From an uncultured Sphingomonadaceae bacterium (GTDB lineage: Bacteria > Pseudomonadota > Alphaproteobacteria > Sphingomonadales > Sphingomonadaceae), in NCBI GenBank assembly GCA_947488625.1, contig CANKZR010000002.1, positions 248,001 through 312,000 on the forward strand: DNA of 64,000 nucleotides, written 5' to 3'. The stretch's first letter is position 1, and every line of letters starts with the position of its first letter. Below, piece after piece: positions 1-64,000 of the stretch. The notes beneath the pieces are model-generated. The model did no database searches, had not been told where the DNA came from, and saw only the letters and a list, made by a program, of their open reading frames with translations. Position numbers and translations under genes: made by a program.

Positions 1-238
1 AGACGAACAGCGGGGGATCGACATCCATCACGCCCTTTACGACGGAAAACCCGTCGAAACCGGGCATCTGGATATCGAGGAAGACCAGGTCCGGCTTCTG
101 CGTCTTGATCGCGCGGATGGCCTCTCGGCCATTGGCGCAGGTCTCGATCACCTCGATATCGCTGAACGGCTCGAGGCGCAGTTGCAGGCCCTGGATGGCC
201 AGTTTTTCGTCATCGACTACAATCGTGCGGATGCTCAT
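1..238 (-). CDS. LytR/AlgR-type response regulator, N-terminal receiver domain (truncated by window edge)
   Basis: Reverse translation begins MSIRTIVVDDEKLAIQGLQLRLEPFSDIEVIETC...DLVFLDIQMPGFDGFSVV (receiver-domain pattern); its ATG overlaps the stop of the upstream LytS-type kinase. Confidence 0.85.
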   Translation of the reverse strand, partial: MSIRTIVVDDEKLAIQGLQLRLEPFSDIEVIETCANGREAIRAIKTQKPDLVFLDIQMPGFDGFSVVKGVMDVDPPLFV

Positions 239-1473
239 GCGTTGGCTCCGGTTCGGGGGGCTGGGACGGTCTGCCCGTCACTTCGGGTTCCGTCACTTTG
301 GGTTAGGTTCGCTGCCCCGGTATTGGAAACGGTCGAACGACGGGGAAGTTTCGCCCGCGCGCGCGGATCTTCCTCGGGCTCGCCCTCTTCGTAGGGCAGT
401 TCGATAATCACGGTAAAGCCGCCATCGGGCGGAGTCTCGATTTCAAAACGACTTTGTTCGCCATAGGCCTGCGCCAAACGATCTCGAATGTTGGCAAGAC
501 CAACGCCGGTGGAAGACGGCGTTGCTGCCAGCGTTTCAGCATTGCGCTGCGTGCCTTGCAATCCCGGCCCGGTGTCGGACACGGTCAGTCGCAGCATATT
601 ACCGATCACCTGCGCGGAAAGGCTGATCCGGGCACCTTCTTCCTGCGCCGAGACGCCGTATTTGATCGCATTCTCCACCAGCGGCTGGAGCAGGAACGAC
701 GGGATGCATCCGCGCGCAGCCATGTCGTCCACCCTGAAATCGGTGCGAAGCCGCTCTTCGAAGCGCATGCGTTCGATATCGAGGTAGAGCTTCAGCGTTT
801 CCACTTCCTGCGCCACGGTCACCTTGCCGCCCGGCTGGTTCACCAGCGTGTGCCGCAGGAAGCTGGACAGCCGCGTCAGCATGGCGTTGGCGGGCTTGGT
901 CTCGCCCAGAAGTACCAGTGTGCTGATGGAATTGAGCGTATTGAACAGGAAGTGCGGGTTGAGCTGATAACGCAGCATGGCCAGTTGCGCGCTGGTGGCC
1001 TGGGTTTCCAGCCGCTCCAGCCGATCGGCCTGCTGCTCGACCTGCAGGAAGAAGTTGATGGCGTAATACAGGGCCGACCACGCGCCCAGCAGCGTCATGT
1101 CGATATAGGCCACGCCCAGCATGAGTTGCAGGAAGCTTGTTTCGCTGCCGCCCTGGTACACGTCGAGGGTCCAGGCGTTGACGAAGGCAGAAACCGTCAC
1201 AGCCAACAACAGCACCACGGCAGTGGATGTCCAGGTGACCAGCGGTCGGCGGTTGATCAGGTTGGAGTAGATAACGCTTAACACGGTGCTGATGGAAAAG
1301 CCCGCGATGGCCCCGATCAACACCGTTATCAGGAAGTCCAGCGGTCGCTCGTTGGCGATGGTTGTGGCAGAGCGAAAGACGAGGGCACCGCCCCAGCCCA
1401 GCATCTGCAGGCGCCAGAATGCCTTGTTCTTGTCGGCGAAGAATGGCCTTGGACTGATGGGCAGTACGCTCAT
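235..1473 (-). CDS. LytS/YehU-type sensor histidine kinase (His_kinase domain plus HATPase)
   Basis: N-terminal TM segments, then LRYQLNPHFLFNTLNSIS and C-terminal ENAIKYG...DTGPGL...GVGLANIRDRL; overlaps response regulator by ATGA. Confidence 0.92.
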   Translation of the reverse strand: MSVLPISPRPFFADKNKAFWRLQMLGWGGALVFRSATTIANERPLDFLITVLIGAIAGFSISTVLSVIYSNLINRRPLVTWTSTAVVLLLAVTVSAFVNAWTLDVYQGGSETSFLQLMLGVAYIDMTLLGAWSALYYAINFFLQVEQQADRLERLETQATSAQLAMLRYQLNPHFLFNTLNSISTLVLLGETKPANAMLTRLSSFLRHTLVNQPGGKVTVAQEVETLKLYLDIERMRFEERLRTDFRVDDMAARGCIPSFLLQPLVENAIKYGVSAQEEGARISLSAQVIGNMLRLTVSDTGPGLQGTQRNAETLAATPSSTGVGLANIRDRLAQAYGEQSRFEIETPPDGGFTVIIELPYEEGEPEEDPRARAKLPRRSTVSNTGAANLTQSDGTRSDGQTVPAPRTGANA

Positions 1474-1552
1474 ACCGCCCCTTATAGTCTCCGCGTTGCC
1501 GCTTGGCTGCTGGCCGGTGCCGACTTTCGGCGCCCGTTCGAGGCGGTTCGCC

Positions 1553-2245
1553 TCAGGAATCGCGGGCCTCGCCTATCGCCGTATTCAAGGTATCCGGCCC
1601 GACAGCGCCCGACAGCACCTGGTCGCCCACCACCCAGGCAGGTGTGCCGCCTACGCCCATGTTCTGCGCCAGAAAGACGTTGTTTTGCAGCTGGCCTTCG
1701 TACGCGCCGGCATTGATCGCAACCCGCGCACGCTCCAGGTCGACACCCGCCTGCCGGGCGGCTCGCTCTATGTTTTCCGCAGAAAGGCTTTCCGCAGCGA
1801 ACATCGCGTTGTGAAACTGCTCGTAGCGACCCTGCTCGGCTGCTGCCAGGGCCATGCGGGCAGCATCGGCGCTGCCTGCCGAAAGAATGGGATACTCGCG
1901 GATCACCACTTTTACATCGGGATTTGCAGCGACCACCTGCTTCACGTGATCAAGGCTCTGACGGCAATAGCCACAGGCGTAATCGGTAAATTCCACCAAG
2001 GTGATTTCACCGTTCGGGTTACCCAGCACGGCACCGGGGAAGGGTGTTTCGAGTTCATCGCGCAGAGGCTCTATGCGTGCCAGCATGTCCCGGCGCTGCA
2101 ATTCCTGCATGGCCTCGGGCAGGATCTCGGGATTGGCGAGCAGATAGTCGCGCGTGTGATCAGGCCCGAAGCCCGAGTAATCCCACGCGGCCGCACCGGC
2201 AAATCCGGCGACCAGGGCGATACAAAGAGTGACGATCCAGCGCAT
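1553..2245 (-). CDS. DsbA family thiol:disulfide interchange protein
   Basis: N-terminal signal-like segment, EFTDYACGYCRQSL CxxC motif, GGTPAWVVGDQVLSG C-terminal thioredoxin-fold motif. Confidence 0.92.
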   Translation of the reverse strand: MRWIVTLCIALVAGFAGAAAWDYSGFGPDHTRDYLLANPEILPEAMQELQRRDMLARIEPLRDELETPFPGAVLGNPNGEITLVEFTDYACGYCRQSLDHVKQVVAANPDVKVVIREYPILSAGSADAARMALAAAEQGRYEQFHNAMFAAESLSAENIERAARQAGVDLERARVAINAGAYEGQLQNNVFLAQNMGVGGTPAWVVGDQVLSGAVGPDTLNTAIGEARDS

Positions 2246-2254
2246 CGGACCGGC

Positions 2255-3634
2255 TTAGTTGCGATCCCGCTGGCGTTCAAGCAATCCACGCGCCTGCAAG
2301 GCAACGTCCTGCGCGCGTATCCAGTCGGGCGAGCCGGCGGGCAGGCCGTTTTCCGCTGCCTGCGCATTCATCAGCGCGGCCTGCGCATTGCCTTGCATGA
2401 TCAGCTGCTCGGCGCTGGCCAGTCGCGCGCGCGGAATGTCGCCCCGCTGGCCGTAGACCACACCCAGCTGATACCACGCGAACGGGTTTTCGCGATCCCT
2501 GCCTACTGCCGCGCGCAGCACGCTTTCGGCCTCGTCGAGGTACTCCGGATCTTCGGTAGCGATCAGCGCATGGCCCAGGCTGGACGCGATCAGCGGGTTC
2601 GACCCGGTAAGCTGGGTAGCCTTGCGCAGCGGAGGCAAGGCTTCCTCGACCCGTCCGGACTCCAGCAGGATCTGCCCTTTCAGTTCGAGAAAATAGGGAT
2701 CGTCCGGATCCATCGCGATCAGGGCGTTCACCTCCTGCAGCGCATCGTCAATGCGGGCGGACTGGTGGTAGGCATAGGCACGGGCATAGCGTGCGGGGGC
2801 GCCGGTCATATAGGTTGGGTAGGCGGTCAGCGTGCGTTCCGGCGTGGCGAGGTATCCGAACAGCTTGGCCTTGGCCCGCTGAAAACGCGCCTCCAGTTCG
2901 GGATCGGTAGGGGTATCCCACGCGGGGTCCACCACGTATTCCTCCTGCAGGCGAGCGATGCGATTGCCCGAGAGCGGGTGCGTGCGGGAATATTCGCGGT
3001 CCTGATCCTGGCTGATGTTGCGGCGAAATTCGTAGCTTTCCAGCTTTTCGAAGAAGGCAAGGCTGCCGCGTCCGCTGACCCCGGCATCGGAAAGATACTG
3101 CGCACCTGCCGCATCGGCGCTGGCTTCCTGCACGCGGCTGAAGGCGAGGAAACTGCCCATCGCCGCCTGCTGCCCTGCCGCCATGACGCCCATTGCGGCC
3201 TCGCCGCCGCCGGCAAGGGCTGCGCCCACCGCGAGAAGGGTGGTGAGCAGGCTTATTCTCGAGGCGTTGCCCACGCCTTCGGAAAAGCGATTGATATGGC
3301 CGCCGGTGATATGGCCCAGTTCATGCGCCAGCACGCCTTCCACCTCGTTGGCGTGATCGGCGGCGTTGATCAGGCCGGAATGCACGAAGATACGCTGTCC
3401 GCCCGCGACAAAGGCGTTGATGGAGCCATCGTTCACAAGCACGATTTCGACCGCGCCTTCGCCGAGGCCCGCCGCCTCTGCCAGCGGATCGACCATGTCC
3501 TGCAGCAATGCTTCTGTTTCCGCATCACGCAGAACGCTGATGCTTTGCGCCATGACGGGCTGCGCAGTCAGCGTCAGAGCGGCGAAGACGGCCAGCAGCC
3601 GGGCAACAAGAGTCTTGAGCTTGAGCATATACAA
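2255..3634 (-). CDS. M48 family metalloprotease with TPR repeats (BepA-like)
   Basis: Signal peptide; HELGHITGGH zinc-protease motif; SADAAGAQYL; C-terminal TPR-like helices. Confidence 0.93.
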   Translation of the reverse strand: MYMLKLKTLVARLLAVFAALTLTAQPVMAQSISVLRDAETEALLQDMVDPLAEAAGLGEGAVEIVLVNDGSINAFVAGGQRIFVHSGLINAADHANEVEGVLAHELGHITGGHINRFSEGVGNASRISLLTTLLAVGAALAGGGEAAMGVMAAGQQAAMGSFLAFSRVQEASADAAGAQYLSDAGVSGRGSLAFFEKLESYEFRRNISQDQDREYSRTHPLSGNRIARLQEEYVVDPAWDTPTDPELEARFQRAKAKLFGYLATPERTLTAYPTYMTGAPARYARAYAYHQSARIDDALQEVNALIAMDPDDPYFLELKGQILLESGRVEEALPPLRKATQLTGSNPLIASSLGHALIATEDPEYLDEAESVLRAAVGRDRENPFAWYQLGVVYGQRGDIPRARLASAEQLIMQGNAQAALMNAQAAENGLPAGSPDWIRAQDVALQARGLLERQRDRN

Positions 3635-3678
3635 GGCCGCAGCCTAGCGGTTCGCGCCATGAACCGGAACTGAAGAAA

Positions 3679-4824
3679 TCAGCCTTGCGGAATGGTGTCG
3701 GAGGCGGGGTCGCTCTCCGCGCCTTCTACATTGTCATCCACGCGATCTACGGCCTTTACGATCTGCTGCGTTTCTCCGCTGGGGGTGAAACCGTTGGCGC
3801 GCAGGAAATCCAGGCCCGTGGCATAGTCCTCTCCCATCCACAGCGGAATGCCGCTTTCGCGTATGATGCCGATGCTGGCTTCCTCTTCCGGCGTGAACCC
3901 TTCGGTGGAAACGGTGCGCATGAAAACTGCGGCGATCTGCTTGGGAAAGCGCTCCACGACATGGGCGAAGGCCGGAAAGTCGCCTTGCGTGTCGTCGCCG
4001 ATCAGGGCGAATTTCATGTCCGGATACATCTCCAGAATCTGGGCAATCGCATCGGTCTTGTGGCTTCCGTGGCTGGATTTTCCGAAAGTCTGCCGGTTCA
4101 GGCCCCAGTCGCGCAATTTGATCGGGCCAAGCGGAAGCCCGCGCATCCGCTGAAATGCGACGAGATAGGAAAACAGGTTCCACGGGCTGGATGACACGTA
4201 GAAGAAGGGCCGCTTCGTGGCGGCCATGTGCTCTTTTGCCAGTTTGCGACCGTCAGGGGAATCGCGCTGACCGAGCGCATTGTAGAAAGTGTCTGCCCCC
4301 GGCACGATCGTGCGCTGGTCGGGCATCTGCGCGAAAACGCGCTTCCAGTTTTTGGCCGCCGAGCGGATGCCGCCCGTTATACCGGTTTCGATGATCGTGT
4401 CGTCGATATCGGAGATCACGGCGAGCCGACCGTCGGTTCCCGGTACCAGAACGTGCGCATCGACCTGCTGTGCACCATTATTGGTGTCCCAGCGCAATTG
4501 CGCAACTTCCCACGTTGGATGTTTCGGCAGGTCCCATTCCGGCGAGAGCGGCACATCGAAATGCACGAAGCCTTCGCTGTCGCTGCGCGCCTTGCATTCC
4601 AGCAAGGGACCATCATCACCTTCGACAACAAGGGACACTTCCACGCCTTCGACCTCGTGGCTGATGAACTGGCCGAGCATCGTGCCGATGGCAGCAATGC
4701 CGGTCTGCTTTTCGAATTTCACATCGGCAACGCGCAGGGCGCGTGCGGAGAGGACCAGCCAGGAACGGCTGCGATGGCCGAAATAGGGCTGGATGCGAAG
4801 CGGCCGGGTCGGGAAAAGAGGCAT
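3679..4824 (-). CDS. App1-like (DUF2183) phosphatidate phosphatase domain protein
   Basis: ISDIDDTIIETGITGG DxDxT phosphatase motif, SSSPWNLFSYL, FALIGDDTQGD, typical of the App1 catalytic family. Confidence 0.85.
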   Translation of the reverse strand: MPLFPTRPLRIQPYFGHRSRSWLVLSARALRVADVKFEKQTGIAAIGTMLGQFISHEVEGVEVSLVVEGDDGPLLECKARSDSEGFVHFDVPLSPEWDLPKHPTWEVAQLRWDTNNGAQQVDAHVLVPGTDGRLAVISDIDDTIIETGITGGIRSAAKNWKRVFAQMPDQRTIVPGADTFYNALGQRDSPDGRKLAKEHMAATKRPFFYVSSSPWNLFSYLVAFQRMRGLPLGPIKLRDWGLNRQTFGKSSHGSHKTDAIAQILEMYPDMKFALIGDDTQGDFPAFAHVVERFPKQIAAVFMRTVSTEGFTPEEEASIGIIRESGIPLWMGEDYATGLDFLRANGFTPSGETQQIVKAVDRVDDNVEGAESDPASDTIPQG

Positions 4825-4875
4825 ATTCTTCCCAACCCGGCCAACGGAGTTTAGGTTCCAATCCGAAAAGCGGGT

Positions 4876-6279
4876 CTAGTCCAGCAGTTCGCGCGCGGCC
4901 TTTTCGATCATTGCTGCAGTGGCGGGCACTTCGCCCAGCATCACGACATCGCCGCTTTCGGTGCGGCGAATCATGACCAGGCCGAATTCTTCACCCTCGC
5001 CGCCAAGCGATTCGAACCGTCGCGGCTCCAGCGCGCGCAGCTTGCGAACGACCGACTTCTTCGGGCTGTCCGGCTTGGGAGCGGCAGGCTTGCCATCCTG
5101 TTCGCGGCGGAACGCGCGTTCGGCCGCGATGATGCCTTTCAGCCCGCCCTCGGCATTCTTCAGGTGTTCCGACAATGCCCCACTGGCGACTTCGGTACGC
5201 TTCGCCCAGCTGAGGACGGCGGCATATTCGGTGAGACGCGTCTTGTCATAATCAACGCCGAACACCAGCTTCACCACCGGCGTCATCGGAGCGCGTTCCT
5301 GCATGGTCAGACCCGAATCTTCGAGCAATTCCTTGAATTCCTCAGGAGATTCCAGTGCCGCAACGGCAAAGTCGTAAGCGCGCGAGACCGCCTCATAAAG
5401 CGAGGAACGCGTCCGTTCCTCGCTGCTGCGCGCAGCCAGCGCCATTTCCCGCGCAGCCGCGAGCCAATCTGCCAAGCCCATGTCGGCAGGTTCCATCTGC
5501 GTCGCAGAAACGACAGCTACGCTATCTTCCTCAAGGCCCGGTTGCGGCAAATTGGCCGAGAGGGCGGCCGCGGGATTGGCGGGACCATCGGCCCAGTCGA
5601 CAATCTCGTCCTGCGCATGGCGGCGCGGTTCTTCGCTGTCGTCCTCGTTTTCGTGGCCGAAATCGTCGTCGATATCCAGCGCCTGATCGATTTGCAGTAG
5701 CAGTTCGTCAGCGGTGTGCGAATCGGCCATCTCTTTCCAGTTGATGACGCCGTAGATGAAATCGATGGTTTCATCGTCGCTGGAGAAGGGCAGCAATATG
5801 CCGCGATAGAGAATGGTTGCGCCGCGCTGATTTACGAATTCGGCTTCGAAACCGATCGGTGCCTGGTTGGCGATAATCTGCATGTAATGGTCGGTAATGC
5901 GGCTGAGGAGCGAGCGCGCGGGCACATCCGAAAGCTGTTCGATGTTCTCCTGGCTGGCATCGCATTCCAGCGCCAGACGATTGCCGAGATAGGCAACTTC
6001 CGGATTTTCCAGACCGCGCGAGAAATCCAGCAGCACGCTGTTGGGCCCGAAATCGGGTAGTGCATCGGGATCGAGATCGTCGATCGCGGGGAAGTTGCGA
6101 TTGTCGAGCAGGCTGGCCCAGAAATTGTATGCACGCACCTGCATCCGGCGCTCGTCGGTGCCGATCGCCGGCGGCGGAGTGTGGTCCACTGCTTCGTCGT
6201 GCTCGTCTTCCATCGAATCGAGCCCCGGTCCGAGGTCCGCCGTGTCGAGCGCTCCGAAACTGCCGCGCAATGTATCCAT
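4876..6279 (-). CDS. PAS-domain-like conserved protein of unknown function
   Basis: Start chosen at internal Met (MDTLRGSFG...); mid-region YNFWASLLDNRNFPAIDDLDPDALPDFGPNSVLLD resembles PAS_5-like proteobacterial proteins; no enzymatic motif seen. Confidence 0.6.
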   Translation of the reverse strand: MDTLRGSFGALDTADLGPGLDSMEDEHDEAVDHTPPPAIGTDERRMQVRAYNFWASLLDNRNFPAIDDLDPDALPDFGPNSVLLDFSRGLENPEVAYLGNRLALECDASQENIEQLSDVPARSLLSRITDHYMQIIANQAPIGFEAEFVNQRGATILYRGILLPFSSDDETIDFIYGVINWKEMADSHTADELLLQIDQALDIDDDFGHENEDDSEEPRRHAQDEIVDWADGPANPAAALSANLPQPGLEEDSVAVVSATQMEPADMGLADWLAAAREMALAARSSEERTRSSLYEAVSRAYDFAVAALESPEEFKELLEDSGLTMQERAPMTPVVKLVFGVDYDKTRLTEYAAVLSWAKRTEVASGALSEHLKNAEGGLKGIIAAERAFRREQDGKPAAPKPDSPKKSVVRKLRALEPRRFESLGGEGEEFGLVMIRRTESGDVVMLGEVPATAAMIEKAARELLD

Positions 6280-6395
6280 GCCGAAATCGCCTTCCCTATG
6301 TCTTTGTGGCAAAGACACCTTTGGCAATTTTTGGTAAAAAATTTGTGAAGTTGTGCGGACGTTTGCGAGCCGCTTCCCTCACATATCGCAAACAA

Positions 6396-6875
6396 TCAAA
6401 GCATGTAGCGCATGCGGATCGTCTGGCGTTGCGACGCCGCGCCCACTGCAATCGCCGCTTCGGAAAAGGCAGGTGGCCCCATGTTTACTGGCGCGTCATT
6501 CGAAAAGCCGAAGCCTTCGCGCGGCATCATGCCCAGCACGCGGTCTGCCTTCCCGTTGTCGTTTTCGTCATGCAGCAAGGCAATGGCATAGGTGCCGGGC
6601 GCCACGTCCCTGAACCGCAGGGTAGCGGCCTCGCCCGCAGGAACGACAACACTGTAGCCTTGCGCCGAATCCTGGCACCGGGGGAAACGATGGGCATCGC
6701 GCGTCATGCAGGCGCGCACCACGCCATCGTGATTGCGCATGTTGGTAACCTGCACCAGCACCTGCGTGCCCGCGGGCCGTGCCGAGAGATCGCCAGTGGG
6801 CGCAGCCAGCGCCACGGCCGAACCGGCGGCGAAAAGAAGTGTCAGGACTTTGCCAGCCCGCGATCTGTTTTGCAC
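6396..6875 (-). CDS. DUF2141 domain-containing exported protein (copy 1)
   Basis: Hydrophobic N-terminus (GTG start inferred); VQVTNMRNHDGVVRAC...PGTYAIALLHDENDNGKAD...GFGFSNDA pattern of DUF2141. Confidence 0.8.
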   Translation of the reverse strand: MQNRSRAGKVLTLLFAAGSAVALAAPTGDLSARPAGTQVLVQVTNMRNHDGVVRACMTRDAHRFPRCQDSAQGYSVVVPAGEAATLRFRDVAPGTYAIALLHDENDNGKADRVLGMMPREGFGFSNDAPVNMGPPAFSEAAIAVGAASQRQTIRMRYML

Positions 6876-7555
6876 AATCGATCCCAAAATCGGAAATAGA
6901 GGCCGTAGTTGCAGCGATATTCGTCGTGATGCCGCTGGTGATGACTGGCTGTTATCATCCAATTCCCTACGCGGGAATGAACAAGCCACCTGGGAAACAT
7001 TTCCCAGCCCATGTGATTAGTTACGCCCATTAGCGTCATGATGCCCAGAACCAGCGCCAGCACGCCAACGTGGACCGGTATGAAAAACACCAGCGCGGGT
7101 ATCACGATGGCGCCGGTCACGGCTTCGATCGGGTGGAAACTCATTGCAGCCCACGCGGTGGGCGGGCGGCTGGCATGGTGTACGGCATGGGCGATGCGGA
7201 ACCACTTGGGCCGGTGCATCCAGCGATGTGTCCAGTAGAACCACGTGTCATGCGCGAACAGATACAGGAACAGCGATAGCGGCAGGTACCACAGCGGGTA
7301 GGCGGACAGATCGGTGTAGATCATCGTCCAGCCCAGTTCCTGCCATCCCCATGCCACGATCCCTGCAGGCACGCCGTAAATCGCCGCTGACACGAACGAC
7401 CATGCCATTTCCCGGCGTATCTGCGGCGTCAGGCCGTTATAAAGGCCGGGCCGCACCATGCGCGTGGCAAAGGCAAAGCCCCCGCTGGTGAGCAGGTAGC
7501 GCACGGCCACGATTGCCGTCATGGCAAGGGCGGAAAGGGTAATGGCAAGAAGCAT
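6842..7555 (-). CDS. Sterol desaturase / fatty acid hydroxylase superfamily membrane protein
   Basis: HDTWFYWTHRWMHRP, HAVHHASRPPT, TASHHQRHHDE histidine clusters plus multiple TM segments. Confidence 0.9.
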   Translation of the reverse strand: MLLAITLSALAMTAIVAVRYLLTSGGFAFATRMVRPGLYNGLTPQIRREMAWSFVSAAIYGVPAGIVAWGWQELGWTMIYTDLSAYPLWYLPLSLFLYLFAHDTWFYWTHRWMHRPKWFRIAHAVHHASRPPTAWAAMSFHPIEAVTGAIVIPALVFFIPVHVGVLALVLGIMTLMGVTNHMGWEMFPRWLVHSRVGNWMITASHHQRHHDEYRCNYGLYFRFWDRLCKTDRGLAKS

Positions 7556-7627
7556 CCGCGACGCTTATGCCGTAACGCAGCGCGGCTGGCGAGAGGGTAG
7601 CGAACGTGCGGCGCGATGGCTTCGCTT

Positions 7628-8170
7628 TCAGCTAGCCAGATCGGCACCCCAGCTGTTGCAGTGCGGGTCTGCCGAAACCAGCAGGCGGCGCAGCGAGGTG
7701 CGGGCCAGACGCTCCACCTCCACGCGCCTTCGCGCAGCGGCCAATGGATGGCTGGGGGCAGGGCGCACGATCTCTGCATCATACTCGTCGGCCACGATCA
7801 CGCCGCAGCATTCCGGTTTGAAATCCGGGCTGTCGAGGCAAGCGCGGTCCAGTTCCGGGGGCAGGCCCCAGTAAAACCGGTCGCAGAAATCCAGGTAGTC
7901 GGGCCACTTGCCGTCGCCCAGCAGATCGCCGCGTGCGGTCTTTACTTCCACGATTACGATCTTGCCCTTGGCGTCGATGCCCATCAGGTCCGCCCGTCGA
8001 CCGTTGCGCAGCGGCATTTCGGGCAGTGCCCAGATATTGTTGCGCGCAAACAGGCGACCGATACCCCGGCACACCGCGCGCGAGCGTAATGCGATGGGAT
8101 CGGTTGCAGGATCGGCAACGGAGTCCTCCGAGAGGTCGGATGCGGGGGTCTGGATCAGCGAATCGGCCAT
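7628..8170 (-). CDS. mmcB: MmcB family DNA repair protein
   Basis: NGRRADLMGIDAKGKIVIVEVKTARGDLLGDGKWPDYLDFCDRFYW nuclease-like core typical of alphaproteobacterial MmcB. Confidence 0.82.
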   Translation of the reverse strand: MADSLIQTPASDLSEDSVADPATDPIALRSRAVCRGIGRLFARNNIWALPEMPLRNGRRADLMGIDAKGKIVIVEVKTARGDLLGDGKWPDYLDFCDRFYWGLPPELDRACLDSPDFKPECCGVIVADEYDAEIVRPAPSHPLAAARRRVEVERLARTSLRRLLVSADPHCNSWGADLAS

Positions 8171-8234
8171 GCCGCAAAACTGGAACGAAAAGCGAACACG
8201 GTCAAGCCCGCTCCGGTTGTTTTCGGCGCCTGAC

Positions 8235-8630
8235 CTATGCGCTCCTGCGCGGTCCCATCTGCCCGCTGGGTGGCAGCAGGGCCAGCATGCCATCACGCGC
8301 CTTCACGAACTCCCGCCACAGGGCAAGCGCAGCAGGGCGGCAGTCGGCACCGCGGGCGTTGATGGCCAACAGCGCAGAAATGCCCGGCTCCATCACGGCG
8401 GCAAGATCCGCGCAGCCATGATCGGCCAGGTCGCGCTGCCATTTATCGGCGTCGCGAATCAGCGCGGGAAAGTTGCGCACGTCCTTGCTCTGCCTTTCGG
8501 CTTCCAGCCCGGCCAGCATGGCCACCACCTGCCCTGCCTCGCCCAGCGCTGCCCAGCGCATGCTGGTGCTGCTGGCATTGGCGGTAGAGCGCGATTGCAA
8601 GGATCCGAAGTTGGGCGATGGTGCATTCAT
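8235..8630 (-). CDS. Conserved hypothetical protein
   Basis: 132-codon ORF in the same orientation as neighbours; no recognised domain. Confidence 0.5.
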   Translation of the reverse strand: MNAPSPNFGSLQSRSTANASSTSMRWAALGEAGQVVAMLAGLEAERQSKDVRNFPALIRDADKWQRDLADHGCADLAAVMEPGISALLAINARGADCRPAALALWREFVKARDGMLALLPPSGQMGPRRSA

Positions 8631-8829
8631 GCCCCGCGCCATAGCGCGGCGCTGGTTGCCAATCGGTTAGCGACATCGGCGCCTTGTCTCATTACGTCGG
8701 GGGAAGCCCGCAATGCAGTGCCTGCCCCAGTCTCGATCCTGCAACCACCGGCGCATTGTCATTCAGCGATACGAGGCACGATTGCGCTTGGCGCGGGCTC
8801 GTGCCATTGCTACGGCGCGCCGCTGTTAG

Positions 8830-8906
<77 letters not shown>

Positions 8907-9060
8907 GCTTTTCCGCCGTTTTTGTCCGTTAGACCGATTTTGCACTCCGGTGTGTTTCCGGTGAAATGGGTAGAACATTCGCGAATTGTCGCGTCGCCCA
9001 GGTAGGTGCGCACCGAGCTCGTCGCACTTGGTCCGCTCTCGATCCGATTGCGGACGTTTC

Positions 9061-9426
9061 CTAATTGTCGTTTTTGTCGTTGGATCGCGCTTCAACACTC
9101 GTGAAATGCTCTTCATCTCCAAACCCCGCACCAAGGTCGTAAAGGTAGAGAGTGACGGGGCAGGGTTGGCTTTCTGCCCACTTTATAGCCTCGGACACTG
9201 ACACGGCTTCAAGCGCCTCATAATCCACTGTCACCTGCGGGTCGCTTTCTTGCGCGTGATCGGCATCAGCGCATGAGTTGTCATGCTCTGTCGCCTCAAT
9301 GATCGCGTTAACTTCGCGCCACCGATAGGGCCGCGTGCGCTTGTCGATTACGTTCCAAAGCATGACTGGCAACCAATGGTTCGGAATGCGACCGGCATCA
9401 ACTGCTATCCACCCAGAACCGGTCAT
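9061..9426 (-). CDS. Hypothetical protein (weak DUF551-like N-terminus)
   Basis: 121-aa ORF next to tRNA-Arg; N-terminus GWIAVDAGRIPNHWLPVML; no firm family assignment. Confidence 0.5.
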   Translation of the reverse strand: MTGSGWIAVDAGRIPNHWLPVMLWNVIDKRTRPYRWREVNAIIEATEHDNSCADADHAQESDPQVTVDYEALEAVSVSEAIKWAESQPCPVTLYLYDLGAGFGDEEHFTSVEARSNDKNDN

Positions 9427-9588
9427 CCGACTACCTTTTTTATGGCGGCGAATGCCAGCGGAGCCAGCGAGATTATCTGATCAATGATCTCTTCGGTATT
9501 CAATTCAAAAATTCGTAACGACGCCGCTCGAACTCTTGTCCATCTTCATTCGCCAACGGATTGGCAGGATAGATGTTCTGCGCGGTAA

Positions 9589-11874
9589 TCAGCGTTCTAT
9601 CGAGAACGTTACCGAATACCGCCGGGGTTCGCTGTAGAATGCTTCCAGGAATCCGAAGCTGGCCCGGCCATCGAACCCTGCAACGATGACTTGCTTGTCC
9701 GTCACATTGTCCACCCCAAACCTCAATGCCGTTCCACGAGGAGGAAGATCGAATTCTGCACTGAGATTCACGATGGCGTAGTCAGGCGTGCGCAGAGGCG
9801 AATTTTCGACATCGACGAAGGTTTGCGAACGGTAACTTACGTCCGAGCGAAACCGCGCGTCGAGTTCATCCGTAAGCGGCAGCGTATAGGCAAAGCTCAG
9901 GCTGCCGGTGACCTCCGGGGCGTTCTTCAGTTCCCGATCCGTAAGGTCAGTGAGAACCCCATTTACGAAGGATTCAAATTCCAGATATTTGGCATCGAGC
10001 AAACCGACAGCCGCGAATATCTGGAAGCGGGGACTAACACGCGTCGCCAGTTCCAGCTCGAGTCCCTGGATGCGCGAACGACCGGCGTTTTCGTAAGTAA
10101 CGTTCAGATTGGTCTTGTTCACCAGCAATTGCTGATCGGTATATTCGTTTCTGAACACTGCGAGGTTGAGAACGGTTGGGCCGAAGCTGGATTTCACGCC
10201 CACCTCGTAGGCGGTAAGGAATTCCGGATCGTAGGAACCGACTTCCGCGGCCGCCGTCGGCCTACCATTGAAACCGCCGCTGCGGAATCCACGCGACCAT
10301 GATGCGTAGGTCATGACTTCGGGCGTGATATCGTAAGAAAGCGATGCGCGGGGACTGAATGCGTCCCAATCCTCCTCCAGCGTGTAAGGGGTGACGCCCG
10401 GTATCAGCGGCAGGCCGCTCGCTATTCGGACCGCGTCCTGAGTAAATCTCTTTCGTTCGAACGTATAGCGTCCGCCGATCTCAGCGCTCAGCGCATCGGT
10501 GATATCATAGGTAAAATTGGCAAAAGCGGCGTAATTCGTGGTTTTCTGACGATTGTCGAAATCGATATTGAAATCGAGGAACGGCAGGATGCCGGGGGTG
10601 AAACCGAATGCATCCAGCAGCGGCTGTGGTGCGGATTGCAAGGCATCCAGCAAACCATCCGCGACGATCAAGCGGGTGTCATCGGTGGTATTTTCGCGAA
10701 AGAAATACGCGCCGAGCAACAGATTCCCGCGGCCAGCGAAAACAGGAGCGATGAACTGCAGCTCCTGGCTGAATTGCTCGGCGGTTTCGTCATGGAAATC
10801 GCCTGCGTAATTGATCGTCGAAGAGGCATCGCCATCCCGGCCGAATTCTGCACTGACCCAGCGATACCCGCTGATCGATTTCAAAGTGGCATCGCCGATA
10901 TCGTAGGAGACCGTCAGCGCTGCGTTGAAAGCGTCTGTGATATCGCGGTTCAATTCCGGATTCGTATCTGTTCGGTCGATACGTTCGGGAACAGTGCAGC
11001 ACGGTTCGAGGAACGTATTTTGCAATATCGGAAAAAATGCGTCGGCATTGAAGTCGAGCAGGGAATGCGGCGCTGCATTCTGACGGCGACGCAGACCATC
11101 GATTGACAGGACGACGTCGAAAGGAGCAGCATCGTAGTGCAGCAGAGCCCGTCCAGCTACGACGTTCTTGTTGCCCAGGTTATCGCCGGAAGGAATTTCC
11201 TGCCAACCCTCGCCGAATTCTCCCAAGGCGGATATCCCAAGCGCCAGCGTGTCGCTTAACGGAGTCTCGACATTCGCGCGCAATCGCAGCGTATTGTATG
11301 AGCCGTAACGAATGTCGCCTTCGTACTTCGCGACTGCGCCGGGTATATTGCTGACGACATTGATCGCACCTCCGATGGTGTTCTTGCCGAACAGCGACCC
11401 CTGAGGTCCGCGCAACACTTCGATGCGATTGACGCCCAGCAATTCGGTCGTGGCGCCAAAGGTACGGGCAACGTACACGCCATCGATGTACAGGCCCACG
11501 GCGGGATCCGCGGTGATGATGAAGTCGTTTTCACCTACCCCACGAATAAAGGGCGCTATCCCGCCGCTGTTTCCGCCCTGTCCAGGGGTAAAGACGAGGT
11601 TCGGGACGGTTTGCTCGACATCCGTAATGGCATCGAAACCGCGCGCATCGAGCGCGTCCTGACCGAGCGCGCTGACGGAAATAGGAACATCCTGAAGCCG
11701 TTCTTCGCGCCGCCGTGCGGTTACGACGATCGTGTTCTGGCCGGCTTCAGCGGGTTCGGGCTCATCGGCGACTGCTAACGGTTCCGGGACGATTTGTGCA
11801 TGTACCGGATTCGCGAACGTCGCGAGGCCGACCAATACCAGAACCGACAGAGCTCCTTCTTTCTGAACTTGCAT
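9589..11874 (-). CDS. TonB-dependent outer-membrane receptor
   Basis: Signal peptide; NTIVVTARRREERLQDVPISVSAL plug start; RIEVLRGPQGSLFGKNTIGGAINVVS; C-terminal RRYSVTFSIER beta-signal-like end. Confidence 0.95.
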   Translation of the reverse strand: MQVQKEGALSVLVLVGLATFANPVHAQIVPEPLAVADEPEPAEAGQNTIVVTARRREERLQDVPISVSALGQDALDARGFDAITDVEQTVPNLVFTPGQGGNSGGIAPFIRGVGENDFIITADPAVGLYIDGVYVARTFGATTELLGVNRIEVLRGPQGSLFGKNTIGGAINVVSNIPGAVAKYEGDIRYGSYNTLRLRANVETPLSDTLALGISALGEFGEGWQEIPSGDNLGNKNVVAGRALLHYDAAPFDVVLSIDGLRRRQNAAPHSLLDFNADAFFPILQNTFLEPCCTVPERIDRTDTNPELNRDITDAFNAALTVSYDIGDATLKSISGYRWVSAEFGRDGDASSTINYAGDFHDETAEQFSQELQFIAPVFAGRGNLLLGAYFFRENTTDDTRLIVADGLLDALQSAPQPLLDAFGFTPGILPFLDFNIDFDNRQKTTNYAAFANFTYDITDALSAEIGGRYTFERKRFTQDAVRIASGLPLIPGVTPYTLEEDWDAFSPRASLSYDITPEVMTYASWSRGFRSGGFNGRPTAAAEVGSYDPEFLTAYEVGVKSSFGPTVLNLAVFRNEYTDQQLLVNKTNLNVTYENAGRSRIQGLELELATRVSPRFQIFAAVGLLDAKYLEFESFVNGVLTDLTDRELKNAPEVTGSLSFAYTLPLTDELDARFRSDVSYRSQTFVDVENSPLRTPDYAIVNLSAEFDLPPRGTALRFGVDNVTDKQVIVAGFDGRASFGFLEAFYSEPRRYSVTFSIER

Positions 11875-12227
11875 ATTGCCCCTCCCAGGAACCGCGTCCA
11901 CTGTTTCGATATTTTGGTATGTCTACGAATTATAGACGTGGCAAGCGTGCCTAACTGCGAAACGCGTCATGTTGTTGCTATCCTGCCACGCAAACCCGAA
12001 CTGCTTCGCGATCTAATCATGACCGTTCGACCAGCTATTGCGATGTGCATGCTTGTGACAACGATGGCATCCCCCGAAAGAGACCGATGAATTGAAATTG
12101 GCGTTCAGGTCCATGCGCAAAGCGCGAATTGCGTGTGGCAGCGAAGCGTCATGCGGAACGCAGCCGCGATCCGTTCCTGTAGTGGAAGTGCACCGCCCAT
12201 CACAGCGTTACGCGACGAAATTCTAAG

Positions 12228-12258
12228 TCGCGAAAGCGATGAGCCCTTTCGCGATTTT
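12228..12258 (+). terminator. Hairpin with short T-run (candidate intrinsic terminator)
   Basis: tcgcgaaag - cgatgagcc - ctttcgcga perfect 9-bp stem followed by tttt. Confidence 0.4.
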
Positions 12259-12377
12259 CAATTTTCTTGGTGACGATTGAGCGCATCCCTTCCATCAGGA
12301 AATACTCGACAGCTGCGCGAAGTCATCGCGCAATGGACTGCTTCCTGTAGCGGATTATGATGAAGTCAGGCGGGCGA

Positions 12378-13574
12378 TCAGCGCCAGCCGTTCTGCAGGA
12401 ACTCCAGTGCGCATCCTGCCAGGAAGGCGCTGCCGAGCGGCATGACGCTTTCGTCGAGAACCATGCGGCTGGAATGCAGGCCGCAGCAGCCCTTCCAGTC
12501 CACCCCTTCGGCCGCTGCGCCCAGGAAGAACATCGCACCCGGCACCTTTTCCAGAACGTAGGAGAAATCTTCCGCGCCCATTGTGGGTGCTGGGCGGTCG
12601 GCCCAGGGGGTATCTCCGCCCAGCGCCAACGCCACTTCCTTGCCCAGCGATACGGCGCGGGCATCGTTGATGGTGGCAGGGAAACCGTCGATGAAACGGA
12701 CTTCTGCCTCGCAGCCGTGGGCGCGGGCCACGTTTTCGGCGACGCGCGCGATCGTTTCGCGGATGACCTTGCGTCTTTCCGGCGACAATGTGCGGATCGT
12801 GCCCATCATCTCCACGCTGTCGGGAATGATGTTGTGCGCGGAACCAGCCTCGATCTTCGTGATGGAAACCACCGCGGCTTCCGCTGCGTCGAAGCGGCGC
12901 GTCATCATGGTTTGCAGGGCCAGCACGATTTCCGCGCTTACAGGGATCGGGTCTATCGTGTCGTAGGGCATGGAGGCATGTCCGCCATTGCCCCGCACGG
13001 TGATTTCCAGTTGGTCGGCAGATGCCATCATCGGTCCGCCGCGACCTTCCAGACGGCCATGCGGCGCGTTGGGCCAGACGTGGAGGGCAAAGGCCGCATC
13101 GGGCAGCGGATCGATCAGCCCGTCGTCCAGCATATGGCGCGCGCCATGATAGCCTTCCTCCCCCGGCTGGAACATGAAGAGCACCTCGCCCTTCAAGCTA
13201 TCCTGACGCGCAGCCAGCACGCGTGCGGCGCCTGCCAGCATGGCGGTGTGGGCGTCGTGGCCACAGGCGTGCATCCGGCCGGGGATCTGCGAGGCGAAGT
13301 CCACTCCCGAATGCTCTTCCATCGGCAAGGCGTCCATATCGCCTCGCAGCAGCACCCGGCGCCCGGCATGGGCGCCTTTCAGCACTGCCACCGCACCCGT
13401 GCACGATGGCCCCTCGCGCCATTCCAGCGGCAGGTCGGCCAGCGCTTCCTTCACCTTGGCCAGCGTTTTCGGGGTATCGAGGCCTAGTTCAGGTTCGGCA
13501 TGGATGGCGCGGCGCAGGGCGGTAATTGCCCCTTCGTGCGAACGGGCTGCGTCCAGTAATTCCTCGGTCAGCAT
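12378..13574 (-). CDS. M20 family amidohydrolase/metallopeptidase (hippurate-hydrolase-like)
   Basis: RGDMDALPMEE, MHACGHDAHTAMLAG, FQPGEEGYHGARHML, APTMGAEDFSYVLEKVPGAMFFLG. Confidence 0.95.
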   Translation of the reverse strand: MLTEELLDAARSHEGAITALRRAIHAEPELGLDTPKTLAKVKEALADLPLEWREGPSCTGAVAVLKGAHAGRRVLLRGDMDALPMEEHSGVDFASQIPGRMHACGHDAHTAMLAGAARVLAARQDSLKGEVLFMFQPGEEGYHGARHMLDDGLIDPLPDAAFALHVWPNAPHGRLEGRGGPMMASADQLEITVRGNGGHASMPYDTIDPIPVSAEIVLALQTMMTRRFDAAEAAVVSITKIEAGSAHNIIPDSVEMMGTIRTLSPERRKVIRETIARVAENVARAHGCEAEVRFIDGFPATINDARAVSLGKEVALALGGDTPWADRPAPTMGAEDFSYVLEKVPGAMFFLGAAAEGVDWKGCCGLHSSRMVLDESVMPLGSAFLAGCALEFLQNGWR

Positions 13575-13805
13575 GACAGTCCCCGAATATAGAGGTGGCG
13601 AGGGTGCTCCCCGCGAAGATTGAAAAAGGACTTATGCCACCCATCTTGCCGTTCTGCACCACAGAAACCGACATCACGCGTGACGCGTCGGTAACAATGC
13701 CCGCGTCACTTGTTGCAGATCGGCACCTGTCGGCGCGGCGGATTGGCGCACTTGTTGCAAAAACCGTAGCATTTGGCGCGACCCCATGTTTAAGGCGAGC
13801 AGGTT

Positions 13806-14858
13806 ATGGACGGAAGCATTCATCTCTTCGACCGCTTGCCGCAGGTCGACGCGGTTCCGCGCGCAGAGAACGATGTCGCCATCTCGTCCGTTCGCACCCG
13901 GCCGCTGGTGGGTCTGATCCGCAACGGGCGCAGTCATCGTAACGAAGGGCACGCCAACGGTCGCAGCGCAGGGCGTAACAGCGCCGACGAACTGGGTGAG
14001 AACGTGCTGCTGGCAACGCCGCACCGCCGCAGCGAGTTGCCCGGTGTGCTAACCGATTTTGCAGAAAAGCGCGTGGATTATATCGCGATCGACGGCGGCG
14101 ATGGTACGGTGCGCGACGTGCTGACCTGCGGGGCCGGCATTTTCGGTGACAGCTGGCCGATGTTGATCGTCCTTCCCGGCGGCAAGACCAATGCGCTGGC
14201 GCTGGACCTTGGCATCCCCACGGACTGGTCTTTCAACGATGCGCTGGCCGCGGTGCAACGTGGGGGACTGGTACGCCGTCAGCCGCTGGTAATAACGCAG
14301 CGCGACGACGATCGTGCGCAGGTGCGCGGCTTCGTGATGGGGGCAGGGGTATTCAATCAGGCCATCACCCTGGGGCAGCGCAGTCACGATCTCGGTGCGT
14401 TCAATCACGCCGTCGTCGCGATCACCGCAGTCTGGAGCATGGCGCAGGCGATGCTGGGCATGTCCGGCAACAAGTGGCGACAGGGTACGGCCATGCGCAT
14501 CCAGCGGTCCAGCGGCGTCGAGCTAGACCACTGCGGCGGCCTGCCTGCAGATGAGCGTTACCTGATGTTCGCATCGACCTTGCAGACATATCCCGCCGGG
14601 CTCGATCCGTTTCGCGAGGTCGAGGAACCGCTGCAAGTCGCGGTGATGGACAATGCGCGCCGACGCATGTTGCTCAGCCTTCCGTCGATCTTTCGCGGGA
14701 AGAGCACGGCGGCCACGCGGCGCTGCGGTTTTCATGTCTTTGGCGATAGCGCCGTAGACCTGGATATCGGTGACCCTTTCATCCTTGATGGCGAGGCTTT
14801 CCCTGCCGGGCAATATCGCCTGTCCGCCGGGCCCAGGCTGCGCTTCGTCGTACCGTGA
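13806..14858 (+). CDS. Diacylglycerol/lipid kinase catalytic-domain protein
   Basis: YIAIDGGDGTVRDVLTCG glycine-rich kinase motif and IVLPGGKTNALALDLG. Confidence 0.83.
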   Translation: MDGSIHLFDRLPQVDAVPRAENDVAISSVRTRPLVGLIRNGRSHRNEGHANGRSAGRNSADELGENVLLATPHRRSELPGVLTDFAEKRVDYIAIDGGDGTVRDVLTCGAGIFGDSWPMLIVLPGGKTNALALDLGIPTDWSFNDALAAVQRGGLVRRQPLVITQRDDDRAQVRGFVMGAGVFNQAITLGQRSHDLGAFNHAVVAITAVWSMAQAMLGMSGNKWRQGTAMRIQRSSGVELDHCGGLPADERYLMFASTLQTYPAGLDPFREVEEPLQVAVMDNARRRMLLSLPSIFRGKSTAATRRCGFHVFGDSAVDLDIGDPFILDGEAFPAGQYRLSAGPRLRFVVP

Positions 14859-14868
14859 AGGTGGTATC

Positions 14869-15762
14869 GTGAAGTTGCGCTTGCGCGTCGGCGCGGCGCT
14901 TTCACGCGAGGTGGATCCAGCTGTTTCTGCATTCGCTGCAAAGCTGGCGCAGGACGCGGCCACCCTTGGGGTGCTGTTCTATGGATCGAACCTGCGCACT
15001 GGGTTGCGCGAGGGCGTGCTCGATTTCTACGTGCTGACCGCAGGCGAGCCCGAACCCGGCCTGTGGCCCACCGTTTCCTACCGCGAATGGGAATACGAGG
15101 GCGAAACCCTGCGCGCAAAGATCGCCACGATGACGCTGGAGAAATTCGCGCAGGCTGCCCGCGGAGAGACGATCGACACCACCATATGGGCGCGGTTCGT
15201 CCAGCCCAGTGCGCTTGTATGGTGCCGCGACGAAACCGCTCGCCTGTATATCAGCACAGCTATCGAGTCTGCCGCCATCACGGCCGCGAGGCTTGCCGTT
15301 GCAGCGGGACCGGAAAGCGGTGTGGAGGAGGATTTCTGGCGTGCCTTGTTCCGCAAGACCTATCGCGCCGAATTCCGGGTTGAGAAGCCGGGGCGGGAGG
15401 ATTCCATTCTTTCGCTCAATGCCGAACACTTCTCCGGACTGCTGCCCGATGCGCTTTCCGCCGGCAGCATCCCCTTTGGCCGCGATGGCGACGTACTGAC
15501 GCCGCGTATTACTGTCGCGCAGCGCGACGAGGTGCTCTCATGGTGGCGGAAACGTCGCCGGATGGGCAAGCCGCTGAATATCGCGCGGCTGGCACGGGCC
15601 ACGCGCACCTTCGACGGCGCGGCGCGCTACGCGGCATGGAAGGTGGAACGGCACACCGGCGAGGCGATCGAGGTTACGCCGTTCCGCGAGAAACACCCGA
15701 TCCTTTCCGCTCCTGCGGTCGCCTTCAAGCTGTGGCGGGCAAGGAAGAAGCGAACCGATTAG
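14869..15762 (+). CDS. Tam41/Mmp37-like nucleotidyltransferase (putative CDP-diacylglycerol synthase)
   Basis: GTG start 10 nt after the lipid kinase. VLFYGSNLRTGLREGVLDFYVL nucleotidyltransferase-like motif, AKIATMTLEKFAQAARG...IWARFVQPSALVW and C-terminal NIARLARATRTFDGAARYAAWKVERHTG parallel Tam41 architecture from memory. Confidence 0.6.
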   Translation: MKLRLRVGAALSREVDPAVSAFAAKLAQDAATLGVLFYGSNLRTGLREGVLDFYVLTAGEPEPGLWPTVSYREWEYEGETLRAKIATMTLEKFAQAARGETIDTTIWARFVQPSALVWCRDETARLYISTAIESAAITAARLAVAAGPESGVEEDFWRALFRKTYRAEFRVEKPGREDSILSLNAEHFSGLLPDALSAGSIPFGRDGDVLTPRITVAQRDEVLSWWRKRRRMGKPLNIARLARATRTFDGAARYAAWKVERHTGEAIEVTPFREKHPILSAPAVAFKLWRARKKRTD

Positions 15763-15765
15763 GCC

Positions 15766-16251
15766 TTACATGTAGCGCATGCGGATCGACATCGGCAGCA
15801 CTTCGCGGCCGATAGTGAAGCGCGTCTTGTCGATGCTTGGCTTGCCAAGATTGAAGATGTTGATGCTGGGGTTGTTCGACATGCCGCCGCCATCGCGGGT
15901 AATGTCTGTGCGACCGTTGCCGTTCTTGTCATGACGGATGGCGATGGCGTAATTACCAGGGCGCGGCACCGGCATGCAGACCATCATTGTGCCGCTGCGC
16001 GCAGGCAGTTCGATCCGGTTGATCCACCTGCCGCTTTCCAGCCAGTCGGCACTGGTGCCGGGGTAGAGCTGGAAACGCATGGTGCCGCCTGAACCTTCGA
16101 TATTGGTCACCTGCATCCAGACCGCCGGGCCGCTGCCCTGACACGGTGCAACCGAATGCCTTATCTCGTTACGGAATTGCGCGTTGGCAGGAGCACTCAG
16201 CCCCACGGCGATGGCCGCCACTGCGAAAAGGCGAAGTATTTTCTTCGTCAT
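15766..16251 (-). CDS. DUF2141 domain-containing exported protein (copy 2)
   Basis: Signal peptide MTKKILRLFAVAAIAVGLSAPANA; PGNYAIAIRHDKNGNGRTDITRDGGGMSNNPSI. Confidence 0.85.
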   Translation of the reverse strand: MTKKILRLFAVAAIAVGLSAPANAQFRNEIRHSVAPCQGSGPAVWMQVTNIEGSGGTMRFQLYPGTSADWLESGRWINRIELPARSGTMMVCMPVPRPGNYAIAIRHDKNGNGRTDITRDGGGMSNNPSINIFNLGKPSIDKTRFTIGREVLPMSIRMRYM

Positions 16252-16489
16252 AAAAATTCTGATCCCCTGGGCCAGTAACGTTATCGCGGGCACCGCAAAT
16301 GGTCGCCATACAGACGATTTCCACTGGCAATAGCTGTTATTTGCCCGATTTTTGCCATGTACGCAGTGAACCGGGGCTGAAGAAGGCGGCAATCGCGCGC
16401 TAAGGGCGCTGTTACGCATGGACTGGTGGAAAACGCGTCTGATGCTGCTTGTTACCCGATTCGCGTCCCTCTAACGCGGGAAGTTGATT

Positions 16490-17155
16490 ATGGCCCATCC
16501 TCTTATCTCACCCTCCATCCTGTCCGCAGACTTCGCGAAGCTGGGAGAAGAAGTGCGCGCCATCGACGCCGCCGGTTGCGACTGGGTGCATGTCGATGTG
16601 ATGGACGGGCATTACGTGCCCAATCTCACCATCGGTCCTGCGGTGGTGAAGGCACTTCGCCCGCATTCGAAAAAAACGTTCGACGTGCACCTGATGGTGT
16701 CGCCGGTGGACATGTGGATAGACGAATTCGCTGATGCCGGCGCCGATATCATCACCGTGCATCCCGAGGCGGGCGCCCATGTTCACCGCAGCGTGCAGGC
16801 AATCCGGGCTGCGGGCTGCAAGGCTGGCATATCGCTGAACCCTGCAACGCCTGCCAAGATGCTGGATTACCTCCTCGAGGAGATCGACCTGGTGCTGATC
16901 ATGAGCGTGAACCCCGGCTTTGGCGGGCAAAGCTTCATCCATTCGCAACTGCGCAAGATCGAGGCAGTGCGCAAGGCGATCGACAAGGGCGGTCACGATG
17001 TGCTGATCGAGGTTGATGGTGGGGTGAACGCGGACACCGCCCGGTTGTGCGTGGATGCCGGAGCGGACGTGCTGGTGGCAGGCTCGGCCACGTTCAAGGG
17101 CGGGCCCGATTGCTATGCCGACAATATCGCGATGCTTCGGGGAGAGGCCCGGTGA
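16490..17155 (+). CDS. rpe: Ribulose-phosphate 3-epimerase
   Basis: [56 protein letters not shown]. Confidence 0.98.
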
Positions 17156-19056
17156 ACGCGCATTCGGCCGAGCTTGCTGGCAAGGCCCGGCGCCAGGGCG
17201 AAGACAAGGTTGCGAACATCGACGGCGGAACGAACCGCCAACTGGCAATCCCCCTGGGTGACGAAGCGCGCGAAGACCTGATTGCCCCTGCTCCTGGCAA
17301 CGAACCCGTAGCCGAACCGGTGGTAGAAGACGCCAAGGATCTCGCCCCGGACCGGTCGCTGGCGATTTCCGATTTTGCGCCACCTTCCGCTTCGGCCTCG
17401 GAACGGTTTATGCGGCTTGCTTTCAGCATGGGCGTTTCTCACAGCACTATCGTGGCGCCCTTCCGCAAGCCGTTGCGACCACGGCTGCAGGCCACGGTGA
17501 CAACCCCGCTGGAGGGGGATCGTGCTGCTGGAATGGCGCTGCGAGCCGGTCACTTTTACGTCTATGGCGTCAAGGCGCCGTTTGCACAGGTCGACATGGG
17601 GCCGCTGGGCAATCTCAGCCCACCGTTCGAGCGGGTCGTGCAGGGCTTTACGTGGCTGCGCGATCTTGCAACGTCGGGGACCCCGCCGCAGTGCCGCCAG
17701 GTGGGGGAGCGTCTGCTCGTATCCTGGTTCGATGCCAATCCCGCTATCGGCAAGGGGCCTGCGTGGAAGGTCGAGAATGTCGGGCTTCGCCTGCTCGCCT
17801 GGCTGGTGCATGCACCGCTGCTGATTTCCGGCAATGACGCTGCTTTGCGCCAACGTGTGCTTACCGCCATGTCGGACACCGCGCGATGGCTGGATCGCAA
17901 TGTCGGCAAGGCAGATGATCGGCTGGGCGAAGTTGCCGGCTGGTGCGCGATTACCGCGGCGGGACTGCTGCTGCCCGAAGGCAAGCCGCGCCGCCTGTTT
18001 GGCGAGGCCGGACTGGCCCGTGCACTGGGTGAGGCTGTGGGCGAGGATGGCGGACTGCTGTCGCGCAGCCCGGATGCGCAGATGCAGGCGATTGCCAATC
18101 TGATCGACCTGCGCGCCTGTTACGAGGCGGCCGGGCACGAACCGCCCAGGCTGCTGGGCACCATGCTGCACATGCTGGTCCCTCCGCTGCTGGCGCTGAC
18201 CCATGGCGACGGCGGACTGGGCAACTGGCAGGGCGGCGGCGCGACCAAAGCCTCCCGCCTGTCGCGCCTTGTCGGGGCCAGCGGTGTGCGCACCCGCCCC
18301 CTGAAGGAGCCGAGCGGCTGGGGCTACCAGCGCGTCACCGCGCGCAAGGCCACGCTTCTGATGGATGGTTCTCCGCCGCCGCTAGGCCACCATGCACGGC
18401 ACGGCTGCGCTTCCACCCTTGCGCTGGAATTCAGTCACGCAGAGCACCGACTGATCGTGAATTGCGGCGGCGCTGCGCTGGCGGGTGGACAGGTTCCGGT
18501 GCGGATCGAGCAGGGGCTGCGCGCCACGGCGGCGCATTCCACACTTGTGTTGGGCGATGCCAATTCCACCGCCGTGCTGATTGATGGCAAGCTGGGCTCC
18601 GGCGTTGGCGAAGTGCAGATCGACACGCGGCAGGTGAAGCTGGAAAACGGCTCCGCCACCCGGATCGAGGCGAGTCACGATGGCTACGCCTCGCGGTTCG
18701 GGTTGATACACCGCCGTATCCTGATGCTGCGCGAGGACGGGCAGGAACTGCGCGGGGAGGACGTGCTCGTTCCTTCCGGCCGCAAGGGGAAGCGCGGCAA
18801 GGTGCCGTTTGCTATCCGGTTCCACCTTGGCCGCCATGTCGAGACCACGCTGACCGATAGCGGCAAGGGCGCCAGCCTGATGTTGCCCGATGGCAGTCTG
18901 TGGCAATTCGCGACCGGCGCGGAAAGCCTGGAACTGGAAGAGAGCCTGTGGGTCGATGGCAATGGCAAGCCGCATCCGGTACAGCAATTGGTGATAGAGG
19001 GATTCGCCTCGCGCGGCGGCGGCAATTTTGCCTGGCTGCTCAAACGCATGGGATAG
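17152..19056 (+). CDS. Heparinase II/III family protein
   Basis: GTG start overlapping rpe stop; C-terminal [27 protein letters not shown]...[10 protein letters not shown] pattern of bacterial heparinase II/III-like proteins. Confidence 0.88.
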
Positions 19057-19066
19057 ATTACACGGC

Positions 19067-20689
19067 ATGACGGACGTTGCGATCAAACGGGCACTGCTTT
19101 CGGTGTCCGACAAGGCGGGTATTGTCGAATTGGGCGGCAAGCTGGCGAAAGCCGGGGTAGAGCTGGTGTCCACAGGCGGCACGGCCCGCGCATTGCGTGA
19201 CGCCGGGCTGGATGTGCTGGATGTATCCGAAATTACCGGCTTTCCCGAGATGATGGATGGCCGCGTGAAGACGCTGCATCCCATGGTGCACGGCGGGCTG
19301 CTGGCCGTGCGCGACAACGCCGATCACACCGCCGCGATGGACACGCATGACATCGGTGGAATCGATTTGCTCGTGGTGAACCTCTACCCGTTCGAGGAGA
19401 CAGTGGCGCGCGGGGCCAGTCGAGAGGAAATCGTCGAGAATATCGACATCGGCGGCCCGGCCATGGTTCGCTCCGCCAGCAAGAACCACCAGTTCGTCAC
19501 CATCGTTACCGATCCTGCGGACTACGCCGAACTGACCGAGGAACTGGCCGAACACGACGGCGCCACGACGCAAGCGTTCCGCACACGCATGGCGGCCAAG
19601 GCCTTCGCCAAGACGGCAAGCTACGACGCGGCAATCGCCAACTGGTTCGCCTTTGGCGATGCGTTCACCAACCCGCTGGGTTCTGAAGCCCTGAAGGCAA
19701 CACCGTTCGTCGACAAGCTGCCGCTGGCTTTCACCAAGAAGGACGAGCTGCGTTACGGCGAGAATCCGCACCAGGCCGCCGCTGTCTATCTGCCGCAAAG
19801 CACCAGCGTGCAGGGCATTCCGCAGGCCGAGCAGGTGCAGGGCAAGGAGCTGTCCTACAACAACTACAACGATGCCGATGCCGCGCTGGAACTGGTTGCC
19901 GAATTTGCCGGCGGCGATCCCGCCGTGGTGATCGTGAAACACGCCAATCCGTGCGGCGTGGCGCAATCCTCGACCTTGCTTGAGGCGTGGCAAAAGGCGC
20001 TGGCATGCGATAGCGTATCGGCCTTTGGCGGCATCGTGGCGGTGAACCGACCCTTGGACGGACAGACTGCGAAGGCGATCTGCAAGATCTTTACCGAAGT
20101 TGTGATTGCCCCCGGTGCCGATGATGCAGCGCGCGAGGCTTTTGCTGCGAAAAAGAACCTGCGCCTGCTGCTGATCGATGATTTTCCGCAGGCCGACCGT
20201 AGCGGCTTTCAGATGAAGACCATTGCAGGCGGGATGCTGTTGCAGTCGCGCGATAACGGTGTGATCGGTGCCGAGGACCTGAAGGTTGTCACCAAGCGTC
20301 AACCCGGAGAGCAGGAAATTGCCGATGCCCTGTTCGCGTGGAAAGTGGCCAAGCACGTAAAGTCGAACGCCATCGTCTATGCCAAGGACGGCGCGACGGC
20401 CGGTATCGGCGCTGGCCAGATGAATCGTCGCGATTCCTCTCGTATCGCTGCAGTGCGCGCGGCGGAGGCTGCCGAGGCGGCGGGCTGGGATGCCCCGCGC
20501 ACGCAAGGCAGCGCCGTTGCGTCAGACGCGTTCTTCCCCTTCGCCGACGGGTTGTTGAGCGCGGTGGAAGCAGGCGCGACGATGGTGATCCAGCCCGGCG
20601 GTTCCATGCGCGACGACGAGGTAATTGCCGCCGCCGACGAGGCGGGCATTGCCATGGTGTTCACCGGGATGCGCCATTTCCGTCATTGA
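19067..20689 (+). CDS. purH: Bifunctional AICAR formyltransferase / IMP cyclohydrolase
   Basis: [74 protein letters not shown]. Confidence 0.98.
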
Positions 20690-20869
20690 TTGCGCGTCAT
20701 GCGCAGGTGTGCATGGCGGGGCGCGTTAGATCAGCGTTTCTCACGACAAGGCGTTGCGCTCATACGGCGAGCGGGCGATGCTGCAAGGCGAGTTCAGTCG
20801 TTCGAAAGTAACTTCACGCTAGGGTTTGAGCTAATAAAGAATAACACACGATTTGATCGGACCGCTCCA

Positions 20870-20974
20870 ATGGAACTTTTCAACGCCGAACTTTATCGCT
20901 CCTTCCTTGCAGGATTTGCTGTAACCGCCGTAGTCCTTGCCGCGAATATCCTTCCGAACCTCGGAGGAATTTGA
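20870..20974 (+). CDS. Candidate 34-aa single-TM microprotein upstream of msrA
   Basis: ATG...TGA encodes MELFNAELYRSFLAGFAVTAVVLAANILPNLGGI; its stop directly abuts the msrA ATG and the msrA Shine-Dalgarno (cggaggaa) lies inside it. Confidence 0.5.
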   Translation: MELFNAELYRSFLAGFAVTAVVLAANILPNLGGI

Positions 20975-21649
20975 ATGACGATGAAGTCGCTTCTCGCTGC
21001 CACGGTGCTGGGCTTTTCAGCTCTGGCGCTGCCATCTGCCGCGCTTGCCGAGGATGTGTTCGATGCACCTGTCGCCGCGCGCCAGGCCAATGAAACCGGC
21101 CTTCAGACCGCGATTTTCGCAGGGGGTTGTTTCTGGGGTATCGAGGGGATCTTCAGCCATACCCGCGGCGTGACCAGTGCCGTGTCGGGCTATCATGGCG
21201 GCAATTCCGGCACCGCCACCTATCGTCAGGTCACCAGCGGTACCACCCAGCACGCAGAAGCGGTGCAGGTCACTTACGATCCTTCCGTGATCAGGTACGA
21301 CCAGTTGCTGCGGATCCTGTTTTCCGTCGGTGCCGACCCTACCTTGCACAACCGCCAGGGCCCTGACCGTGGCCCTCAATATCGTGCCGCCATCGTGCCC
21401 GTCACGGCAGAGCAGCGCGCCGTTGCCCAGGCGTATGTCGCGCAAATGGAGCGTTCGGATGTCTGGGACAAGCCGATGGCCGTGCGGGTAGAACGCCATC
21501 GCCGGTTCTTCGAGGCAGAAGATTACCATCAGGATTACATGCTGAACAATCCGAACAGCGGCTACATCCGTCGTTGGGATGCTCCCAAGGTGGAGGCGTT
21601 GCAGGCCAAGTTTCCGCAGTTCTACCGCGCACGTTTCCGTACCGGCTAG
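20975..21649 (+). CDS. msrA: Peptide-methionine (S)-S-oxide reductase MsrA, predicted exported
   Basis: Signal peptide MTMKSLLAATVLGFSALALPSAALA; AIFAGGCFWGIEGIFSH; DQLLRILFSVGADPTLHNRQGPDRGPQYRAAI. Confidence 0.96.
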   Translation: MTMKSLLAATVLGFSALALPSAALAEDVFDAPVAARQANETGLQTAIFAGGCFWGIEGIFSHTRGVTSAVSGYHGGNSGTATYRQVTSGTTQHAEAVQVTYDPSVIRYDQLLRILFSVGADPTLHNRQGPDRGPQYRAAIVPVTAEQRAVAQAYVAQMERSDVWDKPMAVRVERHRRFFEAEDYHQDYMLNNPNSGYIRRWDAPKVEALQAKFPQFYRARFRTG

Positions 21650-21714
21650 ACGCGCTGCGAGGACCGTCAAAGGGCTAGATTGCCGTTGGCCAATTGCGCG
21701 CCTATGTAAGACGG

Positions 21715-22179
21715 ATGGCTACGCAGCATAAACATAACGAACATTCGGGCGACACGCTTGTCGCCGAGGCCGGGAAGGTTCTCACCGACGCGGGCGAACA
21801 ATGGACTGCCATGCGCGAGGACGTGTTCCGCGCACTGGCCGATCAGCAGCGCCCCGCATCCGCCTATGACATTGCGGAGGAAGTGGGCAATCGCCGTGGC
21901 AAGCGCGTGGCCGCCAACAGCGTGTACCGCATCCTCGACTTGTTCGTGCGGACCAATCTCGCCAATCGTATCGAGAGCGCGAACGCCTATCTCGCCAACA
22001 CCCATCCCGGCTGCCGTCACGACTGCGTGTTCATGATCTGCGACGATTGCGGACAGGCCGACCATTTCGATGATGACAAGCTGACCGATGCCTTGCGTGA
22101 AGCTGGCAGGTCGCAGGGCTATTCCAACGTTCGCCCGGTTGTGGAATTGCGCGGACTTTGCAGCGATTGTGCCGGATGA
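21715..22179 (+). CDS. Fur family transcriptional regulator (Zur-like)
   Basis: WTAMREDVFRALADQQRPASAYDIAEEVG winged helix; HPGCRHDCVFMICDDCGQADHFDD metal-binding pattern. Confidence 0.88.
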   Translation: MATQHKHNEHSGDTLVAEAGKVLTDAGEQWTAMREDVFRALADQQRPASAYDIAEEVGNRRGKRVAANSVYRILDLFVRTNLANRIESANAYLANTHPGCRHDCVFMICDDCGQADHFDDDKLTDALREAGRSQGYSNVRPVVELRGLCSDCAG

Positions 22180-22264
22180 TCGCCCTAAGCCTTACGACAA
22201 ACCGTGTATATTCATCGATGAAGCGTTCATCGACAGGCCAGAATAGAGCGTGTAGACCAACCCC

Positions 22265-24199
22265 ATGACATCGCCTCGCCCGAACACACCCCTGCTCGAC
22301 ACGGTCGACAAACCCGCAGACCTTCGCAAGCTCAAGCCCGAGCAATTGCGCCAGCTTGCCGATGAACTTCGCAGCGAAATGATCGATGCCGTGGGCTCCA
22401 CCGGCGGCCACCTTGGCTCCGGCCTTGGCGTTGTGGAATTGACCACTGCCATCCATTACGTGTTCAACACGCCCGACGACCGGCTGATCTGGGATGTTGG
22501 CCACCAGGCCTATCCGCACAAGATCCTGACCGGGCGGCGCGATCGCATTCGCACCCTGCGCCAGGGCGGTGGCCTGTCCGGCTTCACCAAGCGCAGCGAA
22601 AGCGAATACGATCCCTTCGGCGCGGCGCATTCCTCCACCTCGATCTCGGCGGGGCTGGGCTTTGCCGTTGCCAACAAACTGAACGACAGGCCGGGCAAGG
22701 CAATCGCCGTGATCGGCGACGGCGCGATGAGCGCAGGCATGGCCTACGAGGCGATGAACAATGCCGAACAGGCGGGCAATCGCCTGATCGTGATATTGAA
22801 CGACAACGACATGTCCATCGCCCCACCTGTGGGCGGTCTCTCCGCCTATCTGGCGCGCATGGTGTCCAGCAGCGAGTACCTGGGCTTGCGCTCTCTGGCG
22901 TCCAAGGTTGCGAACAAGATCGGTCGGCGCGTGCACAATTCGTTGCACAAGGCAGAGGAATATGCCCGCGGCATGGTGACCGGCGGTACCATGTTCGAGG
23001 AGCTCGGCTTCTACTATGTCGGGCCCATCGACGGCCACAATCTCGATCACCTGCTGCCTGTTCTCGAAAACGTGCGGGATTCGGATCAGGGACCGGTGCT
23101 GATCCATGTCGTTACCACCAAGGGCAAGGGCTATGCCCCGGCAGAGGACAGCGCCGACAAGTATCATGGCGTTCCCAAGTTCGACGTCGTGACTGGTGAA
23201 AAAGCCAAGTCGAAAGCCGGTCCGCCGGCTTATCAGAACGTGTTCGGTGAAACGCTGGCCAAACTGGCGGAGACGGACAATCGCATCTGCGCCATCACCG
23301 CCGCCATGCCCAGCGGCACGGGCGTGGACAAGTTTGCGAAGGCCCATCCCGAGCGCGCCTTCGATGTCGGAATTGCCGAACAGCACGGCGTCACTTTCGC
23401 CGCCGGGCTCGCGGCACAGGGGATGCGGCCCTTCGCGGCGATCTATTCCACTTTCCTGCAGCGTGCCTACGATCAGGTGGTGCACGACGTGGCGATCCAG
23501 AACCTGCCCGTGCGCTTCGCAATAGATCGCGCTGGCCTTGTGGGCGCAGACGGCGCGACCCATGCAGGCAGCTTCGATGTCACCTATCTGGCAAGTCTGC
23601 CCAACTTCGTGGTGATGGCGGCCGCTGACGAGGCGGAACTGGTCCACATGACCTACACCGCCGCCGAATATGACGACGGCCCGATTGCCTTCCGCTACCC
23701 GCGCGGCAACGGCGTGGGTGTCGACCTGCCCGAAACTCCGCAGAAGCTGGAAATCGGCAAGGGCCGTATCGTTTGCGGCGACGAGAGCGGCGGCAAGGTC
23801 GCCATCCTCTCCCTCGGCGCGCGTCTGGGAGAGGCCCGCAAGGCGGCCGACCAGCTGGAGGCCAAGGGCCTTGCCACCACCGTTGCGGACATGCGCTTTG
23901 CCAAGCCGCTGGATGAAGACATGATCCGCAAACTGGCCACCACACACGACGTGCTGGTGACAGTGGAGGAAGCTTCCATTGGCGGGCTCGGCGCGCATGT
24001 TCTTACCATGGCGAGCGACGAGGGACTGACCGATGGCGGGCTAAAAATTCGCACCATGCGTCTGCCCGACCTGTTCCTCGACCATGACGATCCGGTAAAG
24101 CAGTACGACCAGGCCGGGCTGAACGCGCCACAGATCGTCGACAAGGTATTGAGCGCCCTGCGCCACAATTCTGCGGGTGTAAAAGAAGCGCGGGCGTGA
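22265..24199 (+). CDS. dxs: 1-deoxy-D-xylulose-5-phosphate synthase
   Basis: [74 protein letters not shown]. Confidence 0.98.
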
Positions 24200-24209
24200 C
24201 CCGCGCCTG

Positions 24210-25010
24210 ATGCCCAGGATCGGCCGCATGGCGACTTCCCTGCTGGTCTTTCTGATTGTCGCCTATGGGGCGACGCTAGTGGCCGTCTATGTCCTGCAGA
24301 CACGCCTGATCTATCCAGCGCCTGAGGTTCGCAGCGATACGCCGGGCGCATTCGAACAGGTGTCCTACTCCACTGCCGATGGCTTGGAACTGCGCGCGGG
24401 GTATCGCCCCGCGCGCGATGACAAGCCGACCTTGCTGTTCTTCCATGGAAACGGTGCGAACTGGCAGACCACGCCCTTCGTCACCGATCTGCTTGTCAGG
24501 GACGGCTACGGCGTGCTGGCTGCCGAGTATCGCGGATATAACGACAATCCGGGCGTGCCTTCCGAAAAAGGCCTCTACGCAGATGGCCGCGCGGCATACG
24601 ATTTTCTGCGCGAGGAAGGGCTTGCGCCGCAAGATATTGTCCTCGTCGGCAATTCGATCGGCTCGGGCGTGGCAACGCATCTGGCAACCGAGCTCGAGGC
24701 ACGCGCCCTGGTACTGGTCTCACCCTTCGATAGCCTCGAGGAGACCGCCTCGCGAAAACTGCGATGGCTTCCGGTGCGCCAGTTGTTGCGGGATCGCTAT
24801 GACAATTCCGGCAAGTTCCCGGACCTCGCCCTCCCGATCCTCATCCTGCATGGAGAAGGCGATGCCCTCATCGCCGTGGATCAAGCTCGCGCGTTGGCGG
24901 CGGCACATCCGGACGCCGCGCTAGTCACCTATCCGGGATGGGGCCACGATCTGATCGTCCACCCGCCAGTGCAGGACGAGATCGCGCAATTTCTTCAGCA
25001 GACAGGCTGA
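24210..25010 (+). CDS. Alpha/beta hydrolase (membrane-anchored, YfhR/ABHD-like)
   Basis: N-terminal TM; LFFHGNGANW; GNSIGSGVATHLA nucleophile elbow; GWGHDLIVH. Confidence 0.88.
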   Translation: MPRIGRMATSLLVFLIVAYGATLVAVYVLQTRLIYPAPEVRSDTPGAFEQVSYSTADGLELRAGYRPARDDKPTLLFFHGNGANWQTTPFVTDLLVRDGYGVLAAEYRGYNDNPGVPSEKGLYADGRAAYDFLREEGLAPQDIVLVGNSIGSGVATHLATELEARALVLVSPFDSLEETASRKLRWLPVRQLLRDRYDNSGKFPDLALPILILHGEGDALIAVDQARALAAAHPDAALVTYPGWGHDLIVHPPVQDEIAQFLQQTG

Positions 25011-25106
25011 TCCAGAATCCGCAGCGGGTGGCAGGTTTGAAAAGCCCCGGCCCGGACCGACGAAGGTGTTACCCCGGTCTTTCTCCGCAGTTGCATCACC
25101 TAAACC

Positions 25107-25138
25107 AAAAGGGCGGAACCTGCCGGTCCCGCCCTTTC
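25107..25138 (-). terminator. Terminator hairpin between convergent genes
   Basis: aaagggcgg...ccgcccttt stem between the hydrolase and amidohydrolase stops; minus strand reads into a TTTT run. Confidence 0.65.
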
Positions 25139-25158
25139 CCCCTGTCCTGCGCCCGAGC

Positions 25159-26532
25159 CTATCGCTCGTAGGCGCGCGGCAACTGGCTTTCGTCGAGTGA
25201 CCGGTAGCGGTCCCTCAATCGAGTCTGGTGATTTGTAAGCGGTTGTTCGACGCCGTCAATATACACGCGGACAGGGGCGGAACTTGTTTCCAGCGGATCG
25301 CCATCCCATACCACCAGATCGCCATGGGCGCCGGTGGCCAGAATGCCAACGCGGCCTTCCAGCCCCGCCACCGCCGCAGGTATCGATGTAATCGCGGCAA
25401 AAGCCTCGCCCCAGGTCAGCCCCGTCGCTCCCGGAACGCGGTTCAGCGCCACCATGTTGCCAGCCTGCTGTGGCAGGTTGCGCGGATGGTCTCCGCTGCT
25501 GTCGTAGCCCCCGATCGCCACGGTGACGCCTGCATCTACCATGCGACCGACGTTGCTTTGCGTGGCGGCCAGTTGCTCGAAGGATACGGGCAGGTCGCGC
25601 AAGGCCGCAGCAATCACAGGAACGCCCGCGGCCGCGATGCGGTCCGCGACCATCCAGCCCTCTGCGGCACCCACCAGCACCATGTCGAGTGCGGGAAACT
25701 CATCCTTCAAAGAAAGGGCGGAGAGAATATCGCTTGCGCGCTCAACCTCGATATATATTTTCTGCTCGCCGTTCACGACAGGCACCAGGGCCGCCGCATC
25801 GAACCGGGTCAGCAGAACGTCGCCGGAGCGGTCGGCACCGGGAGAAAAGCGCGAATCGAGGCCAATGGTCTCGCCCGGACGGTTGCCGCGCGTCTGGCGG
25901 CTGCTGGAAAGCTCTGCGGCATCACCGAAGGAGCCTGCTTCCTGCAAGGCGTTGCGCAGCAGGGCATGAGCGGAAGTAAGGCTGCCGCCAGCCAGCCACG
26001 CGCCGCGTTCGCCCATCTCCACGTACTGGAAGGCACGCGGATGGCGTACGGCGTCATAATCCGCACCGAGATCGACAATGGCTCCCTGCCCGGCGAAGAT
26101 CGAGGCGCCCGCGCCCGGCGTCACGCTGGCACGGGTTACGCCGCCTGCACGGCTGTAGCCGAAATCCTGCGCATTGGGATTGATGACGGGCGAAACGTCC
26201 AGCGCGGCACCAAAGGGCGAATCGCTGGCGTTCACGTCATTGCTGTCTGCCACGGCATCCACATCCACCAGGCCCAGATTGGTGATGGAGGCGAAGATGC
26301 CAGGCGTCACCCACATGCCGCTGCCGTCCACGACAGGCATGCCGGCAGGTGCGGTGACACCGCTGCCTGCGGCGACCACGCGGCCACCTTGTACCACGAC
26401 GGTGGCGTTGGTGATGGGATCGCTGCCGTCACCTGTGGCGACGGTGGCACCGGTAATGGCGATATCCTGCGCGGCGACCGGTGATGCGGCGATTGCCATT
26501 GCAGAGGCTGCGATGCTGAGGAGGCGCTTCAT
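25159..26532 (-). CDS. Exported amidohydrolase family protein (imidazolonepropionase/prolidase-like)
   Basis: Signal peptide MKRLLSIAASAMAIAASPVAAQ; WVTPGIFASITNLGLVD; LEGRVGILATGAHGDLVVWDGDPLETSS. Confidence 0.85.
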   Translation of the reverse strand: MKRLLSIAASAMAIAASPVAAQDIAITGATVATGDGSDPITNATVVVQGGRVVAAGSGVTAPAGMPVVDGSGMWVTPGIFASITNLGLVDVDAVADSNDVNASDSPFGAALDVSPVINPNAQDFGYSRAGGVTRASVTPGAGASIFAGQGAIVDLGADYDAVRHPRAFQYVEMGERGAWLAGGSLTSAHALLRNALQEAGSFGDAAELSSSRQTRGNRPGETIGLDSRFSPGADRSGDVLLTRFDAAALVPVVNGEQKIYIEVERASDILSALSLKDEFPALDMVLVGAAEGWMVADRIAAAGVPVIAAALRDLPVSFEQLAATQSNVGRMVDAGVTVAIGGYDSSGDHPRNLPQQAGNMVALNRVPGATGLTWGEAFAAITSIPAAVAGLEGRVGILATGAHGDLVVWDGDPLETSSAPVRVYIDGVEQPLTNHQTRLRDRYRSLDESQLPRAYER

Positions 26533-27926
26533 TTCACATCTCCTTCGCCCGGCTGGCCCAGTTCGAAATCGCTGACCGGACGCATGGCGGGATCGTTCAT
26601 ATCGTACATCATGGCACCATCGATCCAGACCATTTCGGGCCGCGAGTAGATGGACAGGGGATCGCCGTTCCACAGCACCACGTCTGCCATCTTGCCCGCT
26701 TCCAGGCTGCCGGTCATTGCGTCAATGCCCATGGCGCGTGCGGCGTTGAGGGTGATCCAGCTGATCACGTCGGCATCGGCAATCTCTATGCCCATGCGGC
26801 GGCCATCGGCCTGTGCCTTGGCAGCTTCCTGGTTCAGGCGCTGGATACCGTTCTCGTCATCCGAATGGATCACCACGCAGGCGCCCTGGTTGTGGATGAG
26901 AGCAGCGTTCTCCGGGATGGCGTCGTAGGCTTCCATCTTGAAGCCATACCAGTCCGCCCACACCGCGCTGCACACGCCATTGTCGCGCAGCAGATCGGCG
27001 ATCTTGTAGCTTTCCACCGCGTGGTGGAAGGCGGTAACCTGATAGCCGAATTCGTCGGCCATGCTCATCACCAGTGCCATTTCGTCAGCGCGGTAGCAGT
27101 GGTTCTGGATCAGGATATCGCCATTGAGGACGCCAGCCAGCGTTTCCATCGCCAGATCGCGATCAGGTTCCTCCTCGGCCGCATATTCCTGCGCCTTGAT
27201 CCACGTTTCGCGGTTCACGGCGAAATTGCCCATGCGGGTGGAGGGCGCGCGGCCCCTGCCACCGTAGACCCGCTTGGGGTTTTCACCGCAAGCCATCTTC
27301 ATGGAATAGGGCGCGCCAGGAAATTTCATTCCCTGCACAGTGCGGCTGGGCACGTTCTTCAGGGTGACAGAGCGCCCCCCCATGAGGTTTGCCGAGCCGG
27401 GCAAAACCATGAGGCTGGTGATACCGCCGTTGGCCAGTGCCCGACTGAAGCCGGGATCCTGCGGCCAGACCGAATGTTCCGCCCACACCTCGGGCGTGGT
27501 GGGATCGGTCGCCTCGTTTCCATCGCTGTGCGCGTCCACCGAGGGGGTGGGATAGTCGCCGAGGTGCGAATGGATATCGATGATACCGGGCGTGACGAAG
27601 CGGCCCGTGCCGTCGACGCGGGTGTAACCTGCGGGAATGGCGAGGTCTGCCCCGCCAACGCCGACAACTTCGCCATCGGAGAACAGCACGACACCGTTGT
27701 CGATACGCCCGCCAGCGCCATCATAGATGGTGGCGCCCACGATAGCCGTCGGCACGCCTGGATAGGCTTCGTAGGTGGAGGCGTAGGGCTCCTCCACGCC
27801 GGATGGCGCTGCGCTGGTTGCCGGACGCTCCGAACCGGAAGCGGAAGCACATCCCGTCAGCGCCAGCGCCGCGGCGGAGAGAAATAGGGCGGACGGGCCG
27901 CCCCGGTTAAAGAAACGACCCGTCAT
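26529..27926 (-). CDS. Exported lipoprotein amidohydrolase family protein
   Basis: Lipobox-like LALTGC; FVTPGIIDIHSHLGDYP metal site; GSLEAGKMADVVLWNGDPLS; 4-nt overlap with next gene. Confidence 0.9.
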   Translation of the reverse strand: MTGRFFNRGGPSALFLSAAALALTGCASASGSERPATSAAPSGVEEPYASTYEAYPGVPTAIVGATIYDGAGGRIDNGVVLFSDGEVVGVGGADLAIPAGYTRVDGTGRFVTPGIIDIHSHLGDYPTPSVDAHSDGNEATDPTTPEVWAEHSVWPQDPGFSRALANGGITSLMVLPGSANLMGGRSVTLKNVPSRTVQGMKFPGAPYSMKMACGENPKRVYGGRGRAPSTRMGNFAVNRETWIKAQEYAAEEEPDRDLAMETLAGVLNGDILIQNHCYRADEMALVMSMADEFGYQVTAFHHAVESYKIADLLRDNGVCSAVWADWYGFKMEAYDAIPENAALIHNQGACVVIHSDDENGIQRLNQEAAKAQADGRRMGIEIADADVISWITLNAARAMGIDAMTGSLEAGKMADVVLWNGDPLSIYSRPEMVWIDGAMMYDMNDPAMRPVSDFELGQPGEGDVK

Positions 27927-27930
27927 TCAA

Positions 27931-29568
27931 TCAGCCCTTCGGTTTGGTGGTGGGGTGGAAACCTGCACCTTGCGGTTCGCCGGGCCCCTCGGCCTGACCT
28001 TCCAGATCGTCACCCACGTTGTCATCGGCCAGCGTATCGAGGTGCATCAGCTTTTTCACGAAGCGGGCGATGACGATCACGACGATACCCACGATGATCG
28101 CGACCCAGCCGATCTGCTGGTAGATCTCCAGCGTGCCTTCACGGGTCATCTCGCCATCTTCGCCGCCGGTTGCCGCGCCAATCATGCCTGCAACGAAGTT
28201 GCCGCCTGCCGTGGCGAAGAACCATGCGCCCATGATGAGCGATGCAAGATGACGCGGCGCCAGCCTGTTCATTGCGCTGAGGCCCACCGGCGAAAGGCAA
28301 AGCTCACCCGTGGTGTGGAACAGGTAGATGCCGAACAGGAAGATCACCGGAACCAGTGCATCCGCGCTGACCGTTGCCGCGCCCCAGACGAGGACGAGGA
28401 AGCCGAAGCCCAGTTGCACGAGGCCCAGGCCGAACTTTGCCGGGGTGGACGGTTCCAGCCCGCGCCTGCCCAGCCAGGTCCAGAGCCCGGCGAACACCGG
28501 AGCCAGCAGGATGATGTAGATCGGGTTGATCGACTGGAACAGCGATGCAGGAACGCCCTGCCTGTCGATATAGCGATCGGTGAACAGGTTGAGCGAACCG
28601 CCGGCCTGCTCGAACAGACCCCAGAACAGTGGCTGCAGGGCGATCAGGAACAGGATAGCGAACATGCGTTCACGCGGGTGCTTTTCCAGCTTGAACGCCT
28701 CAAGCAACACATAGCCGAGCAGGGCAATGCCGCACACCAGCATCAGACCGCCGACGACGGACTGGTACTGGATGAGAACCCACATGATAGCCACGCCCAG
28801 CACGCCGATGGCGTACATCGTCGTTTCGGTGCGCTTCGCCAGCGGACGCGGCGGTTCACCGCGGCCCAGCAACAGCGGCTTGCCGATCACGAACACGATC
28901 AGGCCCAGCAGCATGCCGATACCGGCTGCACCGAAGCCGTAGGCCCAACCCAGCGTCTGGCCGAGGTAACCGGCAATGATCGTGCCGACTGCGGCACCGA
29001 CGTTAATGCCCATGTAGAAGATGGTGTAGGCACCGTCGCGGCGGACGTCGGTGCGGGGGTACAGCTGGCCCACGATCACCGAGATGTTGGCTTTCAGAAA
29101 GCCCGAGCCCACGATGATGAAGCTGAGTGCCAGCCAGAAGATGTTGATGGTAGGATCGTTCTGTCCGCCCGTACCTTCGAACGCCATGAAGAAGTGACCC
29201 AGGGTCAGCAACACCGCGCCGAACAGAACGGCCTTGCGCTGGCCCAGGTAACGGTCGGCCAGCCAGCCACCCAGAACCGGGGTGATGTAGACGAGGCTGA
29301 CGTAGGCACCGTAGATGATGTTGGAGGAGCTGTCGTTATACAGCCAGTGCTGCGTCAGGTAGAAAATGAGCAGCGCACGCATGCCGTAGTAGGAGAAACG
29401 CTCCCACATCTCGGCAAAGAAGAGAATGTACAGGCCCTTGGGATGGCCGCCGACTTCGGGTTCCTTGCGGGTGACCGCCCAGGCACCGGCGATTAGGAAA
29501 AGCGCAAGGACGACGGAGGCGATTGCCACGATCCAGTCGCCCTCGTTCCACAAGGCCATGTCTTTCAT
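27931..29568 (-). CDS. POT/PTR family proton-dependent oligopeptide transporter
   Basis: PKGLYILFFAEMWERFSYYGMRALLIFYLTQ; GGWLADRYLGQRKAV; many TM segments. Confidence 0.96.
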   Translation of the reverse strand: MKDMALWNEGDWIVAIASVVLALFLIAGAWAVTRKEPEVGGHPKGLYILFFAEMWERFSYYGMRALLIFYLTQHWLYNDSSSNIIYGAYVSLVYITPVLGGWLADRYLGQRKAVLFGAVLLTLGHFFMAFEGTGGQNDPTINIFWLALSFIIVGSGFLKANISVIVGQLYPRTDVRRDGAYTIFYMGINVGAAVGTIIAGYLGQTLGWAYGFGAAGIGMLLGLIVFVIGKPLLLGRGEPPRPLAKRTETTMYAIGVLGVAIMWVLIQYQSVVGGLMLVCGIALLGYVLLEAFKLEKHPRERMFAILFLIALQPLFWGLFEQAGGSLNLFTDRYIDRQGVPASLFQSINPIYIILLAPVFAGLWTWLGRRGLEPSTPAKFGLGLVQLGFGFLVLVWGAATVSADALVPVIFLFGIYLFHTTGELCLSPVGLSAMNRLAPRHLASLIMGAWFFATAGGNFVAGMIGAATGGEDGEMTREGTLEIYQQIGWVAIIVGIVVIVIARFVKKLMHLDTLADDNVGDDLEGQAEGPGEPQGAGFHPTTKPKG

Positions 29569-29753
29569 TCGTACGTCCTGAAATGGTTGTTGGCTGTCCG
29601 TTCCGATCTTCGCCGGACTCGTCCCGAAAAACGGGCACCCTAGCGATTGTTTTGGCCATGTGAAGCCAAGTTACGCGTGAAACTGCCTATAGACTGCAAT
29701 TTTTCCGGACCTGCGCTTGACCTGACCCGCTGTATTATGGCACTCACTCACCT

Positions 29754-30092
29754 ATGGTCGATACCCGCCCCGTCTACCTCAGATTGCGAGAGCAGATCGC
29801 CGCTGCAATCATCGACGGCAGCTATCCGGAAGGCGAAATGCTGCCTTCGGTGCGGGCTTTCGCGGCCGCCCAGGGCGCCAATCCGCTGACCGTGGCCAAG
29901 GCCTACCAGCAATTCCAGTCCGACGGATTGATCCGCGTGCAGCGCGGCGTGGGCATGTTCGTTCGTGAAGGGGCGGCGGATCGGCTGCGCCAGACGGAAC
30001 GGGATGCCTTCCTGCAGGACGAGTGGCCCGAAATCCGCAAACGCATGGATCGCCTCGGTTTGAAGCCGACGGACCTTTGGAACCACGCCTGA
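29754..30092 (+). CDS. Short GntR (YtrA-like) transcriptional regulator
   Basis: PVYLRLREQIAAAIIDGSYPEGEMLPSVRAFAAAQGANPLTVAKAYQQFQSDGLIRVQRGVGMFV; 112 aa with no effector domain. Confidence 0.93.
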   Translation: MVDTRPVYLRLREQIAAAIIDGSYPEGEMLPSVRAFAAAQGANPLTVAKAYQQFQSDGLIRVQRGVGMFVREGAADRLRQTERDAFLQDEWPEIRKRMDRLGLKPTDLWNHA

Positions 30093-30276
30093 GTTCAGTC
30101 ACTGTTTGGATATGGCGATACGCGCCAGGCGATTTATCGCAGATCACTCATTCTATCGGATGATTGCGAAATCGGTAATGATCTGGCAACTTAACATTTA
30201 GCAACGTGCTTCGGGTCTGCGCACTGGCGAAACCATGGCTGCGTATCCCGTGGCCAAATCCGAAGGGGGATATTAA

Positions 30277-30561
30277 TTGATACGGTCGGAACTTCTCCAG
30301 GCCCTTTGCGCAGACAATCCTGATCTGCGACCAGAGGAAATCGAACAGGTCGTCGATCTTTTCTTCGAAGAGATCACGCAACGCCTTGCCGAAGGAGGTC
30401 GTGTGGAATTGCGCGGCTTCGGGACTTTCTCCACGCGCGAACGCGACGCCCGCACGGGACGCAACCCGCGAACCGGCGATTCGGTAGACGTGCCAGCCAA
30501 GCGCGTGCCCTATTTCAAACCCGGCAAGGAAATGCGCGAAAGGCTGAACCCGCAAGGCTGA
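30277..30561 (+). CDS. ihfB: Integration host factor beta subunit-like HU-family protein
   Basis: IRSELLQALCADNPDLRPEEIEQVVDLFFEEITQRLAEGGRVELRGFGTFSTRERDARTGRNPRTGDSVDVPAKRVPYFKPGKEMRERLN; TTG start preceded by gaaggggga. Confidence 0.94.
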   Translation: MIRSELLQALCADNPDLRPEEIEQVVDLFFEEITQRLAEGGRVELRGFGTFSTRERDARTGRNPRTGDSVDVPAKRVPYFKPGKEMRERLNPQG

Positions 30562-30592
30562 TACTCGGCTTTGCAGCTGAAAACGTGCAGAC

Positions 30593-30632
30593 AAAGGGGG
30601 CGCGGGCCGCATGGCCCGGCGCCCCCTTTTGT
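30593..30632 (+). terminator. Intrinsic terminator after ihfB
   Basis: aaagggggcgcgggcc gcat ggcccggcgcccccttttg long GC stem with one bulge and T-run. Confidence 0.85.
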
Positions 30633-30661
30633 GTTTCGAGAAGTTGCCGCCGGAAATCAGC

Positions 30662-31057
30662 CTAACGCGCGTTGTTGATCCGCGACGCCATGAAGTTGGC
30701 GGCATAACTGCGGTTGCCCGAACCCACCGCGGTGCAAGCGATGGTGGAGAGACGCTCGTTTGTCTCATAAAGCTGGCACAGCCCGCGCACTTCAACACGC
30801 CCGCCCCCACGCAGAACGACGCTTTTCACCGTTAGCCTGTTTCCCTCCCACGCCCCGCGGAATTGTATTTGCTGGCTGGTACCGCGGGTTACGAAGGCCA
30901 CGCCGCGTTGCCCTACAACGGCGCGATTGCAACTGGCCAGCACCGTGCCAGCCGCCCGTTCGCGGACGGCTTCGGGATAGAGGCATTGTCCATCGTAGGT
31001 GCCCGCTGGCAATGCATCGGCAGCGAATTGCGCAGCGAGAACGAAGGCGAGATACAG
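30662..31057 (-). CDS. Exported hypothetical protein
   Basis: Inferred internal Met start (MLYLAFVLAAQFAADALPAGTYDGQC...), signal-like N-terminus, conserved-looking Cys pairs. Confidence 0.55.
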   Translation of the reverse strand: MYLAFVLAAQFAADALPAGTYDGQCLYPEAVRERAAGTVLASCNRAVVGQRGVAFVTRGTSQQIQFRGAWEGNRLTVKSVVLRGGGRVEVRGLCQLYETNERLSTIACTAVGSGNRSYAANFMASRINNAR

Positions 31058-31267
31058 CATGGCCGTGAATATGCGCGCGAACGGCGGTCGCGGCAAATGC
31101 GTTTACCACAATTCATCCTTGGCGCGGTAGGACACCGGTCCGGCGCGTCCTGCTCCACCGCGATCGCGTTTGCTTTTCGGGCAGTGACGCTCGAGGCCAA
31201 TTGGCAAGCGAGTGGTCAGCGGCTAGGCACCGCGCGCTGGCAGTTCGCCGAGAGGCCGGCACATGCA

Positions 31268-31353
31268 GCGGGCGTGGCGGAATGGTAGACGCCGGGGACT
31301 TAAAATCCCCTGTCCTTTGAGACGTGCGGGTTCGAGTCCCGCCGCCCGCACCA
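31268..31353 (+). tRNA. tRNA-Leu (anticodon TAA)
   Basis: gcgggcg/cgcccgc acceptor, ggggact TAA aatcccc anticodon arm, long variable arm, ggttcgagtcc T-arm, encoded CCA. Confidence 0.96.
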
Positions 31354-31584
31354 TAGATGTCGACGCGCTTCCAACCGCTACTGAACTTTGAGCCCACAAT
31401 GGCGAACGGCAGCGCGGCGCGTTTACGTTTCTGTGTATTCCAAACCTTGGTCGGACGAAAATATAACTCGGAGTAGACATGATTATATATCGAAAAGTCT
31501 TCTCGCGCGATGGACAGGGCAAAGCCGCTTTGCTTTAAAAAACTGAGCCGTTGGCGGTTTGCCACGGCAGCAACGGGGGGAATT

Positions 31585-32082
31585 ATGAAGAGTAAGTTCG
31601 TTATCGCTGCGGCATCAGCTTGCCTGATCGTCGCGCCTGCACAGGCGCAGAAGATTGTGCCGGGGCAGCCCATGCAAACGACCTACAACAATGGTGTATA
31701 TGGCAGTACCGTGCTGTCGCCGGGTTTTCTGCCGGACCCTGTCGACATCAGTGTGCAGGCAGGTGGACCGCTTGACGTATCCAATATCGTCAACGGATGT
31801 GATGGGTACATGACCGATCAGCCAAGCTATATCGTGAACTTTACCGCCCAGGGAACGGCACCGCTGATTTTCTCGGTAAATTCGGGCGACGATGCGACGA
31901 TCATGGTGCGATCCCCGGATGGAACGAACCATTGCGATGACGACTCCGGACAGAACGGAAACAACCCTTCGCTCGCTTTCCAGTCGCCAAGGGCCGGTGA
32001 ATACCGCGTTTGGGTCGGCCGGTACTGGAATGCCAATCCGGCTGCAGCAACGCTCCGCATCTCGGAATATTCAAGCCACTAG
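31585..32082 (+). CDS. Secreted protein with pre-peptidase C-terminal (PPC)-like fold
   Basis: Signal peptide MKSKFVIAAASACLIVAPAQAQ; ATIMVRSPDGTNHCDDDSGQNGNNPSLAFQSPRAGEYRVWVGRYW. Confidence 0.65.
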   Translation: MKSKFVIAAASACLIVAPAQAQKIVPGQPMQTTYNNGVYGSTVLSPGFLPDPVDISVQAGGPLDVSNIVNGCDGYMTDQPSYIVNFTAQGTAPLIFSVNSGDDATIMVRSPDGTNHCDDDSGQNGNNPSLAFQSPRAGEYRVWVGRYWNANPAAATLRISEYSSH

Positions 32083-32107
32083 GATAGCTTTCCAGACAAG
32101 TAGAGGC

Positions 32108-32139
32108 GGGGCGTCACCACCAGTGGCGCCCCTTTTTTT
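32108..32139 (+). terminator. Intrinsic terminator
   Basis: ggggcgtcac cacca gtggcgcccc ttttttt, 10-bp stem (one G-U) with T7. Confidence 0.9.
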
Positions 32140-32412
32140 GGCGATCCTTGCGCCGGTTGGGTTAGATGCCGAATTTGTCGAAAGTGGCCCGATACATTGT
32201 GGGGGCGGCACCTGCACAGAGCCGATCGTTCGGCAATCAGAACAGCCGACGCCGCCGGTCCGATGCGGTTTGGGCTGAACAGCCGTTAACCAATAGATGC
32301 AGGATTTTGCGCATATGCACCTATTACTTCTCGAAAGGGCGGCACGGTAAGACCTGTGCTTGTTTTACAGGGGTTTGGCCATGAAAGGCCCGCCTCGCAG
32401 TTTGGGGATCGC

Positions 32413-33072
32413 ATGCAAAACGCCTTGAAAATCGGCGCAATGCCTCACGACGCTGCCCTCACCTCGCGCAGCGAATTGGAACAGCGCCTGGCCAACCGCT
32501 ACACGCTGTTGATACGCGCGGCCAAGCTGGTCACGGAGCGAGGCGAGTACCTCTGCATAATCCGGGATGTGTCGGAGACCGGTATCAGCGTGCGAACGTT
32601 TCATCCGCTGCCCGATGCATATCGTATCCAGGTGGAATTGCAGAATGGAGACGCGCACAAGGTCGAACTGGTCTGGCAGGATGACGATCGTGCCGGCTTC
32701 CGCTTCAAGGATCAGGTCGATATCATGCGGATTATCGAAAGCCCATGCCGCTTTGCCAAGCGTGCGATCCGCCTGAACCTGGCCGCGGAGGCCCTCGTAA
32801 CCACGCTGGACGGTCGAAACGAGACAGCAACGATTACCGATTTGTCGCAACAGGGTGCGAAGATCACCTGTTCCTGCCGGCTCGCGATTGAGGAGCAGGT
32901 AAAGATCTCGGCGCCGGGCTTGCCTGAAACCCATGCCAAGGTGCGCTGGCGCAAGGACGGGGCTTACGGGCTGATCTTCGAGGATACCTACCAGTATGGC
33001 GATCTTGCCCGGATCGTGGAGCGCTTGCAGCGAACCGAGCGCGATACGCCAGTCCAGCCGCGAACCTGTTAA
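32413..33072 (+). CDS. PilZ domain-containing protein, probable tandem PilZ
   Basis: Start inferred; N-half IIRDVSETGISVRTF and C-half KRAIRLNL...ATITDLSQQGAKI (RxxxR and D/NxSxxG motifs). Confidence 0.8.
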   Translation: MQNALKIGAMPHDAALTSRSELEQRLANRYTLLIRAAKLVTERGEYLCIIRDVSETGISVRTFHPLPDAYRIQVELQNGDAHKVELVWQDDDRAGFRFKDQVDIMRIIESPCRFAKRAIRLNLAAEALVTTLDGRNETATITDLSQQGAKITCSCRLAIEEQVKISAPGLPETHAKVRWRKDGAYGLIFEDTYQYGDLARIVERLQRTERDTPVQPRTC

Positions 33073-33128
33073 CCGCCTCATAACCATTTTCCTTCACTCC
33101 CGGGCAGGACGAACAACCGGGGGCATTC

Positions 33129-34724
33129 ATGCACACTTCAAACGCTGGCAATACGGATCAGATCACGGTTGACGTGGCCATCATCGGTGCCGGGCCTGCC
33201 GGGCTGACGGCGGGATACCTGCTAACCAAACAGGGCAAGAGCGTTGCCATCATCGAGAAGGACGCAACCTACGTCGGCGGCATCAGCCGTACGGTGGAGC
33301 ACGAGGGATATCGCTTCGACATCGGTGGTCACCGCTTCTTTTCGAAAAGCGCGGCCGTGGTGGACCTGTGGAACGAGATCCTGCCCGATGATTTCATCCA
33401 GCGCCCGCGCATGAGCCGCATCTATTACGAGGGCAAGTTCTACTCCTACCCGCTCCGCGCGTTCGAGGCGTTGTGGAACCTGGGGCTGTGGCGCAGCGCC
33501 ATGTGCATGTTGAGTTATGCCAAGGCCAGGGTGTTGCCCAAGCGCGAGATACGCAGCTTCGAGGACTGGACAAGCAACCAGTTCGGCAAGAAGCTCTATT
33601 CCATCTTCTTCAAGACCTACACCGAGAAGGTGTGGGGCATGCCCTGCAACGAGATGAGCGCCGACTGGGCCGCCCAGCGTATCAAGGGTCTTTCGCTATG
33701 GGGCGCGGTGGTGGACGGGCTGAAGCGTTCGCTGGGCCTGAACAAGCTAAATGACGGCAGCGGCAAGCAGGCCAAGACCTTGCTGGAAACCTTCCGCTAC
33801 CCGCGCCTTGGCCCCGGCATGATGTGGGAAGCCGCGCGCGACAAGATCCTCGCCACCGGTAAAGGGCAGGTGGTGATGGGCCATGCGCTGGAACAGCTTG
33901 CCGCAGATGGCGAAGGCGGCTGGCGGATGGCGGCCCGCGCGGAAGACGGCAGCAAGGTGGTGATCCACGCAAGGGACACGATCAGCTCAGCCCCCATGCG
34001 CCAGCTGGCCGCGCGGATGCACCCGCTGCCCGAAACCACGCTGGAGGCGAGCAACCTGAAGTATCGCGACTTCCTGACGGTGGCACTGATGATCAGGTCG
34101 GAAGACCTGTTTCCCGACAATTGGATCTACATTCACGATTCCAAGGTGAAGGTGGGCCGCGTGCAGAACTTCCGCAGCTGGTCGCCTGAAATGGTGCCGG
34201 ACGCCGATGTTGCCTGCGTGGGGCTGGAATATTTCTGCTTCGAGGGCGACGGACTGTGGTCGATGAAAGACGACGATCTGATTGAACTCGCAAAGCGCGA
34301 GATGGACATTCTCGGCCTCGTTTCTCCCGACAAGGTGGTGGGCGGTGCCGTGGTCAGGCAGGAAAAGGCCTATCCCGTTTATGACGAGAATTACGCCGCC
34401 AACGTTGATGCCATGCGCGCCGAACTGGAAGAAAAGCACCCGACGCTGCATCTTGTGGGCCGCAACGGCATGCACCGGTACAACAACCAGGACCACGCGA
34501 TGATGACTGCCATGCTGACGGTGGAAAACATCCTTGCCGGAGAACGCATTTACGACACGTGGTGCGTGAACGAAGACGCGGAGTATCACGAAGCAGGAGA
34601 CGAGGGGGCGGAAAAATCGCTGCCCGACAGCCGCAAGCCCGTTTCATCAGATCAGGCTGCGGCGCTTGCCTCGCTGCGCGATGTGCCCGAGCGCGTGTCC
34701 GCCGATGGCAAGAAGGCCGCCTGA
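33129..34724 (+). CDS. NAD(P)/FAD-dependent amine-oxidase-fold oxidoreductase (UDP-galactopyranose-mutase/protoporphyrinogen-oxidase-like)
   Basis: VDVAIIGAGPAGLTAGYLLTKQGKSVAIIEKDATYVGGISRTVEHEGYRFDIGGHRFFSKS dinucleotide motif. Confidence 0.88.
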   Translation: MHTSNAGNTDQITVDVAIIGAGPAGLTAGYLLTKQGKSVAIIEKDATYVGGISRTVEHEGYRFDIGGHRFFSKSAAVVDLWNEILPDDFIQRPRMSRIYYEGKFYSYPLRAFEALWNLGLWRSAMCMLSYAKARVLPKREIRSFEDWTSNQFGKKLYSIFFKTYTEKVWGMPCNEMSADWAAQRIKGLSLWGAVVDGLKRSLGLNKLNDGSGKQAKTLLETFRYPRLGPGMMWEAARDKILATGKGQVVMGHALEQLAADGEGGWRMAARAEDGSKVVIHARDTISSAPMRQLAARMHPLPETTLEASNLKYRDFLTVALMIRSEDLFPDNWIYIHDSKVKVGRVQNFRSWSPEMVPDADVACVGLEYFCFEGDGLWSMKDDDLIELAKREMDILGLVSPDKVVGGAVVRQEKAYPVYDENYAANVDAMRAELEEKHPTLHLVGRNGMHRYNNQDHAMMTAMLTVENILAGERIYDTWCVNEDAEYHEAGDEGAEKSLPDSRKPVSSDQAAALASLRDVPERVSADGKKAA

Positions 34725-34727
34725 CGC

Positions 34728-35129
34728 GTGACTGCGGTGATTTCCCGGCTCACCGATATCCGTCTGGTCCGCTACCTGCTCGCCAGCATCGGTGCGCTGG
34801 CGGTGGACGTTGGCGCGTTCCTTGCGCTGCTGTCGCTGGGCATGTGGGCCGCCGGTGCCTCCGCCATTGGCTATTGCCTTGGCATAGCTGCCCACTGGGT
34901 GTTGAGCAGCCGCGCGGTGTTCATCGGCAATGTCGCTTCGCGTGGCGCCGCCCGCACGCGGCAAAAGGCGCTGTTCGTCATATCCGCGCTGGTGGGCCTG
35001 GGCCTTACCACCGCCATCGTCTGGGCAGGCGACGCCAGCGGGTTCGATCCGCGTCTTGCCAAGATCGTCGCCATCGGCGTCAGCTTCATTTCCACGTGGC
35101 TCCTGCGCAGCCGCGTTGTTTTCCGTTAG
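34728..35129 (+). CDS. GtrA-like flippase/membrane protein
   Basis: RLVRYLLASIGALAVDVGAFLALLSLG...IGYCLGIAAHWVLSSRAVF; four TM segments; C-term STWLLRSRVVFR. Confidence 0.9.
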   Translation: MTAVISRLTDIRLVRYLLASIGALAVDVGAFLALLSLGMWAAGASAIGYCLGIAAHWVLSSRAVFIGNVASRGAARTRQKALFVISALVGLGLTTAIVWAGDASGFDPRLAKIVAIGVSFISTWLLRSRVVFR

Positions 35130-35141
35130 GACCTGTTCCCG

Positions 35142-36884
35142 GTGACCGATCGGGGATTCAACTGGCGCAGTTTCGTGCGCACACCATGGGCGGTTGTGGC
35201 CGTGTGGCTGGCCTATTGCCTCGTGCGCATCGCGATCCAGCCGCTGCTGGGGTGGGAGCCTGTCGGACCCGATGACTGGACGCGCCTGCTGCAAGTGCGC
35301 GCCTGGCTCGACGGGCAGGCGTTCTGGGATGTTACCCAGTATCGGATGAACCCGTCCGAGGGGTTTTCCATGCACTGGTCGCGACTGGTGGACTTGCCGC
35401 TGGCCGCGCTGGCCCTGTTGCTGGACGAAACCGCGGCGATGGCGCTTGTGCCGCTTTTATTGCTGTTGCCTGCGCTCTTTGCCCTGCACGCGATCATGCT
35501 GCGCCTGGATTTCGCGCCGCTGGCCTTTGCCTTCGGCATTGTCATCCTGCCGCTGTTCCCCCTGTTGCCGGGGAATTTCGCACCGATGCGAATTGACCAC
35601 CACGCGTCGCAAGCCGTGCTGGCACTCGTATGCGCAGCCCTGCTGATCCGCGATAGCCGGTGGAGCGCGGTGGCCTGCGGTATCTGCGCGGCCGCATGGG
35701 TGGTGATCTCGCTGGAGGGGCTTCCGCTGGTGGCCGTTCTCGCCGGGCTCTACGGAGTGCGGTACTGGTTTGGCGAGCGAACCCTGCTGCCGTGGTTCCT
35801 CGGTGCGCTGGCTGGGGCCTCGGCGGCGCTGTCCTACATGACCCGTGGGCCTGTCGAGGCGCTGTATTGCGATATCCTGCTGCCCGGCCATATCCTCACC
35901 TTCGCAGCGGCTGCCCTGATGTCTGCCGCTCTCCCGCTGCTGCCGTGGCAAAACCGCGTGCAGGGCCGCCTTGCTGCACTGGCGGTGATGGGGCTGGCGT
36001 GTCTTCTGCTGGCAGAAGCGCTATTGGGTGCCTGTGCGACAAATCCGATGGCGCAGCTTGAACCGGTGCTGCAAACCTGGTGGCACGGCTATATTCTCGA
36101 AGGTCTGCCGATCTGGCACCAGCCGGTGTCGGTCGCGCTGTCGCTTGTGTGGACCATTGCCATCATCGGGTTTGGCTGGTGGCGCGCGCATCGCAACGGC
36201 CTGTTCCATCGGGGCCGTGCCCTGCCTTGCACGCTCTATTTCCTCTTTGCGCTGGCGGCTGGCGGATATTCGTTGCTGGTAATGCGCGAAGGGCTTGTGG
36301 CGCAACTGCTCGCGATTCCCTTTGCCGCGCTGCTGCTGGCAGAGTTCCTGCCCAAGGCGCGGGCTATTGAAAAGCCGGTGCCGCGGATCCTGGCAACACT
36401 GGCTGCCGTGGGCCTGTCAACGCCGCTGTTCGCCAGCGCCTTTGCAAAGCCGCTGGACCGGCACTTTCCCACCGCGACCATGTCGCCTGACGTGGCTGCG
36501 CTGAGAAGTGCAGGTAATTGTGATTATGCCAGTCTTGCCGACTTGCCCGCCGGGCTGGTGCTGGCACCGCTGGATGCAGGGCCGCAAATTCTTGGCAGCA
36601 GCAACCATACGGTTGTCGCCGCCAGCTATCATCGCAACCAGCGCCCCATGGCAGACGTGCTGGATGCGCTTATCGGATCGGCCGAACAGGCGAGGACAAT
36701 CGCCGCCAGATACGATGCCGATTATGTCGTCATCTGCGGCGCTGCTGCCGATGTCGCGCTCTACCGCACGGCTGCGCCCGACAACTTCGCCAATGCGCTG
36801 GTAACGGGCGATGTGCCCGACTGGCTGGAGCGCGAGGACACGGTGAGCGATGGCCCGCTCGCCGTCTACCGGGTCGTGCCTTAG
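35142..36884 (+). CDS. Polytopic membrane protein, GT-C/STT3-like glycosyltransferase candidate
   Basis: GTG start; ~10+ TM segments; first extracytoplasmic loop GPDDWTRLLQVRAWLDGQAFWDVTQYRMNPSEGFSMHWSRLVDLPLA. Confidence 0.6.
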   Translation: MTDRGFNWRSFVRTPWAVVAVWLAYCLVRIAIQPLLGWEPVGPDDWTRLLQVRAWLDGQAFWDVTQYRMNPSEGFSMHWSRLVDLPLAALALLLDETAAMALVPLLLLLPALFALHAIMLRLDFAPLAFAFGIVILPLFPLLPGNFAPMRIDHHASQAVLALVCAALLIRDSRWSAVACGICAAAWVVISLEGLPLVAVLAGLYGVRYWFGERTLLPWFLGALAGASAALSYMTRGPVEALYCDILLPGHILTFAAAALMSAALPLLPWQNRVQGRLAALAVMGLACLLLAEALLGACATNPMAQLEPVLQTWWHGYILEGLPIWHQPVSVALSLVWTIAIIGFGWWRAHRNGLFHRGRALPCTLYFLFALAAGGYSLLVMREGLVAQLLAIPFAALLLAEFLPKARAIEKPVPRILATLAAVGLSTPLFASAFAKPLDRHFPTATMSPDVAALRSAGNCDYASLADLPAGLVLAPLDAGPQILGSSNHTVVAASYHRNQRPMADVLDALIGSAEQARTIAARYDADYVVICGAAADVALYRTAAPDNFANALVTGDVPDWLEREDTVSDGPLAVYRVVP

Positions 36885-37378
36885 GCGGAACGGAAATCCA
36901 TCGCCACGCCGTTGATGCAATGGCGTTTCCCGGTCGGCTGTGGACCATCGTTGAACACGTGGCCCAGGTGTCCGCCGCAATCGGCGCAATGCACCTCGCG
37001 GCGCGGATAGATCAGCTTGTTGTCGGTGGCGTAGCCTACCGCACCGGAGCTGATCGGCTGCCAGAAGCTGGGCCAGCCCGTGCCGCTTTCGTATTTGTGG
37101 CGGCTGGAATACAATTCGTTACCGCAGCCTGCGCATACGAAGGTGCCGCGACGGCTCTCGTCGTTCAGCGGGGAAGAATAGGGGCGTTCGGTGCCTTCTT
37201 CGCGCAGGATACGAAATTCCTGCGCACTCAGTCGCCGACGCCATTCGGCTTCGGAATAGGACACCGGGTAGCTGCGCGCCTGCGCCTCGTTACCACCGCA
37301 GGCAGCAAGAATGGGCACCGATGCCCCGGCACCAAGCCAGGACAGGGCGGAGCGGCGGGTGGTCTTCAACTGGGTCAT
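36881..37378 (-). CDS. msrB: Peptide-methionine (R)-S-oxide reductase MsrB, predicted Tat-exported lipoprotein
   Basis: TTRRSALSWLGAGASVPILAAC; SGTGWPSFWQPI; CAGCGNELY and CADCGGHLGHVFNDGP; GKRHCINGVAMDF. Confidence 0.95.
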   Translation of the reverse strand: MTQLKTTRRSALSWLGAGASVPILAACGGNEAQARSYPVSYSEAEWRRRLSAQEFRILREEGTERPYSSPLNDESRRGTFVCAGCGNELYSSRHKYESGTGWPSFWQPISSGAVGYATDNKLIYPRREVHCADCGGHLGHVFNDGPQPTGKRHCINGVAMDFRSA

Positions 37379-37388
37379 GACGATGCTT

Positions 37389-38675
37389 TTACCTCGCGGA
37401 AGTCGAACTGTTCCTGAACATCCCACTCACAAGGCCCTTTAGCGAACGCCTGCCTTTTGCGCCACGCGGGCCCGATTGCATCACGCGCTTGCGGAACAGG
37501 CTTGCGCCTGCCTTCACGAACACAGCGACGCACAGGGCCTGCCATGCCAGTGCCAGCAAGTGCGGCCAGATCGCCTCGTCCATCGCGGCACGCGCAACCA
37601 TGGCAAAAGGCGAACTGAGCGGGAATGCCATGGCCGTGTATTCGAGCCATCCCCCCCGATCGGTTACCGCCAGGCTGGCAAAAAAGAACACCAGGATCTG
37701 GAACATGGTGGCGGGCATTGAAAGTGTCTGCACTTCGCGCACCGTCGCAGCCAGCGAACCCACCGCGAGGAAGATCGAGCCTAGCAGCAGGTAACCCATG
37801 CCGAAATAGGCCGCGAACAGCGCAAAGAACATCGGCCAGCCTACGCCCGGATTGGCATAGTCGGACAGCGAAACTCCGCCTGCCGTCAGAATGGCAAAGC
37901 CGGTGCTGCCCCACACTGCAATGCCGACAACCGAAATGCCCAGCATGGCGAACAGCTTGCCCAGGAACACCGCATCCATCGGCACGGCGGCGGCAAGGAT
38001 CTCGATGATCTTGTTGCCCTTTTCCTCCACCAGGTTCGACAGGACCATGCTGGCCAGTAGCATGATCAGCAGGAACAGCAGCAACTGCCCGCCCTGCGCC
38101 GTACGCATGCGCCCGGTATTCTGCGAAGCGCCGCTGGTTTCCACCAGGGTGGTTGCGACATCGGGATAGCTTTGCGCGCCGGGACTGGAGGCATGGGCGG
38201 CGACCAGCGCCACCATGCCCTGCCAGCGGGCGAGGCGTCCTTGGGTGGCTGTGAGTTCCGGTTGCTGCGGCGTGCCGGTGACGATGGCGGCAAGGCTGCC
38301 TTCCTGCCCACCCAGATAGGCTTCGGCATCGAATGTCCCACCCGGATCGAGCCGTTCCAGTTCCACCATGCGCGGCAGCGCGGGGCCGACGAGATCGCGA
38401 ACCCGTTCGCGCGCGGCCAGCATTTCGTCGACGTGCCGTCCCTCCATCGCGATGCCCACGTCGGCTGGCGAGGCTTCCGACTGCACCTGCGCGCCCACGC
38501 TGCCCGCCAATGCCATTACCGCCACCGGAAACAGAGGGCCAAGCAGGAAGAAGATAAAGGCGCGGCTGAACAGGATGGCGGTAAAATCGCGCCGCGCTAC
38601 GACGTAGGCGGCACGCCAGATGGAAAGACGTCCGCCGTTCCTCACGCTGTTGTTTCGATCGGGCTGGCTGCTCAT
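37389..38675 (-). CDS. ABC transporter permease (ABC-2 / NatB-like)
   Basis: N-terminal ARRDFTAILFSRAFIFFLLGPLFPV; large extracytoplasmic domain; C-terminal TM bundle; follows ATPase gene. Confidence 0.88.
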   Translation of the reverse strand: MSSQPDRNNSVRNGGRLSIWRAAYVVARRDFTAILFSRAFIFFLLGPLFPVAVMALAGSVGAQVQSEASPADVGIAMEGRHVDEMLAARERVRDLVGPALPRMVELERLDPGGTFDAEAYLGGQEGSLAAIVTGTPQQPELTATQGRLARWQGMVALVAAHASSPGAQSYPDVATTLVETSGASQNTGRMRTAQGGQLLLFLLIMLLASMVLSNLVEEKGNKIIEILAAAVPMDAVFLGKLFAMLGISVVGIAVWGSTGFAILTAGGVSLSDYANPGVGWPMFFALFAAYFGMGYLLLGSIFLAVGSLAATVREVQTLSMPATMFQILVFFFASLAVTDRGGWLEYTAMAFPLSSPFAMVARAAMDEAIWPHLLALAWQALCVAVFVKAGASLFRKRVMQSGPRGAKGRRSLKGLVSGMFRNSSTSAR

Positions 38676-39652
38676 GCCGCGTCTCCTGCTTCCTGCGCCA
38701 CCATGTCACGCGCGGCCGCTTCGCCCGCAATCGCGACGAAGGCATCGTGAAGGCCCGCTCGTTCGATAGACAGCGACTGGATGCCCGCCTCGCCCTCTAT
38801 CAGCGCTTTCAGCAAGGGTTCCACCCCGCTTTCGGGCAAGGGGAAATCCCAGAACGCTCCGTTGCGCCGCGCGCCCTGGGGCAGGGCCGCGCGCCACGGG
38901 CCATCGGTGTTGCGTGTTTCAAGGCGCACCTGTGCGGGAATGCGGTCGCGCGCCTCCTCCACACTTCCGGCGTAGGGCACCTTGCCGCCTGCGATGATGG
39001 CGATGTTTTCGCACAATCGCTCGGCATGGGCGATGACGTGGGTGGAGAAGATGACGGTGGTGCCGTTGTCGGCAAGACCGCGTATCAGCCCTTCCAGCTT
39101 GCCCTGGTTGATCGCATCCAGCCCGCTGAAAGGCTCGTCGAGCACGACCAGTTTAGGCTCGTGAACCAATGTGCCGAGCAATTGCACGGTCTGCGCCATG
39201 CCCTTGGAAAGCTGGCGTATCTGCTTCTCGACGGCATGACCCAGGCCGTGCTCTTCCATCAGCACCTTGCCGCGTTCGCGTCCCTGTTCCAGCGGCAGGC
39301 CACGAAGCGCGCCCATGAAGCCAATGGCTTCGTAGGCTTTCATCGAGGGGTAGAGGCCGCGCTCCTCGGGCAGGTAGCCGATGCGCCTTGCCACGTCCTG
39401 CGGGTTCTGCGCGCCCAGCACGCGGCGATAGCCTTCGTCGGGATCGATGATGCCCAGGAGCATGCGCAGGCTTGTGGTCTTGCCCGCGCCGTTGGGGCCA
39501 AGGATGCCGTAGATCGCCCCTTCGGGCACGGCTATGTCCACCCCGTCCACTGCCAGGACCCCGTCGAACCGCTTCACGAGGCCATGTGCCTCGATCGCCA
39601 GATTGCCTGTTGCTGCCATGTGGTTTGAAAAATCGCCTGTCGCCATGTCCAT
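38672..39652 (-). CDS. ABC transporter ATP-binding protein (NatA-like)
   Basis: GPNGAGKTTSLRMLLG Walker A; QLSKGMAQ signature; LVVLDEPFSGLD; 4-nt overlap with permease. Confidence 0.94.
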   Translation of the reverse strand: MDMATGDFSNHMAATGNLAIEAHGLVKRFDGVLAVDGVDIAVPEGAIYGILGPNGAGKTTSLRMLLGIIDPDEGYRRVLGAQNPQDVARRIGYLPEERGLYPSMKAYEAIGFMGALRGLPLEQGRERGKVLMEEHGLGHAVEKQIRQLSKGMAQTVQLLGTLVHEPKLVVLDEPFSGLDAINQGKLEGLIRGLADNGTTVIFSTHVIAHAERLCENIAIIAGGKVPYAGSVEEARDRIPAQVRLETRNTDGPWRAALPQGARRNGAFWDFPLPESGVEPLLKALIEGEAGIQSLSIERAGLHDAFVAIAGEAAARDMVAQEAGDAA

Positions 39653-39697
39653 GCCCTATCAGCTAATGGCGAGGAATGAACGAGGGCAACCCGCTTT

Positions 39698-40747
39698 ATG
39701 GTTAATCGCCAGGAAACCGCCTCGCTTGAGGACGCGCTGAAAGCGAAGGCGCGCGAACTGGGTTTCGCCGCGGTGGGGATCGCGCCGGCGGCGGACAACC
39801 CGGAGCAGGCGGAGCGTCTGCACGCGTGGCTGAATGCCGGATTTCACGGCGATATGGGGTGGATGCAGGACCGGGCCGATGTCCGGCAGGGACCACAAAG
39901 CATGTGGCCCGAGGCGCGCAGCGTCATTGCGCTTGGCATGAGTTACGCGCCCGACGTCGATCCGCTGGCTGATCACGAGGCAAAAATTTCGGTCTATGCG
40001 CAGGGCCGCGATTATCACGACGTCGTGAAAAAGGCGCTGAAGGCGCTGGCCCGCTGGATGGTGGAGCAACGCCCCGATGTGCAGCTCAAGGTGTTCGTCG
40101 ACACTGCTCCCGTCATGGAAAAGCCGCTGGGAGAAGCGGCGGGCATCGGCTGGCAGGGCAAGCACACCAATCTGGTGAGTCGCGATCATGGCAGCTGGCT
40201 TTTCCTGGGCGCGATCTACACCACGCTGGAGCTAGCGCCCGATGCGCCGCACCGCGACAACTGCGGCTCGTGCCGCGCGTGTCAGGACGCCTGCCCCACA
40301 GACGCTTTCCCCGAACCCTACAGGCTGGATGCCCGGCGCTGCATTTCGTACCTCACCATCGAGCACAAAGGTCCGATACCGAATGAATTTCGCGAGGCCA
40401 TCGGCACCCGCATCTACGGCTGTGACGATTGCCTTGCGGTGTGCCCGTGGAACAAGTTTGCGCAAACGGCCGCGCGCCATGCGAAGCTGGCCCCGCGAGA
40501 AGACCTGATTGCACCTGATCTGGCCGCTTTGCTGGCGCTGGACGATGCCGCGTTCCGTGCGAAATTCTCCGGTTCCCCGATCAAGCGGGTTGGGCGAAAT
40601 CGCTTCGTGCGCAATTGTCTGATCGCTGCGGGCAACAGCGCGAATGCCGCGCTAGTTCCGCAGGTGAAAACACTGGTCGAAGATGCTGACCTGGTGGTCG
40701 CGGAGGCCGCCGAATGGGCGCTGGCGCGGCTTACAGCATCTCCTTGA
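39698..40747 (+). CDS. queG: Epoxyqueuosine reductase
   Basis: [53 protein letters not shown] (two 4Fe-4S motifs). Confidence 0.97.
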
Positions 40748-41954
40748 GCGGCACCTCTTCATCCATCAACAGGGTCGGATCGACCACGGCGCGCGCCTTC
40801 ACCAGCTTGCCGCCCTGCACGTAGTCCTTGGTGCGGTTCACCGCGTCCACCGCGATCACTACACCGTCGCGCAGGTAGATGACCGAGAAACTGCGCTGGG
40901 CCGGATCGCCGCGCAACACGGTGGTATCGTAATCGATGTTCAATCCGGCGGTCTGCAGCTTCAGGTCATACTGGTTGGACCAGAACCACGGCATCGCGTC
41001 GTACGGTTGCGGTTCGCCGCAGATAGCCTTGGCCACGGTGTTGGCCATGTCGTTGGCATTCTGCACGCTTTCCAGTCGCACCACCTGTCCGTTGGCGTAA
41101 GGATTGGCGTGGGCTGCACAGTCGCCGATCGCATAGACCTTCTCGATACTTGTATGGCAAGTATCCGAGACATCCACCCCGTTGGCGCCCGCCGCGCCTG
41201 CGGCCATCAGTGGCCCGACAGACGGCACGATGCCGATCCCGGCCACCACCGCATCACAAGGAATGGTTTCGCCGCTCGCCAGCGTCACGCCGGTCACGCG
41301 GGTTTCGCCTTCCAGGCGTTCGACATTGCATCCCAGCCGCACGTCCACGCCCTGCCGGCGGTGTTCCTCTGCAAAGAAGGCGGAAAGGTCCTCACCCGCG
41401 ACGCGCGAAAGCAGGCGATCCATCGATTCCACCAGTGTTACGTTGCAGCCCAGCTTGCGCAGCACGGCGGCTGCCTCCAGCCCGATATAGCCGCCGCCGA
41501 TCACCACGAAGTTTTTCGCGCCGCCTTCCAGGTCGGCCATCAGCTGCTTCACGTCCCGCCGATCGCGCACGGCATGAACGCCATCGAGGTGCGATCCGGG
41601 GCAGGACATGCGCCGGGCATCGCCGCCTGCCGACCAGATGAGGCGACCGTAACCCACGCGCTCCCCCGATCCGAGCTGGATTTCCTTGGCCTCGGCATCG
41701 ATCCTGTTGACCGTTTCGCCCAGGGTCAGGCCGATGTTCTTGTCCTCCCAGAATTTCACCGGTCGGATCATGATCCGCTCGAAAGGCTTCTCTCCGGCAA
41801 GATATTCTTTCGATAGCGGGGGGCGTTCGTAAGGCGGGTTCGGGTCCCTCCCGATCATCTGGATCGAACCTTCGAAGCCGTTCTGACGCAGGGCGATGGC
41901 AGCTTGAGCGCCGCCGTGGCCCGTGCCTACGATCACAACATCATAATCACTCAT
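40731..41954 (-). CDS. FAD-dependent ferredoxin reductase-type oxidoreductase
   Basis: [78 protein letters not shown]. Confidence 0.93.
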
Positions 41955-42012
41955 GCGGCAGAGCGTTGGCCAGAAATAGCCTCGCGCGTCAAGCGCAAGG
42001 CTATTCCATGCC

Positions 42013-45000
42013 TCAGCCCTGCAACAGGTTGCGGGCCTGGCTGGCGATCTGGGCGAGCATGGCCGGTGCGATAGGCGTTGCCGCCTGTGCACGGGCGATC
42101 ATCCGGCGGAATTGCTTCACCGGCACCTCGTTCGCCTGTGCCCATTCCTCGATCAAGGCCAGCGGGTCACCCGACGACTTGCCGCGTTTCCGGGCCAGGC
42201 CGCGCAAGAATTCGAACCGCATCGCCTGAAAATCACGAGCAAGGCCCGCCACCAGCAGCCGTTCCCACGGATCCGACGGTGACATGATCGCCGCGCGCGA
42301 TTGTGCCCAGTCGATGCCCAACAACGTACCCAGCTTGATGAAGGCGTTGGCAAGATCGATCGGTTCGATTTCGGTTTCGTTGGCAAGGCGGGCAATGCCG
42401 ATGGCCCCGTCGATCGCGAACAGTCGCGCAACGATGGCGGCCAGCTTCTCCGGCGCACCCTTTTCCACCATGCGGGCAGCGATGCCCTCCACATGCGTGC
42501 GCGCCGCGTCACCCAGCAGGCTGTCCACCTTGTCAGTCAGTTCGGCCACCGTATCGCCGATTTCCTCGCGCAGGGCGGAGGGCGACGTGTTGCCGCCGCC
42601 TGCGCGCAGCAGATCCGCGATATGGCCGCGAAGCGCCAAGGCTGCCTGGTCGAACAGCATCAGGCGAGCAGGTTCAGGCATCTTGGTGGTATCCAGCGCA
42701 GCCCAGATCTCGTCCATGCCGAGCAACTTGCTGGCCGCAACGAAACCGCTGCCAACCGTATCCAGTCCGGCACCCTCTTCTTCAGCCAGTTCGAAGGGGT
42801 GCAGCATGCCCATGCGGTTGACTACCATGTTGGCCACAACCGTACCGACAATCTCCTTGCGCAGGCGATGGTCCAGCAACTGGTTGCGGAAATTTTCCTG
42901 CATCTGGGGCGGAAAATCGCCCAGCACCAGCGGGTCTGCCGCATCGTCTGCGGCAAGGGGGCTGCCCTCCACCGCATCCTGCAACACCAACTTGGAATGG
43001 GAGAGCAGGACGGCCAGTTCCGGCCTCGTCAGGCCGCGCTCGTCACCGGCGCGACGTTTCAGATCCTCGGCATCGCCAAGCCCCTCGTTATCGCGGTCGA
43101 GGCCGCCCAGTTCTTCCAGTGTCTCGATCAGGCGCGCCTGCGCGCCCACCGTGCGGCTACCGCCCTGTTCCGCGATGGAGAGCGCCAGCGCCTGCAGGCG
43201 GTTGTCTTCCAGCACAAGCGCAGCGACTTCTTCCGTCATGTCCTTCAGCAGCGCATTGCGGCGTTCCTCGGAAAGACGACCGGCCTGCCGTGCAGCGGCC
43301 AGGGCGATCTTGATGTTCACCTCATTATCCGAACAGTCGACGCCCGCCGAATTGTCGATGAAATCGGTGTTCACGCGTCCGCCGGACAGGGCGAATTCGA
43401 TCCGGCCTGCCTGCGTCACACCAAGGTTGGCACCCTCGCCGATCACCTTGGCGCGCAGATCCTCGCCATTAACGCGCAGGCCGTCGTTTGCGGGGTCTCC
43501 GACCTCTGCATGGCTCTCGTCGGAAGATTTGACATAGGTGCCGATACCACCGAACCAGATCAGGTCGTTCGGGCTTTTCAGGATCGCCTCGATCAAGCTG
43601 TCAGGATCGATCCCGCCTTCGTTAATATCCGATTCTTCGATGCCCAGCGCGGTCATGGCGCCCTTTGAAAGGTCGATTCGCTTCATGGTGCGAGGGAAGA
43701 TGCCGCCCCCGCGCGAAATCAGTTTCTCGTCGTATTCGGCCCAGTTGGACCGTTCCATCTCGAACAGGCGCTTGCGTTCCTTCCAACTGGCCGCCGGATC
43801 GGGATCGGGATCGATGAAGATATGGCGATGATCGAATGCGGCAATCAGCTTGATCGATTTGGACAGCAACATGCCGTTGCCGAACACGTCGCCCGACATA
43901 TCGCCGCAGCCTACCACGCGCACAGGATCGGTCTGCACGTCCACGCCCATTTCAAGGAAATGACGCTGCACGGAAATCCACGCGCCGCGCGCAGTGATGC
44001 CCATCTCCTTGTGGTCGTAACCGTTGGACCCGCCGCTGGCGAACGCATCCCCCAGCCAGAAATCCTGCTCCATCGCGATGGCATTGGCCGTGTCGGAGAA
44101 CGTGGCCGTGCCCTTGTCGGCGGCAACCACGAAATAGGGATCATCGCCGTCGTGGATCACCACGTCCTGCGGGTGGATGACCTTGTCGCCCTCGTAATTG
44201 TCCGTGATCGACAGAAGGGCGCGAATATACAGCTTGTAGCTTTCCTTGCCCTCGGTGAACCAGGCGTCGCGATCAATGGCGGGATTGGGCAGTCGCTTGG
44301 GATAGAAACCGCCTTTCGCGCCGGTCGGCACGATCACGGCATTCTTCACCTTCTGCGCCTTCATCAGGCCCAGCACTTCGGTGCGGAAATCGTCGCGCCT
44401 GTCCGACCAGCGGATGCCGCCGCGCGCCACGGGCCCTGCACGCAGGTGCACGCCTTCCACGCGGCGTGAATAGACGAAGATCTCGCGCCATGGCACGGGC
44501 TTGGGCAGGCCGGGCACCTGCGAAGAATCGAACTTGAACGCCAATGCTTCTGCGGCAAACGGCGAGAATGCATTGGTGCGCAAAATCGCGCGCAGGGTGG
44601 ACCAGTAGAGACGCAGGATACGGTCGTCGTTGATGGCGGTTACTTCGCCAAGGCCGGCACGGATTTCATCGTCCAGCGCGGCGGTGGTCTTATCCCTGTC
44701 GCCCTTTGCAGCGGGGTCGTGCAGAGCCTTGAACAGGTCGATCAGCCCGCGCGCCACTTTCGGCGCAGCGGCCAGGGCATTTACCACGGTGTAGATGGTG
44801 AAGGCGATGTTGGCCTGTCGCAGGTAACGGTAGAAGGCGCGCAGCCAGTCTGTTTCCTTGGCAACCAGGCCCGAAACGACAACCAGACGGTTGAACACGT
44901 CGTCCTCTGCCCGCTCGTTCAGCACGCAGGAAATGGCATCCTCGATCTCGTCAGCGCGCGAAAGCACTTCGTCGCGCGATACGCCCGCCGGCAGGGCGAG

Positions 45001-46743
45001 GGTAAAGTCGTGGATGGTGCCCGCGTCCTCTCCCTGGAGGCGTGCGGGTATCTCCGAAAGGACGCGAAAGCCGAAGTTTTCGAGTGCGGGCACGGCGTCT
45101 GAAAGAGGCAGGCTGCCGTGGTGCTGGTACACTTTCAGGCGCAGCAACTCTTCGGTGTCAACATCCGAGTGATACAGCCGCACATCGCGGTTCTGCTCGC
45201 CCTGATCTTCGGTCGTGGAAAGCTGGCGAAGACGGGAAATATCCGCAGCCGCTTCCGCTGCGCTGTAGGTGTTGCGATAGAAGGTGGGAAAGCTCTCGGC
45301 ATAGCGCAGGGCAAGAGCGGCGGCGCGGCTTGGCTCTTCGCTCTTGGCCAGCGCATCCTCCACCGCATCCTGCCATCCGCGCAGCATTTCTCCCAGCGCT
45401 GCATCCACGGCAGCAGAGTCGGCCTTGGTGCTCTTGCCCCGGAAATCCATGACATAGCGCAGCAGGGCGAGGTTGCCGCCCTCGACCATCAGGCTCCAGT
45501 CCAGCGTGGTTGCGCCGGTCTGTGTTTCCAGCATGTCCTGCACTTGCAGGCGCACTGCAGTGGAAAGCATGTCACGCGGCAGCCAGACGAAGCCGAACAC
45601 GTGGCGGCCCAGCGGCGCAGTCACCAGTGTGGCGCGCGGGCGAGGGCGGTCGGTAAGGCCCATCATTGCAGTGGCGACGCGGGTGATGTCGTCATCGGAG
45701 AAGCTGATGATAACGTCATGCGGCAGCGCGGTAAGTGCGTGGACGAGCGATTTGTAATCATGGCTGCCGGGTTCGAAATCCAGCCGGTCCATGATGATCT
45801 TCAACTGCTGGCGCAGCACCGGTACGCTGTCGGGCGGCGCGACCAGTGCCGCGCTTGTCCAGATCCCTGCATGGACGCTCAGCGCCTCTACGCGGCCCTT
45901 CTTCATCAGCGGCACGATAAAGATATCCAGCGGCACCCGGCGATGCACCTTGGACAGGCGATTGGCCTTGATGATCAGCGGGGCGCGGCCCTGGTGGCTC
46001 TTGTCACCGTCGAACCAGGCGAAGGCCTTGTCGAATGCATCGTCCGCCAACAGGTCAGGCGTGGAGCGACGACAGATGCCATAGGCATCGGTTGTCTTGC
46101 CTTCGCGCGTTCGGGTGACATGGCCCAGCAAGGTCATCATGCCGTCGCCCAGCCAGCGCAGCAAGGCGGCGCCTTCGGCATCGGGCAGGCGATCTGCATC
46201 TTCTGCCATTGCATCGCGCATCTTCGGCCAGTCGGCGACGGTTGCGCGAACATCAAGGATCGCGGCGCGCAGTTCTGCCTCCAGTTCGCGCCGTTCTTTC
46301 GCATCGACGCGCGCGGTCTCGATATAGACCCAGCTTTCCTTCTTCTCGCCAGTCGCATCGCCTTCGGGCACTTCCACCAGCGCATCGTCGCGACGGCGCA
46401 CGGGCAGGATCGGGTGGACCAGAACATCAATGGCGAGGCCGCGCGCGGCCATGGCGGCAGCGATCGAGTCCACCAGGAAGGACATGTCCTTGTTGATGAT
46501 GGCGATGCGCATGTAGCGCCTGCCGTCGGCTTCGGAGCGGATCAGGATGGAGGGTTTGCCGTCCTCGCGGGTGCGCGCAGCTTCCACCACGAAGGCGGCG
46601 GCCTCGTCCAGCCGGGCGCCGTCGAGCAGTTTCTCGCCTGGCAGGAGGGAATCGCTGATCCGGTCCTTCAGCACGGCGACGAAGTCCCGCTCTTCCTTGG
46701 TCAGATCCTTGAAAGCCGCGGACGCGCTGCCAGTCTTTGCCAT
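42013..46743 (-). CDS. NAD-specific glutamate dehydrogenase, large (~180 kDa) type
   Basis: ~1576 aa; [63 protein letters not shown]. Confidence 0.96.
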
Positions 46744-46926
46744 GCTTGCCTGTCTCCTCTTGAGCGGCGACACACCAGTCGGTGCCGCGACACCCTCTTC
46801 CAGCGTTAGCCCTTACCGGAAGTTCCCGCGCGCCTCTATCCTTGTGCACGCAGCGATGCCAGATATTTGTTTCAGCAGTAACTTGTTTGTTATCTGAGGA
46901 GCGGTGCCAAGGTTCCGCGGGATAGT

Positions 46927-47178
46927 TTGTTTTTCGATTGCGCCTCCGCGCAATCGTCCTCGCTAGACGCACAGCAAGCTGCGCCCGCTGCGGGCGGCCG
47001 TTCGGCCTTGCGTTCCGCCAGGCGCGGTCCGTGTCCTGCACTCTGGTTTCGTGCTAGCGATAGTCTCGGTCGCGACCAGCGACCGACAGCGCGCGAACGC
47101 GCAGCCCGCAGGTGCCGCGCAGCGAAGCGGAGCGAACAGCACCGAGGATGCACCTGCGGACGCAGGTGCGAAAAACAA
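46927..47178. repeat. Candidate structured intergenic element with terminal inverted repeats
   Basis: ttgtttttcg (46927-46936) / cgaaaaacaa (47169-47178) exact 10-nt inverted repeat, bracketing several perfect hairpins. Confidence 0.5.
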
Positions 47179-47187
47179 GCAATTCTC

Positions 47188-48171
47188 CTAACCCTTCACC
47201 GCTTCCGCCGTCATCCTCAGCGACTCGCGCCGCGCTGCCGGATCGTGCGTGGCGCCCGAGACGATGATCTCGTCCGCCTTCGTGCGATCGACGAAACGCG
47301 CGATAGCTTCGCGCACGGTGGCGGGTGATCCTACGGCCTTGGCAACATCGAGGCTTTCCATCATCGCGCGCGCCTGTAGCGGCAGCGTGTCGCGATAGTT
47401 GGGGATGGGTGGCGGCAGCTTGCCCGGATCGCCGCTGCGCAAGCGCACGAAGGCCTGGTCCTGACTGCTGGCGAGTGTCTGCGCCTCTGCATCCGTTTCC
47501 GCGCACATGACGCTCATCGCGGCCATCACATGCGGTTTTTCCAGTGCGGCAGAAGGGCGGAAGTCCTGTCGGTAGATACGCAGTGCTTCGTCCAGATGCG
47601 TTGGCGCAAAATGGCTGGCGAAGGCGTATGGCAATCCCAGGCGAGCTGCCAATTGCGCGCCGAACAGGCTGGAGCCCAGCATCCACAACTCGACTTGCGC
47701 GCCCAGGCCCGGCGTGGCGGTGATCGGCAGGTCGGCATCGCCTGTCAGCAATGCGCGCAATTCCACCACGTCCTGCGGGAAATATTCGGCCGCGCGCTGC
47801 AGGTCCTTGCGCAAGGCCTGTCCGATAATGGGTGCAGAACCGGGCGCACGGCCAAGCCCCAGGTCCACCCTGCCGGGAAACAGCGCGTCGAGCGCACCGA
47901 ACTGCTCGGCGATCACGAACGGGTTGTGATTGGGCAGCATGATACCGCCCGAACCCACGCGAATGGTGCTTGTAACATGTCCGATATGGCTGATGATGAC
48001 GGCAGTCGGCCCGCCTGCAATGCCTTCGCTGGCGTGATGCTCGGCCACCCAGAAACGCTTGTAGCCCGCTGTCTCCGCCACCTGCGCCAGCTTCCCCGCC
48101 TCGGCAATAGCCTCGGAGACATTGCTGCCTTCGCGTACGGGTACGAGATCGAGAACGGAAAGATCGGTCAA
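47188..48171 (-). CDS. LLM class flavin-dependent oxidoreductase (luciferase-like)
   Basis: LSVLDLVPVREGSNVSEAIAEAGKLAQVAETAGYKRFWVAEHH; VDLGLGRAPGS. Confidence 0.93.
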   Translation of the reverse strand: MTDLSVLDLVPVREGSNVSEAIAEAGKLAQVAETAGYKRFWVAEHHASEGIAGGPTAVIISHIGHVTSTIRVGSGGIMLPNHNPFVIAEQFGALDALFPGRVDLGLGRAPGSAPIIGQALRKDLQRAAEYFPQDVVELRALLTGDADLPITATPGLGAQVELWMLGSSLFGAQLAARLGLPYAFASHFAPTHLDEALRIYRQDFRPSAALEKPHVMAAMSVMCAETDAEAQTLASSQDQAFVRLRSGDPGKLPPPIPNYRDTLPLQARAMMESLDVAKAVGSPATVREAIARFVDRTKADEIIVSGATHDPAARRESLRMTAEAVKG

Positions 48172-48893
48172 AGCGAATCCACCATGCGCAGGAGAAGGGC
48201 AATATCGCCATCGCGGCTGAGGCGATGGTCTCCGCCTTTCACCATTGTCACCTGTACATCGTTACCGACTAGCGCGCGTGCAAGGCGGAGCGAGGTTTCG
48301 GGCGGTACGTCGGTGTCCTGCTGCCCGTGCAGCAGACGTACCGGCGCGTGGATCGCAATCTCGCTGTCGAGAAGCCTGTTCGCCTCCGCGTCCTGCCAGA
48401 ACCTGGCGTGGGTCGGCGTGGGGTCGTAACCGTAGTGGTTTTTCTCGTAGATGGTCGTGCCCGCGCGCAGCTGGTTCTTTTGCACCTCGGTAAAACCCCA
48501 GTCAGAAAAATCGGGCGCGGCGGCGATGCCCAGCAATGCATGGAGCCTGTTGCCCAGCGCCATGCCAACCAGCAGCATGAGCCAGCCACCCATGGATGAC
48601 CCGATTACGATAACGCCGTCGGCCTTCACTTTCGCGTCGATCAGCGCCAGCACCTCGTCGCGCCATTGGCTGAGCGTGCCGTTGGCGAAATCGCCATCAC
48701 TTTGCCCGCAACCTGAATAATCCAGCAACAGGCATTCGCGCCGCTGCTGTACGCACCATTCGAACACCGCGGTGGCCTTGCCGCCGTCCATGTCGGACAT
48801 GTAGCCGGGCAGGAAAACCACCGCTGGCCCGGCCCCTGCATTGTGGCGATAGGCAAGCCGCTGGCCGCCGGTTTCATGAAACTGCGTTGTCAT
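48168..48893 (-). CDS. Alpha/beta fold hydrolase
   Basis: [59 protein letters not shown]. Confidence 0.92.
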
Positions 48894-48977
48894 CACACAA
48901 CTATGGGCGCGAAAATGCCCGCTGCAAGGCTCATTGCAGACTTGGCGCGTGGCCCCATCCGCACTAGGTGGCATGGC

Positions 48978-50993
48978 ATGACCGAATTAGTCCAGATCAG
49001 CCTTCCCGATGGTTCCAAGCGCGCGATGGAGCCGGGCAGCACCCCCGGCGACGTTGCCGCCGCCATCGGCCCCGGCCTTGCCAAGGCTGCGCTTGCCGCG
49101 CGCGTGAACGGCGAGGTGCGCGACCTCAACCGCCCGTTCGATTGCGACAGCGAGTTGGAACTGATCACTTTGCGTGACGAGGAAGATGCGCTGGAACTGG
49201 CGCGGCACGACTATGCGCATGTGCTGGCAGAGGCCGTGCAATCGCTATGGCCGGGCACGCAGATCACCTTCGGCCCGGCAACGGACGATGGCTTCTATTA
49301 CGACGTGAAAGCGCCCGATAATCGTCCGCCATTCTCGATGGACGACCTGCCCCAGATCGAGGAGCGGATGCGCGAGATCATCAAGGCGGACAAGCCGCTG
49401 GTGCGCGAGGCGTGGAGCCGCGAGCAGCTGATCGCCAGGTGGGAGGCCGAGGGCGAGACCTTCAAGGCCGAATGGGCGAAGGAACTGCCGGAGAACGAGG
49501 AACTGACGGTCTACTGGTCGGGAGAGCCCAATTCCGATGGCGCATGGCTGGACATGTGCCGTGGCCCCCACCTGCCCAGCACCGGTAGGCTGGACCCGCA
49601 GGCGTTCAAGCTGATGCGCGTTGCCGGGGCATATTGGCGCGGCGACCAGAAGAATGCGCAGCTGACGCGCATCTACGGCACCGGCTGGCTGAACAAGAAG
49701 CAGCTCAATGCCCACCTCACCAGGCTGGAGGAAGCCGCGAAGCGCGACCACCGCAAGCTGGGCCGCGAGATGGACCTGTTCCACTTGCAGGAAGAGGCGC
49801 ACGGCAGCGTGTTCTGGCATCCCAACGGCTATCGCATCTGGCGCGAGCTGGAAGCCTACATGCGCCGCAAGATGGACGCCGCAGGTTACCGCGAGATCAA
49901 GACGCCGCAGGTGATGGATGCCCGCCAGTGGGAGCAAAGCGGCCACTGGGGCAAGTATCGCGAAAACATGTTTGTCATCCCCGACGAAACGCCGAATACC
50001 GAAGACGAAGGCGAACTGGTGTCGAAGGACGCCGACTGGATGGCGCTCAAGCCCATGAACTGCCCGGCGCACGTGCTCGTGTTCAAGCAGGGCATCACCT
50101 CCTACCGCGACCTGCCGATCCGGCTGGGCGAAATGGGCTGCTGCCACCGCAACGAGCCACACGGCGCGCTGCACGGGCTGATGCGCGTGCGCCAGTTCAC
50201 GCAGGATGACGCGCATATCTTCTGCACCGAAGCGCAAGTGGTGGAGGAAACGCGGTCCTTCATCGAACTGGCCGACAGCGTCTACCGCGATTTCGGCTTC
50301 AGCTATGCGATCAAGCTGGCGCTGCGCCCGGACCAGCGTTTCGGCAGCGATTCGGACTGGGACAAGGCCGAGCAGGAAATGCGCGACGCCGTGGCCGAGG
50401 CCGGAATGCAGAACGACGAGTATGGCTGGGAAGAACTGCCCGGCGAAGGCGCATTCTACGCGCCCAAGCTGGAATGGCACCTGACGGACGCCATCGGCCG
50501 CACTTGGCAGGTGGGCACGATCCAGGGTGACCGGGTGCTGCCCGAACGTCTCGATGCGACCTATATCGGCGAGGATGGCGAAAAGCATCGTCCGGTCATG
50601 CTGCATCGCGCGATCTTCGGTTCCTACGAACGCTTCATCGGCATCCTGATCGAGCATTTCGCAGGCCGCCTGCCGACGTGGCTGGCGCCGGTGCAGGCCG
50701 TGGTGGCCACCATCGTTTCCGACGCCGACGATTATGCCAGCGAGGTGGCGGCAAAGCTGAAGGCGGCTGGCATTCGCGTGGAAAGCGATCTTCGCAACGA
50801 GAAGATCAACTACAAGGTGCGCGAACACTCGCTGGCGAAGGTTCCGCACATGCTCGTTGTGGGCAAGCGCGAGGCCGAGGAAGGCACTGTGGCCATGCGC
50901 ACGCTGGGCGAGAAGGAGCAGAAGTTCATCTCTCTCGACGAGGCGATTGCTTTCCTCAAGTCCGAGGCCGCCCCGCCGGACCTGTGCACCTAG
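48978..50993 (+). CDS. thrS: Threonyl-tRNA synthetase
   Basis: TGS domain, then [90 protein letters not shown]. Confidence 0.99.
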
Positions 50994-51008
50994 ACCGGCA
51001 AGACAACC

Positions 51009-51752
51009 TTGGAATTCCTCGCCGGATTCAGCGCGGTGCAGATCGCGGTTGCCGCCATTGCGACGCTGGGCGCAGCCTTCATTCGCGGGCTGACCGGGTT
51101 TGGCTTCGGAATCCTTCTGGTTCCGATCCTGGCGCTGGCGATCACTCCTGTAGAGGCGGTGCTGGCGCTCAACATCATGGCCGGCCTGCTGGCACTGAGC
51201 GAGATACGCTATGTGCTGCGCGAAGCAGAGCGTTCCGCGCTGACGATCGGCGTGCTGGTGGTACTGGCCACCCTGCCGGGACTGATGCTGCTGGATGCGA
51301 CGCCCCCTGCGCTCGCTCGCTTGCTGATCGCACTGGTGGCGCTTTCGGCTTTTGTCGCCATTCTGTTACCGCGCCGCGCCGCGCACCTGCCCGGCCCGCT
51401 GACCACGGGATTGACGGGGGTTTCCGCTGGTCTGCTGACTGGCTTTGCCGCCATGCCGGGTCCACCGGTGGTGCCATATTACGTGGGTAGGGATATCCCG
51501 CGTCAGACCGCCAAGGCGTCCATGATCGGCATATTCGGCGTGGCCGCCATGGCGGGTGTCGGTTCTGGCGTGGCCATCGGCGTGCTGGAATGGCGGATCG
51601 TGATACTGGGCCTCGCGCTGTTCCCACTCGTCATGCTCGGCAACTGGCTCGGCAGCCTCGCCTTCGGCAAGGTCAGCGACAAGGCGTGGCGCATCTTCGT
51701 GGGGGTTGTGCTGGCCGCCGCGGCAGGGGCCGCCTTGGCAAAACTGCTATAG
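51009..51752 (+). CDS. TauE/SafE family sulfite exporter-like membrane protein
   Basis: TTG start; AAFIRGLTGFGFGILLVPILAL...; multi-TM; convergent to the sulfate assimilation operon. Confidence 0.88.
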   Translation: MEFLAGFSAVQIAVAAIATLGAAFIRGLTGFGFGILLVPILALAITPVEAVLALNIMAGLLALSEIRYVLREAERSALTIGVLVVLATLPGLMLLDATPPALARLLIALVALSAFVAILLPRRAAHLPGPLTTGLTGVSAGLLTGFAAMPGPPVVPYYVGRDIPRQTAKASMIGIFGVAAMAGVGSGVAIGVLEWRIVILGLALFPLVMLGNWLGSLAFGKVSDKAWRIFVGVVLAAAAGAALAKLL

Positions 51753-52490
51753 CGCGGCCACTTCTGCCAGCACCTTGTCCGCCCATTCGGGCCGACAGAT
51801 CAGCAGGTCGGGCATGTAGGTATCGCGCTGGTTGTAGACGAGTGGCGAACCGTCGATGCGCGAACAGTGGAGGCCGTGTGCTGCGGCAACCGCGGCAGGC
51901 GCGCAGCTATCCCATTCGTACTGGCCGCCCGAGTGCAGGTAGATTTCCGCCTCTCCGCGCACGACTGCCATGGCTTTCGCCCCGGCGCTGCCCATTGGCA
52001 CGAGTTCGCCGCCGATACGCTCCGCCACGGCGACAGCTTCGGTAGCAGGACGCGTGCGGCTGACGACGAGGCGCGGTTTCTGCGCCGCTTCGGGCAGCGG
52101 ACCGGGCTGGTCGGTGCGCAACACTTCGTCGAGGCCGGGAAGGGCCACCGCGCCGATCTCCGGTTTGCCGCCTATCGCTAGGGCAACGTGCACGGCCCAG
52201 TCGCTGCGCGCCTCGCCGTATTCACGCGTGCCATCCACGGGATCGACGATCCACACCCGTTCCATGGACAGGCGTTCCTCGGTATCCTTGCTTTCTTCGC
52301 TCAGCAGCCCGTCATCGGGGCGCTGCGCGCGGATGGCGTGGACAAGGAACTGGTTCGCGGTCTCGTCTCCCGCCTTGCCCAGCGCCTTGCCTTCGATCAT
52401 GCCGGAGGCGCGCACCTCGAGAAGGATGCGACCCGCGCAATGGGCCAGATGGGCGGCGAGTTCGGCATCGGTCATTCTGGCAATACTCAC
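51747..52490 (-). CDS. cysQ: 3'(2'),5'-bisphosphate nucleotidase CysQ
   Basis: [44 protein letters not shown] inositol-monophosphatase-fold motifs. Confidence 0.93.
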
Positions 52491-54409
52491 TTCAACGGCA
52501 GGATTTGCTGGATGATATGGTCGGCGGCTTCTTCCGGGGTCATGGCCACCGTATTCACCGTGATCTCCGGATTTTCCGGGGCCTCGTAGGGGCTATCGAT
52601 GCCGGTGAAATTCTTGAGCTCACCGGACCGTGCCTTCTTGTAGAGGCCCTTCACGTCGCGCTGCTCCGCCACTTCCAGCGGGGTATCGACGAAGACCTCG
52701 ATGAATTCGTGATCCTCCAGCATGTCGCGAACCAACCTGCGTTCCGCGCGGAACGGGCTGATGAAGGCGGTGAGCACGATCAGGCCGGCATCGGTCATCA
52801 ACCGGGCAACCTCGCCCACGCGGCGAATGTTCTCGATCCGGTCGGCTTCGGTAAAGCCCAGGTCCTTGTTCAACCCGTGGCGCACATTGTCGCCATCCAG
52901 CAGGAAGGTGTGGCGGTTCATCAGCGCCAGCTTCTTCTCCACCTCGTTGGCGATGGTGGACTTGCCCGAGCCCGACAGGCCGGTGAACCACAATACGCGC
53001 GGCGTCTGGTTCTTCATCTGCGCGTGGTGTTCGCGGGTGATGTCGGTGGCCTGCCAGTGTACGTTCTGGCTGCGGCGCAGACTGAAGTTCAGCATACCTG
53101 CGGCCACGGTGGCGTTGGTGATCTTGTCGATCAGGATGAAGCCGCCCATCGTGCGGTTCTCGGCGTAGGATTCGAACACCAGCGGCTTGTCCGAATAGAC
53201 TTCTGCCACGCCGATATCGTTCAGCGACAGCGTCTTGGCCGCCAACTCGTCCATGGTGTTCACGTCGACGCGGTACTTTGGCTGTTGCACCGTTGCCGAA
53301 ACGGTCTGCGTGCCCAGTTTCAGCCAGTATCCGCGCCCGACGCTCAGGTCCTCGTCATTCAGCCAGACCAGCGTTGCCTCGAACTGATCGGCCGTTTCTG
53401 GCGGATCGTCCGCCACGCACAGCACGTCGCCGCGAGAGCAATCGATCTCGTCCGCCAGGGTTATCGTAACGGACTGGCCCGCCTGCGCTTCGTCCAGCTC
53501 GCCATCAAAGGTGACAATGCTCTTCACGGTGCTGGTCTTGCCCGATGGCAGCGCGCGCACCGCGTCGCCCGGTTTTACCTGTCCGCTGGCGATCAGGCCG
53601 GAGAAACCCCGGAAGTCCAGATTGGGGCGGTTCACCCACTGCACCGGCATGCGGAAAGGCATGTCGGCGGCAATATCGGACAGCACCTCAACGCTTTCCA
53701 GGTGATCGACGAGGCTGGGCCCCTCGTACCACGGCGTGTTTTCGCTGGGTGCAAGGGTGATATTGTCGCCCTTGAAACCGCTGATGGGAATGGCGGTGAA
53801 GCTCTCTATTCCGATTTCTTCGGCGAAAGCGGCGTAATCGGCCACGATGCGGTCGAAGGTATCCTGATCGTAATCGACCAGGTCCATCTTGTTCACGGCC
53901 AGCACGATATTCCTGATGCCGATAAGGTGGCACAGGTAGGAGTGTCGCCGCGTCTGCACCAGCACGCCCTTGCGCGCATCGATCATGACAACTGCCAGAT
54001 CTGCGCTGGAGGCGCCTGTCACCATGTTGCGCGTATATTGTTCGTGACCCGGACAATCGGCGACGATGAACTTGCGCTTCTCGGTGTTGAAGAAGCGGTA
54101 GGCGACATCGATGGTGATGCCCTGCTCGCGCTCTGCGGCGAGGCCATCCACCAGCAGGGCAAAGTCGATGTCCTGACCTTGCGTACCAACCTTCTTGCTA
54201 TCGCTGCTGAGCGCCTCGAGCTGATCCTCGAAAATCATCTTGGAATCATACAGCAAGCGCCCGATCAGGGTGCTCTTGCCATCGTCCACGCTGCCGCAGG
54301 TGATGAAGCGCAGCATGGTCTTGTGCTGGTGGGTTTCCAGATAGCTGTCGATATCCTCGGCGATCAGGGCATCGGTCTGGTAGACGGAATCCTTGGACTG
54401 CTCGGTCAT
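52487..54409 (-). CDS. cysNC: Bifunctional sulfate adenylyltransferase subunit 1 / adenylylsulfate kinase
   Basis: [19 protein letters not shown] GTPase and [13 protein letters not shown]-terminal [25 protein letters not shown] kinase. Confidence 0.97.
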
Positions 54410-55323
54410 CAGAAATACCCTTCCTGCTTCTTTTTCTCCATGCCGGCACCGCCGGCATCCTTGTCGATGACACGCCCCTGCCGCTCGCTGGTGGTGGTAA
54501 GCAACGTTTCCTGGATCACCTCGGACAGGGTCGATGCCTCGCTTTCCACAGCGCCCGTCAGCGGGAAGCAGCCCAGTGTGCGGAAGCGGACCGACCTTTC
54601 GGTAATCTCGGGCACTTCGCCCATCACCTCTTTCAGGCGGTCGATATCGTCGGCCATGAACAGCCCACCTTCATAGATGAAGGTGGGGCGCGGCGCGGCG
54701 AAGTAGAGCGGGACGATCTCGATCTCTTCCAGCTGGATGTATTGCCACACGTCCAGCTCGGTCCAGTTGGAGATGGGGAAGACGCGGATGCTCTCCCCCT
54801 TCTTCTTTTTCGCGTTGTAGAGGTTCCACAGTTCCGGGCGCTGGTTTTTCGGATCCCAGCCGTGGCTGGCGGTGCGGAAGGAAAAGACACGCTCCTTCGC
54901 GCGGCTCTTCTCCTCGTCGCGGCGCGCGCCGCCGAAGGCTGCGTCGAAACCGTAATGGTTCAGCGCCTGCTTCAGCCCGTCGGTCTTCCACATGTCGGTG
55001 TGCAGCGGCCCGTGGTCGAAGGGGTTGATGCCGCGCTCCTTCGCTTCCGGGTTCTGATAGACCAGCAGCTCCATGCCCGCATCCTTCGCGGCCTTTTCAC
55101 GCAGATCGTACATCGCCTTGAACTTCCATGTCGTGTCGACATGCAGCAGCGGGAAGGGCGGGGGCGAGGGGTAGAAAGCCTTCTTGGCAAGGTGCAGCAT
55201 GACCGCGCTGTCCTTCCCCACGGAATACAGCATCACGGGCTTGTCCGCCTCTGCTGCCACTTCGCGGATGATATGGATCGCCTCGGCTTCGAGTCGTTCG
55301 AGGTGGGTTAGCTTTGCAGTCAT
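54409..55323 (-). CDS. cysD: Sulfate adenylyltransferase subunit 2
   Basis: [59 protein letters not shown]; start chosen at MTAKL. Confidence 0.97.
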
Positions 55324-55377
55324 GGACACGCCTTCGTTGTTTTCGAGCGCTTTCATACGGCAATGCAGCAGTCTTTG

Positions 55378-55395
55378 ACTTCCCATATGGGAGGT
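55378..55395. promoter_or_regulatory. Palindromic putative operator in cysD/LuxR divergent intergenic region
   Basis: acttcccatatgggaggt containing perfect 12-bp palindrome tcccatatggga (55381-55392). Confidence 0.45.
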
Positions 55396-55404
55396 ATAGA
55401 CTAA

Positions 55405-56520
55405 GTGGCCATGCGCGTACCCAATCTTGGCGAGACAGAACTGCTGGTGCCCTTGCACGAGGGCATGTTCGAAATGCCCATGTGGGACACGTTCCTCAGA
55501 AGGCTCAAACAGGCGGCAGGATGCGATATTGCCACGCTGGTATTGCTCGCTTCCGACAGCACATCGCCGATCCAGCTTTCGTCCGTAACCAGGGCCCCAT
55601 CGCCGAAGTTGCAGAAGCTGTTCGACGAAAAATATGCGGGCACCGAGCCACTGCAATCCCGGTCGATGCGCGAAGGGCGCATATACGGGCTGGAGGAGCT
55701 GCTGGAAATGGGCGGCGAGAAACAGCGCGACTTTCGCGACGACGTGCTTTCCCCTTTCGGCATTAGCCACATGCAGTCTGTACGCATAGCAGATCCGAGC
55801 GGCCTCAACGCGTGGCTTGTCTTGTCTGCACGGGAAGAAATCCGGCCATCGTCCAGCGCCCTGCTGGCGGCGCTGCTTCCCCATCTGCGCGTGGCCCTGC
55901 GCGTACTGGCGCGGCTCGAGCAGGAGAAGGCCCGTGCCTCGATGACTGCGGGCGCTTTCAGCCACATCGATTTCGGCTGGATCGCGGTGGACCGGCGCTG
56001 CCGCGTGGTGGACATGGACGAGCAGGCGCAGCGTTTTCTCAGCCGATCCGCTGCCATGAGGCGGGGTCCCTATGACCGGCTCGTTCCGTCGTCGCCGGCA
56101 ATCGACAGGCAGCTGACGGCGCTGGTGAAATCCTTTGCCGAGAACCCCGATGCCCGCCCGCGGGCAGTCAATCTGAGCCAGGATCCGTGGATCGACATTC
56201 TCGTGTCGCCAGTAAGGGTTACATCGCTCTCGCTAGGGGGAAAGGCCGTGGCAGTCGTCTACTTCCGCGGCGACCAGAGCTCTTCTGCCGACCGTTGCCA
56301 GCAGTTGATTGACGTTTTCAAGCTGACGCAGAGCGAGGCGCGTTTCGCGTGGTCGATCGCACAAGGCATTTCCATTGCCGATGCCGCCGAGAAGCACGGT
56401 TTGACGATCGAGACGGCGCGCAATTATTCCAAGAAGATCTATGCCAAGACGGGCGCACGAGGACAGGTGGATTTCATGCGCCGGGTGTTGACCAGCGTCG
56501 TGGCCATTACGGTGCATTAA
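55405..56520 (+). CDS. LuxR-type helix-turn-helix transcriptional regulator
   Basis: C-terminal [62 protein letters not shown] alternative at 55411. Confidence 0.85.
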
Positions 56521-56534
56521 GTTCGTAGGATGGT

Positions 56535-56642
56535 TCAGCCCGCGAGAATGAGGGCCAGACCGCAGCTGCACACTATGAAACCACGCAGCAGATCCAGCGG
56601 ATCGGCGAGTGTTTCACGGGTGAGGGCGATTGCCTGGGCCAT
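56535..56642 (-). CDS. Candidate 35-aa hydrophobic microprotein
   Basis: Codon-by-codon reading gives MAQAIALTRETLADPLDLLRGFIVCSCGLALILAG; same orientation and 35 nt downstream of the agmatine deiminase gene. Confidence 0.4.
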   Translation of the reverse strand: MAQAIALTRETLADPLDLLRGFIVCSCGLALILAG

Positions 56643-56677
56643 GTTCAACAGACTGGACCAAAATTCCTAACAAACTG

Positions 56678-57664
56678 TTAACGGACCGCTTTCGGCACAT
56701 GCTGGCTGGCGCAATGAAAGCTGCCGCCGCCGGTCAGAACCGCATCGGCGCGCAGGCCCACGGCGGCGCGACCGGGGAAGAGATCGCCTATCGCGGCCAC
56801 AGCCTCATCGTCATGCACACTGCCATAGGTTGGCACCACCACCACTTCGTTGCAGATGGCAAAGTTCATGTAGCTGGCAGGTTCCACCTCGTCCTCTTCG
56901 CCCATCCAGCCGGGAGAAGGAACATCGCGCACTTCCAGCCCGAAATTCTGCGCGCGGGCGCGGGCATCGTCAAAAACGCCCGTATTGGGATCGTCGGGGG
57001 CGGTGGCGCGGGGGATGGCGATCACGCCTTCGCCCACCATGCGGGCAAGGTTGTCGACGTGGCCATCGGTGTGATCGCCCGCCAGCCCTTCACCCAGCCA
57101 CAGGATGCGATCGAACCCCAGGTCGCGCTGCAGGTTGGCCCAGATATCCTCGCGAGAGAGTGCGGGGTTGCGATTGGGATTGAGCAGACATTGCTCGGTC
57201 GTCACCACCAGCCCGGTGCCATCGCTCTCTACTGCGCCGCCTTCGAGTATCCAGTCAGCGCGTGTGTAGGGCAGGCCGCCCGCCTGGGCGAGCGAAGGAC
57301 CGGTGTCCCGATCGCCTTCCAGCAGGTACTTGCCGCCCCAGCCGTTGAAGCCGAAGCCCTGCGCGCGGCGTTCGCCACTTGCGTTCACCACGGTCAGCGG
57401 GCCGGTGTCGCGTATCCAGATGTCGCCGTAGGGATGGCGCTCAATCGCTACTGCGCCCGATACGAGGTCTTTCGCGCGCATTTGCGTTGCAGCATCGCGC
57501 ACCACGAGACGAACCTGCTGCCCCGTTTCGGCAACTGCATTGGCGAAGGCCGCCATCTGCTCCTGCGCAGTCGCGAGGTTCTCCTCCCACAGGTCGCCAT
57601 GGGCGGGGAAGCCGATCCAGATCCAGTCCTGCCGCGCCCATTCGGCGGGCATACGAAATGCCAT
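56678..57664 (-). CDS. Agmatine deiminase / peptidyl-arginine deiminase family protein
   Basis: MPAEWARQDWIWIGFPAHGDLWEENL; DIWIRDTGPLTVV; GFNGWGGKY; GHTDGHVDNLARMV; C-terminal GGGSFHCASQHVP. Confidence 0.92.
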   Translation of the reverse strand: MAFRMPAEWARQDWIWIGFPAHGDLWEENLATAQEQMAAFANAVAETGQQVRLVVRDAATQMRAKDLVSGAVAIERHPYGDIWIRDTGPLTVVNASGERRAQGFGFNGWGGKYLLEGDRDTGPSLAQAGGLPYTRADWILEGGAVESDGTGLVVTTEQCLLNPNRNPALSREDIWANLQRDLGFDRILWLGEGLAGDHTDGHVDNLARMVGEGVIAIPRATAPDDPNTGVFDDARARAQNFGLEVRDVPSPGWMGEEDEVEPASYMNFAICNEVVVVPTYGSVHDDEAVAAIGDLFPGRAAVGLRADAVLTGGGSFHCASQHVPKAVR

Positions 57665-57668
57665 GGCT

Positions 57669-59324
<1,656 letters not shown>

Positions 59325-59432
59325 GAATTTCCTTTCAGGCGAAATCATTGTTCCATTTGGCATTGGTGCGGCCACGGGGCAAGCATCACGAGGGCTTGAA
59401 GCGATCGGAGTGGGCGGGCAGGAGCGGATGCG

Positions 59433-62102
59433 ATGACAGTTGACTGGCAATCCGCCCTCGATCGCGCCCGTGCGCACTCGCCTTTCCTGAAACGCGCGAT
59501 GGAAAATCGCGGCGAACTTGCCGCCCTGATGGCCGAGGGCAGGGGTGAGGAGGCGCTCGCGCGCGCAAAGGCTGAAGGGGAGGGGATAGACGATACCGGC
59601 GTGGCCTTGCGCCGCGAGCGGCTTTCACTGGCACTGGTGCTGGCGGTGGGTGACCTTGCCGGCGCGTTCGATCTGACGCGCGTGATGACGCAGCTTTCGA
59701 ATTTTGCCGATCGCGCGCTGGATGCCGCCATGCTGGCTGTCGTGCAGCGGCGCGTGGAGGGCGCGGACACCAGCGGTTTCACCGCGCTGGCGCTGGGAAA
59801 ACAGGGGGCGGGTGAACTCAACTATTCTTCCGACATCGATCCCATATTGCTGTTCGATCCGCAGCGTCTCGCCCGCCGCGAGCGCGACGAGCCGGGGGAA
59901 GCGGCGCAGCGCTATGCGCGGCAACTGGTGGAGCTGCTGGGCAAGGCCACGGGGGAGGGATACGTCCTGCGGGTGGACCTGCGGCTGCGCCCGGCCAGCG
60001 AAGTGTCGCCGCTGGCCATCCCTTTCAACGCCGCCATCACCCATTACGAAAGCAGCGCGCTGGCATGGGAGCGCGCAGCCTTCATACGCGCGCGCGCCGC
60101 CGCGGGTGACATAGCTGCGGGGGAGGAGTTTCTCGACGAAATCCGATCCTTCGTCTGGCGACGCAGCCTGGATTTCACCGCCATCGAGGAAGTGCGCCGC
60201 CTGACCATGCGCATTCGCGAGGCATACAAGGGCACGCGCGAAGTTGGCCCCGGTTTCGATATCAAGAAAGGCCGCGGCGGCATTCGCGAGATCGAATTCT
60301 ACGCCCAGACGCACCAGCTAATCTATGGCGGCCGCAACCCTGCGCTGCGCCAGCAAGGCACGCGCGCAGCGCTGGATGCGCTGGCGGACGCGAAGATCAT
60401 CGGTAGCGAGGATGCCCGTGTTCTGGGCGAAAGCTACGACGCCTTGCGCACGATAGAGCACCGCTTGCAGATGGTCGACGACCGTCAGACCCACGCGCTG
60501 CCCGACAGCGCCGAGAAGCTGGATAACGTCGCGCAATTGCATGGTCTGTCGAGTGGCGCGGAACTGGTCGAAAAGGTGCGCGCGATCTGCGAACGCGTGG
60601 CGACGCGCTACGACGATCTGCTGGGCGAGGATGATGATCAGGCCAGCAACAACATCGTCGTACCAGTAGAATTTCGCGAGCGTTTTGAAGCCCGCACCGA
60701 GCATTGGCGCGGATCGTTGCGGGCATTGCGTTCGACGGAGGCGAACAAGGCTTTCGATGATATTCGGGACGATCTGCTGGCGGCGCTGGCGGGCGCCCCC
60801 GACCCCGACCACGCCCTGTCGCGCTGGGAAACCCTGCTGGAACGCCTGCCCACGGCAATCAACCTGTTTCGCCTGTTCGAGCAGCGGCCCGGCCTGCTGG
60901 AGCGGGTTCTGCGCATCCTGACACTGGCGCGCCCGCTGGCCGATGCACTGGCCCGGCGGACCGAACTGCTCGACGCGCTTATCGATCCCAACGCGCTGGA
61001 CCTGCCCGGCCCGATCGACACGCTGGCCGAACGCATGCGCGCCAGCGAGGACAGCGATTACGAATCGCGGCTCGACCGATTGCGGCAGGTGGTGGGGGAG
61101 GAGCGCTTTGCTCTGGGTGCGCAGATGGTGGAGTGCCGCCACGATCCGCTGGAAATTGCAGAAGGGCTATGCCGGGTGGCGGAGGCTGCCGTACAAACCG
61201 GGGCCGATGCGGCCATCGCCGATTTCCAGGCCAAGCACGGCACGATACCGGGAAGCGAACTCGTCATTCTTGGCCTGGGGCGGCTGGGCGGCGGCGCACT
61301 GACCCACGCTTCTGATCTCGACGTGGTGTTCCTGTTCACCGATCCCGATGAAAGCGGCACGGAATCGGACGGCGCGCGGCCCCTGTCGACAGCGATCTAC
61401 TACAATCGACTGGCCGCCAGGATCACGGCAGCTTTGAGCGTACCGACCGCAGAGGGCGCGCTTTACGAGATCGACACGCGGCTTCGCCCGCAAGGCGCGC
61501 AGGGGCCGCTGGCTGTCGGCTTTGAATCTTTCGCGCGTTACCAGGGCGGTACGGCATGGACGTGGGAGCACATGGCGCTGGCAAGGGCTCGTCCGATCTA
61601 TGGCACCAGGGCTGCCTGCGCGAAACTGGCCGACCTGATCCGCGACGTGCTGTGCGAGACGCGCGACCCGCAGCAGCTGAAGCAGGACGTGCTGGGCATG
61701 CGCGGCGAGATGCTGAAGGCGAAGCCGCCACGTGGCCCGCTGGACGTGAAGCTGATGCGCGGCGGATTGATCGATTCGGAATTTCTCGTCCATTACCTGC
61801 AATTGCGCGAGGGGGTTGGCCTCGATCCGGCCATGGAAAGGGCCATCGCGGCGCTGGCGGGCGAAGGGTTGCTTCCCGATGACTTTGCCGCGCATCACCT
61901 CGCCCTCACGCGTTACCTTGTCGCCGTGCGATTGTTCGCGCCCGATGGCACCGAGCCTGCCGAAGCGACGCGCGCAGTGCTGGCGCAAGCCTGCGCAGAG
62001 GATAGCTACGAGGCGCTGTTGCAATCGCTGGCCGAGGCGCGGCAAGGCATTGCCGAACAATGGGCCCGGCACTTTGATGAGACACTGGAGATAGAGACAT
62101 GA
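59433..62102 (+). CDS. glnE: Bifunctional [glutamine synthetase] adenylyltransferase/deadenylyltransferase
   Basis: ALGKQGAGELNYSSDIDPILLFD, LGLGRLGGGALTHASDLDVVFLF, DTRLRPQGAQGPLAVGFESFARYQ (two nucleotidyltransferase domains). Confidence 0.96.
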   Translation: MTVDWQSALDRARAHSPFLKRAMENRGELAALMAEGRGEEALARAKAEGEGIDDTGVALRRERLSLALVLAVGDLAGAFDLTRVMTQLSNFADRALDAAMLAVVQRRVEGADTSGFTALALGKQGAGELNYSSDIDPILLFDPQRLARRERDEPGEAAQRYARQLVELLGKATGEGYVLRVDLRLRPASEVSPLAIPFNAAITHYESSALAWERAAFIRARAAAGDIAAGEEFLDEIRSFVWRRSLDFTAIEEVRRLTMRIREAYKGTREVGPGFDIKKGRGGIREIEFYAQTHQLIYGGRNPALRQQGTRAALDALADAKIIGSEDARVLGESYDALRTIEHRLQMVDDRQTHALPDSAEKLDNVAQLHGLSSGAELVEKVRAICERVATRYDDLLGEDDDQASNNIVVPVEFRERFEARTEHWRGSLRALRSTEANKAFDDIRDDLLAALAGAPDPDHALSRWETLLERLPTAINLFRLFEQRPGLLERVLRILTLARPLADALARRTELLDALIDPNALDLPGPIDTLAERMRASEDSDYESRLDRLRQVVGEERFALGAQMVECRHDPLEIAEGLCRVAEAAVQTGADAAIADFQAKHGTIPGSELVILGLGRLGGGALTHASDLDVVFLFTDPDESGTESDGARPLSTAIYYNRLAARITAALSVPTAEGALYEIDTRLRPQGAQGPLAVGFESFARYQGGTAWTWEHMALARARPIYGTRAACAKLADLIRDVLCETRDPQQLKQDVLGMRGEMLKAKPPRGPLDVKLMRGGLIDSEFLVHYLQLREGVGLDPAMERAIAALAGEGLLPDDFAAHHLALTRYLVAVRLFAPDGTEPAEATRAVLAQACAEDSYEALLQSLAEARQGIAEQWARHFDETLEIET

Positions 62103-62575
62103 GCGAGCACCAGATTCCGGACGAAGGCGACATGCTGCCCGATGTGGCGATGGAAGGGGCCGATGGGGCAACCGTGAAGCCATCGGACTTTCGCGGGCGC
62201 AAGCTCGTGCTGTTCTTCTACCCGAAGGACATGACGCCCGGCTGCACCACCGAAAGCATCGACTTCAGCAAGGCGAAAGACGAGTTCGAAGCGGCGGGCA
62301 CGGCTGTGCTGGGCGTATCGAAGGACACCTATGCCAGGCACGAGAAATTCATCGCCAAGCACGACCTTACCGTGCCGCTGGCGTCGGACCCAGAGAACGG
62401 CCTCGCCGATGCGCTCGGCATCTGGACCGAGAAGAAGATGTACGGAAAGACGTTCATGGGCATGGTGCGCACCACCTATCTCGTGGATGCCGAAGGCCGC
62501 ATTGCGCGGGTCTGGCGCAAGGTGAAGGTAAAAGGCCACGTCGATGAAGTGCTGGAGGCCGCGAAGGCACTTTAA
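62099..62575 (+). CDS. bcp: Thioredoxin-dependent peroxiredoxin (BCP/PrxQ)
   Basis: VLFFYPKDMTPGCTTESIDFSKAKDEFEAAGTAVLGVSKDTYARHEKFIAKHDL; ATGA overlap with glnE. Confidence 0.96.
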   Translation: MSEHQIPDEGDMLPDVAMEGADGATVKPSDFRGRKLVLFFYPKDMTPGCTTESIDFSKAKDEFEAAGTAVLGVSKDTYARHEKFIAKHDLTVPLASDPENGLADALGIWTEKKMYGKTFMGMVRTTYLVDAEGRIARVWRKVKVKGHVDEVLEAAKAL

Positions 62576-62584
62576 GTTTCACGC

Positions 62585-63373
62585 ATGACCGATCTCTCGC
62601 AGGCAATCCGCGCAACCTTGCTGACGGGCGACAAGCGCGGCAAGGTAATGGCCACCCGCGCCCTGGTGCGAAACTGGCGCACGGGTGCGCTGGCTACTGA
62701 ATTTTCCACCGCAATGCCCGCCTCTCCCGCGTGGCCGCACGGGTTGGAGGTGCTGCCGCCAGGCCGGATGCCCAAGCGGGGCAAGGGCGGTTCCGCCCGC
62801 AATCGCATCGCCCTGTGGCACAGCCTGGCCCATATCGAATTCGTCGCCATCGACCTTGCCCTGGATATCGTCGGCCGGTTCGGGGCGGAGATGGACGACG
62901 CCTTCATTGCAGACTTCCTGGGCGTGGCCGCGGATGAGGCAATGCACTTCGCTGTGATCGAGCGACACCTCGCCAGGATGGGTGCGGCCTATGGCGACCT
63001 GCCGGTTCATGACGGGCTGTGGCAATCCGCCGCTGATACCGCGCACGATGCGATGGCCAGACTGGCTATCGTTCCCATGGTGCTGGAAGCGCGGGGACTG
63101 GATGTAACGCCGGCGACGCTGGACAGGGTGCGGTCACAAGGCGATTCGCGTGGCGCAAAGATCCTGCAGCGAATCCTTGACGACGAAATCCGGCACGTCT
63201 CTGCGGGCGCAAGGCATTTCAAGGCGCTTTGCCGCAGCCACGGTATAATCCCGAAAAACCACTGGAAAATGTTAGTAAAACGTTACTTCCGGGGAACGTT
63301 GAAGCCACCATTCAACGACTCGGCGCGTCTTGCAGCCGGTCTATCGCGCGATCTTTACGCTGGTATTGCCTAG
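62585..63373 (+). CDS. DUF455 family ferritin-like protein
   Basis: LWHSLAHIEFVAIDLALDIVGRFG; DEAMHFAVIERHLARMG; ILDDEIRHVSAGARHFKALC (HIE/ExxxH di-iron-like motifs). Confidence 0.88.
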   Translation: MTDLSQAIRATLLTGDKRGKVMATRALVRNWRTGALATEFSTAMPASPAWPHGLEVLPPGRMPKRGKGGSARNRIALWHSLAHIEFVAIDLALDIVGRFGAEMDDAFIADFLGVAADEAMHFAVIERHLARMGAAYGDLPVHDGLWQSAADTAHDAMARLAIVPMVLEARGLDVTPATLDRVRSQGDSRGAKILQRILDDEIRHVSAGARHFKALCRSHGIIPKNHWKMLVKRYFRGTLKPPFNDSARLAAGLSRDLYAGIA

Positions 63374-63522
63374 TTAAGGAATCCCATCATACCTCACAAT
63401 TATCGAGACGGCGGAAGGTTCCGGGGGTCTCGGTCAAAACAGATGCGAAGCGCCATTTGGGCCAGCTCGCCGCAGACATTGTAGGGCGCTGAAAAGCGCC
63501 TGACGAAGCAAAAGGGATCGTA

Positions 63523-64000
63523 TGCTCGTCAAGATCGCAACCATTCTCGCCTTGGGCACAGCGGCTGTTGCCAGCCCTGCCATGGCCAAGGAAGCGCCTG
63601 CTGCCGGCGTAATCAACACCGCCAACGTCGCGGATGCCCCCTTGGGCGGTGCCGATGAATTCAACGAACTGTTCGCCAGCTGGGAAGTGCTGGAAGACGG
63701 CGGCCGTATCACCGCCGCTGGCGAGATCATCGCAGCGCCGCGTGTGACTGTCGCCGTTCCCTCGCGGATGCCGGTTGACGGCGTGAAGCTTACCAGTGCC
63801 TTCGGCATGCGCGATCACCCGATCCTGCGCCAGCGTCGCCGCCACAATGGTGTGGACCTTGCAGCCCCTAGCGGCACGCCGGTCTATGCGACGGCTGACG
63901 GCATGGTCGAAATGGCCCAGTATTACGGCTCTTACGGCAATTACGTGCAGATCGGCCACGGCGGCGATATGGAAACGCGCTATGCTCACCTTTCCAGCTA
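63523..64000 (+). CDS. M23 family metallopeptidase (truncated by window end)
   Basis: Signal peptide MLVKIATILALGTAAVASPAMA; LTSAFGMRDHPILRQRRRHNGVDLAAPSGTPVYATADGMVEMAQYYGSYGNYVQIGHGG...RYAHLS. Confidence 0.92.

Follow-up and report, generated by a model that had tools for sequence, protein, structure and literature searches.

Lipids of the ceramide phosphoglycerate (CPG) type underlie the survival of Caulobacter without LPS and determine its polymyxin sensitivity. In Caulobacter, the gene order opens with CC_1165-CC_1162 for ceramide synthesis. It continues with CC_1161, the ceramide kinase gene CC_1160, then CC_1159 and CC_1158, which have a CDP-alcohol transferase and a phosphoesterase domain respectively, and ends with CC_1156 and CC_1155 (LptF2 and LptG2; PMC11324152). 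CPG was shown to require both CC_1161 and CC_1160, and orthologues have been stated for S. wittichii and Z. mobilis (PMC11324152). The ceramide kinase activity of CpgB, the CC_1160 product, has been proven, and its GGDG motif is common to CpgB and human CERK (PMC10331486). CC_1161, known as CpgC, was reported to carry a domain suggesting a CDP-diacylglycerol (CDP-DAG) synthase, and an NDP-ceramide step has already been proposed for it (PMC11324152). Papers of 2025 and 2026 describe the mechanism of CpgC in the step from ceramide-1-phosphate to CPG as unidentified (PMC12275187; PMC13228409). In the library of papers searched, none on CDP-ceramide in bacteria came up. A second point of reference is Tam41, whose amphipathic, positively charged helix at the C-terminus attaches it to the membrane (PMC7018664). 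Tam41 is already known from bacteria, and that of Firmicutes produces CDP-DAG (Kimura 2022, as cited in PMC11646218).

The locus discussed here belongs to a sphingomonad genome from the Aurantiacibacter/Erythrobacter group. The window is the whole stretch of 64,000 nucleotides that was analysed, and the coordinates of its relevant features are collected in Table 1. A preliminary description of this DNA had pointed to a diacylglycerol kinase-like gene (gene 1) followed 10 nt later by a 297-aa open reading frame (gene 2). Coordinates and translations confirm this arrangement and the motifs quoted for it, with IDGGDGTVRD and LPGGKTNALA both present in gene 1 and YGSNLRTGLREGVLDFYVL, AKIATMTLEKFAQ and IWARFVQPSALVW all found in the translation of gene 2. 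The pair is most likely of an already known kind, cpgB-cpgC, rather than a CDP-DAG bypass. As a cpgB-cpgC module (probability about 0.68), it would supply ceramide-1-phosphate through the kinase and CDP-ceramide through gene 2.

Table 1. Location of the two genes and of their conserved elements in the window.
Feature	Position	Strand	Remarks
Gene 1: DAGK_cat-family lipid kinase, probable ceramide kinase (cpgB-type)	13806..14858	+	350 aa
GGDG nucleotide-binding motif, gene 1 residues 97-100	14094..14105	+	invariant in homologues
Gene 2: predicted Tam41-fold nucleotidyltransferase, cpgC/CC_1161-type, proposed CTP:ceramide-1-phosphate cytidylyltransferase	14869..15762	+	297 aa
Nucleotidyltransferase-like motif YGSNLRTG....LDFY, gene 2 residues 38-54	14980..15030	+	Y38, G39, D52 invariant
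Invariant Lys84, gene 2	15118..15120	+	K in 151/151; profile-aligned with Lys of Tam41 'KYG'
WARFVQP motif, gene 2 residues 107-113	15187..15207	+	aligned with AGRFQKP of Tam41 (6ig2)
YRAEFRVE motif, gene 2 residues 165-172	15361..15384	+	aligned with Y.GDIRM segment of Tam41 (6ig2)
Basic C-terminal helical region, gene 2 residues 213-297, candidate membrane-binding part	15505..15759	+	charge, model helices

The assignment of gene 1 to the diacylglycerol kinase-like proteins was upheld by its Pfam match, DAGK_cat (PF00781), at E=1.8e-10 and above the curated cut-off. Among PDB entries, the profile of its family matched lipid kinases of the YegS/DgkB type (E ~1e-8). Residues G97, G98, D99 and G100 showed no variation among 29 homologues, and a search of gene 1 for the CxxxCxxC of eukaryotic CERK did not find it. 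Compared with the kinase of a CPG-type cluster (L163), gene 1 is 29% identical (E=2e-23). Gene 1 is a probable ceramide kinase of the cpgB type. Published cpgB primer sequences had no exact match in the loci examined, which represent two families, neither of them Caulobacteraceae.

Gene 2 begins with a GTG codon at 14869, a start that is backed by relatives; the longer frame opening at 14770 was rejected as a mechanical extension. That gene 2 is a chance frame was ruled out by its invariant residues and by homologues in 51 of 61 related genomes, each with a single copy except for split matches. Identity ranges from 63-83% inside the genus to about 30-40% across the order, and the closest named copy is that of Aurantiacibacter rhizosphaerae (83%). 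At the level of the class, gene 2 was found in 26 of 193 alphaproteobacterial genomes. One match from the same genus (L016; G022:C2:409453-410331) contains an in-frame TAG, possibly a truncation or a shifted end.

Twelve positions of gene 2 are invariant in 151 homologues: Y38, G39, D52, P67, K84, W107, R109, Q112, P113, E168, R170 and E172. S40 is kept in 150 of the 151. The GS...D motif emphasized in the preliminary description is thus retained in relatives, together with a lysine, K84, that the family profile aligns with the K of IIKYGVTS in 6ig2. The basic C-terminus noted there proved to be a helical region, with a net charge of +14 over the last 85 residues; the two parts that precede it have -1 and -4. 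Its helices span residues 216-247, 251-263 and 277-296 in the AlphaFold model. The highest hydrophobic moment of the protein lies outside this region, where an amphipathic helix is not clearly seen. By analogy with Tam41, the charge of the C-terminus fits a membrane-binding part.

A Tam41-like nature had been claimed for gene 2, and this claim stood for the fold, the motif and the synteny and failed for the PF09139 profile. The gene 2 protein alone had no match in Pfam, including PF09139, or in NCBIfam, PHROGs or PDB sequences, and PF09139 returned no member above cut-off in either 398 proteobacterial or 193 alphaproteobacterial genomes. Gene 2 lies outside formal PF09139 membership, and its matches were obtained solely through family profiles and structure. 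A family profile (A3) searched against PDB sequences ranked Tam41 6ig2/6ig4 first (E 0.003). The AlphaFold model of gene 2 (pLDDT 91, pTM 0.87; 29 relatives used) gave Tam41 as its five best Foldseek matches in the PDB (6ig4, 6ig2 and 7ecd; E 1.6e-9 to 1e-7; TM 0.48-0.58). The next group consisted of ANT adenylyltransferases (E 8e-6, TM ~0.3). The structural comparison with Tam41 suggested in the preliminary description was in agreement with a second model, built for a relative that belongs to a different family and has 32% identity in an alignment. Below E 1e-3, this model matched nothing in the PDB but Tam41, in four chains at E 3e-8 to 2e-7. The best Pfam match of the same relative is PF09139 (5.5e-5), at 23.1 bits vs a cut-off of 24. 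The structural alignments are long and their rmsd is high (4.7-7.6 A), so the likeness is one of architecture and not of close superposition. On these models, gene 2 almost certainly has a Tam41-like fold; fold similarity does not fix its nucleotide and acceptor.

A generic ANT- or MNT-like nucleotidyltransferase, with a function unrelated to Tam41, would also carry the GS...D core motif, which is common to many nucleotidyltransferases, and small enzymes of this kind do occur among the weak matches. Such an identity for gene 2 is highly improbable. In two independent models, the E values of Tam41 are several orders of magnitude better than those of all other nucleotidyltransferases, and its TM is about 0.5 vs 0.3. 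A viral structure library yielded generic nucleotidyltransferases only, again at TM ~0.3, and the pairing of gene 2 with a lipid kinase is conserved.

This pairing was followed across Sphingomonadales, where synteny with the kinase was seen throughout, in agreement with what the preliminary description led one to expect. A gene 1 homologue lies immediately upstream of gene 2 in 50 of 50 loci (the kinase of L027 is cut by a contig end), and a 4-nt stop-start overlap of the two genes is usual in the genus. In other alphaproteobacterial families, kinase and gene 2 occur together in most of 20 loci. In the window, the pair is flanked upstream of gene 1 by an M20 peptidase gene and downstream of gene 2 by a DUF2141 gene, both on the opposite strand. 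By sequence, the genes beyond DUF2141 resemble rpe, a gene of heparinase type and purH. The order from 12378 to 20689 is M20 peptidase, kinase, gene 2, DUF2141, rpe-like, heparinase-like and purH-like. Of 80 Erythrobacteraceae/Novosphingobium loci (L082-L161), 54-73 share this neighbourhood, which does not include spt (serine palmitoyltransferase).

The gene neighbourhood in other lineages points to the lipid on which the pair acts. Twenty other Sphingomonadales carrying gene 2 were compared: in 18, spt adjoins the pair, and in the remaining two the locus is split over contigs. The spt gene is convergent to gene 2 at a distance of 5-142 bp in 16 genomes and 1.2-1.4 kb in two. The genes of L163 are arranged as AMP-ligase, SDR, ACP and spt; gene 2, gene 1 and CDP-alcohol transferase; phosphoesterase, LptF and LptG. 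Since this equals the order from CC_1165 to CC_1155, gene 2 corresponds in position to CC_1161, as gene 1 does to CC_1160. The spt-adjoining gene of L163 is 34% identical to gene 2 (E=1e-38). Gene order makes gene 2 most likely an orthologue of CC_1161. Because of the adjacency of spt in other Sphingomonadales and the gene-order match to cpgB-cpgC, the lipid is most likely ceramide-1-phosphate. The pair very likely acts in a phosphosphingolipid pathway.

These observations also bear on the reading first proposed, in which gene 1 would act as a diacylglycerol kinase and gene 2 as a CTP:phosphatidate cytidylyltransferase of the Tam41 type, forming a salvage CDP-DAG route beside CdsA. The Tam41 fold of gene 2, the DAGK_cat family of the kinase and the CDP-DAG made by the Firmicutes Tam41 (Kimura 2022, as cited in PMC11646218) are all in its favour, as is the lack of an adjacent spt in the lineage of the window. 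Against it are the linkage to spt and to CPG-type clusters elsewhere in the same family, the sister position of the window clade to cluster-borne copies (99), the missing PF09139-level similarity and the ordinary, separate CdsA gene carried by the genome itself. The presence of CdsA also led to the rejection of gene 2 as its replacement. The salvage route was accordingly given up as unlikely in favour of a sphingolipid headgroup route, which the preliminary description had offered as one option and which the spt linkage and the cpgB-cpgC gene order favour.

The lineage of the window departs from this arrangement. None of 80 loci has spt next to the pair, and in the genome of the window ACP-spt is located elsewhere, at about 236 kb from the pair. 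In the gene 2 tree, a quick tree with several long branches, the family of the window forms one long-stemmed clade (100). This clade groups with L168 and L180 (99), whose copies of gene 2 sit in CPG-type clusters, rather than with the other Sphingomonadales. This grouping may reflect transfer or replacement of gene 2. The position of spt away from the pair and the long stem of the window clade leave room for a changed substrate. At E <1e-4, the genome of the window has no more than two CDP-alcohol phosphotransferase domains; thus no CpgA-like gene is evident, and an enzyme using CDP-ceramide is not apparent there.

The CPG-type clusters include a further nucleotidyltransferase, MobA-like and in the position of CC_1152/CC_1153. 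The genome of the window has a homologous, MobA/CofC-like copy (G000:C1:1171271-1172032; L198:7220-8047, minus strand). Of 51 genomes with a completeness of 90% or more, 44 carry gene 2 as well as the cluster nucleotidyltransferase, seven carry neither, and none carries one without the other (Fisher 9e-9, relatedness ignored). An spt-like gene is kept in seven nearly complete genomes where gene 2 and the cluster nucleotidyltransferase are missing (G020, G021, G023, G044, G049, G054 and G059). These seven relatives are natural comparisons for lipid analysis.

The constant company of the cluster nucleotidyltransferase would suit a phosphosphingolipid pathway with another chemistry, in which gene 2 uses a different NTP or joins ceramide-1-phosphate directly to (activated) glycerate. 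The mechanism called unidentified for CpgC (PMC12275187; PMC13228409) leaves space for such a reaction, and so does the genome of the window, in which no CpgA-like CDP-alcohol transferase was seen. We regard another chemistry as improbable, given that the Tam41-type architecture, the conserved lysine and the basic C-terminus fit CTP:lipid-phosphate cytidylyl transfer, and that direct attachment of glycerate was considered energetically not very favourable by the authors of PMC11324152. Gene 2 is probably a CDP-ceramide synthase, an enzyme that would form CDP-ceramide from the nucleotide CTP and the acceptor ceramide-1-phosphate.

The cpgB-cpgC reading can be put as a series of steps. Gene 1 would convert ceramide and ATP to ceramide-1-phosphate. 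Gene 2, a peripheral enzyme of Tam41 fold held at the membrane by its basic C-terminal helices, would transfer CMP from CTP onto ceramide-1-phosphate, yielding CDP-ceramide and pyrophosphate. A further enzyme would then displace the CMP of CDP-ceramide by glycerate or phosphoglycerate to give ceramide phosphoglycerate. A broader proposal can be made tentatively, at a little under even odds. CpgC-type proteins, including gene 2, would be peripheral Tam41-fold CDP-ceramide synthases, and the Erythrobacteraceae/Novosphingobium clade, off the spt locus and with no CpgA-like gene, would direct the activated ceramide to a different headgroup.

What is new here is the Tam41 fold, the conservation of the active site (151 members), the linkage to spt and the co-occurrence with the cluster nucleotidyltransferase. 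Once CpgC-type proteins are assigned the fold of Tam41 and an active site that is invariant, the gap in the step from ceramide-1-phosphate to CPG narrows to one specific assay. Together, fold and linkage bring this pathway step within reach of a direct test. If the proposal is true, the Tam41 fold would be shown to act on a second lipid class.

Four known systems can be set beside the pair. CdsA (PF01148) would share with gene 2 the proposed chemistry, CTP:lipid-phosphate cytidylyl transfer, but belongs to an unrelated integral membrane family. Compared with Tam41/Mmp37 (PF09139; 6ig2, 6ig4 and the bacterial 7ecd), gene 2 has only 10-15% identity, falls below the Pfam cut-off and belongs to a family found near ceramide genes rather than phosphatidate genes. 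The two are alike in the GS...D nucleotidyltransferase domain, the invariant lysine, the R..QP segment, the second domain and a basic C-terminus with helices, and Tam41 is the best structural match of gene 2. Unlike CpgB of Caulobacter crescentus (CC_1160, CCNA_01218), the kinase of the window lies about 236 kb from spt and belongs to a divergent clade, with about 23% identity to other Sphingomonadales copies. It resembles CpgB in its DAGK_cat fold, in having GGDG without CxxxCxxC and in adjoining a cpgC-type gene, and the copies of its relatives lie in a ceramide gene neighbourhood. As for CpgC (CC_1161, CCNA_01219), the window differs in that the kinase is adjacent to gene 2 yet spt is far away. 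It is gene order that likens gene 2 to CpgC: in the relatives that bear the cluster, the gene takes the same place beside the kinase and spt.
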